Shown: positions 1-64,000 of the stretch, piece by piece | Numbering within the stretch: the first letter of the stretch is position 1 | Layout: each line of letters opens with the position of its first letter | NCBI RefSeq assembly: GCF_002952215.1 | Contig: NZ_CP022600.1 | Coordinates: 1,488,001-1,552,000 of the forward strand | From: Porphyrobacter sp. HT-58-2 | GTDB lineage: Bacteria > Pseudomonadota > Alphaproteobacteria > Sphingomonadales > Sphingomonadaceae | Reading direction: 5' to 3' | DNA: 64,000 nucleotides | The notes under the pieces: generated by a model | What the model was told of the DNA's origin: nothing | Seen by the model: only the letters and a program-made list of their open reading frames with translations | Databases searched by the model: none | Program-made: the position numbers and the translations under genes

Positions 1-380
1 AGGCTCTGGCAGCGACGCCCGCCGTGCGCCGCATCGCGGTGCTGGGCAGCATGAAGGAACTCGGCGACTTTGCCGATGCCTTCCACCGCCAGCTTGCCGA
101 ACCGCTGATTGAGGCGGACGTAAGCCATGCCATTCTCGTCGGGTCTGAGATGCAGGCGTTGGCCGAGGAACTTGGCGCCTGCGAACTGGGGAAAGTTGCG
201 AGCGGTTCGCTTGGCAAGGGGCCAAGCTTCGCTCATTGCCAAAGTCCGGACGAGGCGATTGCGATGCTCGGGCAATTCGGCCTGACGCAAGGGGACGCGG
301 TGCTGGTCAAGGGTTCCAATTCGGTCGGTCTGGGCCGGCTGGTTGCACACTTTACCGACACCGCCCGCACGGCAGGCTGA
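1..380 (+). CDS. murF: UDP-N-acetylmuramoyl-tripeptide--D-alanyl-D-alanine ligase, C-terminal part (MurF)
   Basis: MurF adds the D-Ala-D-Ala dipeptide to UDP-MurNAc-tripeptide in the cytoplasm, the last soluble step of peptidoglycan precursor synthesis. The reading frame is open from base 3, so the gene starts before the window and only about the last 125 residues are present. The segment RRIAVLGSMKELG followed by a histidine (DAFHRQLAE) matches the start of the Mur ligase C-terminal domain, where family members have VLGDM.ELG...H..L. The gene lies 42 bp upstream of mraY, the usual dcw order. The assignment rests on this motif and on context. Confidence 0.88.
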   Translation, partial: ALAATPAVRRIAVLGSMKELGDFADAFHRQLAEPLIEADVSHAILVGSEMQALAEELGACELGKVASGSLGKGPSFAHCQSPDEAIAMLGQFGLTQGDAVLVKGSNSVGLGRLVAHFTDTARTAG

Positions 381-422
381 GGGCCAAGGCATAAGGCGCA
401 AAGGACGCCAAAGGACGATTTC

Positions 423-1493
423 ATGCTCTACCTGCTTGCCGAGTGGCTTGGCTTTGAAGGCATCCTCAATCTGGTTCGCTACCAGAGCTTCCGGGCAGGC
501 GCGACGCTGATGACAGCGCTGATCATCGGTCTGTTGATCGGTGAGCGGTTCATCAACTTCCTGCGCGTGCGCCAGGGCAAGGGCCAGCCGATCCGCGAGG
601 ACGGGCCGCAGACCCACCTTGCCAAGCGCGGCACGCCGACGATGGGCGGCCTGTTGATCCTGACCGCGCTGACCTGCGCCATGCTGCTGTGGATGGATCT
701 GACCAGCCCCTTCGTGTGGGCCTGCCTTGCCGTGACCATCGGCTTTGGCTTCATCGGCTTTCTCGACGATTACGACAAGGTTTCCAAGAACAGCCATGCA
801 GGCGTGCCGGGAAGGGTGCGGCTGGGGCTGGAATTCGTGGTGGCAGGGATCGCGGCGTGGATCATCGTGAGCGAGATCAACACCAACCTCTACCTGCCCT
901 TTCTTACTGGCGTGAGCATTCCGCTGGGGCCGGCCTATTATGTCTTTGCCGCCTTCGTGATCGTGGGCGCGGGCAATGCGGTCAACCTGACGGATGGGCT
1001 GGATGGCCTTGCGATCATGCCGGTGATCATAGCGGCAGGCACCTTCGCGATCATCGCCTATCTGGTCGGGCGCGCGGACTTCAGCGCCTATCTCGGTATT
1101 CCGCACGTGCCGGGCGCGGGCGAGCTGGCGATCTTCTGCGCGGCGATCATGGGGGCAGGGCTTGCCTTCCTGTGGTTCAACGCGCCGCCTGCCGCTGTGT
1201 TCATGGGCGACACCGGGTCGCTGGCACTGGGCGGGGCGCTGGGCGCAATCGCCGTGGCGTCGCACCATGAAGTCGTGCTGGCGATTGTCGGCGGGCTGTT
1301 CGTGCTCGAAGCGGTCAGCGTTATCGTGCAGGTGTTCTGGTTCAAGCGCACCGGCAAGCGGGTGTTCCGCATGGCCCCGATCCACCACCATTTCGAGCAG
1401 CTCGGCTGGAGCGAGAGCAAGGTCGTTATCCGGTTCTGGATCATTGCCATCGTGCTGGCGCTGATCGGGCTTTCCACCCTGAAGCTGAGGTAG
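423..1493 (+). CDS. mraY: phospho-N-acetylmuramoyl-pentapeptide-transferase (MraY)
   Basis: MraY is an integral membrane enzyme that transfers phospho-MurNAc-pentapeptide from UDP to undecaprenyl phosphate, forming lipid I. The 356 residues match the usual family length of about 360. Visible signatures are the Asp pair in FLDDYDK near residue 115, [10 protein letters not shown] near 188, [12 protein letters not shown] near 260 and the histidine cluster PIHHHFE near 319. Hydrophobic segments run along the whole protein, as expected for about ten transmembrane helices. It sits between murF and murD and is cotranscribed with them by position. The ATG at 423 is the first in-frame start. Confidence 0.97.
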
Positions 1494-1503
1494 GCTGCGG
1501 CAC

Positions 1504-2874
1504 GTGATCACCTCCCCCGCCTTTGCCGGAAAACGCTACGCGGTGCTCGGCCTCGCGCGTTCGGGCGCGGCAGCGGCTGAGGCACTTCTGGCAAGCGGGG
1601 CGCAGGTTGCGGCATGGGACAGGCAACCGCACGCGCGTGAACCGTTTGAAGGGCGCTGCCAGCTGATCGATCCGCTGGAACTCGATCTTTCCGGCTTTGC
1701 CGGCGTGGTCGTGTCGCCCGGTGTGCCGCTCAACAGCCACCCGATCGGGCCGCATGTGTGGCAATATGGCCTGCCGGTGATCGGCGATATCGAACTCTTC
1801 GCTTCCGCCCGCGCCAGCTTGCCGCCGCACAAGGTGGTCGGCATCACCGGAACCAACGGCAAGTCGACCACCACCGCGCTGGTTCATCACATCCTCCAGA
1901 CGGCGGGCGTGGCGAGCGTCATGGGCGGCAATATCGGCGATCCGATCCTGGGACAGCAGCCCTTGCCCGAAGGGGGCGTCTATGTGCTCGAACTGTCGAG
2001 CTTCCAGATCGACCTCACCTTCACGCTCGATTGCGACGTCGCGGCGCTGACCAACATCACTCCGGATCATCTTGATCGCTATGCGGGGTTCGAAGCCTAT
2101 GCGGCATCGAAGGAGCGCCTGTTCCAGATGCAGGCGAGCGGGGTGGCGGTGATCTGCACCGAGGATGATCCGACCTGCGCGATTGCCGAAGGGCTGGAGA
2201 CCGCAGGCAAAGCGCTGGTGCGGGTCAAGACGGCCGATCTTGACGCAGCCGGGCTGGCAGCAGGGCGATCACCCTCGCTCGCCGGGCCGCACAATGCCCA
2301 GAACGCGGCCGTGGCGGTGGCGATTTGCCGTCAGCTGGGGCTGAGCGATGAACAGATTGCCGCAGGCCTCGCCTCCTATCGCGGGTTGCCGCACCGGATG
2401 GAGCGGGTGTGCGAGGCTGGGGGGGTTGTCTATATCAACGACAGCAAGGCGACCAACGCTGCCTCCGCCGCCCCCGCACTCGCGGCCTTTCCTCCCGATC
2501 CGGCGGTCAATGACGGCGCGCCCCGCATCCACTGGATCGTCGGAGGCCTGCCCAAGGAGGACGGGCTGGGTGCCTGTGCCGATCACCTCGGCAATGTCGC
2601 AGTCGCCTATACCGTGGGTGAGGCCGGGCCGATGTTTGCAAGCCATCTCGAAGGGCAGGTCAAGGTCGAACGCTGCGAGCTCATCAGCGAGGCGGTGCGG
2701 CGTGCCGCCGACGCTGCACAGCCGGGAGAGGTCGTTCTGCTGTCTCCCGCCTGCGCGTCCTACGACCAGTTCCGCGATTACGAAAAGCGCGGCCATCACT
2801 TCCGCCAGATGGTGGGTGTGATTACGGGATGCGACACGGGCCTTGATGCCGAAAGCCGGAGCATCCTGCCATGA
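1504..2874 (+). CDS. murD: UDP-N-acetylmuramoyl-L-alanine--D-glutamate ligase (MurD)
   Basis: MurD is the cytoplasmic ATP-dependent ligase that adds D-glutamate to UDP-MurNAc-L-Ala. The 456-residue product starts with GTG 10 bp after mraY. It has an N-terminal nucleotide-fold region (YAVLGLARSGAAAAEAL), the Mur ligase P-loop GITGTNGKSTTT near residue 113 and the ITPDHLDRY segment near 188. INDSKATNAASA near 310 is the usual C-terminal-domain signature. Its last codon overlaps the ftsW start in ATGA, consistent with translational coupling. Confidence 0.97.
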   Translation: MITSPAFAGKRYAVLGLARSGAAAAEALLASGAQVAAWDRQPHAREPFEGRCQLIDPLELDLSGFAGVVVSPGVPLNSHPIGPHVWQYGLPVIGDIELFASARASLPPHKVVGITGTNGKSTTTALVHHILQTAGVASVMGGNIGDPILGQQPLPEGGVYVLELSSFQIDLTFTLDCDVAALTNITPDHLDRYAGFEAYAASKERLFQMQASGVAVICTEDDPTCAIAEGLETAGKALVRVKTADLDAAGLAAGRSPSLAGPHNAQNAAVAVAICRQLGLSDEQIAAGLASYRGLPHRMERVCEAGGVVYINDSKATNAASAAPALAAFPPDPAVNDGAPRIHWIVGGLPKEDGLGACADHLGNVAVAYTVGEAGPMFASHLEGQVKVERCELISEAVRRAADAAQPGEVVLLSPACASYDQFRDYEKRGHHFRQMVGVITGCDTGLDAESRSILP

Positions 2875-4100
2875 CCGCGCCCGCCTATACCCCCGTCCCG
2901 CGCGGCTCCGGCAAATATCTGCCCCCGGTTCCGGTGCAGCGCCGCTGGCGTGACGAAGTGCGGATCTGGTGGCGCGAGATCGACAAGGTGCTGCTTGGCC
3001 TCATCGTGCTGCTGATGGGGATCGGCCTGTTGGCGGTTGCCGCTGCCTCGCCCGCCAGCGCTGACCAGCTTTCCACCGCCAAGGTGACGCTTGACGAATT
3101 CATGTTCTTCAAGCGCCATGTCGTGTTCCAGCTGATGGGCCTTGGCCTGATGATCGGCCTCAGTTTTCTTGACCGGGATCAGGCGCGCAGGCTTGGCATT
3201 CTTGTTGGCGCGGTGATGCTGGCGCTGCTGTTTGTGGTGCCTTTCATCGGTGAGGAAAAGAACGGCGCGCGGCGCTGGATCAATGTCGGGATGAGCCTTC
3301 AGCCCTCGGAATTTCTGAAGCCCGGCTTCGCGATCATCTGCGCCTGGGTGCTGAGCTGGCGGCTGCGCGATCCGCATTTGCCTGTGGTCGCCTATGTCAC
3401 CGGTTTCTTTGGGCTGATTGCAGCGCTGCTGATGCTTCAACCCAACCTTGGCGATGCGATCCTGTTCGGCGGGATCTGGCTGGTGATGGTGTTGCTGGCC
3501 GGGGTGGCGTGGCAGCGCATCGCCGGGCTGATCGGCGGGGGTCTTGGCCTGCTGGTGCTGGCCTATATCTTCTATGACAACGCTCGCCACCGCATTGACG
3601 GATTTCTCGGCGGAGGCACGGCCTTCGATCAGGTCGATCTGGCCCAGCGCACCATCACCGCCGGCGGCTGGACCGGCAGCGGATTGTGGCTCGGCATCCG
3701 CAAGATGAACCTGCCCGAAGCGCACACCGATTACATCTTCTCGGTGATCGGCGAGGAATTCGGCCTGATCATGTGCGGGATCATCGTGTTGCTCTATTGC
3801 GGGCTGGTGCTGCGCGCGCTGACCCGGATGGTAGGTGAGGACAACCTGTTCGCGCTGCTGGCCGGCGCGGGCCTCATCACCCAGTTCGGCGGGCAGGCCT
3901 TCATCAACATCCTCGTCAATCTCAAGCTGTTCCCGTCCAAGGGCATGACTTTGCCGCTGATTTCCTATGGCGGTTCATCGACACTGGCGGTGTGCTTCAC
4001 GCTTGGGCTATTGCTGGCGATCACACGGCGCAATCCGTTCCTCGCCCGCGAAGGCGGCGGCTTGCGCGAGCTGATCGAACGCAAGGATACGCCCGCATGA
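2871..4100 (+). CDS. ftsW: peptidoglycan glycosyltransferase FtsW
   Basis: FtsW is the septal SEDS-family lipid II polymerase that works with the class B PBP FtsI. The 409-residue protein has a hydrophilic N-terminus of about 40 residues and then some ten hydrophobic helices. The SEDS signatures GARRWINVGMSLQPSEFLKP near residue 125 and EAHTDYIFSVIGEEFG near 282 are clear, as is the C-terminal PLISYGGSS. The gene overlaps murD by 4 bp and murG by 4 bp. Its dcw position identifies it as FtsW and not the elongation paralogue RodA. Confidence 0.95.
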   Translation: MTAPAYTPVPRGSGKYLPPVPVQRRWRDEVRIWWREIDKVLLGLIVLLMGIGLLAVAAASPASADQLSTAKVTLDEFMFFKRHVVFQLMGLGLMIGLSFLDRDQARRLGILVGAVMLALLFVVPFIGEEKNGARRWINVGMSLQPSEFLKPGFAIICAWVLSWRLRDPHLPVVAYVTGFFGLIAALLMLQPNLGDAILFGGIWLVMVLLAGVAWQRIAGLIGGGLGLLVLAYIFYDNARHRIDGFLGGGTAFDQVDLAQRTITAGGWTGSGLWLGIRKMNLPEAHTDYIFSVIGEEFGLIMCGIIVLLYCGLVLRALTRMVGEDNLFALLAGAGLITQFGGQAFINILVNLKLFPSKGMTLPLISYGGSSTLAVCFTLGLLLAITRRNPFLAREGGGLRELIERKDTPA

Positions 4101-5320
4101 CGAGCCCGACCCCCCATGGCGCATCACGCCACTATGTGCTGGCCGCAGGCGGCACCGGTGGTCACCTGATCCCGGCCTTCGCGCTGGCGGCAGAACTGCA
4201 CCAGCGCGGCCACCATGTCGCGCTGATCACCGACGAGCGCGGCGCGAATATTCCGGGCAAGCCCGATTTCCTTCCCGCCCATGTGCTGCCCGCAGGCCGC
4301 TTCGGCAAGAACCCGCTGGGCTGGCCCAAGGGTGTGAGCGCAGTGCTGGAAGGCCGATCGATGGCCCTGCGCCTGTTTGACACGTTTCAGCCCTCGGCCA
4401 TTGTCGGCTTCGGCGGCTATCCCGCACTGCCTGCGTTGCTGGCCGCGACCGCTGTCAAACTGCCGAGCATTGTCCACGAACAGAACGCCGTTCTGGGCCG
4501 CGTCAATCGCCTGCTGTCGGGCCGGGTGGACGCGATTGCGACCTCCTATGACAAGGTCGACCGCCTGAACCCCAAACACGCGGGCAAGGTACATCTGGTC
4601 GGCAACCCGGTTCGGGCCGAGGTGCTGGCGCTGCGCGAACAGGATTTCCCTGCCTTTACCGATGAAAGCCTGTTCCGCATTCTGGTGACGGGCGGATCGC
4701 AGGGCGCGCGGGTGCTGTCCGAAGTGGTGCCGGATGGCCTCGCCATGCTCCCGCCGGCGCTGCGCCAGCGCTTGCAGGTGACCCAGCAATGCCGCCCCGA
4801 AGATCTTGAGGCGGTGCGTAAGCGCTATGCCGAGCACGACATCCCCGCTGAACTCGGCACCTATTTCGAAGACATGCACGAACGCCTGGCGGATGCGCAC
4901 CTGTTCATCGGGCGCGCCGGGGCATCGACGATTGCCGAGCTGACCGCTGTGGGGCGCCCGGCGATCCTTGTGCCGCTGCCGATCGCGACCGACGACCACC
5001 AGGCAGTCAACACGCGCGAGATGGTGAAAGCTGGCGGGGCGCGCATGATCCGGCAGGAGGCGTTCCAGCCCAAGGAACTCGCCAAGCAGATCCAGGTTAT
5101 GGCGATGAACCCGCAAAGCCTTGCCAATGCGGCGCACTGCGCCTTCAACTGCGGGCGGCCTGATGCGGCGAAGGATCTGGCTGACCTCGTAGAAAGCATG
5201 AGCGGCATTGATCTGATGGACGTGATCCGCGTGGGCGAGGGCGCGCACAAATCAGCGCAGACCGCCACCCGCCCGCAGACCGCGACCCGCGAAGCGGCCA
5301 AGGAACAGGCGGAAGCATGA
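4097..5320 (+). CDS. murG: UDP-N-acetylglucosamine--N-acetylmuramyl-(pentapeptide) pyrophosphoryl-undecaprenol N-acetylglucosamine transferase (MurG)
   Basis: MurG is the peripheral inner-membrane GT28 glycosyltransferase that converts lipid I to lipid II. The ATG at 4097 was chosen because it overlaps the ftsW stop (ATGA) and places the sugar-nucleotide loop GGTGGH at residues 18-23, as in the family; an upstream in-frame extension would lie inside ftsW. Other signatures are [24 protein letters not shown], the G.SQGA.VL segment and [13 protein letters not shown] with [11 protein letters not shown]. The product is 407 residues, somewhat longer than usual because of a Thr/Ala/Gln-rich tail of about 30 residues. 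Confidence 0.96.
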
Positions 5321-6753
5321 AAGGCGTCGGCACCGATATCGGCATCATCCACTTCGTCGGCATCGGCGGGATCGGTATGTCGGGCATCGCCGAGGTGATG
5401 CACAACCTCGGCTACCGGGTGCAGGGCAGCGACATTGCCGAAGGGCCGAGTGTCGAGCGTCTGCGTGCGCGCGGGATCACCGTCCATGTCGGCCACCGGG
5501 CTGAGAATGTCGCGGGCGTGGCGGTGGTCGTCACCTCCACCGCCGTGCGCCGCACCAACCCCGAAGTCGCCGCCGCCTTGGAAGCCCGCGTCCCCGTGGT
5601 GCGCCGCGCCGAGATGCTGGCCGAGCTGATGCGTCTCAAATCCACCGTCGCGGTGGCGGGTACGCATGGCAAGACCACGACCACCAGCATGATCGCGACG
5701 CTGCTGGATGCAGGCGGGATTGACCCCACCGTCATCAACGGCGGGATCATCGAACAATATGGCTCCAACGCGCGCCTAGGCGATAGCGACTGGATGGTGG
5801 TCGAGGCCGACGAGAGCGACGGGAGCTTCCTGCGCCTCGACGGCACTATCGCGGTCGTCACCAATATCGATCCCGAACATCTCGATCACTACGGCGACTT
5901 CGACGGTGTGAAGAAAGCGTTTGTGGAGTTCATTCACAACGTCCCGTTCTACGGCGCGGCGGTGCTGTGCGTGGATCATCCGGTGGTGCAGGCGGTGATC
6001 GGGGCGGTGCGGGATCGCAAGGTCGTGACCTATGGCTTCTCGCTTCAGGCCGATATCTGCGGGGTGAATGTCCGCTCCGAGGACGGGGGCAACACGTTCG
6101 ACGTGATCGTGCGCCAGCGGGGTCTTGAGGATCGCCGCATCGAGGGCGTCCACCTGCCGATGCCGGGCCGCCACAATGTCCAGAACGCGCTCGCGGCGAT
6201 TGCGGTCGCCATCGAGATGGGCTGTTCCGACGAAGTGATCCGCACCGGCTTTGCCCGCTTCGGCGGCGTGCGGCGGCGCTTTACCAAGGTCGGCTCGGTG
6301 GCACTGGACGGCGGGAATGTCACCGTGATTGACGACTATGCCCATCACCCGGTCGAAATCCGCGCGGTGCTGGCGGCAGCGCGCGAGGCGGTAGGCAGCA
6401 CCGGCGGGCGGGTTATCGCCGTGGCCCAGCCGCACCGCTATTCGCGGCTCAATGACCTGATGAACGAATTCCAGTCGTGCTTTGATGATGCCGACATCGC
6501 CTATGTCGCCCCGGTCTATCCGGCGGGCGAGGAGCCACTGCCGGGGGTCGATCACGCGGCGCTGGTCGCAGGCATGAAAGCGCGCGGGCATCGCGCTGCA
6601 CGCGAGATTGCCGGGGCTGACGCTCTGGCCGAGGTGCTGGCGGCTGAGATCGCTCCGGGCGACATGGTCGTGTGCCTTGGTGCGGGCGACATCACAAAGT
6701 GGGCGGCGGGGCTTGCGCCCGCCATCACGGCCCGCAAAGGCGGCGCGGCATGA
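5317..6753 (+). CDS. murC: UDP-N-acetylmuramate--L-alanine ligase (MurC)
   Basis: MurC attaches L-alanine to UDP-MurNAc, the first amino-acid addition in peptidoglycan synthesis. The 478-residue product begins with the Rossmann-like [16 protein letters not shown]. It carries the ATP-binding [11 protein letters not shown] loop near residue 115, [10 protein letters not shown] and [11 protein letters not shown] in the central domain, and DDYAHHP near 340 in the C-terminal domain. The gene overlaps murG by 4 bp (ATGA) and murB by 4 bp, so translation of the three is probably coupled. Confidence 0.97.
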
Positions 6754-7715
6754 ACCAGCCCGGCGACAGCTTCATCTATGACGATGGCTCTGCCCCCACT
6801 TGTGCGGTCGAAGGGGCGGTGGCCTCGCCCATTCCGCTGGAAGGCATTCGCGGCAAGCTCACCTGCAAGGCCCCACTTGCGCCCTATACCTGGTTCAAGA
6901 CTGGCGGGCCGGCTGACTGGCTGTTCGAGCCCGCTGATCTCGAAGACCTCAAGTGCTTCCTCGAACGGCTCGGCGGCGAGATCCCGGTGATGGCGCTGGG
7001 CCTCGGATCGAACATGATCGTGCGCGACGGCGGGGTGCCGGGCGTGGTGGTGCGGCTGGGTAAGAGCTTCGCCAAGGTCGACCACAGCGGCGAGATGGAG
7101 CTGACCTGCGGCGGCGGGGCGAGCGGGATTCTGGTGGCTTCCACCGCCCGCGATCTGGGGATTGCGGGGCTCGAATTCCTGCGCGGGATACCCGGCACCG
7201 TCGGCGGCTTCGTGCGGATGAACGGCGGCGCCTACGGGCGCGAGGTCGCCGACGTTCTGGTGGATTGCGCGGTGATCCTGCACGATGGCAGCTTCATTAC
7301 CCTGAACGCGGCGGAGCTGGAGTATTCCTACCGCCACTCGGCCCTGCCCGAAGGCGCGATTGTCGTTTCGGCGCGGTTCCGCGGGCATCCGGGCGATCCG
7401 GCGGCAATCGGCGCCGAGATGGACCGCATCGCCGCCGCGCGCGAAGCCTCGCAACCCTTGCGCACCAAGACCGGCGGATCGACCTTCAAGAACCCGGAAG
7501 GCCACAAGGCGTGGGAACTGCTCGACCGCGCGGGTTGCCGCGGTCTGACGTTAGGCGGCGCGCAGGTCTCCGAAAAGCACACCAATTTCCTGATCAACAC
7601 GGGCAGTGCCACCAGCGCCGACATCGAAGGGCTGGGCGAAATGGTGCGCGACAAGGTCTACGCCGCGACCGGCGTGAGCCTCGAGTGGGAAATTCAGCGG
7701 GTGGGGCGGCCGTGA
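6750..7715 (+). CDS. murB: UDP-N-acetylenolpyruvoylglucosamine reductase (MurB)
   Basis: MurB is the FAD- and NADPH-dependent cytoplasmic reductase that turns UDP-GlcNAc-enolpyruvate into UDP-MurNAc. The ATG at 6750 overlaps the murC stop and is preferred to an upstream ATG inside murC; it gives 321 residues. FAD-binding signatures [12 protein letters not shown] and [13 protein letters not shown] are present, followed by [22 protein letters not shown] and [10 protein letters not shown] with the catalytic serine. [14 protein letters not shown] and a final EIQRVG complete a type I-like MurB. A palindromic REP-like element fills the gap before ddl. Confidence 0.96.
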
Positions 7716-7734
7716 GGCACCTTCCCTCCCCGTT

Positions 7735-7799
7735 TGTGTCGAGCGTAGTCGAGACACCCCGCGCCAGTAAGCCTCTCGACTTCGCTCGAGGCGAACGGA
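7735..7799. repeat. REP/BIME-like palindromic element between murB and ddl
   Basis: The gap holds two imperfect palindromes, TGTCGAGCGTAGTCGAGACA and CTCTCGACTTCGCTCGAGG, followed by CGAACGG. The same pair occurs in the opposite orientation at 20734-20803. The arrangement is that of a bacterial interspersed palindromic element. It separates murB from ddl by 91 bp in a cluster where most genes overlap. Confidence 0.75.
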
Positions 7800-7806
7800 T
7801 TTTTGT

Positions 7807-8799
7807 ATGACAGTCACCAAACCCCTCCATGTCGCGGTTCTGATGGGCGGCTGGGCCAATGAACGGCAGGTCTCGCTCACCAGCGGTGCAGGCGTGGCCG
7901 ATGCGCTCGAGAGCAAGGGCCACCGCGTCACCCGCATCGACATGGGGCGGGACGTGGCGCTTCGCCTGCATGAGGCCAAGCCCGATGTCGTCTTCAACGC
8001 GCTCCACGGCGTTCCCGGCGAGGACGGGACGGTGCAGGGGATGCTCGATCTGATGGGGCTGGCCTATACCCATTCGGGCCTCGCGACTTCGGTGATCGCG
8101 ATCGACAAGCAGCTGACCAAGCAGGCGCTGGTGCCGCATGGCATCCCCATGCCCGGCGGGCGGATCGTGACGCGCGAGGAACTCTACCAGCGCGACCCGC
8201 TGCCGCGGCCCTATGTCCTGAAGCCCGTCAACGAAGGGTCGTCGGTCGGCGTTGCCATCGTCACCGCGGATAGCAATTTCGGCAACCCGATCAACCCGGA
8301 TGCAAAGGGGCCGTGGCAGGAATTCGCCGAACTGCTCGCCGAACCCTTCATCAAGGGCCGCGAACTCACTGCCGCCGTGCTCGACGGCCCCGACGGCCCA
8401 CGCGCATTGGGAGTCACCGAACTCGTCGTTGCCAACGGCTTCTACGATTACGAGAACAAATACACCGCCGGGCGCACCGAACACATCTTTCCGGCGAAAC
8501 TCCCGCCCGAAATCACCGCCCTGTGCGAGGCCTATGCGGTCAAGGCGCATCAGGTGCTCGGCTGCCACGGCACCAGCCGCACCGATTTCCGCTGGGACGA
8601 GGAGGCGGGTGAGGACGGGTTGTTCGTGCTCGAAACCAACACCCAGCCCGGTATGACACCGCTCAGCCTCGTGCCTGAACAGGCGGCAGGCTGCGGGATC
8701 AGCTATGCCGATCTTGTCGAGATGCTGGTGGCAGAGGCGCTGAGGGGCCACGCGCTGAAGCAGAAGGGAGACACGCATGGCGCAGCAGATCAGGCGTAA
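7807..8799 (+). CDS. ddl: D-alanine--D-alanine ligase (Ddl)
   Basis: Ddl is the cytoplasmic ATP-grasp enzyme that joins two D-alanines for MurF. The 330-residue protein shows VLMGGWANERQVSLTSG at its start, NALHGVPGEDGTVQGML near residue 65, the ATP-grasp segment RPYVLKPVNEGSSVGV near 138 and ETNTQPGMTPLSLVPEQA near 278, which holds the metal and substrate ligands. The C-terminus overlaps the ftsQ start by 23 bp. The length is slightly above the usual 305-320. Confidence 0.96.
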   Translation: MTVTKPLHVAVLMGGWANERQVSLTSGAGVADALESKGHRVTRIDMGRDVALRLHEAKPDVVFNALHGVPGEDGTVQGMLDLMGLAYTHSGLATSVIAIDKQLTKQALVPHGIPMPGGRIVTREELYQRDPLPRPYVLKPVNEGSSVGVAIVTADSNFGNPINPDAKGPWQEFAELLAEPFIKGRELTAAVLDGPDGPRALGVTELVVANGFYDYENKYTAGRTEHIFPAKLPPEITALCEAYAVKAHQVLGCHGTSRTDFRWDEEAGEDGLFVLETNTQPGMTPLSLVPEQAAGCGISYADLVEMLVAEALRGHALKQKGDTHGAADQA

Positions 8800-9700
8800 C
8801 GGGGCCTCAGGCGTGCGGCGCGCGGCCAAGGCGCAAAGCCGCGCGGTCACCGTGCGCAAGGCGCGCGGGTCGGCAGGCGGTTTCATCGACAGGATGATGG
8901 GCCTGCTGCCCTTTACCGAGGAACAATGGAGCCGCATCTGGCTCGCGATGATCATTGGCGGCGGAGTAGGCATTGCCTTTGTCATCGCCAGCCTTGCAGG
9001 CCTGCCCGCGCTGGCGCAGGCGCAGGTCGCGCGGATTGCTGCCGATGCCGGGTTCGAGGTGCGGCACGTGCGCGTCACCGGCACGGCCCGCATGGACGAA
9101 CAGCAGGTCTATGCCCGCGCGCTCGCCCAGCGCAATCAGGCCATGCCTGAAGTCGACATCGCGAAGCTGCGCGAAGAACTGCGCGCGTTGCCGTGGGTGA
9201 AGGATGCCCGGGTCTCGATCCAGCTCCCCCACACGCTCGCGATCGACATTGTCGAGCGCGAACCGCACGCGGTGCTCGAAAAGCCCGACAGGCTGATGCT
9301 GATCGATGCCACAGGCGTGGAGCTTGAGCCGGTCGCTGCCGACAAGGCGAAGGGAATGCTGCGGCTCGCCGGGCCGGGGGCGGCGAGGCAGGCCCGCGCG
9401 CTCGAAACCCTGCTGGCTGCCGCGCCCGCACTCGGCCCGCAGGTTGAGGCAGCCGAATGGGTCGGCAACCGCCGTTGGAACCTTACCTTCAAAACCGGGC
9501 AACTGCTCGCCCTGCCCGAAGGCGAGATCGAAGCGGCAAGCGCACTGGTCAAGTTTGCGCGGCTGGATGGCCAGAACCGGCTGATCGGCGGCAAGGTGAT
9601 CGCCTTCGACATGCGCACGCCCCCAAGGCTCTACATGCGCATGCCGGAGGGCGCGATCCAGCCGAAGCTCGTAGGCGATGGTGGCGGGGAGACCACCTGA
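8777..9700 (+). CDS. ftsQ: cell division protein FtsQ
   Basis: FtsQ is a bitopic divisome protein that links FtsB/FtsL to the other septal proteins. The 307 residues comprise a basic cytoplasmic N-terminus of about 50 residues, one transmembrane segment near residues 54-75, a POTRA domain beginning near FEVRHVRVTG (about residue 92) and a periplasmic beta domain. LPWVKDARVSIQLPHTLAIDIVEREP is the expected FtsQ/DivIB signature (described here from residue 138). It overlaps ddl at its 5' end and ftsA at its 3' end. Confidence 0.92.
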   Translation: MAQQIRRNGASGVRRAAKAQSRAVTVRKARGSAGGFIDRMMGLLPFTEEQWSRIWLAMIIGGGVGIAFVIASLAGLPALAQAQVARIAADAGFEVRHVRVTGTARMDEQQVYARALAQRNQAMPEVDIAKLREELRALPWVKDARVSIQLPHTLAIDIVEREPHAVLEKPDRLMLIDATGVELEPVAADKAKGMLRLAGPGAARQARALETLLAAAPALGPQVEAAEWVGNRRWNLTFKTGQLLALPEGEIEAASALVKFARLDGQNRLIGGKVIAFDMRTPPRLYMRMPEGAIQPKLVGDGGGETT

Positions 9701-11034
9701 TGGCATCACGAGCAGCCTCTCAGCGGCGTCTGGCGCGCACCTATGCGGCGGTCAATATCGGCTCGTTCCGCGTGTCGGCGATGATCATGGGCGAGACCGA
9801 GAACGGCGAGCTGCAGGTGCTGGGATCGGGCCACCGCGCCAGTGCCGGGATCAAGCGCGGCTATGTCACCGACATGGCTGCCGCTAGTCACGCGATCCGT
9901 GATGCGGTCGAGCGGGCGGAAAAGAGCGCCAGCACCCCGGTCAGAGGCGTGTGGATCGCCTGTGCCGGGGCGGGCCTCGCCAGTTCGGTGGTCTCGGTCG
10001 ATATCGAAATCGGCGGACGCCGGATCGAGGATGAGGATGTCGAACAGCTGCTGATCGACGCGCAGGACATGATCCAGCCCGACGGGCGCAAGGTGCTGCA
10101 CGCTCAGCCGGCCCATTACACGCTGGATGGTGCGCACGGGGTGGCCAATCCGCGCGGCCTCCATGCCGAACGGCTCGGGGTCGACATCCACGTCATGCTG
10201 GCCGATGGCGCTCCGGTGCGCAATCTGACCGAAGCGGTGCAGAATGCCCATCTCGAAGTCGAAGGCGTGGTTGCGGCCCCGATCGCGGCTGGTCATGCCT
10301 GCCTCACCGTCGAGGAGCGCGAACTGGGCGTGGCATTGATCGAGATTGGCGCGGACGTGACCAATGTCGCGGTGTTTGCCGGCGGAATGCTGCTGGGCCT
10401 GCACGCGGTGCAGATGGGCTCGGCCGATATTACCGATGCCATCGCCAGCAGCTTCGGGATCCGCCGCTCGCAGGCAGAGCGGCTGAAATGTGTCGCCGGT
10501 TCGGCCATTGCCAGCCCGGCGGATCACCGCGAACTGATCCCGGTCAATGGGCCGGGCGAAGCGGGCGGCGAGGCGGGCGAGGGCGCTGTGGCCGGGCCTC
10601 TGGCGCGCGGGGCGGATGACAAGAACCGGATCGTGCGCGCCGAACTGGTCAGCGTGGTGACGCAGCAGCTCGCAGTTCTTACCGGAGAGGTCGGCAAGGC
10701 GCTCAAGGGCATGGGCTTTTCCGGCAGTCGGGCAGGGCAGGTGGTGCTTACCGGTGGCGGCGCCGAATTGGCCGGGATGGCCGATTTCATGCAGGGCGCG
10801 CTGGGACAACCGGTCAGGCTTGGACGCCCGCCGCAGCTTGCCGGGATGCCCGAAGCGCACCACGCACCCGGCTTTGCAACGCTTGCGGGGTTGTGTCTCT
10901 ATGCCGCCGAAGACCCGATCGATATTCGCGCAGTCGGCGTGGGGCGCGGAAAGGTCTACAAGGCCTTCACGCGCGAAAGCGGGCTCATGGCGCTGCTGAT
11001 GCGGCTGTTGCGGGCGGTGAAGGAGTATTTCTAG
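9700..11034 (+). CDS. ftsA: cell division protein FtsA
   Basis: FtsA is the actin-like protein that tethers FtsZ filaments to the inner membrane. The ATG at 9700 overlaps the ftsQ stop (TGATG) and gives 444 residues; a longer in-frame reading would run back into ftsQ. The actin-fold phosphate loop AAVNIGSFRVSAMI is near residue 15, the ALIEIGADVTNVAVF segment near 210 and VVLTGGGAELAGM near 350. The C-terminus GLMALLMRLLRAVKEYF is a clear amphipathic membrane-targeting helix. No start is seen for ftsZ until 168 bp downstream. Confidence 0.95.
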   Translation: MASRAASQRRLARTYAAVNIGSFRVSAMIMGETENGELQVLGSGHRASAGIKRGYVTDMAAASHAIRDAVERAEKSASTPVRGVWIACAGAGLASSVVSVDIEIGGRRIEDEDVEQLLIDAQDMIQPDGRKVLHAQPAHYTLDGAHGVANPRGLHAERLGVDIHVMLADGAPVRNLTEAVQNAHLEVEGVVAAPIAAGHACLTVEERELGVALIEIGADVTNVAVFAGGMLLGLHAVQMGSADITDAIASSFGIRRSQAERLKCVAGSAIASPADHRELIPVNGPGEAGGEAGEGAVAGPLARGADDKNRIVRAELVSVVTQQLAVLTGEVGKALKGMGFSGSRAGQVVLTGGGAELAGMADFMQGALGQPVRLGRPPQLAGMPEAHHAPGFATLAGLCLYAAEDPIDIRAVGVGRGKVYKAFTRESGLMALLMRLLRAVKEYF

Positions 11035-11202
11035 ATTGCCCGCCGCGCGCTCCAGTCAGGATGGCAATGACGCAGGCGCGCCACCCGGCGCTGTGGATAA
11101 GGGCAGTGCCGGTATAAAATGTACACCATGATTATGTCACAGAGGATGTAAGCGGGGACATATGAAGGAAAATCCCTTTCCCCGCGGCTGGAGGACTAGC
11201 TG

Positions 11203-12951
11203 ATGAGCATCAATATCGGACCCGCAGCGATCGACGACCTGCGTCCGCGCATCACCGTGATCGGGATCGGCGGGGCCGGGGGCAATGCCATTGCCAACAT
11301 GATCGAGGCCGAGATCGAGGGTGTCGAATTCATCGTCGCCAACACCGATGCCCAGGCGCTCAGCACCTCGCCGGCTGAACGCCGCATCCAGCTCGGCCCT
11401 GACATTACCGGTGGCCTTGGCGCAGGGGCGCGCCCTGAAGTGGGCAAGGCTGCCGCCGAAGAAACCGTGGCCGAGATCGAAAAGGCGCTGGAAGGCGTCA
11501 ACATGTGTTTCATTGCGGCTGGCATGGGCGGCGGCACCGGTACCGGCGCTGCGCCCGTGATCGCGGAAGCCGCGCGCCGCATGGGCGTCTTGACCGTGGG
11601 CGTCGTGACCAAGCCGTTCCTGTTCGAAGGCACGCGCCGGATGCGCTCTGCCGAAGCGGGGATCGAGGAGCTGCAGCAGCACGTCGACACCCTGATCGTC
11701 ATTCCCAACCAGAACCTGTTCCTGGTCGCCAAGGCGGAAACCACCTTCAAGGAAGCCTTCCAGCTGGCTGACGAGGTGCTTCAGCAGGGCGTGCGCTCGA
11801 TCACCGATCTGATGGTGATGCCGGGCCTCATCAACCTCGACTTCGCCGACGTGCGCTCTGTCATGAGCGAGATGGGCAAGGCGATGATGGGCACCGGTGA
11901 GGGCGAGGGCGAGAACCGTGCGCTGGAAGCGGCCGAACAGGCGATCGCCAACCCGCTTCTTGACGGGGTCAGCATGGCGGGCGCCAAGGGCGTGATCATC
12001 TCGATCATCGGCGGTGAGGACATGCGCCTGCTCGAAGTCGATGAAGCCGCCAATCACATTCGCGAGCTGGTCGATGAAGACGCCAACATCATCTGGGGCA
12101 GCGCCTTCAATCCCGATCTCAAGGGCAAGATCCGCGTCTCGGTCGTTGCGACGGGCATCGAACAGGGTGCCTTGGGCGCAGTCGACCGCCCGCAGCCGGT
12201 GGCGCTGGGCGCGTCGCGTGCGCCCAAGCGGCCGGTGCTGGAGCTGTCCGAGGATGAAGGCCTGATTGCACTGCCCTCTGAAGATGAGGACCAGGCTCCC
12301 GCTGCCGTGGCCCCGGTACCGCCGATCTTCGCCCCGGAGGCCGCGGAGGAGGATGACACCTTCGATCTGGGCGGAGCCGAGGAACTCGGTGAAGACGATG
12401 GCGAAGACGAGGCCGAGGCCGAAGCTGACGACTACCCCTCTGCTGCGCCGTTTGAATTGAGCGGGATGCAGGCCGGGGACGGCTATGGCGACGAGTACGA
12501 AGATGACGTCGACGAGATTGTCGACCCGCTCGCCGGGCTGCGCGGTGCCGAGGATAGCGGATTTGGCTTTGGCGAGCCGGCCCCCGCGCCGAGCGCCGAT
12601 GACGGAATGCTCGACCTCGGCGCAGAATATGCGCCCTACGAGGACGCCGAGGACGCGCCTGGCGGCCCGGTGCAGGATGATCTGCTCGCCGATGCCGACC
12701 GGCTGGCGGCAGAGGATCGCCCGGTCGAGGCCCGGCTCGGCGGGAGCCGGCGCCGTGGGCTGCTTGGCGGTGAGAGCGAGGGCGGCAGCGGCGGCGCTGG
12801 CGGCAGCGGGTCTGCGGGCGGAAGCACGTTGTTCGAACGCATGGCCAACCTGTCGCGCAGCACCGCACGCGATGATGACGACGACGATGGCGATGATGAC
12901 GGCCCGGCGCTCAGCATTCCGCGTTTCCTTGGGCGGCAGAACAACCAGTAA
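11203..12951 (+). CDS. ftsZ: cell division protein FtsZ
   Basis: FtsZ is the tubulin-like GTPase that forms the Z-ring. The globular domain has [10 protein letters not shown] near residue 23, NTDAQAL, the tubulin signature [11 protein letters not shown] near 106 and the synergy-loop region [11 protein letters not shown]. At 582 residues it is much longer than the E. coli protein (383). The excess is an Asp/Glu/Ala/Pro-rich linker from about residue 340 to 565. It ends in the conserved C-terminal peptide [12 protein letters not shown], which in the family binds FtsA. A GGAGG lies just upstream of the ATG, and a possible -10 (TATAAA, near 11112) lies in the 168-bp gap after ftsA. Confidence 0.97.
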
Positions 12952-12968
12952 CCGGCAATCCGGCGCGC

Positions 12969-12989
12969 GCGCGGCGCTGTTTGCCGCGC
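12969..12989 (+). terminator. possible terminator hairpin after ftsZ
   Basis: GCGCGGC at 12969-12975 pairs with GCCGCGC at 12983-12989 around a 7-nt loop, 18 bp after the ftsZ stop. The following GATCCTTTG is only weakly T-rich, so intrinsic termination would be inefficient. Confidence 0.4.
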
Positions 12990-13040
12990 TGATCCTTTGA
13001 GGGTCTGGCGGGCGGCGTGAGGGACGCTAGAGCAGGAGCG

Positions 13041-14519
13041 ATGGTGTCGCCTCTCCCCGTTTCCCGTCTGCTTGCCCTTGCTGCCACATCGGCCCTTTTG
13101 CCACTGGCCAGCCCTGCCGCAGCGCAGGACCTTGTGGCACGCGAAGTCGTGCAGCCGCTGCCTTCGCCTGAAGTGCAGCGCCTCAACCGGGCGCTGGTGG
13201 CGCTTGCCAAGACCCCGCGTGACCGTGATGCGCTGATCGAAGCCGGGCAGGCGGCGCTTGGTGTCGGCGATCTGGAAGCGGCGATCGGCTTTTTCGGCCG
13301 GGCGGCAGAGGTCGACCCCGGCCATCCGCGCGTCGCGCTGGGGCTGGGTTCAGTCTATCTGCGGGCGGGCCGCGCGGGTGAGGCGCTGGTGCAGTTCGAA
13401 CGTGCGCTGGCGGGCGGCATCCCCGAACAGGAAGCCCTGACCGACAAGGCGCTGACGCTCGATCTGGTCGGCGATCAAGCGGCAGCGCAAGACACCTATG
13501 CCCGCGCCCTGGCGCTCGACCCTGCCAATGACGAAGCCCGTCGCCGGCTTGCGGTGTCCCACGCCATTTCAGGCAACCGGGTGCGGTTCGAGGAGGCGCT
13601 TCGTCCGCTGCTGGACAAGCGTGACATGGCAGCGCAGCGCGCAAGGGCTTTCGGTCTGGCGATCATGGGCGACAGCGGCCGGGCCACGGCGATTGTCGAG
13701 CAGGTGATGCCGCGCGATCTGGCGACCCGGCTGGTACCCTATCTTGGCTACATGCCGCGCCTGACCAAGCCGCAGCAGGCTGCCGCAGCCAATCTCGGCA
13801 TCTTTCCGCGCGCGGCGGATATCGGCCGGGACGATCCGCGATTGGCCCGGTTTGCGGCCGAGGAACGCGGCGAAGGTCGGCTTGCACCCAGCGGCCCGCC
13901 GCTTGACGCGCGCACCGCGCCCCCGCCGACGCTCGCTGAACTGGCGCCGCCGCGCGCTGCCCCGGCGTCTGTTCCGCCGTCTGTTCCGGTGCCCGCCCAA
14001 CAACCTGCGCCCGCCCCGGTGTCGGCTCCTCCTCCGGTTCCTGCGCCCGCTCTGGCGCCCGCTCCCGCACCCGCACCCGCACCCGCACCCGCCCCGCCAG
14101 TGCGTGTGGCCGATGCATTCGCCGATCTTGGCAGCGCGCCGCTGCCCGATGCCCGGGTGGCGGGCGATGCGGTCGACATTTCGCGAATCGCGGTGAAACG
14201 CGAAGCGCCGCCCGAAAAGCCCAAGCCCAAGGAGCCGCCCAAGCCCGTCCACCCGAGCCGCGTCTGGGTGCAGGTGGCGACCGGCAAGAACCTCAAGGCG
14301 CTGGGGTTCGACTGGCGGCGGATCAGCCGGGAAGGGGGCAAGCCGCTTGCCGGATTGCAGCCGCACACCACCCGATGGGGCGAGGCCAACCGGCTGTTGG
14401 CAGGCCCGGTGGACAGCCGCGACAAGGCCCAGGCCCTGGTGCGCGAGCTGAAGGCAAAGGGACTCGACTCCTTCCTTTATGTTAGTCCTGAAGGTGAGGA
14501 AATTCAGCCTCTTAAATAG
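13041..14519 (+). CDS. secreted TPR-repeat protein with C-terminal SPOR domain
   Basis: This is a predicted periplasmic protein with a possible role in cell-wall remodelling or division. The ATG at 13041 is preceded by AGGAG and begins a signal peptide ending at SPAAAQD; a GTG at 13017 would add eight residues with no such ribosome site. TPR-like helices run from about residue 45 to 190. A Pro/Ala-rich linker follows (roughly 285-360), with alternating PAPAPAP. The last 75 residues (VWVQVATGKNLKAL through SFLYVSPEGEE) look like a SPOR domain, a fold that binds glycan strands stripped of peptides at the septum. Its position directly after ftsZ fits such a role, but the function is inferred. 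The product is about 492 residues. Confidence 0.8.
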   Translation: MVSPLPVSRLLALAATSALLPLASPAAAQDLVAREVVQPLPSPEVQRLNRALVALAKTPRDRDALIEAGQAALGVGDLEAAIGFFGRAAEVDPGHPRVALGLGSVYLRAGRAGEALVQFERALAGGIPEQEALTDKALTLDLVGDQAAAQDTYARALALDPANDEARRRLAVSHAISGNRVRFEEALRPLLDKRDMAAQRARAFGLAIMGDSGRATAIVEQVMPRDLATRLVPYLGYMPRLTKPQQAAAANLGIFPRAADIGRDDPRLARFAAEERGEGRLAPSGPPLDARTAPPPTLAELAPPRAAPASVPPSVPVPAQQPAPAPVSAPPPVPAPALAPAPAPAPAPAPAPPVRVADAFADLGSAPLPDARVAGDAVDISRIAVKREAPPEKPKPKEPPKPVHPSRVWVQVATGKNLKALGFDWRRISREGGKPLAGLQPHTTRWGEANRLLAGPVDSRDKAQALVRELKAKGLDSFLYVSPEGEEIQPLK

Positions 14520-14524
14520 AAATT

Positions 14525-14547
14525 AGCAGGTGTCCCCTGCTTTCTTT
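14525..14547 (+). terminator. Rho-independent terminator after the SPOR gene
   Basis: AGCAGG (14525-14530) pairs with CCTGCT (14536-14541) around a TGTCC loop and is followed by TTCTTT. It lies 5 bp after the stop codon. The stem is short, so strength is uncertain. Confidence 0.55.
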
Positions 14548-14678
14548 GCACAGGCTTTGCACAGGCCTTTCCGGTTCTCCCCAGCAGCCCTGATGCCGAT
14601 GATTGCCAAGCCATGGTGGTTGCGTCCATTCGTGCCAGCGATGGTTCACCAGACCCGCCCCCACGCGAAAGCCCGGCC

Positions 14679-15185
14679 ATGAGAGCGCACAACATGGACT
14701 ATTCCGCCGAGGACGATGCCGCCCCCGTCGAAATGCTCGCCAGCCTGTTCGCGGCGCGCGGATGGCCTTGCGAACTCGTCTCGGAAGACGAGATGACCGG
14801 CGAAGTGCAGGGCAGCTGGGCCAATTACCAGCTGCGCGCGATCTGGCGGGCTGAGGATGGGGTGCTCCAGTTCCTGTGCCTGCCTGACATCCGCGTCACC
14901 GAGGACAAGCGTGCCGCCGCCTATGAGCTGCTGTGCCTGGTCAATGAACAGATGTGGCTCGGACATTTCGATATCTGGTCGAACGGCGACGTGCTGCTCT
15001 ACCGCCACGGCGCGCTGCTGGGCGATGATGGGCGCCTGAGCCTCGACATGGCGCAATCGCTGGTGGAGATTGCGATCGACGAGTGCGACCGCTTTTACCC
15101 CGCGTTCCAGTTCGTGCTGTGGGGTGACAAGAGCCCGCGCGCCGCGCTGGAGGCCGCCATGGTTGACGCGGCCGGCGAGGCCTGA
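14679..15185 (+). CDS. YbjN domain-containing protein
   Basis: The product is a small acidic cytoplasmic protein of the YbjN family (type III secretion chaperone-like fold), whose biochemical role is not established. The ATG at 14679 gives 168 residues; upstream starts at 14613 would add a disordered Pro/Ser stretch, and an ATG at 14694 is also possible. Residues such as MLASLFAARGWPCE, GSWANYQLRAIW, LPDIRV, EQMWLGHFDIW and FYPAFQFVLWG follow the pattern of YbjN proteins common in sphingomonads. The gene lies 133 bp upstream of proC on the same strand and may be cotranscribed with it. Confidence 0.75.
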   Translation: MRAHNMDYSAEDDAAPVEMLASLFAARGWPCELVSEDEMTGEVQGSWANYQLRAIWRAEDGVLQFLCLPDIRVTEDKRAAAYELLCLVNEQMWLGHFDIWSNGDVLLYRHGALLGDDGRLSLDMAQSLVEIAIDECDRFYPAFQFVLWGDKSPRAALEAAMVDAAGEA

Positions 15186-15317
15186 AAGGCTATAGGCCAA
15201 TCTTCGCATCCGGGCTGATGCTGTCGCGGCCCTGCTTTCTTGCGCCTTTGCCGGGCTGAGGCAAAGGGCGCCCGCACTCCCTCGGCAGGTTCGGGGTGGG
15301 GCCAACAGGATATTATC

Positions 15318-16112
15318 ATGGTCAACAACCTACTTATCATCGGCTGCGGCAACATGGGCGGGGCGATGCTGGCGGGCTGGCTGGCGGCGGGCGAGGAACC
15401 GGCGCGTTTCTCGGTGCTCGATCCCGCCTTGCCCGAGGCTCCGGCAGGCGTTGCGCTCTATCGCGAGGCGAGTGCGGTGCCGGGCGAACATGACGCGGTG
15501 ATGCTGGGCTTCAAGCCGCAGCAACTGGCGATGCTGGGGCCGGGCCTGCAAGGCGTGACCGAAGGGCGAACTGTGTCTTCGCTGCTCGCCGGGATCACGC
15601 TGGCGCAGCTGGCCGAGGCCTTTCCGCAAGGCGCGGCGCATATCCGGGTGATGCCCAACCTTGCCGCCCGCATCAACAAGTCGCCGGTGATCCTGTGCCA
15701 GAACGGGCTGGACGAGGCAGGCCGCGCCGCCGCCTTCGCGCTGTTCGATCGGCTGGGGAGCGCAGTGTGGCTGGAGGACGAGGCGAATTTCGATCTTGTC
15801 ACGGCGCTCGCCGGATCAGGGCCGGGCTTTGTCTATCGCTTTATCGACGCGCTGGGGGCGGCAGCGATCGACCTCGGGCTCGACGAGGCCACCGCCGCGC
15901 GGCTCGCGCTTGCGACGGTCGAGGGTGCCGCGGCACTGGCGGCGGCTTCGGATGTGTCCCCCGCTGCCCTTGCCGATCGGGTTGCCAGTCCGGGCGGCAT
16001 GACCCGCGAGGGGCTGAACGTGCTCGACAAGGATGATGCCCTGCGCCGCCTGCTCGCTGCGACCCTGGCCGCCACGCGCGACAAGGGGGCTGCGTTGTCG
16101 CGAGGCGATTAA
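15318..16112 (+). CDS. proC: pyrroline-5-carboxylate reductase (ProC)
   Basis: ProC reduces pyrroline-5-carboxylate to proline with NAD(P)H, the last step of proline synthesis. The ATG at 15318 begins MVNNLLIIGCGNMGGAM with the dinucleotide-binding glycine pattern, and the product is 264 residues, normal for the family. HIRVMPNLAARINKSP is in the central part. The C-terminal signature DRVASPGGMTREGLNVL is the PROSITE-type P5CR motif. proB, for the first committed step of the pathway, lies about 6 kb downstream; no proA is seen in the window. Confidence 0.93.
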   Translation: MVNNLLIIGCGNMGGAMLAGWLAAGEEPARFSVLDPALPEAPAGVALYREASAVPGEHDAVMLGFKPQQLAMLGPGLQGVTEGRTVSSLLAGITLAQLAEAFPQGAAHIRVMPNLAARINKSPVILCQNGLDEAGRAAAFALFDRLGSAVWLEDEANFDLVTALAGSGPGFVYRFIDALGAAAIDLGLDEATAARLALATVEGAAALAAASDVSPAALADRVASPGGMTREGLNVLDKDDALRRLLAATLAATRDKGAALSRGD

Positions 16113-16131
16113 GATTAACGGCTGTTAATCT
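16112..16131. other. perfect inverted repeat after proC
   Basis: AGATTAAC (16112-16119) and GTTAATCT (16124-16131) form a perfect 8-bp dyad with a GGCT centre that begins within the proC stop codon. No T-tract follows, so it could be a weak terminator, a Rho-stalling hairpin or a protein-binding site for the next gene. Confidence 0.4.
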
Positions 16132-16254
16132 GAACGAATTGCGCCGATTGCATGCCGGTTTCGCTTGAAAAGCGCGGACGAAACCCCGATATTCGCACCC
16201 ATTGGAGAGCGCGGGATTTTCCGCTGCTCGCATACAAGGATCAAAGGTTTCGCA

Positions 16255-17001
16255 ATGGCTGACTGGAATGACCCCTCGCGCAATGCGCAGCGGCTTGGCT
16301 CCGTGCCTCGCGCCGGAGGCGATGTCGCCGGCCGCGTGAGCTATGACGAGGGCCTGCGCAAGCACATGCTCTCGATCTACAACTACATGACCTCGGGCAT
16401 CCTGCTGACCGGGATCGTCGCGCTGCTGGCCTTCACCAGCGGTGTTGCCGAAACGATCTTCACCGGCGGTATCCTGCGCTGGATCGTGGCGCTTTCGCCG
16501 ATGGCCGTGGTCTTCGCCATGAGCTTCGGCGCGAACCGGTTCAGCACCGGAACCCTCCAGCTGCTGTTCTGGGGCTTTGCCGTCCTGATGGGCCTGTCGC
16601 TTTCGTCGGTGTTCCTGATCTACACCGGCGCGTCGATCGCGACGACGTTCTTCGCCACTGCGGCGGCCTTTGCCGGCCTTTCGCTGTGGGGTTACACCAC
16701 CAAGAAGAACCTGTCCGGCATGGGCAGCTTCCTGATCATGGGGGTGATCGGCCTGCTGGTGGCCATGGTGATCAACCTGTTCCTGCAGAGCCCTGCGTTC
16801 CACTACGCGATCAGCTTCATCGGCGTACTGATCTTCGCTGGCCTGACCGCCTATGACACGCAGCGCCTGAAGGAAGAATATGCCTACCTGCGCGGCACGG
16901 AATTTGCGGGCAAGGCGGTGATCCTCGGGGCGCTGTCGCTGTACCTCGACTTCATCAACATGTTCACCTTCCTGCTGCAGTTCCTGGGCAACCGGGAATA
17001 A
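16255..17001 (+). CDS. Bax inhibitor-1 / YccA family membrane protein
   Basis: This is a polytopic inner-membrane protein of the BI-1 family; bacterial members include YccA, a modulator of FtsH, and calcium-leak channels. The ATG at 16255 gives 248 residues with a hydrophilic N-terminus of about 35 residues followed by seven hydrophobic segments. Family landmarks include YNYMTSGILLTG, GLSLSSVFLIYTG, and AGLTAYDTQRLKEEY near residue 195, the last being the most conserved BI-1 motif. The C-terminal YLDFINMFTFLLQFLG is typical. The gene is monocistronic by appearance, with a strong hairpin after it. Confidence 0.9.
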   Translation: MADWNDPSRNAQRLGSVPRAGGDVAGRVSYDEGLRKHMLSIYNYMTSGILLTGIVALLAFTSGVAETIFTGGILRWIVALSPMAVVFAMSFGANRFSTGTLQLLFWGFAVLMGLSLSSVFLIYTGASIATTFFATAAAFAGLSLWGYTTKKNLSGMGSFLIMGVIGLLVAMVINLFLQSPAFHYAISFIGVLIFAGLTAYDTQRLKEEYAYLRGTEFAGKAVILGALSLYLDFINMFTFLLQFLGNRE

Positions 17002-17041
17002 CGCCGGGCCAACCGGCCTTACGCAGATGTTGAAATGTCGG

Positions 17042-17078
17042 ATGCCCGGAGCCTTACGCAGGCTCCGGGCATTTGCTT
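17042..17078 (+). terminator. strong hairpin terminator after the BI-1-family gene
   Basis: ATGCCCGGAGCC (17042-17053) pairs perfectly with GGCTCCGGGCAT (17061-17072) around TTACGCA, followed by TTGCTTT. It lies about 40 bp after the stop codon. The 12-bp GC-rich stem is the best intrinsic terminator candidate in this part of the window. Confidence 0.7.
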
Positions 17079-17185
17079 TGTAAGGCAGGGCAGCTATCGC
17101 GGTGCTTCAGGCTGGAGCAAGCAGCGGGCAGCCATGCTGGCCCTTGCGGCCAGCCCCGGCCGCAGCAGGAGAGAGTTACCCCCAT

Positions 17186-18109
17186 ATGAGCGCGGCCCCG
17201 CAGAAGTTCTCGACTACCCGTTCCCCCCGCCTATCCGGCACACGCGGTTCGCTTGGTCTGGCGATCACCACGCTGGCGGTAGGCAGTGCCATTCTGGCCG
17301 CCTGTGCGCCGCCGCCTCCGCCGCCGCCGCCCCCTCCGCCCCCTCCGCCGCCGCCGGTGGTCGAGGCCGTGCCCTATCGTCCGCTTCCACCCGGCGGTGC
17401 GCATTACGTCATGGACATGCCCGCGCGCGGGCCAGATGGGCAGCGCATCACCGTCAATTCGAACCTTTCCGACGATCAGCTGGTGTGGAACCTGCGTTCG
17501 GCCTGGAACGTCGCCGCGCTCAACTGCCTTGCGCCCGAATATCAGCCGATCCTCGATGGTTACCGGGCGTTCCTGACGAAGAACACGCGTTCGCTCAAGG
17601 CGGTCAACGACCGGATCGAAAAGAGCTATACCAGCCGCTTCCGCGTCCGCCGCGATGCTATCGTGGCGCGCGATGGCTACACCACGCAGGTCTACAACTT
17701 CTTTGCGGAGCCTGCCGCGCGTGCCGGGTTCTGCCGCGCGGCGCTCGACATGGCGAACAATGCGCTCGCTGCTCCGCCGAGCGATCCGCTCGCCTTCGCG
17801 CGCGCCAGCTTCGGCGGGCTGCTGGCGCCCTTCGAGCAGTTCTTTGACGAATACGAGGCCTATCAGATCGCCTCGGCGGAATGGGATGCCAAATGGGGCG
17901 CGCAATATGGCCCCTCGCAGCCCGGCTGGGTCGCGGTGCAGCAGGCACGAGCAGGCTTTGCGGTTGGCAGTGCGCCGGGTGTGATGCAGACCGTGCTCGA
18001 TCCGGAGACCGGTCTTCCGGTGCCGGTCATCCCGGTCACGGAAGGGGTGGTCTCGCAGCCTGTGGTCGAGCCGATTGCGGCAGGCAGTGGCAGCGGATCA
18101 AGCGAATAG
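17186..18109 (+). CDS. putative lipoprotein with a 16-proline run
   Basis: No family is recognised. The ATG at 17186 has an AGGAG about 13 nt upstream and starts a basic N-terminus plus hydrophobic segment ending in AILAAC, a plausible lipobox with Cys at about residue 40. Immediately after Cys-Ala come 16 consecutive prolines. The mature part (about 250 residues) has no transmembrane segment and includes [22 protein letters not shown] and a stretch on [17 protein letters not shown]. It contains two further cysteines that could pair. The likely location is the periplasmic face of a membrane. The 307-residue product sits between the BI-1-family gene and tRNA-Ala. Confidence 0.65.
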
Positions 18110-18209
18110 CGCGCCGCCTGACAGTCGCAAAATCGCCGTTGCAAGGGTCCGCGCTTCGGGCTAATGCGCGCGCTCGTCTGGCCCTGAGTGGCAGGCGGAA
18201 AGCTGGAAC

Positions 18210-18285
<76 letters not shown>

Positions 18286-18459
18286 GGCTTTTTTGTTTTC
18301 GCCCTCAAGCGCCGGGCGGCGGACGTCCGTCCGCCTTGGCTTCGCCGCATAAGCGGCGGCGGCCGGTCGGCCTTGCGGCGCTATGCGCCGTTACAGCCCT
18401 ATCAATCTTGCTTTGCTGGACGCCCCTTGTCGTCAAGTTCGCCTGACGCTACACCTCGC
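18286..18459. other. non-coding gap between tRNA-Ala and the riboswitch
   Basis: No convincing gene is seen. A T-rich run (TTTTTTGTTTT) directly follows the tRNA and could end its transcript. A perfect dyad GGCGGAC-GTCC-GTCCGCC lies at 18318-18335, followed by GC-rich repeats such as GCCGCATAAGCGGC. Confidence 0.4.
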
Positions 18460-18632
18460 TTCGCGCCAAGGTAACGGGAATGCGGTTCGATTCCGCAGCT
18501 GTCCCTGCAACTGTAAGCGGTGAGTGTGAGATGCGCGCCCGATCACTCGGGCAGCCACTGGGGCCGCAAGGCCTTGGGAAGGTGAGCACCCCATGCGGCG
18601 ATCCGTGAGCCAGGAGACCGACCGGGGCGTGT
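18460..18632 (+). promoter_or_regulatory. cobalamin riboswitch (B12 element)
   Basis: The segment contains the core signatures of the adenosylcobalamin aptamer in order: an AATGCGG...CCGCAG helix, CTGTCCCTGCAACTGTAAGCGG, GCCACTG, GGGAAGG, and the B12 box AGCCAGGAGACCG at 18608-18620. The btuB-type receptor gene starts about 125 bp downstream, where a GGGAGGA ribosome site could be masked. When cobalamin is abundant such elements shut off uptake genes. The ends of the aptamer are approximate. Confidence 0.92.
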
Positions 18633-18755
18633 CGCTCTTTGCCGGGCTCAGGGATTGGCCAGGCGCGGAAACAGACTTTCGTTGTGAGCGACATCGCTGG
18701 GCCGGGGGAGGGGAACCTCTCGCGGCCACCATGTTGCTGATGACGGGAGGAATCC

Positions 18756-20725
18756 GTGAAAAATTTTGCATTGTTGGGCAGCGTCGCTGGGGCGGCGCTG
18801 GTTGGAGCTGCGCCGGTGTGGGCGCAGGAGGACGGCAAGACGCAGGGCCAATGCTATGTGACGGGTGGCAGCGACGAGCCGGGGAGCGAGGCGTGGACCT
18901 GCTATCCCGGCAAGGACATCCTTGTGGCGGCCAGCCGAGATGCGGCTTTCCTGCGCGAAGATTACACCGGCTCAGCGCTTGTGATCACGCCTGAGCAGCT
19001 CGAAAACCGCCAGACCCGCGACATTGCCGATATCCTGCGCGATGTCCCCGGTGTCGCGGTGGCGGGCGTGGCGGGTCAGACCCAGATCCGCCTGCGCGGC
19101 AGCGAGGCCAACCACGTCCTCGTGCTGGTCGACGGGATCGAAGTCTCCGATCCCTTCGCGGGCGAGTTCGACGTGGGCACCTTGCAGGCCGAACCCGGCG
19201 CGCGGGTCGAGGTGCTGCGCGGCCAGCAATCGGCGCTCTATGGCCCCGACGCGATCGGCGGCGTGATCGCCTATGAAAGCGCCAGCGGGCGCGGGCGGCC
19301 GGGTTTTGCGGCGCGGCTGGAAGGCGGCACTGACAACACCATCAACGGCGCGCTGCGCTATGGCGCTTTCGGTGACAGCTGGGACGCGGCGCTCTCTGCC
19401 GTCGTGGTCAGCACCGATGGCCAGCCCAATGCGCGCGGCGGCACGCGCGACATTGGCCGCGACAGCTACACGCTGGCGGGCAAGGGCAGCGTCGAACTGG
19501 CCGACGCGCTCACCCTGCGCGCCGCCGCCCGCTTCATCCGCACCGAGGGCCAGACCAACGACAGCAATTTCGACACCGCCAGCCCCACCTTCGGCTTCAT
19601 CATCGACAGCCCCGGCGTGACCTTCACCAACGAGGCAATCTATGCGCTGGTGGGCGCAAAGCTCGACACGCTGGACGGACGCTGGACGCATGACCTTTCG
19701 GCCCAGATCGCCAATGTGAACCGCGAGACTGACAGCCCCTTCGGTATCACCTCGGCAAGCGAAGGGGATCGTTTCAAGGCGTCCTATGTCACCGCCTTCA
19801 AGCTGGCGGATGAACACAACCTCACTGTCGCTGCTGATTACGAAGTCGAAGGCTTCCGCAACACCACGCCGGGCGGCTTTGCCTTCAACGGGCGGCGCGA
19901 GATCGAGCAGGTGGGGCTGGTGGGCGAATATCGCTATAGCGGCGAGGCGTTCGACCTGTCGGCGGCGCTGCGCCACGATTTCAACGACCTGTTCCGCGAT
20001 GCCACCACCTTCCGCGTCGGTGCAGGCTATCGCGTCACCGACACCACCCGGCTCCGGGCGGCGGCGGGATCGGGCGTGAAGAACCCCGGCTTCTTTGAAC
20101 TCTACGGCTTTGTCGACGGCCGCTTCATCGGCAATGCCGCGCTGCGCCCGGAAAAGTCGACCGGGTGGGAAGTGGGCCTTGACCAGCAGTTGGGCGACAG
20201 CGCCAGCGTGGCAGTGACCTATTTCGACAGCGAGCTGGAGGGTGAGATCTTCACCACCTTCCCCCGCCGACCTTCATCGCCACCCCGTCCAATCGCACCA
20301 CGACCAGCCAGCAGCGCGGGATCGAAGTGTCATTGAACGCCCGCTTCGGCCCGCAATGGAGCTTCGATGCGGCCTACAGCTACCTCGATGCGGAAGAGAA
20401 CGGCATCGAGGAAGTCCGCCGCCCGGAACACATCGCCAGCGCGGCGTTGACCTGGACCGCGCCGGGCGATGCCGCCTCGGCCACGCTGGTGGTGCGCCAC
20501 AATGGCGCGACGGGCGATGTCGCCTTCACCGATCCGAGCTTCGTGCCGGTGCGGGTGCAACTGGACGATTACACCCTCGTCAACCTCAACGCCCGGGTGA
20601 AGCTGACCGACCAACTGAACGCCTTTGCCCGCGTCGAGAACCTGCTGGATGAACGCTACGAGCAGGTGTTCAGCTTTGTCTCGCCCGGCCGCAGCGCGGT
20701 GGTGGGCGTAGAGGCGCGGTTCTAG
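18756..20725 (+). pseudogene. btuB: TonB-dependent vitamin B12 receptor BtuB, split by a one-base frameshift
   Basis: BtuB is the outer-membrane beta-barrel that imports cobalamin using TonB energy. The first part starts at GTG 18756 with a signal peptide (about 23 residues), then a plug domain: DIADILRDVPGVAV, QIRLRGSEANHVLVLVDGIEV, VEVLRGQQSALYGPDAIGG. The barrel follows. The frame breaks in a run of five C at 20261-20265. One extra C would restore FPPPTFIATPSNRTTTSQQ and lead into the rest (NARFGPQWSFDAAYSYLDAEENG) and the terminal VVGVEARF. The repaired protein would be 656 residues. The upstream riboswitch fixes the substrate as cobalamin. The lesion may be a sequencing error. Confidence 0.88.
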
Positions 20726-20733
20726 GAGAAACC

Positions 20734-20803
20734 CGTTCTCCTCGAGCGAAGTCGAGAGGCCGCCCCGACAAGGTGTCTCGACTTCGCTCGACACGAACGG
20801 TCG
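20734..20803. repeat. REP/BIME-like palindromic element between btuB and obg
   Basis: The palindromes CTCGAGCGAAGTCGAG and GTCTCGACTTCGCTCGAC are the same pair seen at 7735-7799, here in reverse orientation and flanked by the same CGTTC/GAACG ends. It starts right after the btuB stop codon and may also stop its transcript. Confidence 0.75.
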
Positions 20804-20855
20804 GGCTTTCGCCATTATCCTCGCATTCGCAGCAATTATTCCCTATGCGCGCGCC

Positions 20856-21931
20856 ATGCATTTCCTTGACCAAGCCAAGATCTATGTGAAGTCCGGCGGA
20901 GGCGGCCCCGGTGCCGTCTCTTTCCGGCGTGAGAAATATGTCGAATATGGCGGCCCCGATGGCGGCGATGGCGGGCGCGGCGGGGACATCGTGTTCGAAG
21001 CCGTCGCGGGCCTCAACACCCTGATCGACTTCCGCTATTCCCAGCACTTCAAGGCCCGCGCGGCGGCCACGGGATGGGCAAGGACCGCACCGGCGCTTCG
21101 GCCAAGCCGCTCGTCATCAAGGTGCCGGTCGGCACTCAGGTGCTTTCCGAGGACAAGGAAGAAGTGCTCGCCGATTTCACCGAAGTCGGCCAGCGCGTCG
21201 TTTTCCTTGAAGGCGGAATGGGCGGACGCGGGAACGCCAGCTACAAGACCTCGACCAACCGCGCGCCGCGCCAGCATCAGCCGGGCATTCCGGGCGAGGA
21301 AATGTGGGTGTGGCTGCGGCTGAAGCTGCTGGCGGATGTGGGTCTGGTCGGCCTGCCCAATGCTGGCAAATCGACCTTCATCAACGCGGTCAGCAATGCA
21401 CAGGCGAAGGTCGGCGACTATGCCTTCACAACGCTCGTGCCGAAGCTGGGCGTCGTGCGCCACAAGGGCCGCGAATTCGTGCTCGCCGACATTCCCGGCC
21501 TGATCGAGGGCGCGGCAGACGGCGTCGGGATCGGCGACCGCTTCCTTGGCCATATCGAGCGCTGCCGGGTGCTGATCCACCTGATCGACATCACCGGCAC
21601 CGAAGACGCCGACCCCGCCGAAGCCATGCGCATCGTCGAGGAGGAACTGGCGGCTTACGGTGACAAGGAACACACGCGGCTGGATGAAAAGCCCCGGCTG
21701 GTGGTGCTCAACAAGCTCGATCTGGCTGACGCCGAACTGGTTGAGGCCTATCGCGAGGAACTGCTTGCGGCGGGCGCGGACAAGGTCTTTGCCGTCTCCG
21801 GCGCAACCGGGGCGGGCATTCCGGAACTGATGGACGCCGTGCTCGGTTATCTTCCTGACCGCACCGCGACGGAAACCAAGGCGGTCGAAGTCGAAGATGA
21901 CGACGATACGCCAGAATGGTCGCCGCTCTGA
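20856..21931 (+). pseudogene. obg: GTPase Obg/CgtA, split by a one-base frameshift
   Basis: Obg is a ribosome-associated GTPase acting in 50S maturation and stress control, and is essential in nearly all bacteria studied. The N-terminal glycine-rich Obg fold is clear ([32 protein letters not shown]). The G domain has GLPNAGKSTFINAV (G1), DIPGLIEGAADG (G3) and LNKLDLAD (G4). The frame breaks near 21062: one extra G gives [16 protein letters not shown], the expected sequence, and a full protein of 358 residues. An intact gene is therefore likely in the living organism. The gene ends with an acidic tail and is followed 55 bp later by proB, a common obg-proB arrangement. Confidence 0.93.
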
Positions 21932-21986
21932 TCCTTCGCCCGCCGAATGCCGCAGCAATGACAGGCCAAAGCCACCGGGACATCCC

Positions 21987-23120
21987 ATGACCATCGAGAC
22001 CCTGCTCGACTTCCGCGATACCGAAAAATGCCCGCGCCTGGTGATCAAGCTCGGCTCGGCGCTGCTGGTGCATCCCGATGGCGAATTGCGATATGAATGG
22101 TTGCGCAGTGTCGCGGCCGAAGTCGCCAGTGCGCGGCAGTTGGGCCAGGAAGTCATCATCGTATGTTCGGGCGCGGTCGCGACAGGCGCGGCCAAGCTGG
22201 GGCTGCCGGGGGGAGGGCGTGAAACCCTTGCCCATGCGCAGGCCGCAGCCTCGGTCGGGCAGGTGTTCCTGATTGCGACCTGGGCGCAGTTGCTGGCCGA
22301 ACATGGGCTGGTTGCGGGGCAGATGTTGCTGACGCTCGATGATCTGGAAGGCCGGCGGCGCTATCTCAATGCCTCGGAAACCTTGCGCGAGCTGCTGGCG
22401 CGCGGGGTGGTGCCGATCATCAACGAGAACGACAGCATCGCCACGTCCGAAATCCGCTTCGGCGACAATGACCGGCTGGCGGCGCGGGTGGCGCAGGCGG
22501 CGGCGGCGGATGGCGTGCTGCTGCTGACCGATGTCGAGGGGCTGTATGACCGCGATCCCTCGCATCCCGAAGCCGAAATTCTGCCCGAAGTGCGCGGCGT
22601 GACTGACGAGATCCACGAGATGGCGAGCGACAAGTCGTCATCGGGCAAGGGGTCGGGCGGCATGACGTCGAAGCTGCTGGCCGCCGAAATCGCCGAGCGG
22701 GCGGGGATTGCGCTGGCGATCATCAAGGGCACTGATGATCTGCCGATCTCCTGCGCGATGGCGACTGGGCTCGGCACGCTGTTCCTGCCCACGCGTGATG
22801 ACAATGCGTGGAAGAGCTGGATCGGCGGGCGCCTGCGCTTCAACGGCTCGATCCGTGTGGACGAGGGCTGCGTGGCGGCGCTCCATCGCGGCAAGAGCAT
22901 TCTGGCGGCGGGCATCACCGGGGTCTTTGGCGAGTTCGAGCGCGGCGACGTGATCAAGGTCGAAGGCCCGGACGGCAGGACTATCGCCAAGGGCATGGTC
23001 GAATATGACTGGGACGAGTGCGATGCGATCAAGGGGTTGCGCAGCGAGGAAGTGGCCGAGCGGCTGGGCCATCTGCCGCGCTCCTGCGTGATCCACCGCG
23101 ATCATCTGGTGCTGCTGTGA
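21987..23120 (+). CDS. proB: glutamate 5-kinase (ProB)
   Basis: ProB phosphorylates glutamate, the first step of proline synthesis. The ATG at 21987 gives 377 residues. The amino-acid kinase domain has RLVIKLGSALLV near residue 13, VCSGAVATGAAKLG near 58, PIINENDSIAT near 145 and SGKGSGGMTSKLLAAEIA near 225. A C-terminal PUA domain runs from about 285 (GSIRVDEGCVAAL... GKSILAAGITGV). Its stop overlaps the next start (GTGA), so the downstream epimerase is probably translated with it. Confidence 0.95.
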   Translation: MTIETLLDFRDTEKCPRLVIKLGSALLVHPDGELRYEWLRSVAAEVASARQLGQEVIIVCSGAVATGAAKLGLPGGGRETLAHAQAAASVGQVFLIATWAQLLAEHGLVAGQMLLTLDDLEGRRRYLNASETLRELLARGVVPIINENDSIATSEIRFGDNDRLAARVAQAAAADGVLLLTDVEGLYDRDPSHPEAEILPEVRGVTDEIHEMASDKSSSGKGSGGMTSKLLAAEIAERAGIALAIIKGTDDLPISCAMATGLGTLFLPTRDDNAWKSWIGGRLRFNGSIRVDEGCVAALHRGKSILAAGITGVFGEFERGDVIKVEGPDGRTIAKGMVEYDWDECDAIKGLRSEEVAERLGHLPRSCVIHRDHLVLL

Positions 23121-24034
23121 CCATTCTGGCCATCACTGGCGCGACCGGCTTTGTCGGCAGCGCGGTGCTGGCCGAGGCATTGGCGCAGGGCCATCAGGTG
23201 CGCGCGCTTGCGCGGCGCGACCAGACGGAGCGCGCCGGGGTCGAGTGGGTACGCGGCGATCTGGACGACGAGAGCGCGCTCGCTGCGCTGGTCACAGGGG
23301 CGGATGCGGTCATTCATGTGGCGGGCCTCACCAACACGCCTGATCCGGCGGAGTTCACCGCTGCAAACGTCACCGGCACCGCCAATGTCATCGCCGCTAT
23401 GAAGGGGGCAAGGGTGCGGCGGCTGGTGTTCGTATCCTCCCTTGCCGCGCGCGAGCCGAAGCTGTCGGCCTATGGCGCCTCCAAGGCCCAGGCCGAGGCG
23501 GTGGTGGAGGCATCAGGCCTCGACTGGACGACAGTGCGTCCGCCCGGCGTCTACGGCCCGCGCGATGTCGACTATCTCGACATGTTCCGCACCGCGAAAT
23601 GGGGCTTCGTGCCGCTGCCGCCGGGCGGGGCGAGTTCGATCATCCATGCCGATGATCTGGCGCGGCTTCTTGTCGGGCTTGCGGGAAGCAATGCCGCACC
23701 GACGAAGAAGAAAGTATTCGAACCGGATGACGGGCGCGAGGGCGGGTGGAGCCACAAGGAACTCGCGCAGGCGATCGGCCGGGCGATGGGCAAGCGGAGC
23801 GTGTTCGCCCCGCATCTGCCGCGCTTCGTCCTCGATCTGGCGGCAGCCGGAGACCGGCTGGCGCGCGGTGACCGTGCCAAGCTCACCCCCGACCGGGTCG
23901 GCTACATGGCGCACCCCAACTGGGTCTCGCGCTCGCATTGCCGCGTGCCGCCGGGCATCTGGCAACCGCGCATTGCAAGCGAGGAAGGCCTGAAGGCCAC
24001 CGCCGAGTGGTACAAGCGCGAGGGGTGGCTTTAG
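23117..24034 (+). CDS. NAD-dependent epimerase/dehydratase family protein (extended SDR)
   Basis: The GTG at 23117 overlaps the proB stop and begins MTILAITGATGFVGSAVL, the Rossmann glycine motif of extended short-chain dehydrogenases. The active-site pattern appears as YGASKAQAEAVV near residue 120 (YxxxK), preceded by LVFVSSLAA. VRPPGVYGPRDVDYLDMF matches sugar-nucleotide epimerases and the NDUFA9-like group. The product is 305 residues. The substrate cannot be named from sequence. It converges on the next gene, their stop codons overlapping. Confidence 0.85.
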   Translation: MTILAITGATGFVGSAVLAEALAQGHQVRALARRDQTERAGVEWVRGDLDDESALAALVTGADAVIHVAGLTNTPDPAEFTAANVTGTANVIAAMKGARVRRLVFVSSLAAREPKLSAYGASKAQAEAVVEASGLDWTTVRPPGVYGPRDVDYLDMFRTAKWGFVPLPPGGASSIIHADDLARLLVGLAGSNAAPTKKKVFEPDDGREGGWSHKELAQAIGRAMGKRSVFAPHLPRFVLDLAAAGDRLARGDRAKLTPDRVGYMAHPNWVSRSHCRVPPGIWQPRIASEEGLKATAEWYKREGWL

Positions 24035-24639
24035 CGCCGGTAGAATTCACGCAGGATAAACGCGCAGCTGTACAGGAACATGAGCCTTTGCAGCAGGCCT
24101 TGCCCTGCGGGCCACTGGTTCATGGCCAGTGGAATGACGACCGCGATTGCCAGTCCGATCCATGCGACAAGATCGCCGCGCGATCCGCCTTTGGCGAACA
24201 GGCTTGCCGCACATGCGCCTGCGAAAGCCGTTCCGACGATCGCCGATGCCAGTGAGTGGAGTTTGTCCTCAAGCAGGTCAGCGGCCATGCCGGCGGTTAT
24301 CGGCGCGTGAGACCAAATCGCTGCCGCAACCATCCCTGCGCCAAATATGGCCAGAGCTTGGCGCACAAGCCGACGGCGTTCATTTTCTGCCAAGGCCGCG
24401 ACAAGGGTTCCAACGCCAAACCCGGCAAAGCCAGCGCGCATGATCCAGGCCCCCGGCATTGCCTGCCCTGCCTGTTGCGATGTGGTGTGGCGGAGCCAAT
24501 CGTACGCTGGCGGAGCAAATGCCGGGCCGATGATCATGGCACTCACAAGCAACACAATACCGATAGTGGCCGCCGATTGCGCCAGCTGTGCCTGTCTCCT
24601 GCTCCGATGCACAAACCCGCCTCGATTTTCGCGATGCAA
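24031..24639 (-). CDS. predicted multipass membrane protein, DUF998-like
   Basis: The 202-residue product has about five or six hydrophobic helices (for example IGIVLLVSAMIIGPAFA, GAWIMRAGFAGFGVGTLVAAL, LAIFGAGMVAAAIW, DLVAWIGLAIAVVIPLAM). The HTTSQQAGQ...PGAWIMRAGF segment resembles DUF998 membrane proteins. The function is unknown. The start is uncertain: ATG at 24639, or a GTG at 24612 that trims nine residues. It lies 27 bp after cysH on the same strand and could be a tail gene of the sulfur operon, though it lacks the tight overlap of the others. Confidence 0.6.
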   Translation of the reverse strand: MHRENRGGFVHRSRRQAQLAQSAATIGIVLLVSAMIIGPAFAPPAYDWLRHTTSQQAGQAMPGAWIMRAGFAGFGVGTLVAALAENERRRLVRQALAIFGAGMVAAAIWSHAPITAGMAADLLEDKLHSLASAIVGTAFAGACAASLFAKGGSRGDLVAWIGLAIAVVIPLAMNQWPAGQGLLQRLMFLYSCAFILREFYRR

Positions 24640-24666
24640 GCGACTGTGGCAGGCTTGTGTTGCAAA

Positions 24667-25443
24667 TCAGAGGAACGGCTCCTCGCCCGGCTTGTGGATG
24701 CCGCATTCGGTCTTGTCCCAGCCCTTCCACCGGCCCGAACGCGGGTCTTCGCCGGGCGCGACCTGCGAGGTGCAGGGCGAGCAGCCGATCGAGGGATAGC
24801 CTTGCGCGATCAGCGGGTGGCGGGGCAGGTCGTGCTGGATGAAATACCCCTCGATCTGGCCCGCGTCCCAATCGATCAGCGGGTTGATCTTGAGGCGTCC
24901 TTGCGCGTCCGAGGTATCGACCTCAAAGCGCGGCAGGTTCGCGCGGGTCGCGGCCTGGAAGGCCTTGCGGCCGGTGAAGCTGGCATCGTAGCCTGCCAGC
25001 GCCTTTTCGAGCGGGCGGACCTTGCGGATCTCGCAGCAGCCATCGGGATCGTAGGACCACCTGAGGCCGGTCTCGTCACGCTTGGCGAGTTCCTCGGCAT
25101 CTGGCGTCAGCACCACCAGATTGAGGCCCAGCCGCTCCACCAGCGTATCGCGGTAGGCCAGCGTTTCGGGGAAATGCTTGCCGGTATCGAGGAACAGCAC
25201 CGGCACTGCCGGGTCGACGCTGGCGACCAGATGCAGCAGCACCGCGCTCTCCGCGCCGAAGCTGGAGACCACCGCGAGATCGCCCGCCAGCCCGTCACGG
25301 ATCACCGCTTCCAGCATTTCCTGCGTGCTGCTGCCGCGAAACATCCGATTCAGCCGCACCGCATCATGCTCGGTAAAGCGCGGCGCGAGGTCGAGGCTGT
25401 CGCGGGTGCGCCCTTCGCTGGCGAGGCCGAGTTCAGGCTTCAT
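24667..25443 (-). CDS. cysH: phosphoadenylyl/adenylyl-sulfate reductase (CysH)
   Basis: CysH reduces activated sulfate (APS or PAPS) to sulfite using thioredoxin. The ATG at 25443 gives 258 residues and overlaps the DUF934 gene by 11 bp; longer in-frame readings run through that gene. The nucleotide loop is SSFGAESAVLLHL near residue 61, with LFLDTGKHFPETL after it. The cysteine pair in DGCCEIRK and the C-terminal GCSPCTSQ plus TECGIH form the CC...CxxC set that binds a 4Fe-4S cluster. This marks the APS-type reductase of bacteria and plants. It is the last enzyme of the operon in transcription order. Confidence 0.94.
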   Translation of the reverse strand: MKPELGLASEGRTRDSLDLAPRFTEHDAVRLNRMFRGSSTQEMLEAVIRDGLAGDLAVVSSFGAESAVLLHLVASVDPAVPVLFLDTGKHFPETLAYRDTLVERLGLNLVVLTPDAEELAKRDETGLRWSYDPDGCCEIRKVRPLEKALAGYDASFTGRKAFQAATRANLPRFEVDTSDAQGRLKINPLIDWDAGQIEGYFIQHDLPRHPLIAQGYPSIGCSPCTSQVAPGEDPRSGRWKGWDKTECGIHKPGEEPFL

Positions 25444-25880
25444 GGCGCTTCTCCGCAATGGGGGCGCGGGCATCGGCGGCACGTTGATACACATTCTCCC
25501 ACGTCGCGAAGGCGCGGCGCGCGTCCTCCTCATCGAGGCGCTTGTCGGGGGCGAAGCTGTCGAAGCCGCAGCGGCGCATGTGGCTGAGCTGGTCGATGAG
25601 CACATCGCCCACCGCGCGCAGTTCGCCGGTATAGCCCGCCTCGCGCAGGATGCGGGCCGCGGAATAGCCGCGCCCGTCACCGAACGCCGGGAAGTTGACC
25701 TCCACCAGTGCGAGGCGATCAAGGAAGGGCAGCAGCAGGCGCGCATCGTCGCCCGGCTCGATCCGGACGGCGGTGGCGTTGGTCTGTTCGAGCACCGAGT
25801 CCACGGTGACGGCGGCGTGATCGACCGGTTCATCATCGCGGAAACGGAACTGCACCTCGTCGGGGGAAGTGCCCAGATCA

Positions 25881-25888
<8 letters not shown>
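25433..25888 (-). CDS. DUF934 domain-containing protein
   Basis: DUF934 proteins are small cytoplasmic proteins found almost only beside cysI/cysH in proteobacteria; their biochemical role is not known, and they are often labelled oxidoreductase-associated. The 151 residues include LALVEVNFPAFGDGRGYS, LREAGYTGELRAVGDVLIDQL and HMRRCGFDSF, the diagnostic stretch. The gene overlaps cysI by 8 bp and cysH by 11 bp, so translation is likely coupled and a role in assimilatory sulfite reduction is inferred. Confidence 0.88.
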
Positions 25889-27560
<1,672 letters not shown>

Positions 27561-27562
27561 AT

Positions 27563-27955
27563 TCACCCGTTCCCCAGGATTGCCCAAGCAGCGACAAGAG
27601 CTGCGAGGACGAGGGCTGCAAAAAGAACTATTCGGATCACGCTCTTCGAACCCGCCGACACGGTCGCATCGATCCAGCCTTCCAACCGGGCAAGCTCATC
27701 CGCGTCATAAAGCGCTGGCGCCCCACCTGCGATCGCTTTACCGATTGCGGGTAGCTCATCGGCATACCGTGCCGCGGCCGCGCGATCATCGGCGAAGCGA
27801 TAAACCGAGAGGTAAGTTGCCTTCACCAGATCAGGTCCCTTGGGGTCGAGTTCGCAGGCCTCACAGCGATGAAATGGCTCATGCTTGAGATCGCCACAGG
27901 CAATGCAGACCGCACGGGCCTGCCCTTCTCGGAGAAAATCATCGTCTCCGATCAC
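27563..27955 (-). CDS. uncharacterised zinc-ribbon protein with C-terminal membrane anchor
   Basis: No named family is recognised. The 130-residue product starts with an acidic stretch, then a cysteine motif CIACGDLKHEPFHRCEAC (residues about 17-34) that looks like a four-Cys zinc ribbon. After a central helical region (YLSVYRFADDRAAAARYADELP) the last 22 residues (VIRIVLFAALVLAALVAAWAIL) form one transmembrane helix, so the protein is probably tail-anchored with the metal site in the cytoplasm. It lies 2 bp after the DUF2849 gene and 2 bp before cysI, inside the sulfite operon. A role there is inferred from position only. Confidence 0.65.
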   Translation of the reverse strand: MIGDDDFLREGQARAVCIACGDLKHEPFHRCEACELDPKGPDLVKATYLSVYRFADDRAAAARYADELPAIGKAIAGGAPALYDADELARLEGWIDATVSAGSKSVIRIVLFAALVLAALVAAWAILGNG

Positions 27956-27957
27956 TG

Positions 27958-28257
27958 TCAGATCACCCAGTCCCAGCCGGTCTTGTCGGCAGTCGGCACT
28001 GCGAGGTCGCGCCGCACGGTCGGGCCGAGCGCGCGCACCCGGTCCTTGATATGCGCGGGGCGGACGTGCCCGGCGGCGTCGATGCTGGCGTCGATGGCGT
28101 AAGGGACGTTGACCCGGCGCGTGGCGACTTCGCGGGCGAGGATTTCCTCGGCGTCGTCGCCCACATCGACGGCATCATCGACGAACAACGACCAGCCCGC
28201 GCCGTCCCACCAGGTCACCGCGCCGGTGCGCAGGTCGTTGCCGGTGAGGATTTTCAT
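27958..28257 (-). CDS. DUF2849 domain-containing protein
   Basis: DUF2849 proteins of about 100 residues are encoded next to cysI and cobA in alphaproteobacteria; the function is unproven. The ATG at 28257 overlaps the cobA stop by 4 bp and begins MKILTGNDLRTGAVTWW. The 99 residues include DDAEEILAREVATRRVNVPYAID and HIKDRVRALGPTVRRDL, typical of the family. Longer in-frame readings into cobA are shadows. Operon membership with siroheme and sulfite genes suggests a supporting role in sulfite reduction. Confidence 0.87.
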   Translation of the reverse strand: MKILTGNDLRTGAVTWWDGAGWSLFVDDAVDVGDDAEEILAREVATRRVNVPYAIDASIDAAGHVRPAHIKDRVRALGPTVRRDLAVPTADKTGWDWVI

Positions 28258-29012
28258 TGCGCTGCCTCCTGCACCAGCCTCGCCACGGCCATATCCTCGC
28301 GTGCGGTCACTTCGCCGATGACGATCAGCGCCGGGCTCTTGACGGCATGCGCCTCGACCAGATCGGGCAGGCCTGCCAGCAGCCCGCGCAGCACCCGCAT
28401 TTCGGGCCGAGCGGCGTTCTCGATTACGGCGACGGGCATGGACGGGGCGAGGCCATCGGCCATGAGCTTTTCGGCGATGGCGGCGGCGGTGGAGACGCCC
28501 ATGTAGATCACCAGCGTGCGGCCCCGTCCGGCGAGGCCCGACCAGTCCTGATCGGAGAGGCCCTTGCACTGGCCGGCCACGAAGCTGACGATGCTGGAGG
28601 CATCGCGGTGGGTGAGCGCGATCTGGCTGGCGGCGGCCGCGCCATTGGCCGCGCTGATGCCGGGCACGACCTCGACCGGAACCCCGGCCGCGCGCGCATC
28701 CTCCGCTTCCTCGCCGCCGCGCCCGAAGATGAAGGGATCGCCGCCCTTCAATCGCACCACGTCATGGCCCGCGCGCGCCTCACGGATCAGCAGCGCGTTG
28801 ATGTCTTCCTGCGGCATGGTGTGGCGGGCGCGCTGCTTGGCGACGCTAATGAGCCGCGCGTCCGGGCGGGCAAGGCCCAGAATGTCCGGGCCGATCAGCC
28901 CGTCATGGACGATCACCCGCGCCTCGGAAATCAGGCGGGCTGCACGCAGGGTGAGCAGGTCCACCGGACCCGGCCCTGCGCCGACGAGATAGATAGTGCC
29001 AGTCTTTCGCAT
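28254..29012 (-). CDS. cobA: uroporphyrinogen-III C-methyltransferase (CobA/SUMT)
   Basis: CobA methylates uroporphyrinogen III twice with S-adenosylmethionine to give precorrin-2, the branch point to siroheme and cobalamin. The 252 residues carry IYLVGAGPGPVDLLTLRA at the N-terminus, AKQRARHTMPQ, VRLKGGDPFIFGRGGEE near residue 90 and VVPGISAANGAAA near 117, all SUMT signatures. It lacks the N-terminal dehydrogenase/ferrochelatase half of CysG; a separate gene at 61636-62460 could supply that. It leads the operon that contains cysI, whose cofactor is siroheme, so siroheme supply is the likely role. Confidence 0.93.
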   Translation of the reverse strand: MRKTGTIYLVGAGPGPVDLLTLRAARLISEARVIVHDGLIGPDILGLARPDARLISVAKQRARHTMPQEDINALLIREARAGHDVVRLKGGDPFIFGRGGEEAEDARAAGVPVEVVPGISAANGAAAASQIALTHRDASSIVSFVAGQCKGLSDQDWSGLAGRGRTLVIYMGVSTAAAIAEKLMADGLAPSMPVAVIENAARPEMRVLRGLLAGLPDLVEAHAVKSPALIVIGEVTAREDMAVARLVQEAAQ

Positions 29013-29079
29013 GGCACCGCAGATGGGCGAGACTGCCTATGCGTGCCAGCGAGAATGGTTTGGCCTGCCAGAAGCGCAG

Positions 29080-30120
29080 CTATTCGCCCGGTGCGGCTCT
29101 GCTTTCGAGCGCCGCGATCAACGCATCGAACTGCGCATTGCCGCGCAGGTTGATGTCGCGCTGGGGGAAGGGGATCTCGATCCCGTGCTCCTTGAACAGC
29201 CACCACAGGTTCTTGAGCACCGCACTGCGGACATTGCCGACCCCCTGCTCGGGATCGACGATCCAGCAATGGATCACGAAATCGACCGAATTGTCGCCAT
29301 AGCCGCTCATCCAGACGGTCGGCGGCGGCGTGTCGAGCACGCGCGTGGCCTGTCTCGCGGCTTCGAGCATCAATTCCTCGGCCAGCTTCATGTCGGCGTT
29401 GTAACTGACCCCGACCCGCACCTGCATCCGCACCCGCTTGGAGGAATAGGACCAGTTTTCGACCTGGTTGATCATCAGGTTTTCGTTGGGGATGAGATAT
29501 TCACGCTCGTCCCGCGTCGTCACCGAGACTGCGCGGATGCCGATCTTGCGGATCTGGCCGAAGGTCTCGTTGCCGGCCATGTCGGTCACCGCGATGACGT
29601 CGCCCGGCTTGATCGACTTGTCCATCAGCAGGATGATCCCGGCGATCAGGTTGCCGAAGGTCTTCTGCAACCCGAAGCCGATCGCAAGGCCGAAAGCCCC
29701 GCCGAAAAAGGCCAGTGCGGTCAGATCGATGCCGAGCAGGTCGATCCCGACGAAGAAGGCCGCGGCCCAGACGATGATCGTCAGGATCTTTTCGGACAGC
29801 ACTTTCTGCGTTTCATCGAAGCGGCCGACATTGCGGATCACCCGGCGCCCGAAGCGGTTGAGCAGGATCGCTGCGGTGATCACCAGCAGGATGACGCTGG
29901 CGACCAGCAGGGCATCGAACAGCGAGAAGCGGATATCCCCCACTTCCAGCGCGAATGCATCTAGCCGGTCGAGGAAGGCTCCAGCGGTTTCGCTTTGCTT
30001 GGTGACGCCTTCCCTGAGCTTGTCGGCTGCTTCCACGACTTCGACCGGCTCGGCGGGGGACGGCGCAGAGGCTGGCGAAGCGTCCGGCGGGACGCTGGCG
30101 GGGGTGCCGGGCGCGCTCAT
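29080..30120 (-). CDS. MscS-family mechanosensitive ion channel
   Basis: This is a predicted inner-membrane channel that releases solutes on hypo-osmotic shock. The ATG at 30120 overlaps the metC-like stop (ATGA) and gives 346 residues; upstream in-frame sequence is a shadow of that gene. A Ser/Pro/Ala-rich N-terminus of about 60 residues precedes hydrophobic helices. The pore-helix region is LAFFGGAFGLAIGFGLQKTFGN and the beta domain has SIKPGDVIAV and TRDEREYLIPNENLM. The C-terminal VRSAVLKNLWWLFKEHGIEIPFPQRD is typical of MscS. It is the last gene of a four-gene minus-strand run. Confidence 0.9.
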   Translation of the reverse strand: MSAPGTPASVPPDASPASAPSPAEPVEVVEAADKLREGVTKQSETAGAFLDRLDAFALEVGDIRFSLFDALLVASVILLVITAAILLNRFGRRVIRNVGRFDETQKVLSEKILTIIVWAAAFFVGIDLLGIDLTALAFFGGAFGLAIGFGLQKTFGNLIAGIILLMDKSIKPGDVIAVTDMAGNETFGQIRKIGIRAVSVTTRDEREYLIPNENLMINQVENWSYSSKRVRMQVRVGVSYNADMKLAEELMLEAARQATRVLDTPPPTVWMSGYGDNSVDFVIHCWIVDPEQGVGNVRSAVLKNLWWLFKEHGIEIPFPQRDINLRGNAQFDALIAALESRAAPGE

Positions 30121-31304
30121 CCGACCCGCGCCAGAGCTTGCGCCAGATCGGCGATGAGATCCTCGGGGTCTTCCAGCCCGATGGCAAGGCGCAGCGCGGG
30201 CCTGCCGCCGGTGCCGGTCATGCAACTGCGGTAATCCTCCGGCCGGATCGGCAGGGCAAGGCTTTCGAACCCGCCCCAGGAATAGCCGATGCCGAACAGT
30301 TCCAGTGCGTCGGCCACGCGGGCCGAGGCCGCTGGATCATCGCTGGCCAACACGAAGGCGAACAGCCCGCAGCCACCGGTGAAGTCGCGGCGCCACAGGG
30401 CATGGCCGGGATCGGAGGGGAGCATCGGACACAGCACCCGCGCGACCTGCGGCTGGGCTTCAAGCCATTGGGCCACCGCCAGCGCGGTGCGGGTCTGCGC
30501 CTCCAGCCGAACGCCCATCGTACGCAATCCGCGCGCCGCCAGCGCCGCATCGTCGGGCGAGACGACCTGCCCCAGTTCCTGCGCGGTGCGACGCAGCGCC
30601 GTGTACCACCGCTTGCCCGCACTGGCGCTGCCCATCATCACGTCGGAATGGCCGCCGACGTGCTTCGACAGGCTCATCATCACGATGTCGCAGCCATGTT
30701 CCAGCGCCGCGAAGCCGAGCGGGCTTGCCCAGGTGTTGTCGATCATGCTGACGGCACCGTGCTCGCGGGCAATGGCGGCAAGGGCCGGGACATCGCACAT
30801 CTCGAAGGTGAGGCTGCCGGGGGCCTCCAGCCACACCGCCTGCGCGCCCTCTGCCAGCGCCGCGAAAGCCGTCAGATCGCGCGGATCGAAGAAGGTCGTT
30901 GTCACCCCCATCCGCGCCAGCAGGCCGGTCGCCATGCTGCGCGAGGGGTCATAGGCATTGTCAGCCATCAGCAAGCGGTCGCCGGGCTTCAGCACGGCGA
31001 GCATGCACCCGGCAATTGCGGCTACACCGCTGGGATAGAGCTGCGTGCCGTAAGCCCCGCGCTCGATCTGAGTCAGCGCCTCGGCCAGCGCCCACTGGGT
31101 CGGTGCGCCGCGCCGGCCATAGAAGAACTGCCCGTCGACATTATTGCCGCCCGCTGCGTGGCGATCGGCGTCCTTGTCATAAAGATGGGTCGATCCGCGC
31201 CACACCGGCGGATTGACCACCGGGCCGGTCCATTCCTTGCGCCGTCCCCCGCGCACCAGCCGCGTGGCAGGCTTCAGGTGGCTGTCATCTCCGCCGCCGC
31301 TCAT
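30117..31304 (-). CDS. metC: cystathionine beta-lyase (Cys/Met metabolism PLP-dependent enzyme)
   Basis: MetC-type lyases cleave cystathionine to homocysteine, pyruvate and ammonia with PLP. The 395-residue product has the family's YGRRGAPTQWALAEAL near residue 63, YPSGVAAIAG near 88, MIDNTWASPL near 172 and the PLP-lysine segment MSLSKHVGGHSDVMMG near 197. GIGYSWGGFESLALP near 345 is also characteristic. Related gamma-synthases share the fold, so the exact reaction is inferred from the closest motif pattern. It overlaps the sulfurtransferase gene and the MscS gene by 4 bp each. Confidence 0.87.
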   Translation of the reverse strand: MSGGGDDSHLKPATRLVRGGRRKEWTGPVVNPPVWRGSTHLYDKDADRHAAGGNNVDGQFFYGRRGAPTQWALAEALTQIERGAYGTQLYPSGVAAIAGCMLAVLKPGDRLLMADNAYDPSRSMATGLLARMGVTTTFFDPRDLTAFAALAEGAQAVWLEAPGSLTFEMCDVPALAAIAREHGAVSMIDNTWASPLGFAALEHGCDIVMMSLSKHVGGHSDVMMGSASAGKRWYTALRRTAQELGQVVSPDDAALAARGLRTMGVRLEAQTRTALAVAQWLEAQPQVARVLCPMLPSDPGHALWRRDFTGGCGLFAFVLASDDPAASARVADALELFGIGYSWGGFESLALPIRPEDYRSCMTGTGGRPALRLAIGLEDPEDLIADLAQALARVG

Positions 31305-32173
31305 GCGTCAGGCCGTCCGATTTCGGGGCCTTGGGCCTTGGGCGTATCGGGATCAGCACCCCATTCGCTCCAGCTGCCATCATACAGCGCAAAGTCGCTC
31401 TCGCCGATCAGGTGGAGCGCGAACAGCAGCACGCTCGCCGTCACGCCGCTGCCGCAACTGGCGACAATCGGCCGGGTCATGTCGAGGCCCGCATTCTCGA
31501 AGGCCGAACGGATTTCCTCGGTCGATCGGTAGGTGCCATCGGGGTTGAACAGTTCGGTGAAGGGCAGGTTCAGCGCCCCCGGAATGCGGCCCATCGGCAG
31601 GCCGTGGACGGGATCAGTCCCGGTGCCATAGACCCGGTCAGCCGAACGCGCATCGACCACCTGTTCGCGGTCGGCATCGAGATTGGCGAGCATATCGGCC
31701 TTGCTGCGCACCCGGCGCGGGCCGGTGAGCTGGACGGGACTGGCCGGATCGCTTGTCCCGGCGCCGATTTCCAGCGGACGATGGTCGGCGCGCCACTTGG
31801 CAAGTCCGCCGTCGAGGATCGCGACCCGTTCCCACCCCATCGCGGTCAGCATGAACCACGCGCGCGCGGCAGTGCGGATCGCGCTGTCATCATAAAGGAT
31901 GATCGCATCCTCGCCCCGCACGCCGAGCAAGGCAAGCCGCGCGGCCAGCTGATCGGGGGTGGGCAGGGCATAGGGGACGGGCGAGCCGCTATCGAACAGG
32001 CTTGCCAGCCCGAGAAAGCGCGCGCCGGGGATATGACCGGCGGCATATTCAGCCGCCGCATCGCGCTGCGCGGCGGGCAGGTGATGCGAGGCATCGAGCA
32101 CGGCAAGGCCCGGTGCATCGAGATTGCGGGCGAGCCACTCGGTCGAGACAAGCGCGGGAAGGGAAGTGTTCAT
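31301..32173 (-). CDS. sseA: 3-mercaptopyruvate/thiosulfate sulfurtransferase (SseA-like)
   Basis: The protein is a two-domain rhodanese of 290 residues that transfers sulfur from mercaptopyruvate or thiosulfate to a thiol acceptor or cyanide. The N-terminal inactive rhodanese domain starts STEWLARNLDAPGLAVLDASHHLP. The C-terminal domain has the active loop CGSGVTA near residue 233, preceded by RPIVAS; a CG(S/T)G.TA loop favours mercaptopyruvate as substrate. It is encoded with a metC-like lyase, so a role in cysteine/methionine sulfur turnover is plausible. Confidence 0.9.
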   Translation of the reverse strand: MNTSLPALVSTEWLARNLDAPGLAVLDASHHLPAAQRDAAAEYAAGHIPGARFLGLASLFDSGSPVPYALPTPDQLAARLALLGVRGEDAIILYDDSAIRTAARAWFMLTAMGWERVAILDGGLAKWRADHRPLEIGAGTSDPASPVQLTGPRRVRSKADMLANLDADREQVVDARSADRVYGTGTDPVHGLPMGRIPGALNLPFTELFNPDGTYRSTEEIRSAFENAGLDMTRPIVASCGSGVTASVLLFALHLIGESDFALYDGSWSEWGADPDTPKAQGPEIGRPDA

Positions 32174-32218
32174 GCCGCCGACCCTAGCCCGGTCAGACGG
32201 ATGCTGCCAAGCCTTGCT

Positions 32219-33349
32219 TCAGGCTGCGCTGGCGGGTTGGACGGGCGGCTGAGAAAGCGGCTGGGCGATCAGGCCGGGGATTCCGCCGGGCGGGGCATCG
32301 AGCAGAATCGGGTGGACACGCCCCGCGCCGCTGGCACTCGGCGGGCCGATCACGAAGCTGCGGCTCATCGCGCTTTGCCCTTCGCCTTCCAGTGTGACGT
32401 GCAGCAGCGGAATGAACAGCGGCGCGTTGCCCTGTCGCAGCAGAGAGATCGCAGACAGTGGCAGTTGCACGTCACCGGTGATGCTGCGCGCCTGATGCGG
32501 CCCGACGCGCGCGATCCGGTCAAGCCGCTGGGCCGCGCCGGGGGCCGGGGCATTGTCAGCGCCGCGCTGCGCCGAGGCAAGCTGCACCGCAACCCCCAGG
32601 TCGTTCACCGCCCTTTCGGTGCGGTTGGCTACGGTCAGCCGGTAGCCCAGCGTGAACATCATCACGCTACGGGTCGCCCCGGTGATTTCGAGCGTGAGAT
32701 CGAGGCGGGGCAGGGCGGCGTCATCTGCCGCGCGCGATCCGCCCGCCGCCAGCGGCGCGGCAAGGCGCAGCACCGCAGGCTTGCGCCGCCGCCATGCCAA
32801 AGCAGATCCGCCCAGCAGCGCCAGCGCGCCAAGCCCACCAGCGGCATAGGGCCACCAGTCGGGCAGCACCGAGGCGCCCAATGCCGAAGTTTCGGCGGGT
32901 AGGGCTGTCGTCGCTGGCGGGGGCGGGGAGGCAGACGTCGTTGGCGGCAGAGGTTCAGCCGGCAGCGTGGGGGACTGTTCGGGTTGGTCGGCAGCCGCCG
33001 CGACCGGGGTGCTCTCAGGCGCTGGGCTCGGAGCAGAGGTGGGCGCCGGGGCGGGCGCACGCGTCTGCGGGCGGGTCGGGGATGGGGTCGATTGTGGCAG
33101 CGGCTGGATCACCGGGGTCGCTGTCACCGTGGGGGCAGCTTCGGGCTGAACGCGCGGCGGGATCGCGACGCCGCTGCGCTCGTCTGCCGGGCCTGCGGGG
33201 GCCGGGCTGGGTGACGGGGTAGGTTCTGGCAGAGTGAAACTGCCGGGCGCGGTCTGTCCGGCGAGCGGGGCAGTGGCAGCCGTGGCAAGGCCCAGCGCGA
33301 TCAGCGCGGCCGGGGGACGATGCAGGCGGGGCTTGGACAAGGTGCTCAT
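32219..33349 (-). CDS. proline-rich secreted/membrane protein of unknown function
   Basis: No family is recognised. The 376-residue product has a signal-like N-terminus (AALIALGLATAATAPLAGQ), a Pro/Ala/Thr/Ser-rich low-complexity region from about residue 35 to 155, one transmembrane helix near 165-187 (WWPYAAGGLGALALLGGSALAW) and a basic stop-transfer RRRKPAV. The C-terminal 180 residues look like a beta-sandwich (LDLTLEITGATRSVMMFTLGYRLTVANRTERAVNDL, given as residues about 214-249). As the C-terminal domain lies after RRRK, it is probably cytoplasmic if the signal is cleaved. It is the first gene of the minus-strand run with sseA. Confidence 0.6.
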   Translation of the reverse strand: MSTLSKPRLHRPPAALIALGLATAATAPLAGQTAPGSFTLPEPTPSPSPAPAGPADERSGVAIPPRVQPEAAPTVTATPVIQPLPQSTPSPTRPQTRAPAPAPTSAPSPAPESTPVAAAADQPEQSPTLPAEPLPPTTSASPPPPATTALPAETSALGASVLPDWWPYAAGGLGALALLGGSALAWRRRKPAVLRLAAPLAAGGSRAADDAALPRLDLTLEITGATRSVMMFTLGYRLTVANRTERAVNDLGVAVQLASAQRGADNAPAPGAAQRLDRIARVGPHQARSITGDVQLPLSAISLLRQGNAPLFIPLLHVTLEGEGQSAMSRSFVIGPPSASGAGRVHPILLDAPPGGIPGLIAQPLSQPPVQPASAA

Positions 33350-33474
33350 GATGACCGGTCAGGCAGTGCTGGCGCGTGCCAGCTGAACATTTGCTGGCCC
33401 CATAGGGAACCTTGTCCGCCTTCGTCCAGTTGCCTGCTTGCGCCCATCCCCCATTCAAGGCAACAGCCCCTCCC

Positions 33475-33948
33475 ATGACGACGACATCCGACACCCCCAA
33501 GCCTGCCCCGCAATTCCTTGGCCGTGACACCCCGCTGCCTGCCTCGCCCGAAGAAGCGGTGCTCGATTACGTGCCGAACCCGCGGGTGGGCCTGACCTAT
33601 ATGGTGCGCTTTGTCAGCCCTGAGTTCACCTCGCTGTGTCCGGTGACCAACCAGCCCGATTTCGCGCATCTGGTGATCGACTATGTGCCGGGCGAGACGA
33701 TTGTGGAGAGCAAGAGCCTGAAGCTGTTCCTCGGCTCGTTCCGCAACCACAACGGCTTCCACGAGGATGTGACTGTGGGCATCGGCGTGCGTCTGTTTAC
33801 CGAGATGCGCCCGCAGTGGCTCAGGATCGGCGGGTACTGGTATCCGCGCGGCGGCATCCCGATTGACGTGTTCTGGCAGAGCGGGTCGCCGCCTGAAGGC
33901 CTGTGGCTGCCCGATCAGGGCGTGCCGGGCTATCGCGGACGCGGGTGA
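33475..33948 (+). CDS. queF: NADPH-dependent 7-cyano-7-deazaguanine reductase (QueF)
   Basis: QueF reduces the nitrile preQ0 to the amine preQ1 in queuosine biosynthesis. The ATG at 33475 gives 157 residues, the short (YkvM-type) subfamily. The catalytic cysteine lies in [16 protein letters not shown] near residue 57, followed by the QueF motif region [15 protein letters not shown] near 80 and NGFHEDV with the conserved glutamate-histidine. The C-terminal [10 protein letters not shown] is also conserved. An in-frame start at 33412 would add residues that do not fit. No preQ1 riboswitch is seen upstream. Confidence 0.95.
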
Positions 33949-34045
33949 GGTTGCCCCGGCTTGCCCGCCCTTGAAGCGCGTCAGGCCGCGGCTTGCCCCC
34001 CGCCAGACCCCCGCCAGACCCCGTTCAAACCCCTGCCAGCACCGG

Positions 34046-34061
34046 TGTTTCGCGTGAAACA
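34046..34061. promoter_or_regulatory. parS-like 16-mer (degenerate)
   Basis: TGTTTCGCGTGAAACA differs by one base from the bacterial ParB-binding site TGTTTCACGTGAAACA. It lies in the 126-bp non-coding gap between two converging genes. With one copy and one mismatch it may be chance. Confidence 0.3.
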
Positions 34062-34074
34062 TCGGGGCTGAGGG

Positions 34075-36267
34075 TCAGGCGTTCGGCACGCTGAGTTCAA
34101 GCTGCACGAATTTCGGTACGGTCTTGTTGGCCTCGCGCCATTTGGCGAGCGGGAAGGCCCCCGCACCCAGCGCCGCGAGCGGAATGCCGGCCTCGGCGAG
34201 CGAGTAGGGCGAGATGCGGTGCCGGGTCATGAACCCGCCACAGCCGTCGCTGATCAACGGGGTTTCGAAGTGGAGGCCCTGGCTGTTCTCGGTGGCATTT
34301 ACCACTTTGCTTACAACAAGTTGCCCGTGGCCGAGATCGAGCACAACGTCGGTCCCGACCGGCACCCCGGCCAGCCCGGTGATGCGCGCGCCGGTCTTGG
34401 AAAGATTGCGCAGGATCACGTCGTAGTAGTGATCCTCGTGGATCAGTCCGACCTTGCGGAAGATGGTGATGCGCTCGGCGCGGTGGCGCGGCGGGCCGCT
34501 GGGGCGGAAGATCACCGAACCTTCCGCGAATTGCTGCGTCACCTGATCCTGCGTCAACGGGCGGGAATAGATGTAACCCTGCACCAAATCCGCGCCGCGT
34601 TCGCGCACCAGATTTAGCTCGTCCATTGCCTCGACACCCTCGGCGACGGTTTCCATCCCGAGCGCCTTGGCGAGCGCGACGATCGCGGTGATGATCGCGG
34701 GGTTGATGTCCCCGTTCTCAGTGCAGCCGCGCACGAAGCTCTGGTCGATCTTGATCTTGTCGAAATGCCCATGCTTGAGATAGCCGAGCGACGAATAGCC
34801 GGTTCCGAAATCGTCAAGCGCGAGCCGCACGCCCAGCTTCTTGAGATCGCGGAAGATCGCATCCACCGTTTCAAGATCGCCGGCGAAGACGCTCTCGGTG
34901 ATTTCCAGTTCGAGCCGTCCGGGGGACAGACCCGAAGCGTCGAGTGCGGCGGCAACCGCCTTGCGGTATCCGGGGCGGACAAACTGCTTGGCGGACACAT
35001 TGACCGCGACCTTGATCGTTTCGGGCCACGCCAGCGCGTCCATGCACGCCTGACGCAGCGCCATCTCGCCGATCCTGATGATGAGATCATCATTCTCGGC
35101 CACCGGGATGAACTGCGCCGGGCTGATGTCGCCTTCTTCGGAATCATGCCAGCGCAGCAGGGCCTCGAAGCATTTGACTTCGTTGGTGACCGGGTCGACC
35201 AGCGGCTGATAGGCGAGTTTCAGTTCGTCGCGATCAACCGCGTCGCGCAGCCGATCGCCCAGCATCGCGGTCTTGGAGGCCGCTTCGCGCAGCTCGCTGG
35301 TGAAAAAACAGAAGGTGCCGCCGCGCGTTTCCTTGGCGGAATAGAGCGCCATGTCGGCCGCACCGGTCAGCTCGTCTGCTTCGAGGCCGTCATAGGGCGC
35401 AATGGCGATGCCGACCGAGGTGCCGATGATCGCCCGCCGGCCATTGATCTGATAGGGCTGCGAAAGCGACTGGACGATGCGGTTCGCCAGTTCTCCCAGT
35501 GTGCCGCGGTCATCCATGTCGGGCAGCAGCACCTGAAACTCGTCGCCGCCCAGACGGCCGACTTCGCCGCTGTCCTTGACGATGCTCTTGAGCCGCTCGG
35601 CCACCTGCTTGAGCAGTTCGTCGCCGGCCGGGTGGCCCATCGTGTCGTTGACCTGCTTGAAGCGGTCGAGATCGAGCATCATCAATGCGCAGCTGCGCTG
35701 GCTGACCCGGAATGCGGCGAGCATCGCGGTAAGCCGTTCGTTCAGCTTGCGGCGGTTGGCAAGGCCGGTCAGCTCGTCGACCTGCGATTGCCGCGCAACC
35801 TGAGTTTCGTAGGCATATTGGCTGGAGATATCGACCGCACTGCCCCGATAGCCCTTGAAGGTTCCAGCCGCGTCAATCAGCGGGCGGGCGTTCAAGCGCC
35901 ACCAGCGAGTGCTGCCGCGTCCGTCCGGCACGGCGACGATTTGTTCTTCAAGCCTGGAACGGGCCTTCATCTTGAAGGCGAGGCTGCGCTGAGCCGGTGC
36001 TCCGGCTTCGGGCTCGACATCGCTGAACACGCGCGTGATCGGCTGGCCGATCAGCTCCCCGCTCGTGTCCCCCAATTCGGTGATCGCGCGCTGGGACAGG
36101 AACGAGAGGTTGCCTGCCTCGTCGGTCGCCCAGAACATGCCGACGCCGAGTTCCTCGACCTCGCCGAGCACGGCGGTGCGTTCGGGCCGCGCCCGCCGTT
36201 CGCCGGCTTGGCCTTCAGTCGCCGAGCGGGACGGCTCGCGCGTGGATTTCAGAAAGCCCAATGGCAT
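34075..36267 (-). CDS. PAS-GGDEF-EAL-PilZ cyclic-di-GMP signalling protein
   Basis: The 730-residue protein combines synthesis, breakdown and sensing modules for cyclic di-GMP. A PAS-like sensor lies at about residues 35-150 (GMFWATDEAGNLSFLSQ). The diguanylate cyclase domain follows (DELTGLANRRKL, RLGGDEFQVLL with an intact GGDEF). The EAL domain starts near 350 (FEALLRWHD), with ELEITESVF and LDDFGTGYSSLGYL holding metal ligands. A PilZ-like domain lies near 610-700 (RNLSKTGARITGLAG). No transmembrane segment is seen, so it is probably cytoplasmic. Both catalytic motifs look intact; the net activity cannot be predicted. It is divergent from pcs. Confidence 0.9.
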   Translation of the reverse strand: MPLGFLKSTREPSRSATEGQAGERRARPERTAVLGEVEELGVGMFWATDEAGNLSFLSQRAITELGDTSGELIGQPITRVFSDVEPEAGAPAQRSLAFKMKARSRLEEQIVAVPDGRGSTRWWRLNARPLIDAAGTFKGYRGSAVDISSQYAYETQVARQSQVDELTGLANRRKLNERLTAMLAAFRVSQRSCALMMLDLDRFKQVNDTMGHPAGDELLKQVAERLKSIVKDSGEVGRLGGDEFQVLLPDMDDRGTLGELANRIVQSLSQPYQINGRRAIIGTSVGIAIAPYDGLEADELTGAADMALYSAKETRGGTFCFFTSELREAASKTAMLGDRLRDAVDRDELKLAYQPLVDPVTNEVKCFEALLRWHDSEEGDISPAQFIPVAENDDLIIRIGEMALRQACMDALAWPETIKVAVNVSAKQFVRPGYRKAVAAALDASGLSPGRLELEITESVFAGDLETVDAIFRDLKKLGVRLALDDFGTGYSSLGYLKHGHFDKIKIDQSFVRGCTENGDINPAIITAIVALAKALGMETVAEGVEAMDELNLVRERGADLVQGYIYSRPLTQDQVTQQFAEGSVIFRPSGPPRHRAERITIFRKVGLIHEDHYYDVILRNLSKTGARITGLAGVPVGTDVVLDLGHGQLVVSKVVNATENSQGLHFETPLISDGCGGFMTRHRISPYSLAEAGIPLAALGAGAFPLAKWREANKTVPKFVQLELSVPNA

Positions 36268-36468
36268 GCCTTGTCCTTGTTCCAGAGCGCACCTTGCCGC
36301 GACCGGGCCGAACGGAGGCCGCGGGCAGTGTGCCGCCGACTGTCGCCATAGGCCCGATGCAGTTGAAAAAGCGTTACGCGCGTGAGCCCCGATTGCCAGG
36401 TGGCAGGAGGGAGGGAACTGATGTTCGGCATTTGCGTTGTCGAAACGTGCAGCTCCTGTGGCATTTTC

Positions 36469-36508
36469 TTGCCCTTGCTCGGCACAGCGTGTAATTTTGC
36501 TGCATTAC
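36469..36508 (+). promoter_or_regulatory. candidate promoter and operator dyad upstream of pcs
   Basis: TTGCCC (36469-36474) and TAATTT (36492-36497) are spaced by 17 bp, a fair sigma-70 promoter. An 18-bp dyad GTAAT-N8-ATTAC (36491-36508) overlaps the -10 element, a position where a repressor would block transcription. The rest of the 272-bp gap to the divergent gene shows no open gene. Confidence 0.4.
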
Positions 36509-36539
36509 CGCCGAGCGTTCGGGATCACGCACAGCGTTT

Positions 36540-39500
36540 TTGCGAAGATCGGGGGACGGCGTCATTTCTGTAGACACTCTGTTCGCGAGCGCGCCTGCCG
36601 CGTTGACCAATCCCGTGCGCACCCGCGCAGACTGGGAAGCAATGCGCACTGCGGCGCTGGCTGATCCTGGCGCGTTCCACGGCGAAATCGCCGGACGGAA
36701 TATGCATTGGTTCGTGGCCGATTGCGGCGCTGACGGCGCGTGGCTTGCGAAAGGCGAGGACGGCCGCTGGCACGGCTGGGATGCCGCCAGCGCCGCGCCG
36801 GTCAGCCCCGATCTGCCGGACGATTTCACCCCCTGGCATACGGGCTTTGACGGCTCCTGTCCGCCGCATTGGCGCTGGTTTCTCGGCGGGCGCACCAATG
36901 CCGCCTTCAGCGAACTCGACCGGCACGTGCTCGCCGGGCATGGGCACGAAGCGGCGCTGATCTTCGAAGGTGACCGCTGGGACATGTCCGCCAACGGCGG
37001 CAAGGGCGCGCCGATCGACTGCTTCACCGTCAGCCGCAAACGCCTGCTGCTTGAGGTGGCGAAGTGCGCCGTCGCGCTTGAAGCGCTGGGGCTCAAGCCG
37101 GGCGACCGCATGGCCTTGAACATGCCGAGCATCGTGCCGCAGATCTACTGGACCGAAGCGGCCAAGCGGATGGGCGTCGTCTATACGGCGGTGTTCGGGG
37201 GCTTCTCGGACAAGACCCTGTCGGATCGCATCGCCGACACCGCAGCGCGCGTCATCGTCACCAGCGACGGCAGCTACCGCAACGCGCAGGTCGCCGCGTT
37301 CAAGAACGCCTATACCGACCCGGCGCTCGACAATTTCGTGCCGGTGACGACGGCGCTGGCGATCCTTGGCGGGCTCGATCTGGAACTGCCCGAAGGCGGC
37401 CATGAAACGATCCTCGACACCGTGCGCGAGGCGCTGGCGGGCGAGATCACGGTTGACCGTTCCGACGTGATGCGCGGCGTGGGCCGGGCGCTCATCAATC
37501 TGGGCAGCGAGGGCCGGATCACGTCTGCCGATGCCGCGCGGGTGCGGATCGCGATTGCCTCGAGCCTCGTCACCCTGCCGCCGCGGGTCGAGGCGGTGAT
37601 CGTGTGCCGTCATACCAACCAGCCCGACATGATCTGGCGTGAGGAGCGTGACCGCTGGAGCCACGAGCTGACCGACGTGGCGCTGGTCACCGTGCTGGAA
37701 AAGGCGCGCGGCGCGGGCTTTCAGGTCGCATCCGAAGCCGAGCTGATGGCGCTGCCCGACAGCGATTTCGTCCGCGCGATCTGGGCGTCGTCAAAGCCGA
37801 TGCCGGTCGATGCCGACTATCCGATGTTCTTCATCTATACCTCGGGCAGCACCGGCAAGCCGAAGGGGATCGTCCATTCGCACGGCTATGCTGCGGGCGT
37901 CGCCGAGACAATGGCGGCGAGCTTCGACGCGCGCCCCGGGGATACGCTGTTCGTGGTCGCCGATCCGGGCTGGATCACCGGGCAGAGTTATCTCATTTGC
38001 GCGCCGCTGATGACGCGGGTGACCTCGCTGGTGAGCGAAGGCTCGCCCGTCTTCCCCCACGCGGGCCGCTTCGCCTCGATGATCGAGCGGCACCATGTGA
38101 CAATCTTCAAGGCGGGGGTGACCTTCCTCAAGTCGATCATGTCCGACCCTGCGAACCTCGCCGAGGTCGAACGCTACGACATGAGCGGCTTGCGTGTGGC
38201 GACCTTCTGCGCCGAGCCGGTGAGCCCCAGCGTGCAGGCCTTCGGGATGGAGCACGTCACGGAGCGCTACATCAATAGCTACTGGGCCACCGAGCACGGC
38301 GGGATCGCGTGGACGCATATGTTCGCCAACGACGATTTCCCGCTGCGGCCCGATGCCCACGCCTATCCGCTGCCGTGGATCGTCGGCGATGTGTGGGTCG
38401 AGGATGAGGCTGGCACAGGCGCGCCCGCCCCCTTCGCCCGCGCCGACGATGGCGGCGTGTCGTGGCGCAAGGCCGAAACGGGCGAGAAGGGCGAGATCGT
38501 GATCGCCGCGCCTTACCCTTACCTCGCGCGCACCATCTGGGGCGACATCGCGGGCTTCAAGGTTGCCGATGGCCGGGTCGATCCCGCCTGGCGCGGTGAC
38601 GCCAAGCGGTGGGAAGAGGGCTACTGGCGGCGCTGGAAGGGCGCCTGGGCCTATACCCAGGGCGATTTCGCGATCCAGCACGCGGACGGTTCTTTCTCGC
38701 TCCACGGGCGCTCGGATGACGTGATCAACGTTTCGGGCCACCGCATGGGGACCGAGGAAATCGAAGGCGCGGTGCTGCGCGACAAGGCGCTTGCGCCGGA
38801 CTCGCCGGTCGGCAACGTGCTGGTGGTCGGCGCGCCGCACCGCGAGAAGGGGCTGACCCCGCTCGCCTTCGTGGTGCCGGTCGCGGGGCGCAAGCTGACG
38901 CACGAGGACAAGCGCCGGTTGTTCGATCTGGTGCGGACCGAAAAGGGCGCGGTCGCGGTGCCTGCCGACTTCATCGAAGTCTCGCAATTCCCCGAAACCC
39001 GCTCGGGCAAATATATGCGCCGCATGGTCCGCGCGCTGGTGGTGGGCGAGGACGTGGGCGATGTGACCACGCTGAGGAACCCTGAGGCGCTGGACGAGTT
39101 GAAGCGCGTCATCGACGACTGGCAGCGCAAGCAGCGCATGTCGGACGAGCAGGCACTGTTTGACCGGCACCGCTATTTCCTCGTCCAGTACAACACGGTC
39201 GCTCCCGGCAAGCAGGTGGCGACCGTCACCGTCACCAACCCGCCGGTCAACGCGCTCAACGAACGTGCGATTGACGAGCTGGTGCTGGTCACCTCGACGC
39301 TGGCGCGTGACGAGAATGTCGTCGCGGTGGTCTTCACCGGCGAGGGCACCTCGTCCTTCGTCGCCGGGGCGGACATCCGGCAGATGCTGGAGGAGATCCA
39401 CACCGTCGAGGAAGCCATGGTGCTGCCCAACAACGCGCACCTTGCCTTCCGCACCATCGAGAGCATGAACAAGCCCTGCGTCGCGGCAGTGCAGGGCGTG

Positions 39501-42065
39501 GCGCTGGGCGGCGGGATGGAGTTCGCGCTCGCCTGCCATTACCGCATTGCCGAGCCGACCGCGCGCTTCGGCCAGCCCGAAATCCGCCTTCGGCTCCTTC
39601 CCGGCTATGGTGGCACCCAGCGCCTGCCGCGCCTGCTGGCTGACCGGCGCGGGGCTGAGGGGGTGCGCGACGCGCTTGACCTCATCCTCGGCGGGCGGAG
39701 CATCACGGCGGAAGCGGCGACCGATATCGGTCTGGTCGATGAACTGGTTGAAGGGGCGCATGATGCGCTTTCGCAGGCCCATGCGGCGGTGCGCGACTAT
39801 GTGAAGCACGGTGCGGACTCCGCGTTGGGCCGTGCCTTCGCGGAGCGGCAGGCGGCGGTCTCGCGTTGGGAAAGCGCGTCGGACATCAGCCTCGATGCGG
39901 TGCTGGAGGACGACTTCCTCCAGCGCATCCTGCGTCAGCTCGACTGGGCGGGCCGTGGGCAAGCCGGGGCGCGGGCCTTGGAAGCCGTGCGCGCCGGCCT
40001 TGAGCAAGGCATCACCCAGGGCACCGCGCGCGAGGCGAAGCTGTTCGCCGAGGCCATCGTCGATCCCGAGGGCGGCAAGACCGGCATTCGCCAGTTCATG
40101 GACAAGGTCGCCCCGCCGCTCCCTGTCCGCCGTGACGGCGTGTGGATCGATGCCGAGCATGAAATGCGTGCACAGGCGTTGGAAGCGGCAGGCGATCTGC
40201 TGCCCGTGGGCGCGCCGTTCTATCCCGGCGTGACCCCGATCCCCAGCCACCAATACGCCTTCGGCATCGCCCGCGATCCCGACACCGGCCAGCCCCGTTT
40301 CGGCCCGCCCGCGAGCCACGAGAAAGAGCTGATCGTCAAGACGCCCGCGCCCGCGCCCAACGAAGCGCTGCTTTACATGCTGACGAGCGAGGTCAACTTC
40401 AACGACATCTGGGCGCTGACCGGCATCCCCGTCTCGCCCTTCGATGCGCATGAGGAAGATGTGCAGATCACCGGCTCCGGCGGCATCGCGCTGGTCGCGG
40501 CACTGGGCAGCGAGACGCGGGCGCAGGGGCGGATCAAGGTCGGCGATCTGGTAACGGTCTATTCCGGCACCAACGACCTGCTCTCGCCGCAGGTCGGCAA
40601 TGACCCGATGTATGCGGACTTCAGCATTCAGGGCTACGAGACCGAGACCGGCAGCCACGCCCAGTTCCTGACGGTGCAGGCCCCGCAGATGCACAAGGTG
40701 CCGCCTGATCTCACGCTCGAGCAGGCGGGAAGCTATGTGCTGAACCTCGGCACCATCGCGCGCTGCTTGTTCACGACGCTGGAGATCGCGCCGGGGCGGA
40801 CGCTGTTTGTCGAAGGGGCGGCGACGGGGACGGGGCTCGATGCCCTCAGGTCTTCGGTGCGCACGGGCTTGCAGGTGACGGGCCTCGTGTCCTCGGAAGA
40901 GCGCGCGGCGTTCATCACCAAAGTGCAGGGCGCGGTCGGCGCGATCAACCGCAAGGATGCGCGCTTTGCCGATCTCTACACCGTGGTGCCGGAGGACAAG
41001 GCCGAGGCTCAGAAATGGGAAGCGGCAGGCGCGCCGCTGATCGAGGAATACAAGGCGCTCAATGGCGGCAAGCTCGCCGATTATGTGGTCAGCCACGCGG
41101 GCGAGACGGCCTTCCCACGCTCGTTCCAATTGCTGGCCGAAGGCGGAACACTGGCCTTCTATGGCGCCTCGTCCGGCTATCACTTCAGCTTTATGGGCAA
41201 GCCGGGCACGGCCTCACCTGAGGAAATGCTCCGGCGCGCAAGCTTGCGGGGCGGCGAGGCGGTGCTGATCTTCTACGGGCCGGGATCGAGCGAGTTGCTC
41301 GACGAGACCGGGCTCGAAATGATCGAGGCCGCGCGGCGCTTCAACGCCCGCAGCGTCATCGCCACCACCACCGACGGCCAGCGCGAATTCCTGCAATCGC
41401 TGGGGCTGGAGGACGCGATCGAGGGCATCGTCTCCCTTGAATCCATCCGCCGCCGCGAGGGCGCGAATTTCCACTGGCCCGACACCATGCCGCGCCTGCC
41501 CGATGCCAAGGCCGATATCGAGGTCTTCAAGGCCGCCGTGCGCGATTATCAGGACCGGGTGATGAAGCCCTTCGGTTCGGCGGTGGGCAAGATCCTGCGC
41601 TCGCCCGACAATCCGCGTGGCAGCCCCGATCTGGTGTTCGAGCGGGCGGGGCAGGACACGCTTGGCATTTCGACCTCGCTGGTCAAGCCCTTCACCGGGC
41701 GGGTGATCTTTGCGGAAGACCTGTCCGGCTGCCGCTTCACCTTCTACGCTCCGCAGGTCTGGACCCGCCAGCGGCGCATCTACATGCCGACCGCGCAGAT
41801 CTTCGGCACGCACCTGTGCAACGCCTACGAGGTCGCGCGGATGAACGACATGATCGCGGCGGGCCTGCTCGAAGTGACCGAGCCGGAAGTCGTGCCGTGG
41901 GACGGCTTGCCGGAAGCGCATCAGGCGATGTGGGACAACCGCCACACCGGATCGACCTATGTGGTCAATCACGCCCTGCCCGAAATGGGCCTCAGGAGCC
42001 GCGATGCCTTGCTCGAAGCATGGGCTGCGGCTGCATCTGCAAGTTCCGGGGAACCGGAAGGCTGA
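36540..42065 (+). CDS. pcs: trifunctional propionyl-CoA synthase (Pcs)
   Basis: Pcs converts 3-hydroxypropionate, CoA, ATP and NADPH to propionyl-CoA in one fused polypeptide, as in Chloroflexus aurantiacus and Erythrobacter. The 1841 residues hold three domains. A CoA-ligase domain (1 to about 860) has IYTSGSTGKPKGIVHSHG near 430 and GRSDDVINVSGHRMGTEE near 725. A crotonase-type dehydratase (about 880-1220) has FVAGADIRQML and GVALGGGMEFALACHY near 985. A medium-chain enoyl-CoA reductase (about 1270-1841) has SEVNFNDIWALTG and GAATGTGLDALRSS near 1425. The sequence parallels the Chloroflexus enzyme from NPVRTRADWE to VVNHALP. No ATG or GTG fits the start; TTG 36540 is given, but ATT 36564 has a well-placed GGGGGA 7 nt upstream. 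mcr follows. Confidence 0.95.
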   Translation: MRRSGDGVISVDTLFASAPAALTNPVRTRADWEAMRTAALADPGAFHGEIAGRNMHWFVADCGADGAWLAKGEDGRWHGWDAASAAPVSPDLPDDFTPWHTGFDGSCPPHWRWFLGGRTNAAFSELDRHVLAGHGHEAALIFEGDRWDMSANGGKGAPIDCFTVSRKRLLLEVAKCAVALEALGLKPGDRMALNMPSIVPQIYWTEAAKRMGVVYTAVFGGFSDKTLSDRIADTAARVIVTSDGSYRNAQVAAFKNAYTDPALDNFVPVTTALAILGGLDLELPEGGHETILDTVREALAGEITVDRSDVMRGVGRALINLGSEGRITSADAARVRIAIASSLVTLPPRVEAVIVCRHTNQPDMIWREERDRWSHELTDVALVTVLEKARGAGFQVASEAELMALPDSDFVRAIWASSKPMPVDADYPMFFIYTSGSTGKPKGIVHSHGYAAGVAETMAASFDARPGDTLFVVADPGWITGQSYLICAPLMTRVTSLVSEGSPVFPHAGRFASMIERHHVTIFKAGVTFLKSIMSDPANLAEVERYDMSGLRVATFCAEPVSPSVQAFGMEHVTERYINSYWATEHGGIAWTHMFANDDFPLRPDAHAYPLPWIVGDVWVEDEAGTGAPAPFARADDGGVSWRKAETGEKGEIVIAAPYPYLARTIWGDIAGFKVADGRVDPAWRGDAKRWEEGYWRRWKGAWAYTQGDFAIQHADGSFSLHGRSDDVINVSGHRMGTEEIEGAVLRDKALAPDSPVGNVLVVGAPHREKGLTPLAFVVPVAGRKLTHEDKRRLFDLVRTEKGAVAVPADFIEVSQFPETRSGKYMRRMVRALVVGEDVGDVTTLRNPEALDELKRVIDDWQRKQRMSDEQALFDRHRYFLVQYNTVAPGKQVATVTVTNPPVNALNERAIDELVLVTSTLARDENVVAVVFTGEGTSSFVAGADIRQMLEEIHTVEEAMVLPNNAHLAFRTIESMNKPCVAAVQGVALGGGMEFALACHYRIAEPTARFGQPEIRLRLLPGYGGTQRLPRLLADRRGAEGVRDALDLILGGRSITAEAATDIGLVDELVEGAHDALSQAHAAVRDYVKHGADSALGRAFAERQAAVSRWESASDISLDAVLEDDFLQRILRQLDWAGRGQAGARALEAVRAGLEQGITQGTAREAKLFAEAIVDPEGGKTGIRQFMDKVAPPLPVRRDGVWIDAEHEMRAQALEAAGDLLPVGAPFYPGVTPIPSHQYAFGIARDPDTGQPRFGPPASHEKELIVKTPAPAPNEALLYMLTSEVNFNDIWALTGIPVSPFDAHEEDVQITGSGGIALVAALGSETRAQGRIKVGDLVTVYSGTNDLLSPQVGNDPMYADFSIQGYETETGSHAQFLTVQAPQMHKVPPDLTLEQAGSYVLNLGTIARCLFTTLEIAPGRTLFVEGAATGTGLDALRSSVRTGLQVTGLVSSEERAAFITKVQGAVGAINRKDARFADLYTVVPEDKAEAQKWEAAGAPLIEEYKALNGGKLADYVVSHAGETAFPRSFQLLAEGGTLAFYGASSGYHFSFMGKPGTASPEEMLRRASLRGGEAVLIFYGPGSSELLDETGLEMIEAARRFNARSVIATTTDGQREFLQSLGLEDAIEGIVSLESIRRREGANFHWPDTMPRLPDAKADIEVFKAAVRDYQDRVMKPFGSAVGKILRSPDNPRGSPDLVFERAGQDTLGISTSLVKPFTGRVIFAEDLSGCRFTFYAPQVWTRQRRIYMPTAQIFGTHLCNAYEVARMNDMIAAGLLEVTEPEVVPWDGLPEAHQAMWDNRHTGSTYVVNHALPEMGLRSRDALLEAWAAAASASSGEPEG

Positions 42066-42170
42066 CACGTGCGTTGCGATTTTTGAAACGTTCTTCCCTC
42101 TCCTCCCCAGAGAATGAACGAAACACAAAGCGAAGCCCGGCTTCGCGGTAATTCTGTGAGGAGAGAGCTT

Positions 42171-45100
42171 ATGGCCAAATCGAAAGCCGCTGCCGCTGCG
42201 CCCGCCTTGCAGGGCGATGTTCCGGGCCGTCTCGCAGGCAAGATCGCGGTCGTCACCGGCGCGGCGGGCAATCTCGGCGGGCATATCTGCACGCATTATC
42301 TTGCAGAAGGCGCAACCGTGGTGATGACGGGCCGCGCGCCCGAGCGCACCCAGGCCGCCGCCGAGGCGCTCTTGAAGGCGACCGGGGCCGATCCCGCGCG
42401 ACTGGCGACTGTTGCGCTCGACGGCGGCGACATCGCCTCGGTCCGCGCCGCGATCACGCAAGTGGTGAAGCAGTTCGGCCGGATCGACATTCTGGTGAAC
42501 AACGCCGGGAGCGCCGGGCCGAAGCAGCCGATCGAGAACCTGCCGCTTTCCGCCGAGGAACTCGGCCAGCTCCAGAAGCAGGGCAGCACCGACAGCGAGA
42601 CCGTGGCCGATGCGCTGCGCAACATATTCGGGGTCGCATGGAATGTCGCGCGGGTCGCGGCGGAGCATATCCCCGAGGGCGGCTCGATCATCAACGTCTC
42701 GACCATCTTCAGCCGCACGCCCTATTATGCGCGCGCGGCTTACGTTGTCCCCAAGGCGGCGATGAATGCGTGGAGCCGTGAGCTCAGCCTTGAACTTGGC
42801 CCCAAGGGCATCCGGGTGAACCTCGTCTATCCCGGCCCGATCGAGAGCGAGCGCATCCGCTCGGTCTTTGCCGCGATGGATGCAGCGCGCGGGGACGAGG
42901 CAGGCACCACCGCCAGCCAGTTCTTCGACATGATGAGCCTTGAACGGGCCACCGGCGGGAACGACAAGGCCAAGACCTTCCCCACGCCGACCGACATTGC
43001 CACCACTTGCGTGTTCCTCGGCTCGGACGAGAGCGCGGCTTACAACGGCCACGATTTCGAAGTCACCCACGGCATGTCCGTGCGCAAGGAGCAACGCTCG
43101 ACCTACCTTGCGCGGCCGACCATGCGCTCGATGGACGGCACCGGCCTTGCTGTGCTGATCGCGGCGGGGGATGACTGGGAAGAGGCGTTGGAAATCGCGC
43201 AGGTGCAGCTCGCCTGCGGGGCTGCCGTGGTGCTGGGCTTGCCGCGTGCGGCCGACGTTGCGATTGCCGAAAAGCGTTGCAAGGCGCTGGGGCTAACTGA
43301 AGGCCTCTCGATCATCCGCTTCAGCCGGAAAGATCCCGCAGGCATGGAAGCCGCGCTGGAGGATTACACCAGGGGCGGCACTCCGATCAGCGGCGCGCTG
43401 TTCCTCCCCGCTCTGGGCGCAGGCGAGTTGAGTGGCGCGATCACCGCTGCCGATGATGCCGTCGTCGAGGCGCTGATGGACGCCGAACTGGCGGGCAACA
43501 TGGCCTTGGCGCGCACCATGAGCCGTTACTGGAAGCGCCACGACAACCTGCTCCAGCCGCCACGCTTCGTCTTCGTCAGCCATGCGAGCGACGGGAAGGG
43601 CGACATCTACGGCCACATCCTGCGCGCCGCGACCGAACAGCTGATCCGCATCTGGCGCGACGAAAGCGCAATCGACACCGCCCACGGCCGTCGCCGGCAA
43701 GCCGAGTGGGGCAACCAGATCGTGCGCTTCACCAACACCGAGGCCGAGAACATCCGCTTCACCGCGGGCCATGCCGCGCGCATCCTGCTGAAGGAAAGCA
43801 AGCTCGGCGAGATCACGCTCTATGTCCCCGCGAACATCGGCGAGGCGACGGGGGCGAGGAAGGCCATGCCCGGCTTCTCCGAGAACATCACCGGGCTGCA
43901 TCTCGGCAAGGTCGCGCTGATCACCGGCGGGTCAGCGGGGATCGGCGGGCAGGTGGCGCGGCTCTTGGCGCTGGCGGGCGGCAAGGTGATGATGGTCGCC
44001 CGCCGCGAAAGCGAGCTGGCAGTCGCCCGGGCGCGGATTGTCTCCGAGCTGGAGGATATCGGCTTTGCGGGGGTCGAGCGGCGGGTGCAGACCCTCGCCA
44101 ATGTCGATGTCAGCAATTTCGAGAGCCTGAAAGGTGCCGTTGACGCGACGCTCAAGGCCTTCGGGCGGATCGACTACCTCATCAACAACGCGGGCGTTGC
44201 CGGCGCGGAGGACATGGTCGTCGACATGGGGGTCGACGCGTGGAACTACACGCTCGATGCGAACCTCGTGTCGAACTACTTCCTGATGCACCACGTCGCC
44301 CCGCTGATGAAGGCGCAAGGGTCGGGCTACATCCTCAACGTCTCGTCCTATTTCGGCGGGGAGAAGTATCTCGCGGTCGCCTATCCCAACCGCGCGGATT
44401 ACGCCGTGTCCAAGGCGGGCCAGCGCGCGATGGTCGAGAGCATGGCGCGCTATCTCGGGCCGGAGGTGCAGTTCAACGCGATCGCGCCGGGGCCGGTGGA
44501 TGGCGACCGCCTGTCCGGCACCGGCGGCAAGCCGGGCCTGTTCGAGCGGCGCGGCAAGCTGATCCTCGAGAACAAGCGATTGAACGCCGTCCACGCCGCC
44601 ACGATCAAGGCGATCCGGCGCGGGGTGCGGGTCGAGGCGGTGCTGGCGCGGCTCGCCCGCAATGACACCGTCAAGATGAGCCACGATACCAACAACCCGC
44701 GCGAACTGCGCGAGCTGGCGCTGGCCTGCGCGCGCGAGGGCGATGGCACCTGCACCTGGGACCAGTATCTCCTGACCCCGCAGATCGCCGCCGGCCTGAT
44801 CGGGCGTCTGAGGCAGGCGGGCCTGTTTCTCGACGCGCCCGAATGGAACGACCGCTCGCCTGCCGAGGACGGCGAATGGCTGCTGCGTGTCCCGCCCGAG
44901 GATGCGCCCTTCCTGCCCGCCGACAAGATCGCGGCCGAGGCCAAGAAGGTCGGCGGCGGGGTGCTGTCCAAGCTCTATCTCGGCAAGATGCCGACCGAGC
45001 ACGACGTGGCGCAGGCGACGGTGTTCTTCCTCGCCGACCGGGCGGTTTCGGGCGAGACCTTCATGCCCTCGGGCGGGCTCTCGGTCGAACGCTCGACCAC

Positions 45101-45863
45101 CGAGCGCGAGCTGTTCGGCAGCCCCAAGCAGGAGCGGCTCGACCAGATGCGCGGCAAGACGGTGTGGATCATCGGCGAACATCTCGCCGATTACCTCGCC
45201 GAAACCGCGCGCGCCTTCATCGAGGATTGCCATGCGGCGAACGTGGTCGTCATCACCCGCACCGCCGAGGCTTTCGAGGCGATCAAGGCGCAGCTCGAGC
45301 CCGAGACCGCCGAGGCGCTGACCTCGCTGGTCAAGACCACCGACATCGAAGCCGCGATGGACGAGGCGCTGCTCGCCTGGGGCAAGCCGACCACGATCCT
45401 CTCGACCCCGATGTCGGCGCTGCCCGGCAAGCTGTTCGACAGCGCCGATCCGCTCACGCCGGACGAATTCCGCACCGTGGTGGCCGACAACCTCACCCAC
45501 CATTTCCGCGTCTCGCGCCGCGCCTCGCTCTATGATGATTGCCAGCTGGTGCTGACCAGCCCCGACGTGCCGATGGGCGACAAGTCCCCGGCCTTTGCGC
45601 TGGCGAACTTCATCAAGACCACGCTCCACGCCTTCACCGCGACTCTGGCCGTGGAGAACGAGCGGCTGGTGCATGATGTGCCGGTCAACCAGATCAACCT
45701 CACGCGCCGCGTCCAGTCCGAAGAACCGCGCGATCTCGACGAGCATCTGGAGGAAGTCCGACGCTTCGCCCGCGCGGTGCTGCTGGTCGGCGCGCCGCTG
45801 CCGGATGCGGAGGATTCGCGCTACCGTGCAAGAATCTATCGCGGCATGTCGATGACGGTGTAA
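42171..45863 (+). CDS. mcr: bifunctional malonyl-CoA reductase (Mcr)
   Basis: Mcr reduces malonyl-CoA to malonate semialdehyde (C-terminal half) and then to 3-hydroxypropionate (N-terminal half) with NADPH. The ATG at 42171 follows GAGGAGAG and gives 1230 residues, close to the 1220 of Chloroflexus; an upstream ATG at 42114 lacks such a site. The N-terminal SDR pair has VVTGAAGNLGGH, VNNAGSAG, NVSTIFSR and YVVPKAAMN. The C-terminal pair has GLHLGKVALITGGSAGIGGQ (near residue 577), LINNAGVAGAEDMV, LNVSSYFGGEK and YAVSKAGQR, plus EFALANFIKTT-like ALANFIKTTLHAFTAT near the end. It lies 105 bp after pcs and 9 bp before accA. Confidence 0.96.
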   Translation: MAKSKAAAAAPALQGDVPGRLAGKIAVVTGAAGNLGGHICTHYLAEGATVVMTGRAPERTQAAAEALLKATGADPARLATVALDGGDIASVRAAITQVVKQFGRIDILVNNAGSAGPKQPIENLPLSAEELGQLQKQGSTDSETVADALRNIFGVAWNVARVAAEHIPEGGSIINVSTIFSRTPYYARAAYVVPKAAMNAWSRELSLELGPKGIRVNLVYPGPIESERIRSVFAAMDAARGDEAGTTASQFFDMMSLERATGGNDKAKTFPTPTDIATTCVFLGSDESAAYNGHDFEVTHGMSVRKEQRSTYLARPTMRSMDGTGLAVLIAAGDDWEEALEIAQVQLACGAAVVLGLPRAADVAIAEKRCKALGLTEGLSIIRFSRKDPAGMEAALEDYTRGGTPISGALFLPALGAGELSGAITAADDAVVEALMDAELAGNMALARTMSRYWKRHDNLLQPPRFVFVSHASDGKGDIYGHILRAATEQLIRIWRDESAIDTAHGRRRQAEWGNQIVRFTNTEAENIRFTAGHAARILLKESKLGEITLYVPANIGEATGARKAMPGFSENITGLHLGKVALITGGSAGIGGQVARLLALAGGKVMMVARRESELAVARARIVSELEDIGFAGVERRVQTLANVDVSNFESLKGAVDATLKAFGRIDYLINNAGVAGAEDMVVDMGVDAWNYTLDANLVSNYFLMHHVAPLMKAQGSGYILNVSSYFGGEKYLAVAYPNRADYAVSKAGQRAMVESMARYLGPEVQFNAIAPGPVDGDRLSGTGGKPGLFERRGKLILENKRLNAVHAATIKAIRRGVRVEAVLARLARNDTVKMSHDTNNPRELRELALACAREGDGTCTWDQYLLTPQIAAGLIGRLRQAGLFLDAPEWNDRSPAEDGEWLLRVPPEDAPFLPADKIAAEAKKVGGGVLSKLYLGKMPTEHDVAQATVFFLADRAVSGETFMPSGGLSVERSTTERELFGSPKQERLDQMRGKTVWIIGEHLADYLAETARAFIEDCHAANVVVITRTAEAFEAIKAQLEPETAEALTSLVKTTDIEAAMDEALLAWGKPTTILSTPMSALPGKLFDSADPLTPDEFRTVVADNLTHHFRVSRRASLYDDCQLVLTSPDVPMGDKSPAFALANFIKTTLHAFTATLAVENERLVHDVPVNQINLTRRVQSEEPRDLDEHLEEVRRFARAVLLVGAPLPDAEDSRYRARIYRGMSMTV

Positions 45864-45872
45864 AGCGCGGGT

Positions 45873-46710
45873 GTGATCCAGTACCTGTCCTTCGAAAAGC
45901 CGATCGAGGCGCTCGACAAGCATGTGGCAGAGCTTGCCGCGCTGCCCGAAGGCGTGGCCGAAGCGCGGATGCTGCAGGAACGGGCGGACAAGCTGCTTGC
46001 AGACACCTATGCGCGCCTCTCCCCGTGGGAGCGTACGCTGGTCGCGCGCCACCCTCAGCGCCCCCGCTTCGAGAAGCTGGTGGCGGGGCTGTTCAGCGAA
46101 TTCCTCCCCATCGCGGGGGACCGCACCTTCGGCGACGATCAGGCGATCATCGGCGGCTTTGCGCGTTTCGAGGGGCGCAAGGTGGTGGTGATCGGTCATG
46201 TGAAGGGCGAGGACACGCCGGGGCGGCTCAAGCACAATTTCGGCATGGCCCGGCCCGAAGGCTATCGCAAGGCGATCCGGCTGATGGAACTGGCCGACCG
46301 GTTCGGCCTGCCGGTGGTGACACTGGTCGATACCCCCGGCGCCTTCCCCGGCGTCGATGCCGAGGCGCGCGGGCAGGGCGGTGGCGCTCGCCGCGGCGAA
46401 CCGTGTGCTGATGCTCGAACACGCAGTCTATTCGGTGATCAGCCCCGAAGGCTGCGCCTCGATCCTGTGGCGCAGCGCTGCGCAGGCAGCGACGGCGGCC
46501 GAGGCGATGAAGGTGACAGCGGGCGACCTACTCAAATTGGGCGTCATCCACCGCATCGTCTATGAACCGAGGGGCGGGGCGCACCGCGACCATGCCGAGA
46601 CCGTCAAGCGCCTGACGCTGGCTCTGCGCGCCGAGCTTGATGCGCTCGCCGCGATGACCCCCGCCGAACTGCGTCATGAGCGCGAGGAGTTCTTCCTCCG
46701 GCTGGGTTAG
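45873..46710 (+). pseudogene. accA: acetyl-CoA carboxylase carboxyltransferase subunit alpha (AccA), internally deleted
   Basis: AccA with AccD transfers the carboxyl group from biotin to acetyl-CoA, making malonyl-CoA. The N-terminal part starts at GTG 45873 (IQYLSFEKPIEAL) and runs through GDRTFGDDQAIIGGFARF, RPEGYRKAIRLMELADRF and DTPGAFPGVDAEARGQ. At about 46377 the frame changes and the sequence resumes with AVALAAANRVLMLEH and SVISPEGCASILWRS. Family alignment from memory (E. coli has 30 residues here, ending GEGGSGG) implies 89 nt missing, which also explains the frame. The repaired product would be 308 residues. The lost Gly-rich motif helps bind acyl-CoA and stabilise the enolate, so this copy would be inactive as written. 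Its place 9 bp after mcr suggests dedicated malonyl-CoA supply. Confidence 0.9.
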
Positions 46711-47507
46711 TCCGCCTTCTTCTGCTCAACCGTGAAGGGCGCGGCATAGCCCGCAGCGCCAAAGGTGGCGGCGATCAGCTTGTTGGTGTCGAAATAGACC
46801 TGCCAGTAGTGGTCAGTGTGGCAATAGGGGCGCACCGCCAGCACCGTCCCGCGCTCGTTGAAATCGAGGATTTCGACATCGGGCGAAGGCTCTGCCATGA
46901 CATTGGGGATCTCGGCCAGCGCGGGTTTCAACCGGGCGATGGCGTCGAGTGGATCGACCCCGAAGGCCAGCTGCGCCGTGCGATCGACCCGGCGATAGGG
47001 ATGCACCGAGTAATTCTTGACCACATCGCCCGACATCTTGGAATTGCCGACGATGGTCTGGACGTTGTCGGGGCTGGTGATGATGGTGTTGAACAGGCCG
47101 ACTTCTGTGACCGTGCCTTCCACCCCGCCGCCGATTACATAGTCCCCGACCTTGTAGGGCCGGAAGATGACGAGGAACGCGCCCGCTGCAAAATTGCCCA
47201 GCAGGCCCGACCATGCCGCGCCCACGGCCAGACCCACGCCTGCCAGCAAGGCGGCAAAGCTGGTCGTCTCGATCCCGAAATAGCCCAGGATTGCCACCAC
47301 CAGTACGATGTTGAGCACGACCGAAAGGATCGAGGCGATGTAGCGCTGCAGGGTGGGATCGAAATTGCGCGCCGTCAGCACCCGGCTCAGCACGCCAATC
47401 GCAAAGCCGATCAGCCAGCGCCCGACCATGTACAGGACAAAGCCCGCCAGTATCTGCAAGGCCGCCGCCGTAATCAGCGCAGAAATCGCCGCCCAATCCA
47501 TGTTCAT
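46707..47507 (-). CDS. mscS: small-conductance mechanosensitive channel (MscS)
   Basis: The product is a 266-residue compact MscS, near the size of the E. coli protein (286). Three hydrophobic helices precede the conserved pore region FAALLAGVGLAVGAAWSGLLGNFAAGAFL near residue 90-118 (TM3, described by its ends). The beta domain begins IFRPYKVGDYVIGGGVEGTVTEVGLF (residues about 119-144). NSKMSGDVVKNYS and VDRTAQLAFGV follow. ATG 47507 with GGGGGAT upstream was chosen; ATG 47501 is an alternative. It is transcribed towards accA, and the two stop codons overlap. It differs from the larger MscS-family protein at 29080-30120. Confidence 0.92.
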   Translation of the reverse strand: MNMDWAAISALITAAALQILAGFVLYMVGRWLIGFAIGVLSRVLTARNFDPTLQRYIASILSVVLNIVLVVAILGYFGIETTSFAALLAGVGLAVGAAWSGLLGNFAAGAFLVIFRPYKVGDYVIGGGVEGTVTEVGLFNTIITSPDNVQTIVGNSKMSGDVVKNYSVHPYRRVDRTAQLAFGVDPLDAIARLKPALAEIPNVMAEPSPDVEILDFNERGTVLAVRPYCHTDHYWQVYFDTNKLIAATFGAAGYAAPFTVEQKKAD

Positions 47508-47599
47508 CGTATCCCCCCGATCGAACGCGCGGCCTCTACGCCCCGCAGCGGCGATCATGCCGAAATAGGCGAGGTTTTCAAGACAATTGAGGAGAGGTG

Positions 47600-47675
<76 letters not shown>

Positions 47676-47715
47676 ACAGGGCTTGTGGTGGGGCGCTCTA
47701 AGCCCAGAACGCCCC

Positions 47716-47960
47716 GCCCTCAAGTAGCAAAGCGGTAGGGCAGCAAAAACGCCCTCAAGTAGCAAAGCGGTAGGGCCACTAAAACGCCCTCAGGCAGCGA
47801 AGCGGTAGGGCAGCAAAAACGCCCTCAAGTAGCAAAGCGGTAGGGCAGCAAAAACGCCCTCAAGTAGCAAAGCGGTAGGGCAGCAAAAACGCCCTCAAGT
47901 AGCAAAGCGGTAGGGCAGCAAAAACGCCCTCAAGCAGCGAAGCGGTAGGGCAACTAAAAC
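47716..47960 (-). repeat. seven tandem 35-bp terminator-like hairpin units
   Basis: Seven consecutive units of exactly 35 bp begin at 47716, 47751, 47786, 47821, 47856, 47891 and 47926. Four internal or terminal units are identical and units 2, 3 and 7 differ slightly. Each reads GCCCT...AGGGC as the stem on the plus strand with an A-run after it. On the minus strand the order is hairpin GCCCTACCGC...GAGGGC followed by GTTTTTG or GTTTTAG, an intrinsic terminator shape. The last unit contains the stop codon of the upstream minus-strand gene (47954-47956). The array sits between that gene and tRNA-Thr. Confidence 0.85.
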
Positions 47961-48837
47961 GCGCCGAAAGTCCAGCCTTCCGTGCGCGCGATAGCCGGGG
48001 TGAGAGCGCAGGGGTGCCACAACTCCCGCTCTCCATGCACCCGGCGGAGCCAAGCGGCGGTCAGCAGCGCGTCGGCGGAGTGGTCGTCGATTCCGCCTTC
48101 GCCCGCGACCGGGGGGAGCCGAGATGATCAAGCGCGTCGTTCAGCGCGGCAAAGCTGCGCACTTTGGTCGCCGCTCCCGCCACACCGCCAAGCCGGGCGG
48201 CAACCGAGGTGTAGATTTCGGTCACCACCGATCCGCTGTCCGGCAAGGGGTCGACCGGCCACACCGGCACCCGCCCGCCGAGCCGGTGCAGCATCCGCAT
48301 TCCGGTGAGGCTCGACTTGCCGACCTGCGCAGCGCCGACGAGATTGAAATTGCTCACCGGCCGCACGCCCTGATTGCGCTGGGCAGCCTCGGCTACCCGG
48401 AAACGGCCCTCGCGGTTTGCGGCTCCGGGGAGAAGGAAACGATCGCCCACTTCGCCCGCGCCGTGGCGGAAATAGCGAGAGGCTTGCGCGTGGCTGACAA
48501 AGCCGCCCGCCTCAAGATTGGGATCAGCGGCGCACAACCGGTCAATCAACGCCCATAGCCCGCGCGCATCGGGCGGCGAGGCGTCCCAGCCGGGAAAGAA
48601 CGCGCCTGCATCGGCAAACGGCAGGCCGATACCGAGATCGAGCCCCACCAGCGTCGGTGCTTCGAGGCTGACGAGCAATGCCAGCACTTCGGCGCGCGCC
48701 CATCCGCGTGGATCGGGCGGGGCGATCAGCACCGGTGGCCCGCCATCAGCCCGCGCTACGGCGAGAGCGATGCCCTTCTGGCGCGCGCCCTTCGCACCCG
48801 ACCAGTCGACCGCAAGGAAGTGGGAAAAGCGGCTCAC
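47954..48837 (-). pseudogene. DUF429-like RNase-H-fold protein, frameshifted near the C-terminus
   Basis: The N-terminal FLAVDWSGAKGARQKGIALA and LVGLDLGIGLPF fit DUF429-like proteins, a predicted RNase-H-fold (nuclease-like) family; the function is unknown. As written the frame ends at 48061 (258 residues) in a basic nonsense tail. Adding one C to the run of six at 48111-48116 restores SPPVAGEGGIDDHSADALLTA and a tail ending GWTFGAF, stopping at 47954. That DDHSADALLTA stretch, with acidic residues before a helix, is what such proteins have near their end. The repaired product would be 294 residues. Its start overlaps the rarA stop by 4 bp. Confidence 0.7.
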
Positions 48838-50156
48838 CCCCGCCGCTCGCCGCGCAGCTTGTCCCAGTAGTCCAGGCGCTTTTTCACTTCGCGCTCAAAG
48901 CCGCGTTCGACCGGCGTGTAGAACTGTTCCGGCGCCATGCCTTCGGGCCAGTAATTGTCGCCGGAAAAGCCCTCGGGCGTGTCGTGGTCGTAGGTATAGC
49001 CCTTGCCGTAGCCGAGACTCTCCATCAGCCCGGTTGCCGGGTTGACGATATTCATCGGCGGCATCAGGCTGCCGGTGGCCTTGGCTGCCTTCCACGCGGC
49101 CTTTTGCGCTAGATAGGCGGCGTTCGATTTGGGCGCGGTGGCGAGGTAGAGGCAGGCCTGCACCAGCGCCAGTTCCCCCTCCGGCGAGCCGAGGAAGCGA
49201 TAGGCTTCCATCGCCGCCATGCATTGCGGGAGCGCCTGCGGATCGGCCATGCCGATATCCTCCACCGCCATGCGCACCAGCCGCCGGGCGAGGAACAGCG
49301 GTTCTTCCCCCGCCACCAGCATCCGCGCCAGCCAGTAGAGCGCGGCTTGCGGATCGCTCCCGCGAACGGACTTATGGAGCGCCGAGATGAGGTCGTAATG
49401 CCCGTCGCGGTCCTTGTCATACACCGCGACGCGGCGTTGCAGGAACTGGCCGAGCGCGCCCGGATCGAGCGGCTCGGTGAGCCCCGCGGCATAGAGCGTC
49501 TCGGCCTGCCCCAGCAGGAACCGACCGTCGCCATCGGCCTGCGCGATCAGCGCGGCGCGGGCTTCGGGGGTGAGGGGGAGGGGGCCTTCGAGGCCTTCCG
49601 CCTTGTCCAGCAGCGCGGCGAGGGCGGCCTCGTCCAGCCGGTTCAGCACCAGCACCTGCGCACGGCTGAGCAAGGCGGCGTTCAAGGCAAAGCTCGGGTT
49701 CTCGGTGGTCGCGCCCACCAGCGTCACCACCCCGCGCTCCACGAAAGGCAGGAAGCCGTCCTGCTGGGCGCGGTTGAAGCGGTGGATCTCGTCCACGAAC
49801 AGCAAGGTCTTGCGGCCCGCGCTGGCCAGCTTCTCGGCCTCGGCAAAGGCCTGTTTCAGATCGGCCACGCCCGAAAACACCGCGCTGATCGCGGCATAGC
49901 GCATCCCCACGGCGTCAGCGAGCAGGCGGGCGATACTCGTCTTGCCGGTGCCGGGCGGCCCCCACAGGATCATGCTGGAAAGGCGTCCCGCCGCCACCAT
50001 CCGCCCGATCGCACCCTCAGGGCCGGTCAGGTGTTCCTGCCCGACCACCTCGGCCAGAGACTGCGGGCGCAGCCGGTCGGCCAGCGGCGCATCAGGCGTG
50101 GGCGCGCCCTCGCGCGTGGCAGCGGGGGAATCGTCTTGTCCGAACAGGTCAGCCAT
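48834..50156 (-). CDS. rarA: replication-associated recombination protein A (RarA/MgsA)
   Basis: RarA is an AAA+ ATPase of the clamp-loader/RuvB class that acts at stalled replication forks. The ATG at 50156 begins MADLFGQDD and gives 440 residues; an ATG seven codons earlier is less likely. PLADRLRPQSLAEVVGQEHL precedes Walker A GPPGTGKTS near residue 68 and Walker B LLFVDEIHRFNRAQQD near 115. VGATTENPSFALN is sensor 1. The C-terminal tetramerisation region has LHKSVRGSDPQAALYWLARM and RRLVRMAVEDIGMADP. It is divergent from the PadR gene. Confidence 0.95.
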   Translation of the reverse strand: MADLFGQDDSPAATREGAPTPDAPLADRLRPQSLAEVVGQEHLTGPEGAIGRMVAAGRLSSMILWGPPGTGKTSIARLLADAVGMRYAAISAVFSGVADLKQAFAEAEKLASAGRKTLLFVDEIHRFNRAQQDGFLPFVERGVVTLVGATTENPSFALNAALLSRAQVLVLNRLDEAALAALLDKAEGLEGPLPLTPEARAALIAQADGDGRFLLGQAETLYAAGLTEPLDPGALGQFLQRRVAVYDKDRDGHYDLISALHKSVRGSDPQAALYWLARMLVAGEEPLFLARRLVRMAVEDIGMADPQALPQCMAAMEAYRFLGSPEGELALVQACLYLATAPKSNAAYLAQKAAWKAAKATGSLMPPMNIVNPATGLMESLGYGKGYTYDHDTPEGFSGDNYWPEGMAPEQFYTPVERGFEREVKKRLDYWDKLRGERRG

Positions 50157-50228
50157 TCGTCGGGCGTGATAGGACACCCAGCGGAAAAGGAAACTCCCGC
50201 GCGCCTGCCCGCTTGAAACGATAGGTCA

Positions 50229-50240
50229 AAGATATATCTT
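50229..50240. promoter_or_regulatory. palindromic operator candidate upstream of the PadR gene
   Basis: AAGATATATCTT is a perfect 12-bp palindrome 31 bp before the start codon of a PadR-family regulator. PadR proteins often repress their own gene by binding AT-rich dyads of this kind. It lies in the divergent gap shared with rarA. Confidence 0.5.
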
Positions 50241-50270
50241 GGATGCATCTCGCGACCCAAGGAGGATCAC

Positions 50271-50909
50271 ATGAGCTGGAACAGATATGGCCGTGGCGGC
50301 GGCTGGGAGAAATTCGCCGAGACAATGGCAATGATGGCGATGCAGAACGCCGGGAACATGAACTTCGGTCCCGGGATGAAGGCGCGCTGGCGTTTCGACA
50401 GCGACGAGGACGCGGAGGACGGCAGCCGCCAGCGCCGCCGCGAGCGCCGTGGACGGATGTTCGCGCAGGGTGAATTGCGGCTCGCGCTGCTGGCGCTGAT
50501 CGCGGAGAAGCCCTCGCACGGCTACGAGCTGATCAAGGAAATCGAGGAAATGACCAGCGGCGCCTATGCCCCAAGCCCCGGCGCGGTCTATCCCACGCTG
50601 CAGATGCTCGCGGACGAGGGCCAGATCGAGGAGGCCGAAGCCGAAGGTGCGAAGAAGCCCTTTGCCGCCACCGATGCCGGACGCGCCGAGCTGGAGACCC
50701 GCAAGGACGAAGTCGAGGCGCTGATGCGCCGTCTGGGCCGTCACGGCGAACGCACCACCACGGTGCGATCGCATGACCTGTTCCGGGCGATGGGCAACCT
50801 CGGCTCCGTGCTTAAGAACCGCGCCCGCGCGGGCAAGCTCGACGAGGCGACGATCAACGAAATCGTCGACATGATCGACGAAATGGCCAAGCGCATCGAA
50901 CGGCTGTAA
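50271..50909 (+). CDS. PadR family transcriptional regulator
   Basis: PadR proteins are dimeric winged-helix repressors that respond to small molecules or metals. The 212-residue product has a Met/Gly/Asn-rich N-terminus of about 65 residues ending in a basic stretch (RQRRRERRGRMF). The wHTH domain follows: GELRLALLALIAEKPSHGYELIKEI near 67-91, with SPGAVYPTLQMLADEGQI as recognition helix and wing. The C-terminal helices (ELETRKDEVEALMRRL and TINEIVDMIDEMAKRIERL) are for dimerisation. An N-terminal extension of this sort resembles the metal-linked YqjI group but lacks its His run. An AT palindrome upstream suggests autoregulation. Confidence 0.9.
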   Translation: MSWNRYGRGGGWEKFAETMAMMAMQNAGNMNFGPGMKARWRFDSDEDAEDGSRQRRRERRGRMFAQGELRLALLALIAEKPSHGYELIKEIEEMTSGAYAPSPGAVYPTLQMLADEGQIEEAEAEGAKKPFAATDAGRAELETRKDEVEALMRRLGRHGERTTTVRSHDLFRAMGNLGSVLKNRARAGKLDEATINEIVDMIDEMAKRIERL

Positions 50910-50988
50910 CGCGGCGCGGATTGTCGCGAGCGCAGGAAAGGCGTATTTCCTCCCCGTCCGGGTCGCAGCGGATGGGGAGGGAGAGCCC

Positions 50989-51456
50989 TTGAACGGTTCG
51001 ATAATCGGTGGCCGGGCCAAGGCGCCTTGGCATCTGTGGGTGCTGGGCCTTGTCAGCCTGCTGTGGTTTGCAGGCGGGGCCAACGACTATGTCATGAGCA
51101 AGACCGAGAATGCTGCCTATCTTGGCATGGCTGCTGACAGCATGGGTATCAGTGTCGAGGCGATCCTCGCCTATTTCAACGGCTATCCGCTGTGGGCGAC
51201 GGTGTGCTGGGCGCTGGGCGTGTGGGGCGCGGTGGCGGGATCGATCCTGCTGATGCTGCGAACGCGCTTTGCCCTACACGCCTACGTGATGTCGCTGATC
51301 GGGCTGGCGGGATCAACCGGCTACACCTTCATGTCCGATGTGCCGGAGGAATTCGTCAGCACCGGGCAATTGGTGTTCAGCGTGCTGATCTGGGCCTCGG
51401 TCATTGGCATGGCCGCCTATGCGCGGGCGATGACGAGGGCCGGAGTGCTGCGGTGA
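50989..51456 (+). CDS. small four-helix membrane protein of unknown function
   Basis: The 155-residue product starts with TTG at 50989, 8 bp after GGGAGGGAGA. It has four hydrophobic helices: WHLWVLGLVSLLWFAGG, WATVCWALGVWGAVAGSILL, AYVMSLIGLAGSTGYTF and VFSVLIWASVIGMAAYA. The loop NDYVMSKTENAAYLGMAAD precedes helix 2. Similar proteins occur in other sphingomonads, to my recollection, without an assigned role. CCTCCCC and GGGGAGG upstream could pair and hide the ribosome site. It follows the PadR gene by 79 bp, so it may be its target. Confidence 0.65.
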   Translation: MNGSIIGGRAKAPWHLWVLGLVSLLWFAGGANDYVMSKTENAAYLGMAADSMGISVEAILAYFNGYPLWATVCWALGVWGAVAGSILLMLRTRFALHAYVMSLIGLAGSTGYTFMSDVPEEFVSTGQLVFSVLIWASVIGMAAYARAMTRAGVLR

Positions 51457-51462
51457 TCCGGG

Positions 51463-52659
51463 CTATGCGGCCTGCGCCTCGGCAGCCTGAAGCGCGCGGC
51501 GTTCCTCGACGAGGCTCACATAGGTGTCGGCGACGACCGCGTTGATTGCTTCCCAGCTGTATTCGCAGGCGCGCGTTTCGCCCGCCGCGCCGTGGGCCGC
51601 GCGCAAAGCGGGGTCGGTGCAGTAAGGCGCAATGGCTTCGGCAAAGGCGATCGCATCACTATCCTTGCTGCCGGATGGCGCGACGAGCCGCCCGGTCACA
51701 CCCTCGGCGACAAGGCTTGCGCTGCCGGTGGCGCCAGCGGCCACGACCGGCAAGCCGCTCGCCATGGCTTCCAGCGTGACGTTGCCGAATGTTTCCGTGA
51801 CGCTCGGGTTGAAGAAGATGTCGCCGCTTGCCAGCGCCTGTCCCAACCCTTCGCCGGTTTTGAAGCCGGCGAAGATTCCGCCCGGCAGATTCGCCTCGAA
51901 CCACCCGCGCGCCGGGCCGTCGCCGATCACCAGCACCTTGTGCGGCACCCCCCGGCGGCGCAGCTGGACAATGGTTTCGGCAAAGACGTCCAGCCCCTTT
52001 TCCATCACCAGCCGCCCCAGGAAGACGATCGCCACATCATCGTCGGCAAGGCCGAGGCTGCGGCGCCATTCGGGATCGCGCCGGGCGCTAGAAAAGATCG
52101 TGCGATCGACTCCGCGGCTCCACAGGCCGATGCGGTCATGCATCTGCATCGCCAGCAACTCGTCGATCATCGACTGCGAGGGCGCGACCAACGCATCGCA
52201 GCGATTGTAGAACCGCTTCAGCATCCTGACGATCAGCGGTTCGAGAAAGGCCATGTTGTAGTAGCGCGGGTAGGTTTCGAACCGGGTGTGGACGCTGGCG
52301 AGCACCGGAATGTCGTGCGCCTGCGCCCAGCGCAGCGCGCCATGCGCAGCGGGATCGGGTGAGGAAAGGTGGACGATATTGGGCGCAAAGGCGGCCAGGT
52401 CGCGCTTCACTTCCGCGCCGAGGTGAGTCGGCATGCGGTATTCCCCGCGCCCCTTCACCGGCATCGGCACATTCGGCACACCGACCAGATCGCCGGTCGG
52501 GGGAAAATCGGGATTGGCGACCTTGGGCGAATAGACGCGCACCTTCGCGCCTTTCGCCAGCAGTGAGCCGACGAGGCGATTGAGGGCCTGATTGGCCCCG
52601 TCGCGGGTGTAATTGTAGTTGCCGCTGAACAGGGCAATGCGAAGATCGGACGTTTCCAT
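51463..52659 (-). CDS. GT4-family glycosyltransferase (GDP-mannose-dependent alpha-mannosyltransferase-like)
   Basis: The 398-residue cytoplasmic or membrane-associated enzyme belongs to the GT-B group 1 (GT4) glycosyltransferases. The N-terminal domain has ALFSGNYNYTRDGANQALNRLV and PNIVHLSSPDPAAHGALRWA; the C-terminal domain has VFLGRLVMEKGLDVFAETI near residue 210 and FNPSVTETFGNVTLEAMASGLPVV near 300, the E-X7-E donor-binding motif. The pattern resembles mannosyltransferases such as MgtA/PimB-type enzymes. The acceptor (glycolipid, for instance) cannot be fixed from sequence. It converges on the small membrane protein gene and is divergent from serC. Confidence 0.87.
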   Translation of the reverse strand: METSDLRIALFSGNYNYTRDGANQALNRLVGSLLAKGAKVRVYSPKVANPDFPPTGDLVGVPNVPMPVKGRGEYRMPTHLGAEVKRDLAAFAPNIVHLSSPDPAAHGALRWAQAHDIPVLASVHTRFETYPRYYNMAFLEPLIVRMLKRFYNRCDALVAPSQSMIDELLAMQMHDRIGLWSRGVDRTIFSSARRDPEWRRSLGLADDDVAIVFLGRLVMEKGLDVFAETIVQLRRRGVPHKVLVIGDGPARGWFEANLPGGIFAGFKTGEGLGQALASGDIFFNPSVTETFGNVTLEAMASGLPVVAAGATGSASLVAEGVTGRLVAPSGSKDSDAIAFAEAIAPYCTDPALRAAHGAAGETRACEYSWEAINAVVADTYVSLVEERRALQAAEAQAA

Positions 52660-52761
52660 GGAGCCGCCCTGTTAGTCAGATTCGTGTCGCTTGGCGAGTG
52701 GCGCAAATGTCCCATCTGATCGTGGCGACAGGGCAATCGGTCGCCGCCACATCATTTCACG

Positions 52762-52845
52762 TTGACTCTTTCCAGCGCAACTCTAGTGCGGCCCACGGGC
52801 CACGCGGTCCCAACGCCGCGCGTGCTCTCTGCAAGGAGAGAATAC
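52762..52845 (+). promoter_or_regulatory. serC promoter and structured leader (candidate serC leader RNA)
   Basis: A TTGACT at 52762-52767 is a possible -35, with TAGTGC 16 bp later as a poor -10. Three possible hairpins follow: GGCC-CACG-GGCC near 52790, GCGG...CCGC near 52804-52819, and CTCTC (52825-52829) pairing with GAGAG (52836-52840). The last hairpin covers AAGGAGAG, the ribosome site of serC. A conserved serC leader RNA is known in alphaproteobacteria, but I cannot confirm a match without a covariance model. Confidence 0.4.
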
Positions 52846-54024
52846 ATGACTGACTACGTTCGCGGGCTCGCGCATGAGCCTGTGTTAAAGCCTGAGCGCC
52901 CCTTCTTTTCCTCGGGCCCCACGGCGAAGTTTCCCGGCTGGTCGCTGGATAAGCTCAAAACCGATTCGCTTGGTCGCTCGCACCGCTCGGCGCTGGGCAA
53001 GGCGCGGTTGAAGTATGCGATCGACCTGTCCCGCGAACTGCTCGGCATTCCCGATGATTACCTGATCGGTATCATGCCCGCATCGGACACCGGCGCGATC
53101 GAAGCGGCGATGTGGTCGATGCTCGATCCCGCGCGCCCGGTCACGGTCGCGGCGTGGGAGAGCTTCGGCAATATCTGGATCCAGGACGCGGTGAAGCAAT
53201 TGAAGCTGCCCAACCTGCAGGTGCTGACCGCCGATTATGGCGAGATCCCCGATCTCACCACCATCCCGCAGCGCAATGACGTGGTGTTCACCTGGAACGG
53301 CACGACGTCCGGCGCGATGATCCCGAACACCGACTGGCTGGAGCCGGGCCGCGAAGGCATCACCATCAACGACGCCACCAGCGCGATCTTCGCGCAGGAA
53401 ATGGACTGGTCGAAGCTCGATGCCACCACCTATTCGTGGCAGAAGGTGATGGGCAGCGAAGCGCAGCACGGGATGCTGATCCTCAGCCCCAAGGCGGTCG
53501 CGCGCATCGAATCCTACGACCCGCCGTGGCCGCTGCCCAAGCTGTTCCGCATGAAGAAGGGCAACAAGCTCAACCTCGGCATCTTCGCCGGGGAAACGAT
53601 CAACACGCCTTCGATGCTGGCGACCGAGGATTACATCGCGGCGCTCGAATGGGCCAAGGCGATCGGCGGGCGCAAGGCGCTGGTCGAGCGGGCCAATGCC
53701 AACGCGCAGATCGTCAAGGACTGGATCGAGGCCACCCCGTGGCTGCGCAACATGGTGCCGAACCCTGCCCAGCAGACCAACACCGGCGTGTGCATGGTGT
53801 TCCAGGGCGAATGGTACGACAGCCTTTCCGACGAGGACAAGGCCGCCGTTCCCAAGAAGATCGTCAAGCTGCTGGAAGAACGCAACGTCGGCTACGACTT
53901 CAACGGCTACCGCGACGCGCCGCCGAGCTTGCGCATCTGGTGCGGTTCGACCGTCGAGCAGGAGGACCTGAAGCGCCTGCTGCCGTGGATCGAGTGGGCC
54001 TACGAGAAGGTCAAGAACGGCTGA
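52846..54024 (+). CDS. serC: phosphoserine transaminase (SerC)
   Basis: SerC transfers an amino group from glutamate to 3-phosphohydroxypyruvate, the second step of serine synthesis. The ATG at 52846 follows AAGGAGAG and gives 392 residues starting MTDYVRGLAHEP. FFSSGPTAKFPGW and SLGRSHRSALGKARL near the N-terminus and the PLP-lysine region TYSWQKVMGSEAQHGML near residue 200 mark the alphaproteobacterial/archaeal-type SerC. An earlier in-frame start would lie in the leader. serA follows after 102 bp holding a palindromic repeat. Confidence 0.95.
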   Translation: MTDYVRGLAHEPVLKPERPFFSSGPTAKFPGWSLDKLKTDSLGRSHRSALGKARLKYAIDLSRELLGIPDDYLIGIMPASDTGAIEAAMWSMLDPARPVTVAAWESFGNIWIQDAVKQLKLPNLQVLTADYGEIPDLTTIPQRNDVVFTWNGTTSGAMIPNTDWLEPGREGITINDATSAIFAQEMDWSKLDATTYSWQKVMGSEAQHGMLILSPKAVARIESYDPPWPLPKLFRMKKGNKLNLGIFAGETINTPSMLATEDYIAALEWAKAIGGRKALVERANANAQIVKDWIEATPWLRNMVPNPAQQTNTGVCMVFQGEWYDSLSDEDKAAVPKKIVKLLEERNVGYDFNGYRDAPPSLRIWCGSTVEQEDLKRLLPWIEWAYEKVKNG

Positions 54025-54037
54025 TTTGCGTTGCGAT

Positions 54038-54115
54038 GTGTGCTCCTGCGGAAGCAGGAGCCCATTGCTGACGGCTTCCCTCATTTCTGGGCTCCTGCTT
54101 TCGCAGGAGCGCACA
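54038..54115. repeat. paired palindromes between serC and serA
   Basis: Two near-identical hairpins, GCTCCTGC-GGAA-GCAGGAGC (54042-54061) and GCTCCTGC-TTTC-GCAGGAGC (54091-54110), flank about 30 bp, with outer GTGTGC/GCGCAC ends. The pair can also form one long inverted repeat. It differs in sequence from the other palindromic elements in the window. Confidence 0.75.
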
Positions 54116-54126
54116 AGGATATTCCC

Positions 54127-55713
54127 ATGACCAAGCCCAAAGTTCTGATTTCCGACAAGATGGACCCCAACGCCGCGCGCATCTTCCAAGAGCGTGGCTG
54201 CGATGTCGATGTCATCACCGGCGAAACACCCGAACAGCTCGCCGCCCGCATCGGCGAGTATGACGGCCTCGCCATCCGCTCCTCGACCAAGGTGACGAAG
54301 GCGATCCTTGATGCCGCCACCAACCTCAAGGTGATCGGCCGCGCGGGGATCGGCGTCGACAACGTCGATATTCCCTACGCCAGCGGCAAGGGCGTGGTGG
54401 TGATGAACACCCCGTTCGGCAACTCGATCACCACCGCCGAACACGCCATCGCGCTGATGTTCGCCCTCGCGCGGCAACTGCCCGAGGCGAATGCGCAGAC
54501 GCAGGCGGGCAAGTGGCCCAAGAGCGGGTTCATGGGCGTCGAAGTCACCGGCAAGACCCTCGGCCTGATCGGCGCGGGCAATATCGGCTCGATCGTCGCC
54601 AGCCGCGCGCTGGGCCTGCGCATGAAGGTGATCGCCTATGATCCCTTCCTCACCGAAGACCGCGCGGTGGAAATGGGTGTCGAGAAGGTCGATCTCGACA
54701 CGCTCTTGAGCCGCGCCGATTTCGTCACGCTGCACACCCCGCTGACCGACGAGACCCGCAATATCCTCAGCCGCGAACGGCTGGAGAATGCCAAGAAGGG
54801 TATCCGCATCATCAACTGCGCCCGTGGGGGCCTGATCGATGAAGCGGCGCTGAAGGACTGCCTTGAAAGCGGTCAGGTGGCGGGCGCGGCGCTCGACGTG
54901 TTCGAGACCGAGCCGCCCGCCGCCGATCACCCGCTGTTCGGCACGCCCAACTTCATCTGCACGCCCCACCTCGGGGCCTCGACCACCGAAGCGCAGGTCA
55001 ATGTCGCGCTGCAAGTGGCCGAGCAGATGGCCGATTATCTGGTGAACGGCGGCGTCACCAATGCGCTCAACGTCCCCTCGCTGAGTGCCGAGGAAGCCCC
55101 GAAGCTCAAGCCCTACATGGCGCTCGCCGAAAAGCTCGGCAGCCTTGTGGGCCAGCTCGCCCACGGCAACCTCACCCACATCAGCATCGAGCGCGAAGGC
55201 GCGGCGGCGGAACTGAACGGCAAGCCGATCACCGCAGCGGTGCTTTCGGGCTTCATGCGCCGCTATTCGGACACGGTGAACATGGTCAACGCCCCGTTCC
55301 TCGCCAAGGAGCGCGGGCTGGATGTGAGCGAAATCCGCCATGACCGCGACGGCGCCTTCAACACCCTTGTCCGCGTCACCGTGGAAACCGCCCAAGGGCC
55401 GCGCTCGGTCGCCGGCACGCTGTTCGGCACCGAGGCGCCGCGTCTGGTCGAAATCTTCGGCATCGGGATCGAGGCGGAACTGGCCGGGCACATGCTCTAC
55501 ATCGTCAACGACGACAAGCCGGGCTTCATCGGCCGCATCGGGACGCTGCTGGGCAGCCACGGGATCAACATTGGCACCTTCAACCTCGGCCGCCGCGAAG
55601 CGGGCGGGGAAGCGGTGCTGCTGCTGAGCCTTGATGACGCCCTGTCTGCCGAAGTGGTGGCCGAAGCCGAGAAGCTCGAAGGCGTGAAGCTGGTCAAGGC
55701 GCTGTCGTTCTGA
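54127..55713 (+). CDS. serA: D-3-phosphoglycerate dehydrogenase (SerA)
   Basis: SerA oxidises 3-phosphoglycerate to 3-phosphohydroxypyruvate, the committed step of serine synthesis. The ATG at 54127 gives 528 residues, the long form. VIGRAGIGVDNVDIPYA near residue 68, the NAD fold GLIGAGNIGSIVASRA near 148, NCARGGLIDEAAL near 230 and the catalytic-histidine segment ICTPHLGAST near 280 are present. An intervening ASB domain leads to a C-terminal ACT domain (NDDKPGFIGRIGTLLG near 460) that in relatives binds serine. It is paired with serC in the expected operon. Confidence 0.96.
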   Translation: MTKPKVLISDKMDPNAARIFQERGCDVDVITGETPEQLAARIGEYDGLAIRSSTKVTKAILDAATNLKVIGRAGIGVDNVDIPYASGKGVVVMNTPFGNSITTAEHAIALMFALARQLPEANAQTQAGKWPKSGFMGVEVTGKTLGLIGAGNIGSIVASRALGLRMKVIAYDPFLTEDRAVEMGVEKVDLDTLLSRADFVTLHTPLTDETRNILSRERLENAKKGIRIINCARGGLIDEAALKDCLESGQVAGAALDVFETEPPAADHPLFGTPNFICTPHLGASTTEAQVNVALQVAEQMADYLVNGGVTNALNVPSLSAEEAPKLKPYMALAEKLGSLVGQLAHGNLTHISIEREGAAAELNGKPITAAVLSGFMRRYSDTVNMVNAPFLAKERGLDVSEIRHDRDGAFNTLVRVTVETAQGPRSVAGTLFGTEAPRLVEIFGIGIEAELAGHMLYIVNDDKPGFIGRIGTLLGSHGINIGTFNLGRREAGGEAVLLLSLDDALSAEVVAEAEKLEGVKLVKALSF

Positions 55714-55729
55714 TCTTTTGCCCTTTTTC

Positions 55730-55810
55730 GTCATCCCGGACTTGATCCGGGATCGCTCACGGCATGGCGCCGCGCCTGCCGAAAGCGATCCCGGCTTTCG
55801 CCGGGATGAC
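55730..55810. repeat. REP-like palindromic element between serA and hisZ
   Basis: ATCCCGGA-CTTGA-TCCGGGAT and ATCCCGGC-TTTC-GCCGGGAT form two hairpins bounded by GTCAT and ATGAC. The element is of the widespread type with the CCGGACTTGATCCGGG core. The cysI-internal element at 26581-26668 shares this core. A T-run (TTTTT) just before it could make it act as a terminator on the minus strand. Confidence 0.8.
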
Positions 55811-55833
55811 GATTTGGGTAGGGGCCTGAGGCT

Positions 55834-56949
55834 ATGACCCAACCCAACGATCTCCTGCCTGAAGGCCTTGAAGACCGTCTGCCGCTTGAAGCAGCGCGGA
55901 TCACCGCCGCCATGCGGGCGTGCCTCGATGTGATGGCCGCGCATGGCTATGACCGGGTGCGTCCGCCGCTGCTCGAATTCGAAGCCTCGTTGGCAGGCCG
56001 CATGGCGGGCGTTACCGTCGGCGAGACGAGCACGATGTTCCGCTTTGTCGATCCGGCGAGCTTGCGCACGCTTGCACTGCGCAGCGATATGACCCCCCAG
56101 ATCGGCCGCATCGCCGCCACCAGCCTTGCCGCCGCGCCGCGTCCGCTGCGCTTCGCCTATTGCGGCGATACCGTGGTGATCAAGGCGAGCCAGCTCGATC
56201 CCGCGCGCGAACGCCTGCAACTGGGCGCGGAGCTGATCGGCAGCGACACCGTGGCGGCAGCGGGCGAGATGGTGATGCTCGCCATAGAGGCTTTGAAGGC
56301 CGCGGGCCTGACCGGCATCTCGGTCGATTTCACTTTGCCCGATCTGGTCGATACGCTGGCCGAAAAGGCTTTCCCGCTGGCCGGCGAACAGATCGAAGCG
56401 GTGCGGCGCGAGCTTGATACCAAGGATGCAGGCGGGCTGCGCGCGGCAGGCGGCGCGGCCTATCTGCCGCTGCTCTATGCGACCGGGCCGTTCGAAACCG
56501 CGCTGGCGGCGCTCCGGGATGTCGATGCGGGCGGGGCGCTGAAGTCACGGCTTGACGGGCTGGAGGCGATTGCCGCGCATATTGGCGATGCGGCGCGCAT
56601 CACGCTCGATCCGACCGAGCGGCACGGGTTCGAGTACCAGTCATGGTTCGGCTTTACCCTCTATGCTGATGGCCTGCGCCGCGCGGCGGGGCGGGGCGGG
56701 ACGTACCGGATCGCGGGCAGCGAGGAGGCGGCGACGGGCTTCACGCTCTATCTCGACCGGCTGGCGGAGATTGCGCCCCAGCCTGAGGCAGCGCGCATGT
56801 GCTACCTGCCGCTCGGCCATGACCGCGCGGCGGCGGCACGGTTGCGCGCCGAAGGCTGGCGCACCCGCGCACAACTGGCCGAGGGCGAGAACCCAGGCGC
56901 GCTCGGCTGTACCCATATCCTCACGAACGAGGGACCAGCGCCGCTATGA
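55834..56949 (+). CDS. hisZ: ATP phosphoribosyltransferase regulatory subunit (HisZ)
   Basis: HisZ is a catalytically dead relative of histidyl-tRNA synthetase that activates and confers feedback control on short HisG in histidine synthesis. The 371 residues begin NDLLPEGLEDRLPLEA. The class II synthetase motifs are degenerate: YDRVRPPLLEFEASLAGRM, FRFVDPASLRTLALRSDMTPQIGRIAAT near residue 70-95 and RPLRFAYCGDTVV. A true HisRS would have a C-terminal anticodon domain, missing here. Its stop overlaps the RidA start by 4 bp, and purA follows after a convergent esterase gene. No hisG is in the window. Confidence 0.9.
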   Translation: MTQPNDLLPEGLEDRLPLEAARITAAMRACLDVMAAHGYDRVRPPLLEFEASLAGRMAGVTVGETSTMFRFVDPASLRTLALRSDMTPQIGRIAATSLAAAPRPLRFAYCGDTVVIKASQLDPARERLQLGAELIGSDTVAAAGEMVMLAIEALKAAGLTGISVDFTLPDLVDTLAEKAFPLAGEQIEAVRRELDTKDAGGLRAAGGAAYLPLLYATGPFETALAALRDVDAGGALKSRLDGLEAIAAHIGDAARITLDPTERHGFEYQSWFGFTLYADGLRRAAGRGGTYRIAGSEEAATGFTLYLDRLAEIAPQPEAARMCYLPLGHDRAAAARLRAEGWRTRAQLAEGENPGALGCTHILTNEGPAPL

Positions 56950-57335
56950 CCAACGCACCCAAGCCGATCACGCTCGAAAACGACCCGCTCGCGCCCTATT
57001 GCATAGCACCCGCATGGCAGGTGGGCGGCCTGCTGTTCCTGTCGGGTCAGGCGAGCATTGGCGCGGATGGCAGCATCGTGGGCATCGGCGACTTTGATGC
57101 ACAGCTCGCGCAGACCTTCGCCAATATCGAGCGGGTGCTGGCAGCGGGCGGGAGCGACCTGTCGAAGGTGGTCAAGGTGACGATCTACCTCACCGACATG
57201 GGCAACTTCCCCAAGATCCTCGAAGCCCGCCAGCGGTATTTCACCCCGCCTTACCCAGCCGACACCACGGTTGAGGTAAAGAGCCTCGCGCTCCCCGAAC
57301 TGATGATCGAGATCGACGTTATCGCGAGCGTGTGA
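56946..57335 (+). CDS. RidA family protein (enamine/imine deaminase-like)
   Basis: RidA proteins hydrolyse reactive 2-aminoacrylate and related enamines formed by PLP enzymes. The 129-residue product has PYCIAPAWQVGGLLFLSGQASIG, LAQTFANIERVLAAGGSDLSKVVKVTIYLTDMGNFPKI (residues about 49-86) and RYFTPPYPADTTVEVKSLALP, in the usual order. The Arg that binds the carboxylate in RidA would fall near residue 105; here the spot reads PADTTVEV without a clear Arg, so deaminase activity is not certain. It overlaps hisZ by 4 bp (ATGA). Confidence 0.87.
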   Translation: MTNAPKPITLENDPLAPYCIAPAWQVGGLLFLSGQASIGADGSIVGIGDFDAQLAQTFANIERVLAAGGSDLSKVVKVTIYLTDMGNFPKILEARQRYFTPPYPADTTVEVKSLALPELMIEIDVIASV

Positions 57336-57339
57336 GGGG

Positions 57340-58410
57340 CTACCCCAGCACTGTCTTCAGCCATGCATCCATCACCGGGGTTGCCGGGTAGTCCGGCTCA
57401 CCCAGCTTGCGGTTGATTTCGGCATGGCCGCGCAGCCCCTCGCCTGGGAAGCTGCCCACTTCGACCTTGGTGCCTGCGCGCCGCAGCGCCTCTGCCAGCG
57501 CCTTGTTCTGCGCCACGCCGTCCGCGCGCTGCACGTGGATCAGCAGGAATGCAGGGGCATTGGGCGCAGCGGCATGGGTAAGGGGCGAGAGCGCCTTGTG
57601 TCGCGCCGGATCGGTGCCGAAGGCCTGTTCGTAGGTGCGCTTCATCATCGGCCCCGCGCCGGCGATCTGGGTCGACACATCATAGGCCGCCCCGTCATTG
57701 GGCATCACGCCGTCGATATCGGCAAAACTGAGGCCCGCAGCCTTCAGATAGCGCTCGTCCGTCCCCACCAGCGCCACCAGATGCGCGCCTGCGCTATGCC
57801 CGGTCAGCACCACGCGGGAGCGGTCGATCCCGAGCGTGTCAGCCTGCTTCAGCAGATAGGCGAGCGCCGCCGCCACATCGGCGGCCTGCTGTTCGACCGT
57901 CGCCGCAGGCACCAGTCGGTAATCGATCGAGGCGAAGGCATAGCCCTGTTCCAGCATATGTCCCGGCATCGCGCGGCCCACCGCATTGCTCTTCGACCCT
58001 CGTTTCCACCCGCCACCGTGGACGAACAGCACCAGCGGCGCGCGCTTCGCATCCTGTGGCACCCACAGATCAAGCGCCTGCAACGGATCGCTGCCATAGG
58101 CGAGGGTCTGCTGCGGCGCCGGGGCCGCGACTCTGGCCTCAGCCCCGCCACCCCGCCGCGCGCCCATGCCCTGACGCCCGCCGCGCGCCTCCATCCTTTC
58201 GCGGATTGCGGTGCGGCATCCTTCCGACAATTGGGCGGCTTTCTCGCGCAGGCAGGCGCGCATCGCGCCCCGATCACCTTCGCACAGCGCGCGGATTTCC
58301 TCGCGGCATTCGGCCGGCAGGCGCGCACCTTCGCGCTGCTGGGCAAGGATCGGGCTGGCCAGCGCGGCAACACCGGCAAGGGCAATCAGGGACTTGGCGG
58401 CAAGTTTCAT
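57340..58410 (-). CDS. secreted alpha/beta hydrolase (esterase) with Cys-rich N-terminal domain
   Basis: The ATG at 58410 gives 356 residues beginning with a signal peptide ending near LASPILAQ. Residues about 30-70 form a Cys-rich segment (AECREEIRALCEG, ACLREKAAQLSEGC) of the GLG1-like type. A basic Gly/Arg linker leads to the hydrolase: FVHGGGWKRGS near 135 (oxyanion hole), TGHSAGAHLVAL near 213 with the nucleophile Ser, and a C-terminal GLRGHAEIN with a candidate His. This resembles the BD-FAE/carboxylesterase group. It is probably periplasmic and is convergent with the RidA gene. Confidence 0.82.
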   Translation of the reverse strand: MKLAAKSLIALAGVAALASPILAQQREGARLPAECREEIRALCEGDRGAMRACLREKAAQLSEGCRTAIRERMEARGGRQGMGARRGGGAEARVAAPAPQQTLAYGSDPLQALDLWVPQDAKRAPLVLFVHGGGWKRGSKSNAVGRAMPGHMLEQGYAFASIDYRLVPAATVEQQAADVAAALAYLLKQADTLGIDRSRVVLTGHSAGAHLVALVGTDERYLKAAGLSFADIDGVMPNDGAAYDVSTQIAGAGPMMKRTYEQAFGTDPARHKALSPLTHAAAPNAPAFLLIHVQRADGVAQNKALAEALRRAGTKVEVGSFPGEGLRGHAEINRKLGEPDYPATPVMDAWLKTVLG

Positions 58411-58556
58411 CGGAGCATCCTTGAAAACGGGGTTCTGCCACCTCAACGCCGCAGCGCCCGCAACCCTTCGCGCCCTTGCTCTCGCACCGGCAAACGCCTA
58501 GGCGGCACCGCGGCCTTTCGCCAGCATCGCAATCCGCCATCAGCACAAGGAATACC

Positions 58557-59846
58557 ATGGCCAACGTCACCGTGATCGGCGCCCAGTGGGGCGATGAGGG
58601 CAAGGGCAAGATCGTCGACTGGCTCGCCAGCCGCGCCGATGCCGTGGTCCGCTTTCAGGGCGGCCACAATGCCGGCCACACGCTGGTGATCGACGGCAAG
58701 ACCTACAAGCTCAGCCTGCTGCCATCGGGCATCGTGTCCGGCACGCTGTCGGTGATCGGCAACGGCGTGGTGCTCGATCCCTGGGCGCTGCGGGACGAGG
58801 TCGCCAAGGTCGAGGGGCAGGGGGTCAGCATCACCGACGAGAACCTTGCGATTGCCGACAATTGCCCGCTGATCCTGCCGCTCCACCGCGATCTGGATGG
58901 CCTGCGCGAAACCGCGGCGGGCAAGGGCAAGATCGGCACCACCGGACGCGGCATCGGCCCGGCTTATGAAGACAAGGTCGGCCGCCGCGCGATCCGGGTG
59001 TGCGACCTCGCCCATCTCGACACGCTGGAGCCGCAGCTTGATCGCCTTTGCGCCCACCACGACGCGCTGCGCGCCGGGTTCGGCCAGCCGCCGGTGGACC
59101 GCGCCGCGCTGCTCGAAGAACTGCGCGAAATCGCCCCCTTCGTGCTGAAATTCGCCCAGCCCGTGTGGAAGCGGCTCAAGAAGGTCCGCCGCGCGGGGGC
59201 CAAGATCCTGTTCGAAGGCGCGCAGGGCGTGCTGCTCGATGTCGATCACGGCACCTATCCGTTTGTCACATCGTCCAACACGGTGAGCGGCACGGCGGCG
59301 TCGGGCAGCGGCCTCGGCCCCAATTCGACCGGCTTCGTGCTCGGGATTGTGAAGGCCTACACCACCCGCGTCGGCTCCGGCCCGTTCCCCACGGAACTGG
59401 AGGACGAAATCGGCCAGCGTCTGGGCGAGCGCGGCCATGAATTCGGCACCGTGACGGGCCGCAAGCGCCGCGTCGGCTGGTTCGATGCCGTGCTGGTGCG
59501 CCAGTCCTGCGCGATTTCCGGCGTCACCGGCATCGCGCTGACCAAGATCGACGTGCTCGACGGGCTGGAGAAGGTGAAGATCTGCACCGGTTATCGCCTG
59601 CGCGGCAAGGTGTATGATTACCTTCCCAGCCACGCCGCCGATCAGGCCGAATGCGAGCCGATCTACGAGGAGATGCCCGGCTGGAGCGAAAGCACCGCAG
59701 GCGCGCGCTCCTATGCCGATCTTCCGGCGGCGGCGATCAAGTACATCCAGCGCATTCAGGAACTGATCGAATGCCCGGTGGCGCTGGTCTCGACCTCGCC
59801 GGAGCGCGACGACACGATCCTGATGCGCGATCCCTTCGTGGATTGA
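58557..59846 (+). CDS. purA: adenylosuccinate synthetase (PurA)
   Basis: PurA joins IMP and aspartate with GTP, the first step from IMP to AMP. The ATG at 58557 follows AAGGAAT and gives 429 residues, the usual length. [19 protein letters not shown] contains the GTP/IMP loop, [10 protein letters not shown] follows, then [19 protein letters not shown] near residue 120, [22 protein letters not shown] near 215 and [15 protein letters not shown] near 315. All key motifs are intact. The serC-serA-hisZ-purA order is common among sphingomonads. Confidence 0.97.
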
Positions 59847-59922
59847 CCTGTCCCTGCCCTGCCCGCCGGGGAGGGGAGATTCGGATTGATCGTGCAAGGC
59901 AGAGCGGGGTATCCTGCGATGG

Positions 59923-60480
59923 ATGAAGCGCCTCACCGCCCTTGCCGTGCTGGTTGTGACCGCCTGTGCCAATCCGCCGCCCAAGGTGGGTGAGGGGCCG
60001 TCGGCGCAGCAGCCCCCGCTGGCGCGCGATGCGGCGCGGATTGTGCCCGAGCGGCGCGTCACGACGGTCGATTACCTGATCGTCGACAAGTCCGAACGGC
60101 TGATGGTCGCCTATGCCGCCGGGCAGCCGGTCAGGGCGTGGCGGGGCCTGCAATTCGGGGCGTCGCCACAAGGCCACAAGCAGTTCGAAGGCGACGAGCG
60201 CACACCCGAAGGGCGCTATTTCATCGAAGGCCGCAATCCCGGCAGCGCCTATCACCTCAGCCTCAAAGTGTCCTATCCCAATGCCGCTGACCGGGCCTTT
60301 GCGCGCCAGTACGGGCGCTCGCCGGGGGGCGATATCTTCCTCCATGGCCAGCCCAACGGCCTGCCGTTCGGGCGGATGCCGGGCGACTGGACCGATGGCT
60401 GCATCGCCTTTTCCAACGCCGAGATCAGGGAATTGTGGCGCATTGTGCCGGATGGCACAGTGATCGAGATCAGGCCGTAA
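59923..60480 (+). CDS. L,D-transpeptidase family protein, probable lipoprotein (YkuD domain)
   Basis: YkuD enzymes form 3-3 peptidoglycan cross-links or attach proteins to the wall. The 185-residue product has a lipobox-type signal (LAVLVVTAC, Cys at 15) and a YkuD domain from about residue 45 (TVDYLIVDKSERLMVAYAAG). The active site appears as HGQPNG (near 143) and DWTDGCIAFSNAEI (near 157), with Cys in DGC; the usual SxGC(I/V)R(M/L) is relaxed to DGCIAFSN. The family of short secreted proteins with this variant is common in proteobacteria. The catalytic role is inferred. Confidence 0.85.
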   Translation: MKRLTALAVLVVTACANPPPKVGEGPSAQQPPLARDAARIVPERRVTTVDYLIVDKSERLMVAYAAGQPVRAWRGLQFGASPQGHKQFEGDERTPEGRYFIEGRNPGSAYHLSLKVSYPNAADRAFARQYGRSPGGDIFLHGQPNGLPFGRMPGDWTDGCIAFSNAEIRELWRIVPDGTVIEIRP

Positions 60481-60574
60481 AATGGCCTCCGTCCCTCAGG
60501 GGAGCAGGTTGGAGGTGGGGGCGCCGCGCCTCGGTGTCGCAGGCCTAATCCTACAGCAATTACGCAGATTTACT

Positions 60575-60606
60575 TGACCTGATCTGGTTTTGTTCCATAA
60601 TCGTTC
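60575..60606 (+). promoter_or_regulatory. promoter with overlapping SOS (LexA) box
   Basis: TTGACC (60575-60580) and CATAAT (60596-60601) form a good promoter with about 15-16 bp spacing. GTTC-N7-GTTC (60592-60606) is the direct-repeat LexA operator of alphaproteobacteria and covers the -10 element. The downstream gene starts at 60629 with TTGGAG as ribosome site, about 20 nt from the expected transcription start. Confidence 0.65.
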
Positions 60607-60628
60607 CAACACTGTTGGAGTCGAATCG

Positions 60629-61639
60629 ATGCTCACCAGCCTGCGCGAACAAGCCGATTTTTCCTATGACGTCGCCGATGACGGGGCAGGCCTGCCCGCC
60701 CGCGTGGCGATCTTCGGCGAGGATGAAGGCCTGCGCCGCCAGATCGGTGCGGATCTTTCGGGCGCGGGGTTCCGCAGCATTGATGGCGGGAATATGCGCG
60801 CGCTGCTCGAAGGGCCGATTGCGATACTGGGCGATGTGGTGGTGGTCGATTGCCTCGTCACCGGCTCGCGCGGGATCGACGGGATGATGCTGGCAGGGCT
60901 GGCGCGGCTCGATATGCGGGTGGCGCGGTCCGGGGCGAAGCTGATCGTAGCGACCAATCTGGCGGGGCTGGATGATGTGTTTGCGGTGCTCGATCAGTCC
61001 AATCCGGAGATTCTGGTTTCGCCCAGCCGGGCCGAACGGGTAATCGCTGTGGGCCGGGTGATGGGAGAGGCAGGGGCCGCGCGCCTCAGGGAAATGGGAG
61101 ACGAAGACCGCGTGGCGCTTTTGCGCCTGTCGCAGCAGGTCGAAGCGATTGCCCATTCGCTCGACCGGATGGGCCACGCATCACAGCCCCCGCAAGCCAG
61201 CGCACTGGGCGAATTGAAGCGTGATTATCGCGCGCAGGACAGCGCCTTGCCGGCGGGCTTCGCCGTGACCGCGCGGGCCGATGCGCCGCCCTTGCCCGAT
61301 CCGCGCACGGTGCGCCAGATCATCGCCAACCGGCAGGCGCGGGCGCGGTTCTTCGACCCGGCGCTGTTCGGCGATCCGGCGTGGGACATGCTGCTCGATC
61401 TCACGGCGGCGCATGGTGAAGGCGCACAGGTTTCGGTCACCTCGCTGTGCATCGCTGCGGGCGTTCCGGCGACGACCGCGCTGCGCTGGCTGACGCAGAT
61501 GGTCGAAAGCGGGATCTTCATCCGCGTGCCGGATCCGGCCGACAAGCGCCGCGCCTTCATCGCGTTGAGCGAAAGGGCGATAGCCGCGATGTCAGGCTAT
61601 TTCGCCAGCCTGCGCACCCCGGTGCTGCAAGCGGCCTAG
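60629..61639 (+). CDS. winged-helix (MarR-like) protein with receiver-like N-terminal domain
   Basis: The ATG at 60629 gives 336 residues and fits the promoter; a TTG at 60590 would lie upstream of transcription. The N-terminal part (about 25-150) reads like a CheY-type Rossmann fold (VAIFGEDEGLRRQIGADLSGAGF, DVVVVDCLVTGSRGIDGMMLA) with no clear phosphoacceptor set. The C-terminal 100 residues form a MarR-like wHTH (GDPAWDMLLDLTAAHGEG, VSVTSLCIAAGVPATTALRWLTQMVESGIF, described by its ends at about 270-300, and DPADKRRAFIALSERA). It is probably a DNA-binding regulator. A LexA box in its promoter suggests DNA-damage induction. Target genes are unknown. Confidence 0.72.
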   Translation: MLTSLREQADFSYDVADDGAGLPARVAIFGEDEGLRRQIGADLSGAGFRSIDGGNMRALLEGPIAILGDVVVVDCLVTGSRGIDGMMLAGLARLDMRVARSGAKLIVATNLAGLDDVFAVLDQSNPEILVSPSRAERVIAVGRVMGEAGAARLREMGDEDRVALLRLSQQVEAIAHSLDRMGHASQPPQASALGELKRDYRAQDSALPAGFAVTARADAPPLPDPRTVRQIIANRQARARFFDPALFGDPAWDMLLDLTAAHGEGAQVSVTSLCIAAGVPATTALRWLTQMVESGIFIRVPDPADKRRAFIALSERAIAAMSGYFASLRTPVLQAA

Positions 61640-62460
61640 GCGTCGCCCTCAGGGGCTTCGGGCCGCCAGCGCAGGATCAGGGCAAGGCCGGTGACGGCGT
61701 CTTGCGCCGGCGTGTCGCCATCGGCCAGCGCCTGCCGCGCAGCATCCGCCCGCGCGCGGGCCAGGATCCCAGGCGGCACGGCGCCATCCAGCAGCAACAC
61801 ATCGGCCTCGCCCAGCCAGCGGGCTTGCCGCAAGGTCAGGTCTTCGGGATCGGGACTGGTGAGGGTGATATCGAAAAGCGCTCCGTTGCGCGGTGAGGCA
61901 TCTCCCGCAACCCAATCGTCAACCCGCTGAAAAGACGCAGGATCAAGCGGGTCGAGCGGGCCTCCTTCGCGCAACGCCGCATCCACCGCGCGCCGCCGGT
62001 CCGGCCCTTCGGGAAACCGCGCGCGCAAGGCAGGCCGCGCCGCCTCAAGCGCCCGCGCCAGCGCGCCCAGCGTTTCGGGCAGCATCCGCTCCAGCCTGAG
62101 CCGCACATGCTTGGCCAGCCCGGCCGATGCCCCACCCGTGCCAATCGCGACCAGCAAGGGATTGCGATCCAGAAGGGAAGGCGTTGTAAAATCGCACAAT
62201 TCCGGCCGATCAACGACATTGACCAACATCCCCGCACAGCGCGCGTTGATGGCTGCCACCTCGCAGGCCTGCGCATCCTCATAGGCGATGAAGGCCAGCC
62301 GCACGCCCTCGTCGATGGCGCGGGCCAAGTCCTCGACGATCCTGCCACCGGCGCGCTCGACCAGCCGTCGCTTGGGCTCTGCCGCCGGGCCATCGCCAAG
62401 CACCAGCACCGCTTGCCCGGTGATCTGGTGGAACAACGGCAGGCTGGCGATCTGGCCCAT
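61636..62460 (-). CDS. precorrin-2 dehydrogenase / siroheme synthase N-terminal-type protein (Met8/CysG-N)
   Basis: This family oxidises precorrin-2 to sirohydrochlorin and may insert iron to give siroheme. The ATG at 62460 gives 274 residues; a longer frame would run into lysA. The NAD fold has ASLPLFHQITGQAVLVLGDGPAAEPKRRLVE (residues about 5-35), then VNVVDRPELCDFTTPSLLDR near 92 and VAIGTGGASAGLAKHVRLRLERMLPE near 122. The C-terminal 120 residues are longer than in Met8. It would supply the step after CobA (28254-29012), so the two genes together replace a fused CysG. It is convergent with the winged-helix gene; the stop codons overlap (CTAG). Confidence 0.87.
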   Translation of the reverse strand: MGQIASLPLFHQITGQAVLVLGDGPAAEPKRRLVERAGGRIVEDLARAIDEGVRLAFIAYEDAQACEVAAINARCAGMLVNVVDRPELCDFTTPSLLDRNPLLVAIGTGGASAGLAKHVRLRLERMLPETLGALARALEAARPALRARFPEGPDRRRAVDAALREGGPLDPLDPASFQRVDDWVAGDASPRNGALFDITLTSPDPEDLTLRQARWLGEADVLLLDGAVPPGILARARADAARQALADGDTPAQDAVTGLALILRWRPEAPEGDA

Positions 62461-62467
62461 CAGTCCC

Positions 62468-63727
62468 TCAGGCGAGCCATTCCGGCACGCGCTCGGCGTC
62501 CATGATCGCGCCCGCCTCGATCCGGTCGGCGACCACGGCATAGCGGTCGCCATCCACCAGCACTTCGGCGACGAACCCGCGCGAATTGTAGGACGAGGCC
62601 ATCGTCGCGCCATAAGCGCCCGCCGTGCGGAACACGGCAAGATCACCCGCTTCCAACGCATCGCACTCCCGGCCCATGGCGAAAGTGTCACCCGTTTCGC
62701 AGATCGGGCCGACGATGTTCGCAGTCATCCGTGCGCCGCGCGGCTCAACCGCAACGAAGTGGTGATAGGCCCCGTAGAGCGCCGGGCGGGCCAGATCGTT
62801 CATCGCCGCATCGACGATCACGAAAGGATCATTGACCCCGCGCTTCACGCGCACCACGCGGGTCAGCAGCACCCCGGCATTGCCCGCGATCACGCGGCCG
62901 GGCTCGAAGATCAGCTTGACGCCCCAGTCCTTCGTTACCCGCGCGACCATTGCGCCATATTCGGCGGGCTGAGGCAGCACTTCGTCCACCTTGTAAGGCA
63001 CGCCCAGACCACCGCCCAGATCGACATGGGTGATCGTGTGACCAGCACCGCGCAGCGCCGCGATGAGCGTGCCGAGCTTCTGGAATGCCGCTTCAAGCGG
63101 GGCGAGATCGGCCAACTGACTGCCGATATGCACCGCCACACCGCGCAAGGCCACACCCGGCAGTCCAGCGAGCTTGCCGAAGATCTGCCCTGCTTCGCTG
63201 ATCGGCACGCCGAACTTGTTATCGGCCTTGCCGGTCGAAATCTTGTCATGGGTTCCGGCATCGACATCGGGGTTGATCCGCAGCGTGCATTGCGCGGTCA
63301 TGCCCTTTGCGGCAGCGATCTCGGCGAGCTCCAGCCCCTCCTCCTCGCTTTCGATATTGAACTGGCCGATCCCGGCGTCGAGCGCGGCGACCATTTCGGC
63401 TGCGGTCTTGCCCACGCCCGAGAACACGATCATCTCCGGCGCGATCCCTGCGGCCAGCGCGCGGCGCATCTCGCCGACGGAGACCACGTCTGCTCCCATG
63501 CCAGCCGCGCCCAGCACCTTCAACACGGCAAGGTTGGGGTTGGATTTGACGGCAAAGGCGATCAGCTTGTCCGGCACGCCGTCCAGCGCCTCGCGGAACA
63601 CCCGTGCATGGCGTTCGAGGGTAGCACGCGAATAGACGTAGACGGGAGTGCCGACCGCCTCAGCGATCAGCGGCAAAGGCACGTCTTCGGCGTGCATCAC
63701 GCCGTCACGATAGGTAAAATGATCCAT
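62468..63727 (-). CDS. lysA: diaminopimelate decarboxylase (LysA)
   Basis: LysA decarboxylates meso-diaminopimelate to L-lysine with PLP. The 419-residue product has the PLP lysine in FAVKSNPNLAVLKV near residue 60, GMGADVVSVGEMRRAL near 77, HIGSQLADLAPLEAAF near 195, the glycine-rich HVDLGGGLGVPY near 234, EPGRVIAGNAGVL near 273 and the CETGDTFAMGRE segment near 342 for the dimer-interface active-site Cys. It starts 9 bp after the small lipoprotein gene, an arrangement also seen in E. coli relatives (yifL-like). Confidence 0.95.
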   Translation of the reverse strand: MDHFTYRDGVMHAEDVPLPLIAEAVGTPVYVYSRATLERHARVFREALDGVPDKLIAFAVKSNPNLAVLKVLGAAGMGADVVSVGEMRRALAAGIAPEMIVFSGVGKTAAEMVAALDAGIGQFNIESEEEGLELAEIAAAKGMTAQCTLRINPDVDAGTHDKISTGKADNKFGVPISEAGQIFGKLAGLPGVALRGVAVHIGSQLADLAPLEAAFQKLGTLIAALRGAGHTITHVDLGGGLGVPYKVDEVLPQPAEYGAMVARVTKDWGVKLIFEPGRVIAGNAGVLLTRVVRVKRGVNDPFVIVDAAMNDLARPALYGAYHHFVAVEPRGARMTANIVGPICETGDTFAMGRECDALEAGDLAVFRTAGAYGATMASSYNSRGFVAEVLVDGDRYAVVADRIEAGAIMDAERVPEWLA

Positions 63728-63736
63728 TGTTGCAGT

Positions 63737-63979
63737 CTATTCCGGGGGCAGATCGAAGGGGTCGTCCTGGCGTTCCTCCGAACGGCGGCGCAGCTCCACG
63801 CTGCGTTCGGGGGCGGCCAGAGCATCGCGGCGGAGCAATTCGTCGGCGGTGGGATTGTCGGTTGCACCATAGGGGCTAGGCGGCGGCTTTGCCCCCTGTG
63901 GCGGCGCAAGCGGAGCCTGCGCACCGCAACCGGCCAGCAGCAAGGTGGCGCAGCCAAGCATGGCAATCTTGCGCATCAT
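63737..63979 (-). CDS. small lipoprotein upstream of lysA (LptM/YifL-like)
   Basis: The 80-residue product has a basic start (MMRKIAM), a hydrophobic segment and the lipobox LLLAGC with Cys near residue 18. The rest is Pro/Arg/Glu-rich (APPQGAKPPPSPYG, RRRSEERQDDPFDLPPE) and has no transmembrane segment. Small lipoproteins directly upstream of lysA are common in proteobacteria; LptM (formerly YifL) of E. coli supports LptD maturation. Equivalence is suggested by position and size alone. ATG 63976 would be an equally good start. Confidence 0.7.
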   Translation of the reverse strand: MMRKIAMLGCATLLLAGCGAQAPLAPPQGAKPPPSPYGATDNPTADELLRRDALAAPERSVELRRRSEERQDDPFDLPPE

Positions 63980-64000
63980 TCCTCCATCCCCAGCGCCGCA

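Follow-up and report, generated by a model that had tools for sequence, protein, structure and literature searches.

The pcs and mcr genes of Porphyrobacter sp. HT-58-2 are predicted to form a metabolic module for light-driven CO2 co-assimilation and anaplerosis, not for autotrophy, a reading to which we assign a probability of roughly 75%. As judged from its genes, the locus in the window (the whole stretch of 64,000 nucleotides that was analysed) is a real example of a module already known from Erythrobacter NAP1, Porphyrobacter dokdonensis and strain ULC335, and it comprises two intact genes and a broken third. Two points are new. Within the genomes examined, the module is almost exclusive to bearers of a photosynthetic reaction centre, and pcs probably starts at an AUU codon. 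The locus contains the following features:

36551..36556, + strand: Shine-Dalgarno-like GGGGGA, 7 nt 5' of the ATT of pcs
36564..42065, + strand: pcs, predicted propionyl-CoA synthase with CoA ligase, enoyl-CoA hydratase and reductase parts; 1833 codons when counted from the ATT, its probable start, with a 6eqo match and Pfam domains
42171..45863, + strand: mcr, predicted bifunctional malonyl-CoA reductase; 1230 codons, with 6k8s and 6k8v matches and YxxRxxYxxxK motifs
45873..46710, + strand: putative accA paralogue remnant; lacks 89 nt near 46375 compared with genomes G260 and G383, frame shifted, GEGGSGGA lost

Solved homologues, conserved motifs and trees support the predicted identity of both enzymes, which the preliminary description had named correctly. 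In the comparison with solved structures, residues 29-1838 of Pcs match 6eqo, which we take to be the propionyl-CoA synthase of Erythrobacter sp. NAP1, with 2896 bits. The two proteins share the same three catalytic parts in the same order, and the Pfam domains AMP-binding, ECH_1 and ADH_zinc_N all lie in one chain of the window protein. The sequences YTSGSTGKPKG, SGKYMRR, LGGGME and GQPE are found in Pcs, where they presumably serve as ligase and hydratase motifs. Mcr is fully covered by two parts that match 6k8s (1430 bits) and 6k8v (1182 bits), both presumably structures of P. dokdonensis malonyl-CoA reductase. These structural matches are far above chance. The P. dokdonensis enzyme comes from another species and has the same YxxRxxY motifs, and no functional difference from the window Mcr was seen at the sequence level. 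In the window Mcr, Pfam delineates two SDR halves, and the two YxxRxxYxxxK motifs occupy residues 185-195 and 738-748. The NAP1 synthase is named in PMC11599936; PMC10470521 names the P. dokdonensis structures and describes Roseiflexus malonyl-CoA reductase as a pair of catalytic SDR halves that carry YxxRxxY and a Lys.

The layout of a single strand with gaps of 105 bp (pcs to mcr) and 9 bp (mcr to the third open frame) agrees with the preliminary description, as does a 1230-residue, two-half SDR protein that runs from the ATG at 42171 to 45863. This ATG is preceded by GGAGAG with a spacing of 5 nt. Fusions of Pcs with Mcr were considered for several long open frames and rejected. The frames at G134 and L155 both carry a stop after pcs, the two genes of L030/L140 (one genome) lack an intervening stop yet differ in frame, and those of L053/L086 (G312) are in frame but have one TGA counted inside the pcs match and were judged not to be fused.

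The 1841-residue length first given for the three-domain protein corresponds to the mechanical open frame, 36540-42065 on the + strand, counted from a TTG. The open frame and its domains stand, but a start at the ATT at 36564, which yields 1833 residues, is better supported. Among the homologues listed, 17 of 36 start exactly at this place, 33 residues 5' of a conserved DPGxFHG-like block, the first residue being M in 16 and L in one. ATG occupies the site in L129, L134, L136 and L181, and ATT occupies it in all seven close species (the window, L059, which is the same genome as L132, L060, L130, L133, L139 and L141), each with a G-rich run 7-8 nt upstream. Elsewhere in these pcs genes, ATT accounts for 5-18% of the isoleucine codons. 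The listed homologues P0124-P0127 and P0132 also have Ile at the site, with annotated starts further upstream. As a start codon, the TTG at 36540 would be nothing unusual, and an NTG lies five codons 3' of the ATT in all seven species (CTG in four, GTG in one and ATG in two). Nevertheless, initiation at either place is unlikely, because the ATT coincides with the start of these 17 homologues, five of the seven species have no in-frame ATG, GTG or TTG 5' of the ATT, a TAG stands in frame five codons 5' of it in L139, and the script saw no Shine-Dalgarno sequence close to either of the two rival codons. The rare codon AUU at 36564 is thus the probable start. infC is a known AUU-start gene, and pcnB is reportedly another, to judge from the title of a study. 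If true, conserved initiation at AUU in so large a metabolic enzyme would add to this short list and would explain the scattered annotated starts among homologues in the Erythrobacter/Porphyrobacter branch. An inverted repeat, GTAAT-N8-ATTAC, was considered as a conserved operator 5' of pcs and dropped; it occurs in one of 65 upstream stretches, the window's own.

The third gene had been described as accA, ending at 46710 and completing a working trio with pcs and mcr. The open frame (45873-46565, + strand, 230 aa) in fact stops at 46565, and the stop at 46710 belongs to another frame. The ACCA domain is split, with profile positions 1-171 in this frame and 199-310 in another. Alignment with the genes that follow mcr in G260 and G383 places the loss of 89 nt, including the GEGGSGGA motif, and the frame shift near 46375. 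The motif is kept in all 120 homologues of the G383 copy among the matches listed (120 of 8000 scored), which are 304-316 residues long; a single open ACCA frame with GEGGSGGA is absent from the window's third gene. This gene is, as far as the alignments tell, a remnant of an accA paralogue, so the trio is not supported. A complete accA is located elsewhere in the same genome (C1:2124715), and malonyl-CoA, if made, would need its subunit from another accA than the broken one.

Frame breaks compared with G260 and G383 proteins also occur near window positions 21050 and 48113, the latter in a run of six G, and are possible assembly faults. These small breaks, together with a break in a GC run of the mutase gene (see below), would fit the explanation that the accA break is an assembly fault as well and that pcs, mcr and accA work as a trio in the strain. 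In 8 of the 29 other family loci, mcr is followed by an unbroken accA match. This explanation is rather improbable, since those other breaks are small whereas accA lacks 89 nt in one piece, which is not a product of single-base errors. Overall, accA is unbroken after mcr in 8 of 30 family loci (L028-L034 and L036, with partial matches at one end in L034 and L036) and broken in the window's own, and it directly follows mcr in 17 of the 57 named loci L129-L185 as read by eye; both counts are limited by contig ends, and some genomes are common to both sets.

Quick trees were built from 47 Mcr rows and 36 Pcs rows, with midpoint roots for drawing only. In both, the window protein lies among Porphyrobacter/Erythrobacter rows, with gammaproteobacteria and then Chloroflexota outside. 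The two proteins therefore belong within proteobacterial Pcs and Mcr, and a placement outside the known clades was not seen in either tree. The nearest Mcr row is Porphyrobacter RI_32, which the Pcs tree puts outside the window's group; the trees thus differ locally. Aerophototrophica and another row labelled Rhodospirillaceae (L138, L177) branch within the sphingomonad group in the Mcr and the Pcs tree alike, a placement suggestive of lateral transfer. L185 forms a very long branch. The 3-hydroxypropionate bi-cycle of Chloroflexus and Roseiflexus uses the same two hallmark enzymes as the window, and the Roseiflexus locus L169 shows 47% (Mcr) and 58% (Pcs) against the window proteins. The bi-cycle outside Chloroflexota is treated in PMC9802188.

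Genes flanking the locus are common to the window, G260 and several named Erythrobacter/Porphyrobacter loci, which indicates that the locus has a stable position in this group. G260 is probably Porphyrobacter sp. ULC335. If so, ULC335 shares with the window the gene order pcs-mcr-accA, the flanking genes and the ATT, and its Mcr is 95% identical; its accA is unbroken, in contrast to that of the window. Downstream of the locus, a tRNA-Thr gene (47600-47675) adjoins a tandem array of a 35-bp unit (window 47715-47962; about 7 copies, 92% match).

The association with phototrophy was measured in a family sample of 397 genomes drawn evenly from a larger group, with Mcr called at E <= 1e-120. Mcr was found in 39 genomes, Pcs in 41 and the reaction-centre proteins PufL/M in 76. 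PufL/M accompany Mcr in 37 of 39 genomes, the two others being 67% and 88% complete, and Pcs in 38 of 41. In the 360 good genomes (completeness of 90% or more, contamination of 5% or less), PufL/M occur in every one of the 36 Mcr bearers, compared with 72 of 360 overall. The hypergeometric probability of this link, in which shared ancestry is ignored, is 9.5e-30 for good genomes, 2.2e-28 for all 397 and 9e-6 for genera, where the overlap is 11 of 12 by hand count. Six of the 11 genomes of the window's own genus have PufL/M, and all three with Mcr are among these six. The genome of HT-58-2 itself encodes PufL and PufM, in line with the phototrophy genes for which a search had been proposed. Conversely, Mcr is absent from 36 of the 72 good phototroph genomes, so the module is optional.

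The Pcs counts also bear on the idea that Pcs mainly assimilates external 3-hydroxypropionate, with Mcr secondary. Such uptake would need Pcs alone by established chemistry, and 2 of the 41 Pcs-positive genomes (G267 and G298) lack an Mcr match. These genomes are 76% and 71% complete, however, Pcs is present in all 39 Mcr-positive genomes of the sample, pcs lies directly 5' of mcr in the joined loci listed, and a salvage enzyme would not need a reaction centre. This role is therefore very unlikely.

Beyond the family sample, a type-II reaction-centre match (PufL/M) was obtained in 34 of 44 further Mcr-bearing records. These 44 were taken from 57 named Mcr loci. The remaining 13 comprise 11 genomes of the family sample, all with PufL/M, and two short contigs, L158 and L162. 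The ten records without a type-II match are a Sphingomonas MAG (L135), four Chlorobiota (L171, L172, L173 and L180), a Chloroflexaceae MAG (L175), two gammaproteobacterial MAGs (L182 and L183), one of the Chloroheliaceae (L184) and L185 (31% identity), and they count against the proposed role. Chlorobiota and Chloroheliaceae use type-I reaction centres. The record L163, titled as a Klebsiella pneumoniae MAG (2.1 Mb), contains Pcs, Mcr and PufL/M and groups with gammaproteobacteria, and its title looks wrong. No statement of a family-wide association between the module and the reaction centre was found in the open-access PMC literature. A link between the module and photosynthesis is already hinted at in print, since PMC9802188 remarks that photosynthesis is likewise predicted for its two Burkholderiales families that have the bi-cycle.

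The overall conversion is acetyl-CoA + bicarbonate + 2 ATP + 3 NADPH to propionyl-CoA. In the proposed route, acetyl-CoA carboxylase would form malonyl-CoA, Mcr would reduce it with 2 NADPH to 3-hydroxypropionate, and Pcs would activate this product with ATP, dehydrate it and reduce it with NADPH to propionyl-CoA inside one multidomain enzyme. Conversion onward to succinyl-CoA would proceed through propionyl-CoA carboxylase, an epimerase and a B12-dependent mutase. Light-derived ATP and NADPH would thereby be spent on the co-assimilation of bicarbonate and C2 units, which would fill the TCA cycle and balance redox without autotrophy. We infer that the enzymes are active, that flux runs through them in a light-dependent manner, and that the other accA and the mutase step are used.

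The genome (one contig of 3,279,145 bases, 99.96% complete) contains both downstream enzymes that the preliminary description had called for, with a reservation for the second. The beta and alpha genes of propionyl-CoA carboxylase are present near the mutase gene. The methylmalonyl-CoA mutase gene (L057:7406-9569, equal to C1:2113406-2115569) was found, but one extra base in a GC run causes it to be read in two frames. Given that the window has other small breaks, this shift may be an assembly fault. G260, G383, G041 and G121 each have an unbroken mutase, and a mutase match came from 35 of the 36 genomes examined (28 of them Mcr-positive); the exception, G219 (Mcr- and PufL/M-positive, 99% complete), gave no mutase match. 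In the 20 kb around the mutase (L057), the enoyl-CoA hydratase gene just 5' of it is also split according to the same frame-break script, and antisense frames that the script listed there were taken as artefacts.

The shifted mutase gene and G219 would also suit a module that serves chiefly as an electron sink, at 3 NADPH per acetyl-CoA, with propionyl-CoA passing to odd-chain lipids, a storage polymer or the methylcitrate cycle and not to succinyl-CoA. The reaction-centre link is as compatible with an outlet for light-derived reductant as with anaplerosis. A predominant sink is nonetheless unlikely, because the mutase match is unbroken in 34 of the 35 other genomes examined and the carboxylase genes are close neighbours of the mutase gene in the window's own genome.

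Malate synthase was matched in 79 of 80 genomes: all 36 good Mcr-positive genomes, 35 of 36 good phototrophs without Mcr (the exception being G226) and 8 of 8 others. The matches fall into two score classes (E of about 1e-105 and 1e-60) split by genus, probably two enzyme types. Caulobacter has the glyoxylate route. Isocitrate lyase, used as a marker of this route, gave no match in any of the 397 genomes at E 1e-60, a result of little weight because the Caulobacter control was also without a match. Since malate synthase and the mutase are kept, the module seems to supplement other routes, not to substitute for them.

Co-assimilation with anaplerosis is favoured by the structural matches, the motifs, the trees, the PufL/M association, the carboxylase genes near the mutase and the presence of the mutase in 35 of 36 genomes. 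Against it weigh the shift in the own mutase gene, G219, the half of the good phototroph genomes that lack the module and malate synthase in every good Mcr-positive genome, by which the module is not the sole possible C2 route. Further support is provided by ULC335, in which, according to PMC10674011, 3-hydroxypropionate genes rise by day and CO2 co-assimilation was proposed; the same study compares the strain with NAP1 and calls full autotrophy unlikely. A passage of PMC8307300 likewise states that part of the 3-hydroxypropionate cycle could refill the TCA cycle.

A broader proposal, to which we give slightly less than even odds, is that pcs-mcr is a photosynthesis accessory, kept or gained only beside a reaction centre in several phyla, that would give ATP and NADPH a light-powered outlet, and that in the Erythrobacter/Porphyrobacter branch the AUU of pcs, policed by IF3, would brake the synthesis of an enzyme of ~1830 residues at initiation. 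The two-gene module offers a clean target for asking how aerobic anoxygenic phototrophs use light-derived reducing power.
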